In this document: positions 1 to 13,860 of the stretch, piece after piece
Numbering within the stretch: position 1 is the stretch's first letter
Layout: every line of letters starts with the position of its first letter
Origin: a bacterium
Lineage (GTDB): Bacteria > AUK180
Direction of reading: 5' to 3'
DNA: 13,860 nt
Assembly: GCA_030622125.1 (NCBI GenBank)
Contig: JAUXGM010000048.1
Coordinates: 1 to 13,860, forward strand
Notes under the pieces: generated by a model
What the model saw: only the letters and a program-made list of their open reading frames with translations
Database searches by the model: none
What the model was told of the DNA's origin: nothing
Position numbers and translations under genes: made by a program

Positions 1-8
1 TAAAATAT

Positions 9-37
9 TTGAAAAAGGTCTGAATATTTGTTATTAT
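9..37 (+). promoter_or_regulatory. sigma-70-type promoter of the queA operon, near-leaderless
   Basis: The -35 TTGAAA lies at 9-14, a 17-base spacer follows, and the -10 TATTAT is at 32-37. Only six bases separate the -10 from the queA ATG at 44, so transcription should begin at or within a base or two of the start codon. No Shine-Dalgarno sequence lies in the usual position. The same geometry recurs before otsAB and before the gene at 7155. The boxes are seen directly; promoter activity is inferred. Confidence 0.6.
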
Positions 38-43
38 ATCTTT

Positions 44-1081
44 ATGAAAGATATTTACAGTATTGACGCTTATGCTTATGATCTGCCGAATGGAATGATT
101 GCCGGATATCCGACGGAAAAAAGGGAGAATTCAAATTTGCTTGTTTTAAATAAAGAAAACGGAAATATAGAGACAAAACAATTTTTTGACATTGTAGATT
201 TTTTTCAAAAGGGGGATCTTTTGCTTTTAAACAATACAAAGGTCTTTCCAGCCCGCTTTTACGGAAAAAAAAGAGAGACAAACGCAAAGATAGAGTTACT
301 TGTCCTTGATTATTCAAAAGAAAATGATCTCTGGACAGCTCTTTCAAGACCATTTAAAAGATTGAAAGAAAATTCCATTATCGATATTGGAGAAGATTTC
401 TATTGTGAGGTTATAAAATTACTTGGTGAAGGTAAGGTAAAAATAAGATTTAACGATCAAAATAATTTTTTTAGATTTGCAAAAAAATACGGGCATATTC
501 CTCTTCCGCCGTACCTAAAAAGAAATGATGAAGAAAGCGATAGATCACGGTATCAAACGGTTTATGCAAAGGTTAAAGGTGCAGTTGCAGCTCCAACCGC
601 CGGTCTTCATTTTACCGATGAGCTTTTATCAAGATTGAAGGATAAAGGTGTCAATATTGCCTATATTACATTACATACAGGATATGGAACATTTGCTCCA
701 ATGAATGTTAATGATATTAGGGATTTCAAGATACACTCCGAATATTTTGAGATAGAACCAAAGGTAGTAAATGATATTTGGGAAACAAAGGAGAACGGCG
801 GACAAATATTTTCCGTCGGAACAACAACAACAAGGGCGATTGAGTATGCCGTTAAAAATAAAAGAATACGATCAAAAGGAATGTGCGATCTCTATATCTA
901 CCCCGGTTATAAGTTCAAGGTAGTTGATCATCTTATAACAAATTTTCACCTTCCGAAAACCTCTTTACTGGTTCTTGTATCTGCGTTTGCAGGATATGAT
1001 AATATAATGAAAGGTTACAAATATGCTATTGAAAATGATTTTAGATTTTATAGTTATGGCGATGCAATGCTTATAATTTAA
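44..1081 (+). CDS. queA: S-adenosylmethionine:tRNA ribosyltransferase-isomerase QueA
   Basis: QueA transfers and isomerises the ribosyl part of S-adenosylmethionine onto preQ1 at the tRNA wobble position, giving epoxyqueuosine. The 345-residue protein has the family's usual length and motifs: NNTKVFPAR at 63-71, GHIPLPPY at 150-157, YQTVYA at 170-175, AAPTAGLHFT at 182-191, VGTTTTR at 258-264 and, near residue 300, TNFHLPKTSL. Two spots differ from the common form of the family: the linker after YQTVYA reads KVKGAV, and VGTTTTR stands where VGTTSVR is usual. It is a cytoplasmic tRNA-modification enzyme. It heads a run with queE (9 bases downstream), queC and a metallopeptidase gene. The ATG is chosen because homology begins there and a promoter ends just before it. 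No preQ1 riboswitch can fit in the few bases between the predicted transcript start and the ATG. Confidence 0.96.
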   Translation: MKDIYSIDAYAYDLPNGMIAGYPTEKRENSNLLVLNKENGNIETKQFFDIVDFFQKGDLLLLNNTKVFPARFYGKKRETNAKIELLVLDYSKENDLWTALSRPFKRLKENSIIDIGEDFYCEVIKLLGEGKVKIRFNDQNNFFRFAKKYGHIPLPPYLKRNDEESDRSRYQTVYAKVKGAVAAPTAGLHFTDELLSRLKDKGVNIAYITLHTGYGTFAPMNVNDIRDFKIHSEYFEIEPKVVNDIWETKENGGQIFSVGTTTTRAIEYAVKNKRIRSKGMCDLYIYPGYKFKVVDHLITNFHLPKTSLLVLVSAFAGYDNIMKGYKYAIENDFRFYSYGDAMLII

Positions 1082-1090
1082 CCGGTATAT

Positions 1091-1711
1091 ATGGATATAT
1101 GTGAGATATTTACCTCAATTCAAGGAGAAGGTCCCAACATCGGAAAGCCTACATTATTCATAAGATTGTCCGGTTGTAATTTAAATTGCCCTTACTGTGA
1201 TACAAAATATTGCTTTACCGAATCAAAAAGAATAGAAAAGAAAAAAATAATTGATATTATAAAAAATTCAGACAAAATGATCTGTTTTACAGGCGGAGAA
1301 CCACTTCTGCAAAAAAATGAGGTGTATGAAATTGTTACTTTTTTTTCAAAAAAAGAATTTGAGATCCAGACAAATGGAACAATAGCAATTAATAATAAAC
1401 TAAAGAATGTGATTTGGGCAATTGATATCAAAACGCCTTCATCAAAGGGATTTTTCAATAAAGATAATCTTAAACTGTTATCCGAAAATGACTGGGTAAA
1501 TTTTGTTATTGCAGATGATAGCGATCTTGACTGGGTTTATCTATTTTTGAGTGAAAATAAATTAAATACAGACAAGATTTATCTTACACCTGCTTATAGG
1601 GCAATGAACTATAGCGATCTTGCCGAAAAAATAGTTGATTGTAAGATAAAAAATGTACGGTTGGGAATTCAGATACATAAATTAATCTGGGGCGAGGAGA
1701 GAAAAAGATGA
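1091..1711 (+). CDS. queE: 7-carboxy-7-deazaguanine synthase (radical SAM) QueE
   Basis: QueE converts 6-carboxy-5,6,7,8-tetrahydropterin (CPH4) to 7-carboxy-7-deazaguanine using S-adenosylmethionine and a [4Fe-4S] cluster. The N-terminus shows the QueE signature EIFTSIQGEGPNIGKP and the radical-SAM cluster cysteines C29, C33 and C36 in the family spacing CxxxCxxC. FTGGEPLLQ is the SAM-binding glycine motif. At 206 residues it is typical of the short QueE type. The start has no clear ribosome binding site; it lies 9 bases after queA, so reinitiation or translational coupling is likely. The stop codon overlaps the queC start in ATGA. Its substrate normally comes from QueD, which is not in the window. 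Confidence 0.95.
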   Translation: MDICEIFTSIQGEGPNIGKPTLFIRLSGCNLNCPYCDTKYCFTESKRIEKKKIIDIIKNSDKMICFTGGEPLLQKNEVYEIVTFFSKKEFEIQTNGTIAINNKLKNVIWAIDIKTPSSKGFFNKDNLKLLSENDWVNFVIADDSDLDWVYLFLSENKLNTDKIYLTPAYRAMNYSDLAEKIVDCKIKNVRLGIQIHKLIWGEERKR

Positions 1712-2394
1712 AAAAAGCGGTGATTGTAGTTTCCGGTGGAATGGATTCCGCAGTGATAACGGGGACCGCAAAAAAAGAAGCTTATGAACTTTATCTATTG
1801 CATCTAAATTATGGGCAATTAACTGAAAAAAGAGAGCAGAAAGCTTTTTATGATATTTCAAAATTTTATAATGCGAAGGAAACAAAGGTTATAGATACAA
1901 GATTTTTAAGAGATATCGGAGGAAGCTCACTCGTTGGAGATGGAGCTATTCCTGAAAGTAAATCCATTGTTAATATAACAAAAAGAACCGATAATGATAT
2001 TCCATCGACTTATGTTCCTTTTAGAAATGGAATAATTATCAGTTTCGCTGTGGCTTGGGCAGAAAAAATATCGGCAGAGAAGGTATTTATCGGTGTAATT
2101 GAGGCTGATTCATCCGGCTATCCCGACTGTAGAAATGGATTTTATCGACATCTTAATGAAGCACTTTCAATAGGCACAAAAAATAAAATAATAATTGAAA
2201 CCCCTTTGATCCATAAAACAAAAGCGGATATCGTTAGATTGGGAACGAAGTTAAATGTTCCATTTGAACTTACATGGTCATGCTATCAGAATGAGGATAT
2301 TCCATGCGGAAAATGTGAATCCTGTTTGTTAAGAATGAGAGGATTTAAACAAGCGGGGATCAAAGATCCGTTGAATAAAAAAGATTCCCTGTAA
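1708..2394 (+). CDS. queC: 7-cyano-7-deazaguanine (preQ0) synthase QueC
   Basis: QueC is an ATP-dependent amidoligase/nitrile synthase that converts 7-carboxy-7-deazaguanine to preQ0. The PP-loop SGGMDS is at residues 9-14. GYPDCRNGFY is at 137-146. The C-terminal zinc site is formed by C192, C200, C203 and C206 in the stretch SCYQNEDIPCGKCESC. The length of 228 residues is normal. A strong ribosome binding site, AGGAGA at 1695-1700, lies inside the end of queE, and the queE stop overlaps the start by four bases. queE and queC are consecutive steps, which supports both calls. Confidence 0.96.
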   Translation: MKKAVIVVSGGMDSAVITGTAKKEAYELYLLHLNYGQLTEKREQKAFYDISKFYNAKETKVIDTRFLRDIGGSSLVGDGAIPESKSIVNITKRTDNDIPSTYVPFRNGIIISFAVAWAEKISAEKVFIGVIEADSSGYPDCRNGFYRHLNEALSIGTKNKIIIETPLIHKTKADIVRLGTKLNVPFELTWSCYQNEDIPCGKCESCLLRMRGFKQAGIKDPLNKKDSL

Positions 2395-2402
2395 AAAATA
2401 AT

Positions 2403-3074
2403 ATGGATATAAAAATTGAAAAAATAATTCGCAGCAAAAGAAGAACAATTGCATTACAGCTAACGGAAAATGCCGCCCTGATAGTTAGAGCACCATTTAA
2501 TGTGAGTGAGGATGCTATTTATAAAGTTATATCAAAACATGAAAATTGGATCGAGAAAAAGAAAGAAAAGATACTTTTATGGAATTCCAGGATAATAAAA
2601 AAAGAATTCGTTAACGGTGAACATTTTTTATATCTCGGCGATTATTACAATTTGACTATTGTTGATGACCCGAAATTTGCCCTGAAATTTGAAAATGGTT
2701 TTTATCTTTCAAGAAAATACCTGCCGTATGCAAAAGAAGTATTCATTATTTGGTACAAATATAAAGCATTGGAAAAGATCACTGAAAGAGTTGAATTGTA
2801 TGCAAAAGAAAATGGATTTAAATATAATAAAATCGGCATCACAAATGCTCAAAAACGATGGGGTTCATGTTCTTCGACCGGAAATCTCAATTTTACCTAT
2901 CGTTTGATAATGGCACCATTAAAAGTTATCGATTCCGTTGTTGTTCATGAGTTGGTTCATTTAATAGAAAAAAATCATTCTCAGGCATTTTGGGGGAAAG
3001 TGAATATAATAATGCCTGACAATAAAAGATACAATGATTGGCTTAAAAAAAATGGTTATACATTACAGGTTTAA
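2403..3074 (+). CDS. YgjP-type (DUF45) zinc metallopeptidase
   Basis: This is a 223-residue member of the YgjP/DUF45 family, related to SprT/WLM zincins. The zinc-binding motif HELVH is at residues 182-186 with a third histidine at 192, spaced as in the family. The preceding RWGSCSSTGNLNFTYRLIM stretch (152-170) is the other family hallmark. The N-terminal half, with many Lys and Glu residues, is the variable part. No signal peptide or membrane segment is visible, so it should be cytoplasmic. The ATG lies 8 bases after queC with no clear ribosome binding site, which suggests it belongs to the que operon. The physiological substrate of the family is not known to me, and its position gives no proof of a role in queuosine formation. 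Confidence 0.85.
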   Translation: MDIKIEKIIRSKRRTIALQLTENAALIVRAPFNVSEDAIYKVISKHENWIEKKKEKILLWNSRIIKKEFVNGEHFLYLGDYYNLTIVDDPKFALKFENGFYLSRKYLPYAKEVFIIWYKYKALEKITERVELYAKENGFKYNKIGITNAQKRWGSCSSTGNLNFTYRLIMAPLKVIDSVVVHELVHLIEKNHSQAFWGKVNIIMPDNKRYNDWLKKNGYTLQV

Positions 3075-3089
3075 TGCCTTGTTTTCTCT

Positions 3090-4301
3090 TCACTCACGCA
3101 CAAGAAAAAGAGTTTTAATATAGTCATTCAACAATCTTGTAATAAGAAAATTTTCCCTGACAATACTTTTACCATTTTTGCCTAATTCCTTACCAAGGTC
3201 TGGATGTCTTAATATTTCTATAATTCTATCTGCAAAACCTGAATAGTCCATAGGATCAAGTAGAAAACCATTTTTGCCATCTTTTATTTGGAGGGGGATT
3301 CCGCCAATATTTGAAGCTACAACCGGCTTTTCTTTCCATAATGCCTCTGTTACCGTTAAACCAAATCCCTCCCTGATTGATTTTTGAATGATCACATCTG
3401 AAACATTTTGTAGGATATTAACAAGTATATTGTTTTCAGCCGTTAAAAAAATAATATCTCCGTTTTCGAGTAATTTTTTTTCCTGTTTTACAAGTCTTTC
3501 ATATATCAAAATCCCTTCCGGGTCATCTGTTGCCATACTACCGCAAAGTATCAACCTACAATCAATTTTTTCCCTTACCTTCTTAAATATTTTTATTACA
3601 CCGGCTGGATCCTTCCATTTATCAAACCTTGAGATTTGGGTAATTATCGGTTTATCCGTTTTGATCTTAAATTTCTTTATGACTTTCTTTATTGTAGAAT
3701 AAGGAAGATTAATATTCTTTGGTGACAATGGATCAATCGCCGGAAGCATAACCTTTTGTTCTATGGGCAGATCCTTTTTTAGATAATTTTCGTTTGAGAC
3801 AATAAGCATATTATATCGTATTATGAATCTTTTAAAGTATTCCCATAAAAGATCATTCGGCTTTGAAAATTCTATATGAAATCTTAATAACCAGGGCTGT
3901 TGTTTAGAATAAAAATTGATAAGGGGTAGTGGCTGTGGATCATGAATTATTACATAATCATGATCGATGTGGGTAAAGACAGCAAAATTTTCATTTGTCT
4001 GACGATAGATACTTTTTTTCATTTCAGTAAGATTAATAGTGTCTCCTTGAAGAGCATTGTGAAACTTTTTTGTAATCGTGAAAAAATCCGGAGTTCCATG
4101 CAGAACCCGCCAGCCCGTATGGACTCCCACATCATTCATCAATGGCACAAATGAAGAAAGCATCTCGGCAACCCCACCACCCTGTGCAGTTGAGTTAATA
4201 TGGAGAATATGTATTCCCTGAAGTTTTTGTGCATTTTTATATATCTCAGCAACCTTATTGATACCAATAATGTCAAGATAATTCTCAATTTTTTTGCGCA
4301 T
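3090..4301 (-). CDS. treT: TreT-type trehalose glycosyltransferring synthase (GT4)
   Basis: TreT enzymes reversibly join an NDP-glucose to free glucose to form trehalose. The 403-residue protein has the family's distinctive N-terminal half, HINSTAQGGGVAEMLSSF at 34-51 and GWRVLHGTPDFF at 63-74, then HDPQPLPLI at 120-128. The nucleotide-sugar half contains SRFDKWKDP at 224-232 and EGFGLTVTE at 311-319, whose two glutamates form the GT4 E-x7-E motif. The ribosome binding site GAGGT at 4309-4313 supports the chosen start. It is the second gene of an operon with otsAB, 34 bases after that stop codon. Its 3' end meets the metallopeptidase gene head-on with only 15 bases between the stops, and I see no convincing bidirectional terminator there. 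Other GT4 enzymes are possible, but the HINSTAQGGG and HDPQP motifs favour TreT. Confidence 0.87.
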   Translation of the reverse strand: MRKKIENYLDIIGINKVAEIYKNAQKLQGIHILHINSTAQGGGVAEMLSSFVPLMNDVGVHTGWRVLHGTPDFFTITKKFHNALQGDTINLTEMKKSIYRQTNENFAVFTHIDHDYVIIHDPQPLPLINFYSKQQPWLLRFHIEFSKPNDLLWEYFKRFIIRYNMLIVSNENYLKKDLPIEQKVMLPAIDPLSPKNINLPYSTIKKVIKKFKIKTDKPIITQISRFDKWKDPAGVIKIFKKVREKIDCRLILCGSMATDDPEGILIYERLVKQEKKLLENGDIIFLTAENNILVNILQNVSDVIIQKSIREGFGLTVTEALWKEKPVVASNIGGIPLQIKDGKNGFLLDPMDYSGFADRIIEILRHPDLGKELGKNGKSIVRENFLITRLLNDYIKTLFLVRE

Positions 4302-4335
4302 AATAATTACCTCGTTTGTGTTCCAACTTTTTTTT

Positions 4336-6498
4336 TCATAAAAATTCCTCTAATAATTCTCTTACATTTAAGTATGAGCTTACCCTGAATCTTGCCTTTG
4401 TATCTTCGGTACCAACTTTTATTGAATATCCGTTTTGAGATACAACTTCAAAGAGATCTTCATCCGTTTTATCGTCTCCTATCGCTAATATAAAATCCCA
4501 ATTGTTTCTTGAAATAATAAAAGAAGCCGTTTTTCCTTTATTAATGTTCTTATTCTTTATCTCAATTATTTTGTTGCCTTCAAAAATTCCAAGATCAAGA
4601 TCAGAAGCTAAATCCCGAACTATATCCATAAGCTCATTTTTTCTTACAGCAGCAAGTTCGCTATCTACATTTCTAAAATGCCATACCAATGAATACTCCT
4701 TTTCTTCTAAAAATGAACCGGGTGTTCTAATTACTTGAAAATTAATCAATGGCGTAATCCTTTTTTTCCATTTATTTGTCAATCTTGTTATGAGTTTCCA
4801 ATCACCATCCATCTTTATCCATACTCCATGTTCTGCAATCAATCCCACTTCCACCCCTTTAAACCATTTATCTAAGGTTTTCCTATCTCTGCCACTTACC
4901 AAAACAACTTTATTCCTTTCGTCTCTCAGGATGGATTTAATTAAAGAAAGAAGTTTTTTATCCGGCTTTGCTTTTTGTGGATCTTTGGAAAAAGGAACAA
5001 GGGTACCATCATAATCTAATAGAAGTAATCTCCTTTTACTCTCGTGGAAATCACTGACCAAATTCTCTTTTTCTTCCGAGGTCAAAAGATTTACAATCCT
5101 TTTTTCTTCAATAGAATTTAATTTTTCTATAAATAAATTTGCCCATTTTTTAATAGTTAAATTCTTCAAGATGTATTGCATCTTTGATAATCTTTCTTTT
5201 TGTTCTTTTTTGGACATAGTAAGTGCTTTTTTTATGGCATCACAAACCTCATATTTATTATTTGGATTAACGATCAATGCATCTCCCAGTTCATTTGCAG
5301 CACCGGCTGTTTCACTTAAAATTAGAACCCCATTCTCTCCGTTTTTTGCTGCCACAAACTCTTTCGCAATAAGATTCATACCATCTCTAATCGGGGTTAC
5401 AATGGCAATATCAGCGGCACTATAGAGAGCAACCAACTTGGAAAAAGAGATGGCTTTATAAAGATACCAAATAGGTACCCAACCAAGTGTGCCGTATTTC
5501 CCGTTTATCTTTCCTACAAGTTGGTCAACTCTAACTTTAAGATTTGCATATGTCTTGACTTTTACTCTTGAAGGAACCTCTACCATTATTACCGTCACTT
5601 TTTCTTTATACTCGGGGTAAATTTCCAAAAAGAGCTCAAATGCTTCCAACCTTTTTATGATCCCTTTTGTGTAATCTAATCGATCAACCGAAATGATTAT
5701 CTTTCTACCTTTTGCTTCTTTTTTTATGGATTGTTTTTCCTTATAAACCAATTTTAAATGGGATGTTTTATTGAATTTTTTATAATCAATTCCCATTGGG
5801 AAAGCATCTGCCTTTATATCTCTGTTTTTATAATTGATCTGAGTAAATGAACTTTCATATCCCAATATGCGTAAAACACTACTTAAAAAATGCCTTACAT
5901 AATCATAAGTATGAAATCCTATAAGATCAGATCCAAGGAGTCCTTCAAGCAATTCTCTTCGCCATGGAAGTAATCTGAATATTTCAAACGAAGGAAATGG
6001 AATATGGAGAAAAAAACCTATTTTAATATTGGGTAATTTTTCCCTAATAAAATTAGGGAGAAGCATTAGATGGTAATCGTGAATCCAGATGGAATCATTC
6101 TCTTCAATATTTTTCAATATAATCCGTGCAAATTTTTTATTTACCAATTTATAATAATCCCAAAACTTTTGGTTATATATGACATATTGAGGAAAATAGT
6201 GAAAGAGCGGCCAGAGAGTATTATTGCTAAAACCGGAATAATAATTACTAATATCGGACTCTGAGAGAAATATCGGAATAGATCGATATTCTTCAAAAAG
6301 AAACTTTTTTATATTACTTTTTTCATTTTTGTCATCTGTTATAATTCCCGGCCAACCTATCCACAGGCAATTATTATTTTTGTAAAAAGAGGAAAGCCCC
6401 GTAGCAAGTCCGCCGCCACTGTTTTTATATTTAATACCGGCTCTTCCTCTTGTTACTGTTACGGGTAATCTGTTTGAAACGAGAATAATCCTTTTCAT
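4336..6498 (-). CDS. otsAB: fused trehalose-6-phosphate synthase/phosphatase (OtsA-OtsB)
   Basis: This bifunctional enzyme makes trehalose-6-phosphate from NDP-glucose and glucose-6-phosphate, then dephosphorylates it. Residues 1 to about 470 are a GT20 synthase: SNRLPV near the start (R10), GGGLATGL at 28-35, IHDYHLMLLP at 139-148, FFLHIPFPSFE at 162-172, VDRLDYTKG at 271-279 (R273, K278) and RDGMNL at 371-376 followed by E380. Residues from about 488 are a HAD phosphatase: nucleophile motif DYDGT at 495-499, SGR at 535-537, lysine K654 or K656, and GDDKTDED at 674-681. All expected catalytic residues appear present, so both halves should be active. The ATG at 6498 is preferred to the TTG one codon upstream, giving 720 residues. 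There is no room for a Shine-Dalgarno sequence if transcription starts as the promoter predicts. It is transcribed ahead of treT. Confidence 0.94.
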   Translation of the reverse strand: MKRIILVSNRLPVTVTRGRAGIKYKNSGGGLATGLSSFYKNNNCLWIGWPGIITDDKNEKSNIKKFLFEEYRSIPIFLSESDISNYYSGFSNNTLWPLFHYFPQYVIYNQKFWDYYKLVNKKFARIILKNIEENDSIWIHDYHLMLLPNFIREKLPNIKIGFFLHIPFPSFEIFRLLPWRRELLEGLLGSDLIGFHTYDYVRHFLSSVLRILGYESSFTQINYKNRDIKADAFPMGIDYKKFNKTSHLKLVYKEKQSIKKEAKGRKIIISVDRLDYTKGIIKRLEAFELFLEIYPEYKEKVTVIMVEVPSRVKVKTYANLKVRVDQLVGKINGKYGTLGWVPIWYLYKAISFSKLVALYSAADIAIVTPIRDGMNLIAKEFVAAKNGENGVLILSETAGAANELGDALIVNPNNKYEVCDAIKKALTMSKKEQKERLSKMQYILKNLTIKKWANLFIEKLNSIEEKRIVNLLTSEEKENLVSDFHESKRRLLLLDYDGTLVPFSKDPQKAKPDKKLLSLIKSILRDERNKVVLVSGRDRKTLDKWFKGVEVGLIAEHGVWIKMDGDWKLITRLTNKWKKRITPLINFQVIRTPGSFLEEKEYSLVWHFRNVDSELAAVRKNELMDIVRDLASDLDLGIFEGNKIIEIKNKNINKGKTASFIISRNNWDFILAIGDDKTDEDLFEVVSQNGYSIKVGTEDTKARFRVSSYLNVRELLEEFL

Positions 6499-6505
6499 CA
6501 ACTAT

Positions 6506-6534
6506 ATTATACCACAAAATTCAAAAAGTATCAA
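6506..6534 (-). promoter_or_regulatory. near-consensus sigma-70 promoter of otsAB-treT, leaderless
   Basis: Read on the minus strand, the -35 is TTGATA (6534-6529), the spacer is exactly 17 bases and the -10 is the perfect TATAAT (6511-6506). Seven bases follow before the ATG at 6498, so the transcript should start within a base or two of the ATG. It is the strongest core promoter in the window by sequence. Confidence 0.75.
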
Positions 6535-6585
6535 CTATTAATTTGACATTTGAAGAAAAAGGTAATAAGAGAATAAGGGAATAAG

Positions 6586-6720
6586 TAAAACAATATTAAA
6601 TTCCATTCCAAACAAAGGAGGGACATACCTCATCAAACTGATTTTTTTTGTTGAGGTGTGTCCCGGATTCTTCCTTAGATAACGATATACCTCCCGAAAA
6701 CAATATAGACAAAGGAAATA
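6586..6720 (+). repeat. hairpin-plus-tail interspersed repeat, copy A
   Basis: This is a full copy of a family also present at 12589-12988. It has three parts. The left motif TAAAACAATATTAAA is at 6586-6600. A hairpin follows at 6620-6664: GGGACATACCTCA (6620-6632) pairs with TGAGGTGTGTCCC (6652-6664), and an inner CAAA/TTTG extension lies beyond a T-T mismatch. The conserved tail runs from 6665 to 6720 and contains TTCCTTAGATAACGATA, then CTCCCGAAAAC. No open reading frame fits it. GGAG stands at the foot of the hairpin, as in some REP elements, but no transposase is present in the window. The function is unknown, and the strand given is only by the orientation of the tail. Confidence 0.75.
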
Positions 6721-6728
6721 GAATTACT

Positions 6729-6776
6729 GTGTCCCGGACTCTTCCTTAGATAACGATAGACCACCCGAAAACGATA
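6729..6776 (+). repeat. hairpin repeat family, tail-only copy B
   Basis: The stretch begins GTGTCCCGGACTCTTCC and continues through TTAGATAACGATAGACCA and CCCGAAAACGATA. It matches the right arm and tail of the full copies but has no left arm. It follows copy A by 8 bases and ends 5 bases before the parS-like site. It looks like a deletion product or a partial duplication. Confidence 0.7.
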
Positions 6777-6781
6777 AACAA

Positions 6782-6797
6782 TGTTTCACATGAAACA
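6782..6797. other. parS-like ParB binding site
   Basis: TGTTTCACATGAAACA differs from the general bacterial parS consensus TGTTNCACGTGAAACA by one base, in the central CG (here CA). The arms are perfect and extend to nine bases each (6780-6799). The only ParB gene in the window starts 2.6 kb away and parA starts 1.85 kb away. The sequence match is direct; ParB binding is inferred. Confidence 0.75.
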
Positions 6798-7120
6798 TTT
6801 TAGTTTTCTACTGTTATTCCAAAGTCAAAATGTTAAGTTTTTATTCCTCTAAAAAAAATATTGTAAATGTCTTTTTGAACGACATTTGAAGATTTAGTAA
6901 ATAGGAGTTGCGTTCCGATAGGAAAAATTACAATTTGTTTGAACGAAGTGAGTTATTGAATTTTAGCAACGGATATTTATGGTCAAATATTTTTGAAAAT
7001 CTGAAACGGAGGCAAAAAGATATTGCAATAATTTAAAAATAATTTAGAAAACCTTAACATTTTCACGTAGTAAAATCTCTTAACATTTTCATTTAGTAAC
7101 AATAATTTTAGTTTTCTACT
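6797..7120. mobile_element. inverted-repeat block between 16-base direct repeats, MITE-like remnant
   Basis: The 16-mer ATTTTAGTTTTCTACT occurs perfectly at 6797-6812 and 7105-7120. Just inside lie imperfect inverted ends: 6813-6837 and the reverse complement of 7079-7103 agree at about 19 of 25 positions, including an unbroken 11 bases (AAAATGTTAAG and CTTAACATTTT). The interior has no believable reading frame. It contains a hairpin AAATGTC (6865-6871) with GACATTT (6881-6887), and the 10-base palindrome TATTGCAATA at 7021-7030. This layout resembles a small non-autonomous transposon with flanking duplication, but 16 bases is long for a target duplication and AT-rich sequence favours chance matches. 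The right direct repeat also overlaps the -35 box of the next gene. Confidence 0.4.
7053..7099 (+). repeat. two direct repeats, 26-base period, upstream of the gene at 7155
   Basis: CTTAACATTTTCACGTAGTAA at 7053-7073 is repeated as CTTAACATTTTCATTTAGTAA at 7079-7099, with only two differences over 21 bases. The second copy ends 20 bases before the -35 box at 7120. They could be regulator-binding sites for the downstream operon or a duplicated end of the inverted-repeat block that contains them. Confidence 0.55.
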
Positions 7121-7148
7121 TGAAAAAAAATGATTTTTTTAGTAAATT
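7120..7148 (+). promoter_or_regulatory. candidate promoter of the 7155-parA-parB operon, near-leaderless
   Basis: TTGAAA at 7120-7125 is followed by a 17-base spacer and TAAATT at 7143-7148, a weak -10. Six bases separate it from the ATG at 7155. There is no Shine-Dalgarno sequence upstream of that ATG. The geometry matches the queA and otsAB promoters, which raises confidence despite the poor -10. Confidence 0.45.
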
Positions 7149-7154
7149 ATATTT

Positions 7155-8666
7155 ATGAAAAAATATATACTAATTTTATTTGTTTTGTTCCCGTTTTTGA
7201 TCTTTGGTGGAAATGCTATTTGGCATTGGCATAAGAATATTGTTTTTAATCCTGATGACCTTGAAACCCTTGCAAGATCAAATTTTACTGAGATATTTGT
7301 TAATTCCGGTTCATTTTATCTCTTTTCAACCGATCATAAAAAAGTTCCTGAATTTTCAGGATTAGAGTTTGATGACAATTTTTATTATGTTAAAGACATT
7401 CTCAATAATTTCAATATTCATCTGGTTTTTACATTTGAAAGCTGGGGGAAACATACCTTCTACTCTGATTTTATGAAAAAAGATCCGAATTCTACGAATT
7501 TCATACTCTCGATAATTAAAAATCAAATCAAACAATTTAAGGATCGCGGTGTGAAAATAGATGGAATCCAAATTGATCTTGAAGGAATTGATATTGATCT
7601 GGATTATTATAGCGAACTTTTAGATGCGATAAGAAAGAAATTTCCGGATAAACTCCTCTCCATTACACCTATGGTAGGCTGGCTTTCAAAAAAAGAATTT
7701 AAACCGATACTAAAAAATATAGATTTTTATGTCCCTATGGTATATGATTATCAGAGGGGTAAAAAACTGTCTAATGATACAAGAATAACGGATATAAATT
7801 GGATCGTAAAGGTTGTTAGAAATTGTGAGAAGTTGGAAAAACCATATTATATCGGTTTACCGTCTTATTATTATAGAATATTTTATAATGAAAAAAATCA
7901 TAGAATAAATTCATGGACATTTGTCGGATATGAGGAATTATCCGAAAACAAAGCATTTGAACTTGTCAAAACAAGGAAGAATTATTCTCTCTGGGATAAA
8001 AAAATGTTCAATGGTGATAATATATCAATCTTTCGGGTAAAAAAGCCGATTTTTTATAAATATTACTATTTACCACGAGGATCTCATCTTTTGTATAATA
8101 TAATTACTCCGGAAGGTTTGAAGATGTATGTTGATGCCGTTAATTTTCAAAAACCAAAATACATAAAGGGAATTTCGATATTTAGATATACAAAAGCAAA
8201 GGAACCGTATCTCATCAAGACATCGTATTTCCCATATATATTTTCAAATCAAAGTTTAATTCCCAAAGGTGAGGCAAAATTCTATTTAGAAAAAAATAAT
8301 GATGAAAACTTAATTTTATATACTACTCTAAAAAATATCGGGAATTGTGAATCGCTTGTTGAAAAAAACGGTGTTCAATTTTTAATAAAATTAAAAGGTG
8401 CGGGAATCAAGTCTGTTGTAAAAAATAATTTTGATAACTATGATTTTTATTATGATAGTGAAAATAATATTTCATATCTAACCTTTACTGAAAAGTTCCT
8501 TGATCTGGATGAAGAGGTAGCATCAGGTCCCATTATGCTTAATAAGATAGGCGAGGGTGCAATCAATATTCAGTATCAGATCTGGATAAAAAAACCGGAT
8601 GGAAATTATTTCGGTATCAATCTTACAAAATGGAAGGATGTCAAGTTAAATGAAAAAGATAATTAA
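7155..8666 (+). CDS. secreted GH18-like / DUF3142-like TIM-barrel protein
   Basis: The 503-residue protein starts with a signal peptide (MKKY plus a hydrophobic stretch to about residue 18) and has no lipobox cysteine, so it is probably exported to the periplasm or outside. Residues about 20-340 look like a glycosyl-hydrolase-like barrel: AIWHWHK at 21-27, FVNSGSFYLF at 48-57, DGIQIDLEG at 136-144 and PMVYDY at 194-199. The second of these last two pairs recalls GH18 (DGxDxDxE and MxYD), but the first Asp of DxDxE is Gln139; D141 and E143 remain. The overall pattern also recalls the DUF3142 family. The region from about 360 to 490 appears beta-rich and may be an accessory domain. The stop overlaps the parA start by 17 bases, so the two are co-transcribed. 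The substrate is unknown and catalytic activity is unproven. Confidence 0.7.
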   Translation: MKKYILILFVLFPFLIFGGNAIWHWHKNIVFNPDDLETLARSNFTEIFVNSGSFYLFSTDHKKVPEFSGLEFDDNFYYVKDILNNFNIHLVFTFESWGKHTFYSDFMKKDPNSTNFILSIIKNQIKQFKDRGVKIDGIQIDLEGIDIDLDYYSELLDAIRKKFPDKLLSITPMVGWLSKKEFKPILKNIDFYVPMVYDYQRGKKLSNDTRITDINWIVKVVRNCEKLEKPYYIGLPSYYYRIFYNEKNHRINSWTFVGYEELSENKAFELVKTRKNYSLWDKKMFNGDNISIFRVKKPIFYKYYYLPRGSHLLYNIITPEGLKMYVDAVNFQKPKYIKGISIFRYTKAKEPYLIKTSYFPYIFSNQSLIPKGEAKFYLEKNNDENLILYTTLKNIGNCESLVEKNGVQFLIKLKGAGIKSVVKNNFDNYDFYYDSENNISYLTFTEKFLDLDEEVASGPIMLNKIGEGAINIQYQIWIKKPDGNYFGINLTKWKDVKLNEKDN

Positions 8667-9411
8667 TATAGCAAATCAAAAGGGCGGGGTCGGGAAAACG
8701 ACAACGGTTCTAAATCTCGGAGTCGGGCTCTCACTTTGGGAAAAAAAAGTTCTCATTATTGACTTTGACCCACAAGGCAATTCTACAACCGGTATCGGAA
8801 TATTAAAGAAAAATTTGAATCATACCATATACAGTGTATTATCCGGAGAGATCAATATCAAGGATGCGATAATAAAATTCGAAAAGAATCCCTATTTGGA
8901 TTTTATCCCTGCAGGTGAAGATCTAAGCGGATTTCCTATGGAGGTATATGATGATAACAATAGGATATATTACCTTAAAAATTTGGTAGATCAAATTAAA
9001 AATGATTATGAATACATACTTATTGATTCCCCGCCATCATTGAATTTACTTACCTTGAACAGCATTGTTGCGGCAACGGATGTCTTAATTCCCGTTCAAG
9101 CTGAATTTTATGCACTTGAAGGATTAGCTCAATTGATGATGACACTTAAAAAGGTAGAGCGATACACAGGTAAAAAAGTAAATATATTGGGTTTTTTGGT
9201 AACAATGTACGATGTTAGAACATCTATCTCTAAACAGGTGCATCAAGAATTAACAAGGTATTTTGAAAAAAAAGTTTTAACTACAATTATTCCAAGAAAT
9301 GTTAGGATTTCGGAGGCACCGGGATATGGCGAAACAGTTTTAACCTATGCCCCGGCTTCAAAGGGTGCATTCGCATATAAGGAATTAATTGCCGAATTGT
9401 TGGAGAAATAA
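8650..9411 (+). CDS. parA: chromosome-partitioning ATPase ParA (Soj type)
   Basis: ParA is a deviant Walker ATPase that binds DNA nonspecifically and moves ParB-parS complexes to segregate chromosome origins. The deviant Walker A motif KGGVGKTT is at residues 11-18, the Walker A' motif IIDFDPQGN at 36-44 (D40 catalytic) and the Walker B motif YILIDSPPS near 116-124. NVRISEAPGYGE near the C-terminus is characteristic of Soj proteins. At 253 residues it lacks the N-terminal helix-turn-helix of plasmid P1-type ParA, so it is the chromosomal type. The ATG lies inside the end of the preceding gene (17-base overlap), with AAGGA at 8634-8638 as a distant ribosome binding site. parB begins immediately after its stop codon. 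Confidence 0.95.
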   Translation: MKKIINIANQKGGVGKTTTVLNLGVGLSLWEKKVLIIDFDPQGNSTTGIGILKKNLNHTIYSVLSGEINIKDAIIKFEKNPYLDFIPAGEDLSGFPMEVYDDNNRIYYLKNLVDQIKNDYEYILIDSPPSLNLLTLNSIVAATDVLIPVQAEFYALEGLAQLMMTLKKVERYTGKKVNILGFLVTMYDVRTSISKQVHQELTRYFEKKVLTTIIPRNVRISEAPGYGETVLTYAPASKGAFAYKELIAELLEK

Positions 9412-10275
9412 ATGGAAAAAAATAAAAAAAAGAGAGGTTTGGGTCGCGGGTTAGATGCCCTTTTTTCGGATAATGAGATAATATCTGAAAGCGAAATAAA
9501 AAATATTTCAGTTGAAAAGATTCTTCCTAATCCATCTCAACCAAGAAAAAAATTTAATGAGGAGAAATTGGCTTCCCTTTCGGAAACAATAAAAAAAGAG
9601 GGCGTTATTTCTCCGATTTTAGTTACACCGCAAAATGATCAATTCTTAATAATTGCCGGAGAAAGAAGGTATAGAGCTGCAAAACTTGCCGGATTAAATG
9701 AAATCCCTTGTATAATAAAAATGATTCATGAAGATGAGATTTTGATATTATCTCTGATAGAGAATATACAAAGAGAGGACCTAAATCCGATAGAAGAGGC
9801 AAACGCAATTCAATCAATATTGAGAGAAACCGGCTATACTCATGAAAAGGCGGCAAAGATATTAGGAAAATCAAGGGTATACATTACCAATATGCTTCGA
9901 CTTCTTACCTTGCCGGATGTTGTTCAAGATCTGATTTTAAACGAAAGAATCAGCGGTGGACATGGAAGATGTCTTGTTGGACTGTCAGAAAAGAATGCAT
10001 TAAAATATGCAAAACTCGTCATTGAAAAGAAATTAAGCGTAAGAGAACTTGAGGATTTATTTAAAAATAAAAAAAAGAAGCAACAAAATAAGCCATCAAA
10101 AGAAAAAAAAGATATGTTCATTAGCGAGATTGAAGAAGGGCTTTCCGATGCTTTTTCAAGAGCAGTAACAATAAAAAATACAAAAAATTATAAAGGTGAG
10201 GTAAAAATTAGATTTTATGATCTTGATGATCTGAATAAATTATTAGAACAATTGGGATACAAGAGTGATATTTGA
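9412..10275 (+). CDS. parB: chromosome-partitioning protein ParB (Spo0J type)
   Basis: ParB is a CTP-binding clamp that loads at parS and spreads along DNA to make the partition complex. The 287-residue protein contains the N-terminal RGLGRGLDALF (8-18), which in the family contacts ParA, then NPSQPRKKF (40-48), the CTP-site motif GERRYR (83-88), ENIQRED (117-123) and a helix-turn-helix at about 144-163. A Lys-rich linker (219-233) precedes the C-terminal dimerisation region. The start directly follows the parA TAA, with a GGAGA ribosome binding site inside parA. A one-base-off parS lies 2.6 kb upstream. The stop codon overlaps the -35 box of the next operon. Confidence 0.95.
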   Translation: MEKNKKKRGLGRGLDALFSDNEIISESEIKNISVEKILPNPSQPRKKFNEEKLASLSETIKKEGVISPILVTPQNDQFLIIAGERRYRAAKLAGLNEIPCIIKMIHEDEILILSLIENIQREDLNPIEEANAIQSILRETGYTHEKAAKILGKSRVYITNMLRLLTLPDVVQDLILNERISGGHGRCLVGLSEKNALKYAKLVIEKKLSVRELEDLFKNKKKKQQNKPSKEKKDMFISEIEEGLSDAFSRAVTIKNTKNYKGEVKIRFYDLDDLNKLLEQLGYKSDI

Positions 10276-10300
10276 TTTATTTTATAAAATTACTTATAAT
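10272..10300 (+). promoter_or_regulatory. promoter of the sufT-acyl-CoA synthetase-fur operon
   Basis: TTGATT at 10272-10277 overlaps the parB stop codon (10273-10275). A 17-base spacer leads to a perfect TATAAT at 10295-10300. Transcription should start near 10307, leaving a leader of about 14 bases that carries the strong ribosome binding site GGAGGT (10312-10317). Confidence 0.65.
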
Positions 10301-10302
10301 TT
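10287..10302. promoter_or_regulatory. palindrome over the -10 box, possible Fur-family operator
   Basis: AAATTA (10287-10292), a CTTA centre and TAATTT (10297-10302) form a perfect six-base inverted repeat across the TATAAT box. The Fur-family gene closes this same operon. The site is AT-rich like known Fur and Per boxes but is not a clear match to either consensus, so the link is inferred. Confidence 0.35.
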
Positions 10303-10320
10303 AGGATATACGGAGGTTTT

Positions 10321-10623
10321 ATGGTTGATAAAGAAACAGTAAAGAAGGCACTCGAAGAAGTCCTTGACCCTGAAATAGGTATTGACATTGTATCTCTTGG
10401 ATTAATATATGATATAACCTTTCCGGAAAAAGATGTGGTAAATGTTAAAATGACACTTACTATTCCAGGCTGCCCGATGGCTTCATATTTAGTACGGGAA
10501 GCAAAAACGGCGGTAGAAAAGATAGAGGGAATAAATAGTGCTGATATAGAACTGGTTTTTGATCCGCCATGGACATCCGATATGATACCGGCGGAAACAA
10601 GAAAAAAATTAGGTATTGAATAA
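10321..10623 (+). CDS. SufT/MIP18-family (DUF59) iron-sulfur assembly-like protein
   Basis: Members of this family help deliver or mature iron-sulfur clusters, and some act in phenylacetyl-CoA oxygenase assembly (PaaD). The 100-residue protein is a single DUF59 domain: LDPEIGIDIVSLGLIYDI at 15-32, MTLTIPGCPM at 44-53 with the conserved C51, and VFDPPWTSDM at 79-88, a typical motif in short bacterial SufT proteins. No suf genes are visible nearby. A strong ribosome binding site (GGAGGT) fixes the start. It is the first gene of an operon with an acyl-CoA synthetase, whose ATG overlaps its stop by one base, and a Fur-like regulator. The exact partner protein cannot be read from the sequence. Confidence 0.85.
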   Translation: MVDKETVKKALEEVLDPEIGIDIVSLGLIYDITFPEKDVVNVKMTLTIPGCPMASYLVREAKTAVEKIEGINSADIELVFDPPWTSDMIPAETRKKLGIE

Positions 10624-12149
10624 TGTTAGCATCAAGGACACTTAAAGAAGCATTGGAAAAAGCCTTTGACGAGTATAAAGGCAAAAAAATATTAAAGTAT
10701 AAAAAAAAGAAATATTCCTATAGAGATCTTCATAAAATTTCTAATATGATTATTCATTATCTGAATAATCTTGGTTTGAAATATGGGGATAAACTTGCTA
10801 TTATGGCTTTTAATATCCCTGAATTTGCATTTGTAAATATTGCAGCTATTAGAATGGGCGTAACGGTTCTCCCATTGAATTTTCTTTTAAAGACCAAAGA
10901 AATAGAATATATTTTAAAGGATAGCGGAGTAAAAATTTTATTTATACAAAGCAAATTTATGGAAGTGATTGCCCCACTTACAAAGAAAAAAATACTTGAT
11001 GCCATTATTTTACTTGATGAGGGAAAAGGCTATCCGAAATTGAATGAAGAGTTAAAAAAATGCGAATCAACAGATATTAATATAACTTATCCGGTTAAAT
11101 TTAATGATATTGCAATAATTATCTATACATCAGGAACAACCGGAAGACCCAAAGGAGTAATGCTGTCTCATAGAAATATTTTTTCAAATATTAGAGATTT
11201 GATAATAGTTACAAAAGTGAGGCAGAGAACGAAAATCATAACAATGTTGCCGCTTTTCCATGCCTATTTTTACACTGCAACTTTTATTCTTCCGTTGGTC
11301 TGGAATATGCCAATGTTTTTTCTGGACGATCTTTCCAACGGCAAATTGATCATTGAAACACTCGTTAAGGAAAGAATTGGATGGTTGATCGCAATTCCCA
11401 CTATCTTTAATGCAATAGGAAAAGCAAAGATCCCCAAGATCGTAAAGCTTTTGAATGCTCTAAAGGTTTGTATATCCGGAGCTGCTCCATTACCTATCAC
11501 AACAATAAACAATTTTAAAGATAAGTTTGGAATTGAGATTCATGAAGGATACGGACTGTCGGAAACTTCTCCCGTCATTGCAGTTAATGATCCCAATTTA
11601 CCGACTCTTCCCGGTTCTGTCGGTAAGCCGCTGCCTTCAACTATTGTGAAAATCATAGATAGCGATGAGAAAGAATTACCTACTGGGGAGATTGGAGAGA
11701 TCATTGTCAAAGGACCCAATGTTATGGTTGGATATTATAATCAAAAGACAGAGACCAAAAAAGTAATTAAGAATGACTGGCTTTTTACCGGAGATCTCGG
11801 AAAATTCGATCAGCAGGGCAATCTTTATATAGTTGATAGAAAAAAAGATCTTATCATTAGAAATGGAATGAATATTTATCCACAGGAAATAGAAAGAATT
11901 TTAATGAAAGAAGAAAACATTAAAGAAATAGCAGTAGTTGGTTTAGAGGTTTCACATGGTATTGAGATGCCGATTGCATTTTATGAAACGATTGATGAAA
12001 AAGAATTACCGGCACATATTTTACGAAATCTTTGTAAAAAATATCTTGCAGACTACAAGGTCCCGCAACAATATAAATTTATGAAAGAATTGCCAAAAAC
12101 ACCGACAGGTAAGGTGCTGAAAAGAGAATTAAAAAAACTTAAACTATGA
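10623..12149 (+). CDS. AMP-forming acyl-CoA synthetase (FadD-like)
   Basis: The protein activates a carboxylic acid, probably a fatty acid, with ATP to an acyl-adenylate and then to a CoA thioester. At 508 residues it is a normal-length member of the ANL superfamily. Motifs in order are the phosphate-binding TSGTTGRPKG (169-178), GYGLSET (309-315), TGD (389-391), the hinge region DRKKD (405-409), GMNIYPQEIE (415-424) and PTGKVLK (494-500), where K497 is the catalytic lysine. No membrane segment is evident. Its start overlaps the preceding stop (TAATG) and its end overlaps the next start (ATGA), so translation is coupled along the operon. Chain length and substrate cannot be decided from motifs. 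An acid:CoA ligase for another substrate is possible. Confidence 0.88.
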   Translation: MLASRTLKEALEKAFDEYKGKKILKYKKKKYSYRDLHKISNMIIHYLNNLGLKYGDKLAIMAFNIPEFAFVNIAAIRMGVTVLPLNFLLKTKEIEYILKDSGVKILFIQSKFMEVIAPLTKKKILDAIILLDEGKGYPKLNEELKKCESTDINITYPVKFNDIAIIIYTSGTTGRPKGVMLSHRNIFSNIRDLIIVTKVRQRTKIITMLPLFHAYFYTATFILPLVWNMPMFFLDDLSNGKLIIETLVKERIGWLIAIPTIFNAIGKAKIPKIVKLLNALKVCISGAAPLPITTINNFKDKFGIEIHEGYGLSETSPVIAVNDPNLPTLPGSVGKPLPSTIVKIIDSDEKELPTGEIGEIIVKGPNVMVGYYNQKTETKKVIKNDWLFTGDLGKFDQQGNLYIVDRKKDLIIRNGMNIYPQEIERILMKEENIKEIAVVGLEVSHGIEMPIAFYETIDEKELPAHILRNLCKKYLADYKVPQQYKFMKELPKTPTGKVLKRELKKLKL

Positions 12150-12559
12150 AAGACAAAGACATCAAATCTCTTCTTAAAAAAAGTAATTTAAAATTAACTC
12201 CTCAAAGAATAGAGATCACAAGATTTATCTTTGAACATAATCATTGCTCTGCTTCCGATATCAAAGAATATACCGATAAAAATCTTCCATCAGTCTCTTT
12301 TTCCACAATATACCTAACTTTAACAAAACTTATGGAGACCGGTAATTTAATCCCGATCACCTTTGAACCGGGTGTTATCAGGTATGATACGAATACCTAT
12401 CCACACTATCATATAATATGCATCGAATGCGGTAGGATAGAAGAAGTTCCTATTGACATCTATGAAAAATTTTCAGATGAAGAATTCAAATCACATAATT
12501 TTAGTGATGTAGAAGGATTTGAGATCCATTTTTTTGGTGTTTGTGATGAATGCACATAA
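12146..12559 (+). CDS. Fur-family metal-dependent transcriptional regulator (PerR-like)
   Basis: The 137-residue protein has a winged-helix DNA-binding half (LTPQRIEITRFIF at 17-29; SFSTIYLTLTKLMETG at 51-66) and a C-terminal metal-binding dimerisation half. Four cysteines, C92, C95, C133 and C136, form the two CxxC pairs of the structural zinc site. By alignment with PerR the regulatory site comprises H33, D81, H87, H89 and E100; Bacillus subtilis PerR has Asp at the last position. It could answer to iron, manganese, zinc or peroxide, and the sequence does not settle which. It overlaps the preceding gene by four bases and closes a three-gene operon whose promoter carries a palindrome at 10287-10302. 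Confidence 0.87.
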   Translation: MKDKDIKSLLKKSNLKLTPQRIEITRFIFEHNHCSASDIKEYTDKNLPSVSFSTIYLTLTKLMETGNLIPITFEPGVIRYDTNTYPHYHIICIECGRIEEVPIDIYEKFSDEEFKSHNFSDVEGFEIHFFGVCDECT

Positions 12560-12588
12560 ATGGGGACACTTCAAAAGCAGGCAATAAG

Positions 12589-12747
12589 TAAAACAATATT
12601 AAACTCCGAAAAACCATAAAAGAGGGACATACCTCAACCTTTCCTGATGCGTTTACGCATCAGAATTTGGAACAGGTTGAGATGTGTCCCGGACTCTTCC
12701 TTAGATAACGATAGACCTCCCGAGAACAGTATAGCCAAGGGAAATAA
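12589..12747 (+). repeat. hairpin-plus-tail interspersed repeat, copy C
   Basis: This is a full copy with left motif TAAAACAATATTAAA at 12589-12603. In the outer stem GGGACATACCTCAACC (12624-12639) pairs with GGTTGAGATGTGTCCC (12675-12690), with one G-T wobble and one A-C mismatch in 16. The loop holds a second, perfect hairpin: CTGATGCG (12644-12651), TTTA, CGCATCAG (12656-12663). The conserved tail follows from 12691. It lies 30 bases after the fur stop codon. It might end transcription of that operon, but no T-run follows the stem. Confidence 0.75.
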
Positions 12748-12757
12748 GGGAAAAGAA

Positions 12758-12771
12758 GAGGTTAGAGGTTA
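12758..12771 (+). repeat. GAGGTTA heptamer, two units
   Basis: Two perfect tandem GAGGTTA units sit at the junction between repeat copy C and the half-copy D. The same heptamer follows half-copies D and F. Confidence 0.7.
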
Positions 12772-12775
12772 GTTA

Positions 12776-12831
12776 AAAACAATATTAAATTCAGAAAACA
12801 AGCGGGACGTACCTTAACAAGAGGTTAGAGG
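12776..12831 (+). repeat. hairpin repeat family, rearranged half-copy D
   Basis: The left motif AAAACAATATTAAA (12776-12789) is followed at 12794-12831 by a 38-base block that begins GAAAACAAGCGGGACGTACC and matches 36 of 38 bases at 13015-13052. The right hairpin arm and the tail are missing and heptamers take their place. The block's GAAAAC resembles the end of the tail and its GGGAC the start of the hairpin, so it looks like a tail-to-head junction. Confidence 0.65.
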
Positions 12832-12848
12832 TTGGAGGTTAGAGGTTA
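12821..12848 (+). repeat. GAGGTTA heptamer, four tandem units
   Basis: GAGGTTA, GAGGTTG, GAGGTTA and GAGGTTA run without a gap. Only one base in 28 deviates. It is a short tandem repeat embedded in the repeat array and could vary in unit number between strains. Confidence 0.75.
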
Positions 12849-12851
12849 GTG

Positions 12852-12988
12852 TAAAACAATATTAAACTCCGTCCCCCATAAAAGAGGGACATTATCTCAA
12901 CTTTCTGATTTTTAAAGTTGAGATGTGTCCCGGATTCTTCATTAGATAACGATAGACTACCCGAAAACGATATAGTCAAAGGAAATAG
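12852..12988 (+). repeat. hairpin-plus-tail interspersed repeat, copy E
   Basis: The left motif TAAAACAATATTAAA is at 12852-12866. The hairpin at 12886-12931 has an outer GGGACA/TGTCCC pairing, a short internal asymmetry, and an 11-base perfect inner stem: ATCTCAACTTT (12894-12904) with AAAGTTGAGAT (12914-12924). The tail runs from 12932 to 12988. The loop CTGATTTTT is nearly the same as in copy A, although the stem bases differ. Confidence 0.75.
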
Positions 12989-13014
12989 ATAAATAGATTC
13001 AGAAGAAATACACC

Positions 13015-13052
13015 GAAAACAGGCGGGACATACCTTAACAAGAGGTTAGAGG
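13015..13052 (+). repeat. hairpin repeat family, rearranged half-copy F
   Basis: This 38-base block, GAAAACAGGCGGGACATACC onward, differs from half-copy D at two positions and also ends in GAGGTTA-type sequence. It marks the end of the repeat array. From 13081 to 13149 I see no gene or repeat. Confidence 0.65.
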
Positions 13053-13056
13053 CATG

Positions 13057-13079
13057 CCCAGCACCTTCTTGGTGCTGTG
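13057..13079. repeat. small GC-rich hairpin
   Basis: CAGCACC (13059-13065), a TTCTT loop and GGTGCTG (13071-13077) form a perfect 7-base stem. It is among the most GC-rich spots in the intergenic array. No run of T follows, so it is not a typical intrinsic terminator. Confidence 0.6.
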
Positions 13080-13149
13080 GTTATTCCATTATTCGATGTC
13101 AGGCACACAAGTGAGCCATGTACCTCCCTATTTCGCAAAAAACTGATAT

Positions 13150-13178
13150 TTGACTAAAAACCGGTTTTATGATATAAA
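13150..13178 (+). promoter_or_regulatory. promoter of the lamin-tail-domain gene, with palindromic spacer
   Basis: TTGACT (13150-13155), a 17-base spacer and TATAAA (13173-13178) give a good sigma-70 promoter, with transcription expected near 13185. The spacer contains the perfect 12-base palindrome AAAACCGGTTTT (13157-13168), a position where a bound repressor would block RNA polymerase. The ribosome binding site AAGGAGA lies just before the ATG at 13264. Confidence 0.65.
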
Positions 13179-13183
13179 ATATA

Positions 13184-13203
13184 TTACCTATAAAATTAGG
13201 TAA
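13184..13203 (+). promoter_or_regulatory. stem-loop at the predicted 5' end of the lamin-tail-domain mRNA
   Basis: TTACCTA (13184-13190), loop TAAAAT and TAGGTAA (13197-13203) form a perfect 7-base stem. Because transcription should start near 13185, the structure would cap the 5' end of an untranslated leader of about 79 bases. It could stabilise the mRNA, or act as DNA operator. Confidence 0.5.
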
Positions 13204-13263
13204 AGAATTTATGCTCTTTATGAAAAAAGTGCGGTTATAAGTAAAATTGCAAAAGGAGAAAAT

Positions 13264-13860
13264 ATGAAGTACTTAAAACTTTTCTTTGTTCTTTTTGGTA
13301 TGGGTTTGGTCAGTATCAATGTATATTCTGCTGATCCGGTTCTTGGCGAGCTTGTTATAAACGAGATATTTGTAGGTACGGCAGACACCGGTGATTATGA
13401 TGGATCAGAATATATGGAACTTTACAATACGACTGATGTTGCACTTGATCTTGATAATGTCTATATCGGTGGAACAGAGTATGATGGTACCTGCGGCGGT
13501 GAGGATATCTGGCAGTTCCCCGCCGGCTCGATAATACAAGCTAAGGGTTATGTTATCATTGTAAAGGATGTCCAGGACGGAGACGGATTTTGTGATGTTT
13601 TCCCGACCTGCTCCGCATGCTCGGATTATCAAGATATCTATGAATTATATGATGCCGATCAAACTTTTGAAACGGATGATCCGAATGTTCCCAATATGAT
13701 ACTTGCAACTTCACAATCAACCTTTGATGACCAACTTCTTTATATAGGAGGCGGACACGGTAAAGGAAAATCTTGTGGTGGAACATATAATATGTATGAA
13801 GCGTACTATTTAAGGGTAGGCGGAACCAGCGGCACGATAATCGATGCGGTTTCCTATAAA
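13264..13860 (+). CDS. secreted lamin-tail-domain (LTD) protein, N-terminal part
   Basis: The open frame runs off the window after 199 codons. Residues 1 to about 23 form a signal peptide ending VYSA. An LTD domain begins near residue 29 with GELVINEIFVGT, followed by SEYMELYNTTDVALDLDNVYI (48-68 region), the hallmark INEI...EYMELYN pattern, and a later WQFPAGSIIQAKGYVII stretch. Secreted bacterial LTD proteins are usually large, multidomain cell-surface or exported proteins. Cysteines C77, C110, C116, C119 and C171 suggest disulfides or metal binding. A hand count over 13441-13560 gives 56 G+C in 120, clearly above the neighbouring genes. It has its own promoter and an AAGGAGA ribosome binding site. 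The function of the full protein cannot be told. Confidence 0.82.
   Translation, partial: MKYLKLFFVLFGMGLVSINVYSADPVLGELVINEIFVGTADTGDYDGSEYMELYNTTDVALDLDNVYIGGTEYDGTCGGEDIWQFPAGSIIQAKGYVIIVKDVQDGDGFCDVFPTCSACSDYQDIYELYDADQTFETDDPNVPNMILATSQSTFDDQLLYIGGGHGKGKSCGGTYNMYEAYYLRVGGTSGTIIDAVSYK

Follow-up and report, generated by a model that had tools for sequence, protein, structure and literature searches.

A high-copy family of GGGAC-footed palindromic repeats in a bacterial genome, with a probable origin in the termini of a TIR-associated Y1 transposase element

What kind of element is the hairpin-bearing repeat that recurs in the spacers of this contig? Two options had been raised in an earlier note made from the letters of the window, i.e., the whole stretch of 13,860 nucleotides analysed here, which is one entire contig (C132) of a 2.08-Mb genome in 192 contigs: an element of the REP/BIME type, mobilised by a Y1 (RAYT-like) transposase, or a structured RNA. 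According to our analysis, the three copies described there, A (6586-6720), C (12589-12747), and E (12852-12988), do share a left motif, the GGGACA..TGTCCC foot, and a tail of about 55 bases with TTAGATAACGATA, and their inner stems agree with those quoted, CAAA/TTTG in A, CAACC/GGTTG in C, and CAACTTT/AAAGTTG in E. Table 1 reports their parts, together with three pieces which were absent from the earlier note, namely, a second tail copy and two left-arm-only half elements. The left module of the second of these half elements also precedes other hairpin types elsewhere in the genome. Similarity between copies stops just to the left of the left module.

Table 1. Repeat-related features located in the window
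Feature	Position in the window	Strand	Description and basis
8-base tandem repeat (GGNAATAA)	6554-6585	+	Adjoins the left end of copy A
Copy A, left module (AAAACAATATTAAA..AAAGGA)	6587-6619	+	Conserved across the alignment of 38 full copies
Copy A, hairpin (GGGACATACCTCA..TGAGGTGTGTCCC)	6620-6664	+	Fold, alignment, and match to Y1 ends
Copy A, tail with TTAGATAACGATA	6665-6720	+	Tail core found 140 times genome-wide, control 0
Second tail copy, in tandem	6729-6776	+	71 bases downstream of the first; lacks the left arm and starts with the right-arm remnant GTGTCCC
Copy C, full element	12590-12747	+	Hairpin at 12624-12690; additional inner hairpin CTGATGCGT..ACGCATCAG
Half element, left module and left arm GGGACGTACCTTAACAAG	12776-12821	+	Lacks the right arm and the tail; direct reading
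7-base tandem repeat (AGAGGTT)	12820-12849	+	Adjoins the left end of copy E
Copy E, full element	12853-12988	+	Hairpin at 12886-12931; alignment, fold, and covariance model
Half element of a second type, GAAATACACCGAAAACAGGC and left arm GGGACATACCTTAACAAG	13005-13043	+	Direct reading

Other short sequences recur around these features. Copy A has the motif AAAACAATAT both at its left end (6587) and close to where its tail stops (6697), while GGGGACACTTC, possibly another Y1-type end, lies about 30 to 50 bases upstream of two copies (window 12562-12572; locus L040, position 3036). The same spacers harbour further palindromic repeats, e.g., GCACCTTCTTGGTGC and GTCGTTCGTGAACGAC (window 13053-13085; loci L024, L034, and L063), which occur in genome G002, from another genus, too.

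The family extends far beyond the window. A covariance model built from 38 full copies gave 139 genome-wide matches at an E value of ≤1, and the 26-base core motif of the tail, with up to 3 mismatches, was located at 140 sites in the genome against 0 for the reversed-pattern control. At least 94 hairpins have the foot GGGAC[A/G]..[T/C]GTCCC in common, and types sharing this foot differ in their tips (CCTCAAC..GTTGAGG, CGTTGC..GCATCG, CCTTCCCGTATC..GGGATAAACTCCGAAGG, and CCTCGGATGTTCAGG); a strand-symmetric pattern consisting of the foot only retrieves 76 hairpins in the source genome. The counts of 139 and 140 are lower bounds, since many copies are near contig ends. The conserved unit is about 135 bases long and reaches past the hairpin on both sides. 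The 84 clusters examined are scattered and without exception intergenic, four of them overlapping only short frames of 90 to 139 amino acids which are probably spurious, and the tails of the 25 multi-tail clusters are arranged head-to-tail, with mixed orientation in none. No match to the family was obtained in viral contigs and plasmids, nor were tail copies found in other sequence collections from which the source genome was excluded; GGGGACGG as a literature term returned nothing relevant.

Two local features accompany the copies. At C74:2430-2810 (L024), five tails follow one another head-to-tail with the same 71-base period as in window 6662-6776, and since each of them opens with a right-arm remnant, tandem tails would seem to have arisen by duplication following the loss of the left arm. 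In 21 of 67 left flanks, degenerate tandem repeats of 7 or 8 bases and of varying sequence adjoin the left end, compared with 2 of 112 flanks on the right and 6 of 500 stretches taken at random.

The stem had been described as one whose paired bases change together, a claim which stands between subfamilies but only in part among full copies. Pair counts obtained by script and RNAalifold for the 38 full copies show no variation in the six outermost foot pairs. At the pair cited as C-G, C-A, and T-A in copies A, C, and E, respectively, 18 copies have C-G, 19 a broken C-A, and 1 T-A; at the next variable pair, 20 have A-T and 18 a broken T-T; and the inner three pairs switch en bloc (AAA/TTT in 26 and TTT/AAA in 11). 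Taken alone, these copies constitute weak evidence for selection on pairing, and copies A, C, and E do not establish selection on structure, because half of all copies have a broken pair at the cited place. Only the comparison of subfamilies suggests it: foot pair 6 is A-T in 68 of 94 hairpins, G-C in 24, and A-C in 2, two subfamilies each contain both A-T and G-C at this pair, and where the same subfamily occurs in G002, the pair is A-T. Mutational correction of hairpins could be an alternative source of this compensation between subfamilies.

When we searched for a Y1 transposase gene flanked by hairpin-like sequence, we were able to identify one on contig C172, with inverted repeats that match the hairpin arms. 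The source genome encodes four Y1 (HUH) transposases (Y1_Tnp), and both strands around their genes were scanned for terminal inverted repeats (TIRs). Three of the genes have inverted ends composed of GGGGACGGTGGT and element-specific sequence, while the fourth, C172:3630-4469, has the TIR TTAGGGACACACCTCGC..GCGAGGGGCGTCCCTAA and the flanks GGGACACACCTCGC..GCGAGGGGCGTCCC, which come close to the sequence of the hairpin arms. GGGAC opens most Y1 TIRs of the class. The C172 TIR is imperfect, its right end (GCGAGGGGCGTCCC) being degenerate, so that it may have ceased to be a substrate of the resident enzyme. The encoded protein features the HUH histidines H60/H62 and the tyrosine Y119, invariant in 19 Y1 proteins of the class, and matches Y1_Tnp above the Pfam cut-off; its DnaA-like C-terminal domain matches Bac_DnaA_C below the curated cut-off (E values of 2e-5 and 7.7e-6), and its match to the NCBIfam RAYT model is well below the cut-off of that model. 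For its predicted fold, the best match is E. coli TnpA-REP with REP hairpin (4er8; E = 1.9e-5), in agreement with the sequence search, and the DnaA DNA-binding domain 3pvp is among the fold matches (E = 0.057; 2.3 Å over 70 columns). Gene-less copies of Y1 elements do occur in the source genome, since we found miniature derivatives of the sibling elements, of 194 to 195 bp with the TIRs of the C140 Y1 gene and of 161 bp with those of the C141 Y1 gene. The miniature elements L141 to L145 (on C34, C40, C45, C50, and C91) measure 161 to 198 bp and have the ends GGGGACGGTGG; four of them match the C140 or C141 gene ends, and the one on C91, GGTTGATTTTGTTGATTTT, matches none of the four Y1 genes.

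Across seven genomes of the class, an ortholog of the C172 protein exists only in G002 (66% identity), the other Y1 proteins reaching at most 48% over shorter stretches. The G002 gene occupies the same insertion site, between the same two flanking genes, and its ends, TTAGGGACACACCTCGC..GCGAGGTGTGTCCCTAA, are perfect. The right end of this element is identical to the right arm of copy A, GAGGTGTGTCCC, which, with 43 cases, is likewise the most frequent right arm in the repeats fetched from the source genome. In G001, G003, and G004, the two flanking genes abut without a Y1 gene between them, which represents the empty site of the Y1 element; the source species is represented by one genome, and none of the hairpin copies yielded an empty site. 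The hairpin pattern follows the gene, with 76 occurrences in the source genome, 5 in G002, and 0 in the five other class members (reversed controls, 0 throughout). In G002, the left module and the composite hairpins persist in part, and the tail was not seen at the five hairpin loci of that genome. A 26-base G002 match from the first DNA search (L063) comprises the left module and an 8-base array only, without a hairpin, and a 19-base match (L064) was not accepted as a family member since it has no repeat context and looks like chance. The source genome and G002 are probably sister lineages, and the shared distribution of hairpin and Y1 gene may therefore reflect a single historical event.

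We favour the view that the family probably consists of non-autonomous palindromic DNA elements (miniature, REP-like) which stem from the ends of a TIR-associated Y1 element ("TIRYT") with a DnaA-like domain and were spread in trans, a view held with somewhat more confidence than doubt. Judging from sequence, it is most likely that the repeats hitch-hike as small mobile elements and do not represent a new RNA. In origin, the hairpin would correspond to two TIRs of a Y1 element joined without the gene. The likely enzyme is the product of C172:3630-4469, with its HUH fold and putative DnaA-like DNA-binding domain: where the hairpin becomes single-stranded, e.g., at a replication fork, the protein would recognise the GGGAC-footed arms, cut via its tyrosine, and join the hairpin elsewhere. 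Both the action of the C172 protein on the hairpins and the movement of the latter are what we infer from these matches. Of the two options in the earlier note, an element moved by a Y1 enzyme is thus the better supported, by the match of arms to Y1 ends and the shared distribution, although the GTAG tag and the inverted pairs of REP/BIME elements are missing. Against an origin from TIRs, past the common GGGAC the arm/TIR match is short (about 7 bases), and the extension of the conserved unit beyond the hairpin on both sides counts against a bare TIR-TIR hairpin, which does not predict the left module and the tail.

In a rival account, the repeats were spread and maintained by another process, be it gene conversion or the duplication and recombination of tandem repeats, with the likeness to the Y1 element reduced to common GGGAC ends. 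Tail arrays that keep an exact 71-base period and lack left arms, tandem repeats of 7 to 8 bases at left ends, and the fact that GGGAC starts most Y1 TIRs of the class all accord with it. Local duplication, however, would hardly reach about 80 scattered intergenic places, and the arm/TIR identity of 11 to 12 bases holds only for the Y1 lineage that is confined to the two hairpin-bearing genomes; we consider this account unlikely. Another non-transpositional process, quasipalindrome template switching, might keep palindromes perfect by mutational correction, in which case the compensation would stem from mutation and not from selection or transposase recognition. Tips that change in blocks (AAA/TTT versus TTT/AAA) are as expected from template switching, but the C-A and T-T mismatches that persist in half of the copies would make such correction inefficient, and dispersal is left unexplained, so that we deem it highly improbable.

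The second option of the earlier note, a structured RNA or 3' untranslated-region element whose hairpin would serve transcript stability or processing and whose tail would serve protein binding or pairing, found nothing positive beyond the fold. Copy A folded as RNA gives a z score of -3.9 on the + strand, better than all 200 shuffles, and -1.8 on the - strand, which is in its favour, as are the conserved tail, the tails that never run in opposite directions within a cluster, and a 5'-side gene that is co-directional in 37 of 58 clusters. Copy E, treated as DNA, also surpasses all 200 of its shuffles (z = -3.5). The tail alone, instead, folds no better than shuffled sequence, the stem pair is broken in half of the copies, and 7 of the 31 clusters with both flanks known, copy A included, sit between divergent genes. 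An Rfam scan of the window gave no match up to an E value of 1, and no terminator-like site was detected around copy A. Orientation relative to genes was considered as evidence for an RNA role and set aside as not decisive, with 8 sense versus 3 antisense cases between codirectional genes. On this balance, an RNA role appears quite improbable, and the preferred reading remains that of mobile elements derived from Y1 ends.

Whether the DnaA-like domain of a Y1 protein reads such ends has been questioned: the 2018 survey doubted that it does so, given that the TIR motif is unlike a DnaA box (PMC6006769). Immediately inward of the GGGAC foot, 14 Y1 elements of the class carry sequence that recurs at a lag of 9 (match of 0.59 versus 0.32 when shuffled); only this lag stands out among lags 4 to 13, and the 9-mer differs per element (loci L009-L012, L067-L089, and L170, in 7 genomes). 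Our hypothesis is that this 9-base direct repeat beside the TIR motif represents a candidate site of the DnaA-like C-terminal domain. It is further conceivable, albeit doubtful, that TIR-type Y1 proteins with this domain use it to read the conserved GGGAC foot plus an element-specific pair of 9-base direct repeats, and that a palindrome replacing the pair would generate self-sufficient hairpins which can reach more than 100 copies and carry passenger modules. If so, REP-like families would arise directly from TIR elements.

As to known systems, the family resembles GTAG-REPs and their REPtrons and REPINs (RAYT) in being made of short intergenic high-copy palindromes with a single-copy Y1 gene that has the same flanking sequence, but differs in the missing GT[AG]G tag, the head-to-tail groups, and the long conserved tail. 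A GTAG-REP was rejected since no unpaired GTAG/GTGG is present at the 5' foot, the neighbours being AAAAGA or ARGC on the 5' side and GGAYTC or AAGAC on the 3' side; a CGTC-REP, since no unpaired CGTC stands at the ends and CGTC occurs only within the paired foot of G-C subfamilies; and a BIME or REPIN, since inverted unit pairing is lacking, with 0 of 25 multi-tail clusters of mixed orientation. In organisation, the layout is also comparable to that of the BOX elements of Streptococcus pneumoniae, which are modular and combine a hairpin with a middle or tail unit repeated in tandem; the link to a transposase sets the present family apart. Di Nocera et al. described in 2013 Y1 genes with flanking terminal inverted repeats of the motif GGGGWSAS (TIRYT), whose TIRs form moderately abundant repeat families (PMC3733652). 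As in those TIRYTs/TIRtrons, the same genome here encodes a Y1 protein with HUH and catalytic tyrosine, a DnaA-like C-terminal domain, and gene ends of the same sequence as the repeats. The sequence AGGGACAC, at the left end of C172 and both ends of G002, agrees with GGGGWSAS at 7 of 8 positions. There too, TIR sequences recur as repeat families of the same genome, some of them self-complementary (PMC3733652), whereas here a fused hairpin lies within a larger left module and 55-base tail, in many hairpin subfamilies and more than 100 copies. According to the 2018 survey, most TIRYTs fall in TnpA-Y1 subclass 2.1, whose C-terminal domains are DnaA-like or of another HTH kind, and no REP-like sequences were found near the genes of this subclass (PMC6006769). 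The C172 protein shares with this subclass the Y1 core, a C-terminal Bac_DnaA_C-like domain, and TIR flanks (PMC6006769) but differs in that a palindromic family matches the ends of its gene. A high-copy palindromic family is here linked to a TIR-type, DnaA-domain Y1, a group without REP-like repeats in that survey, and across two genera one can trace the hairpins as well as the gene at its one syntenic site, with the empty site in three further genomes. This offers a concrete system for testing how REP-like repeats originate from the ends of ordinary transposons, and which target the DnaA-like domain recognises.
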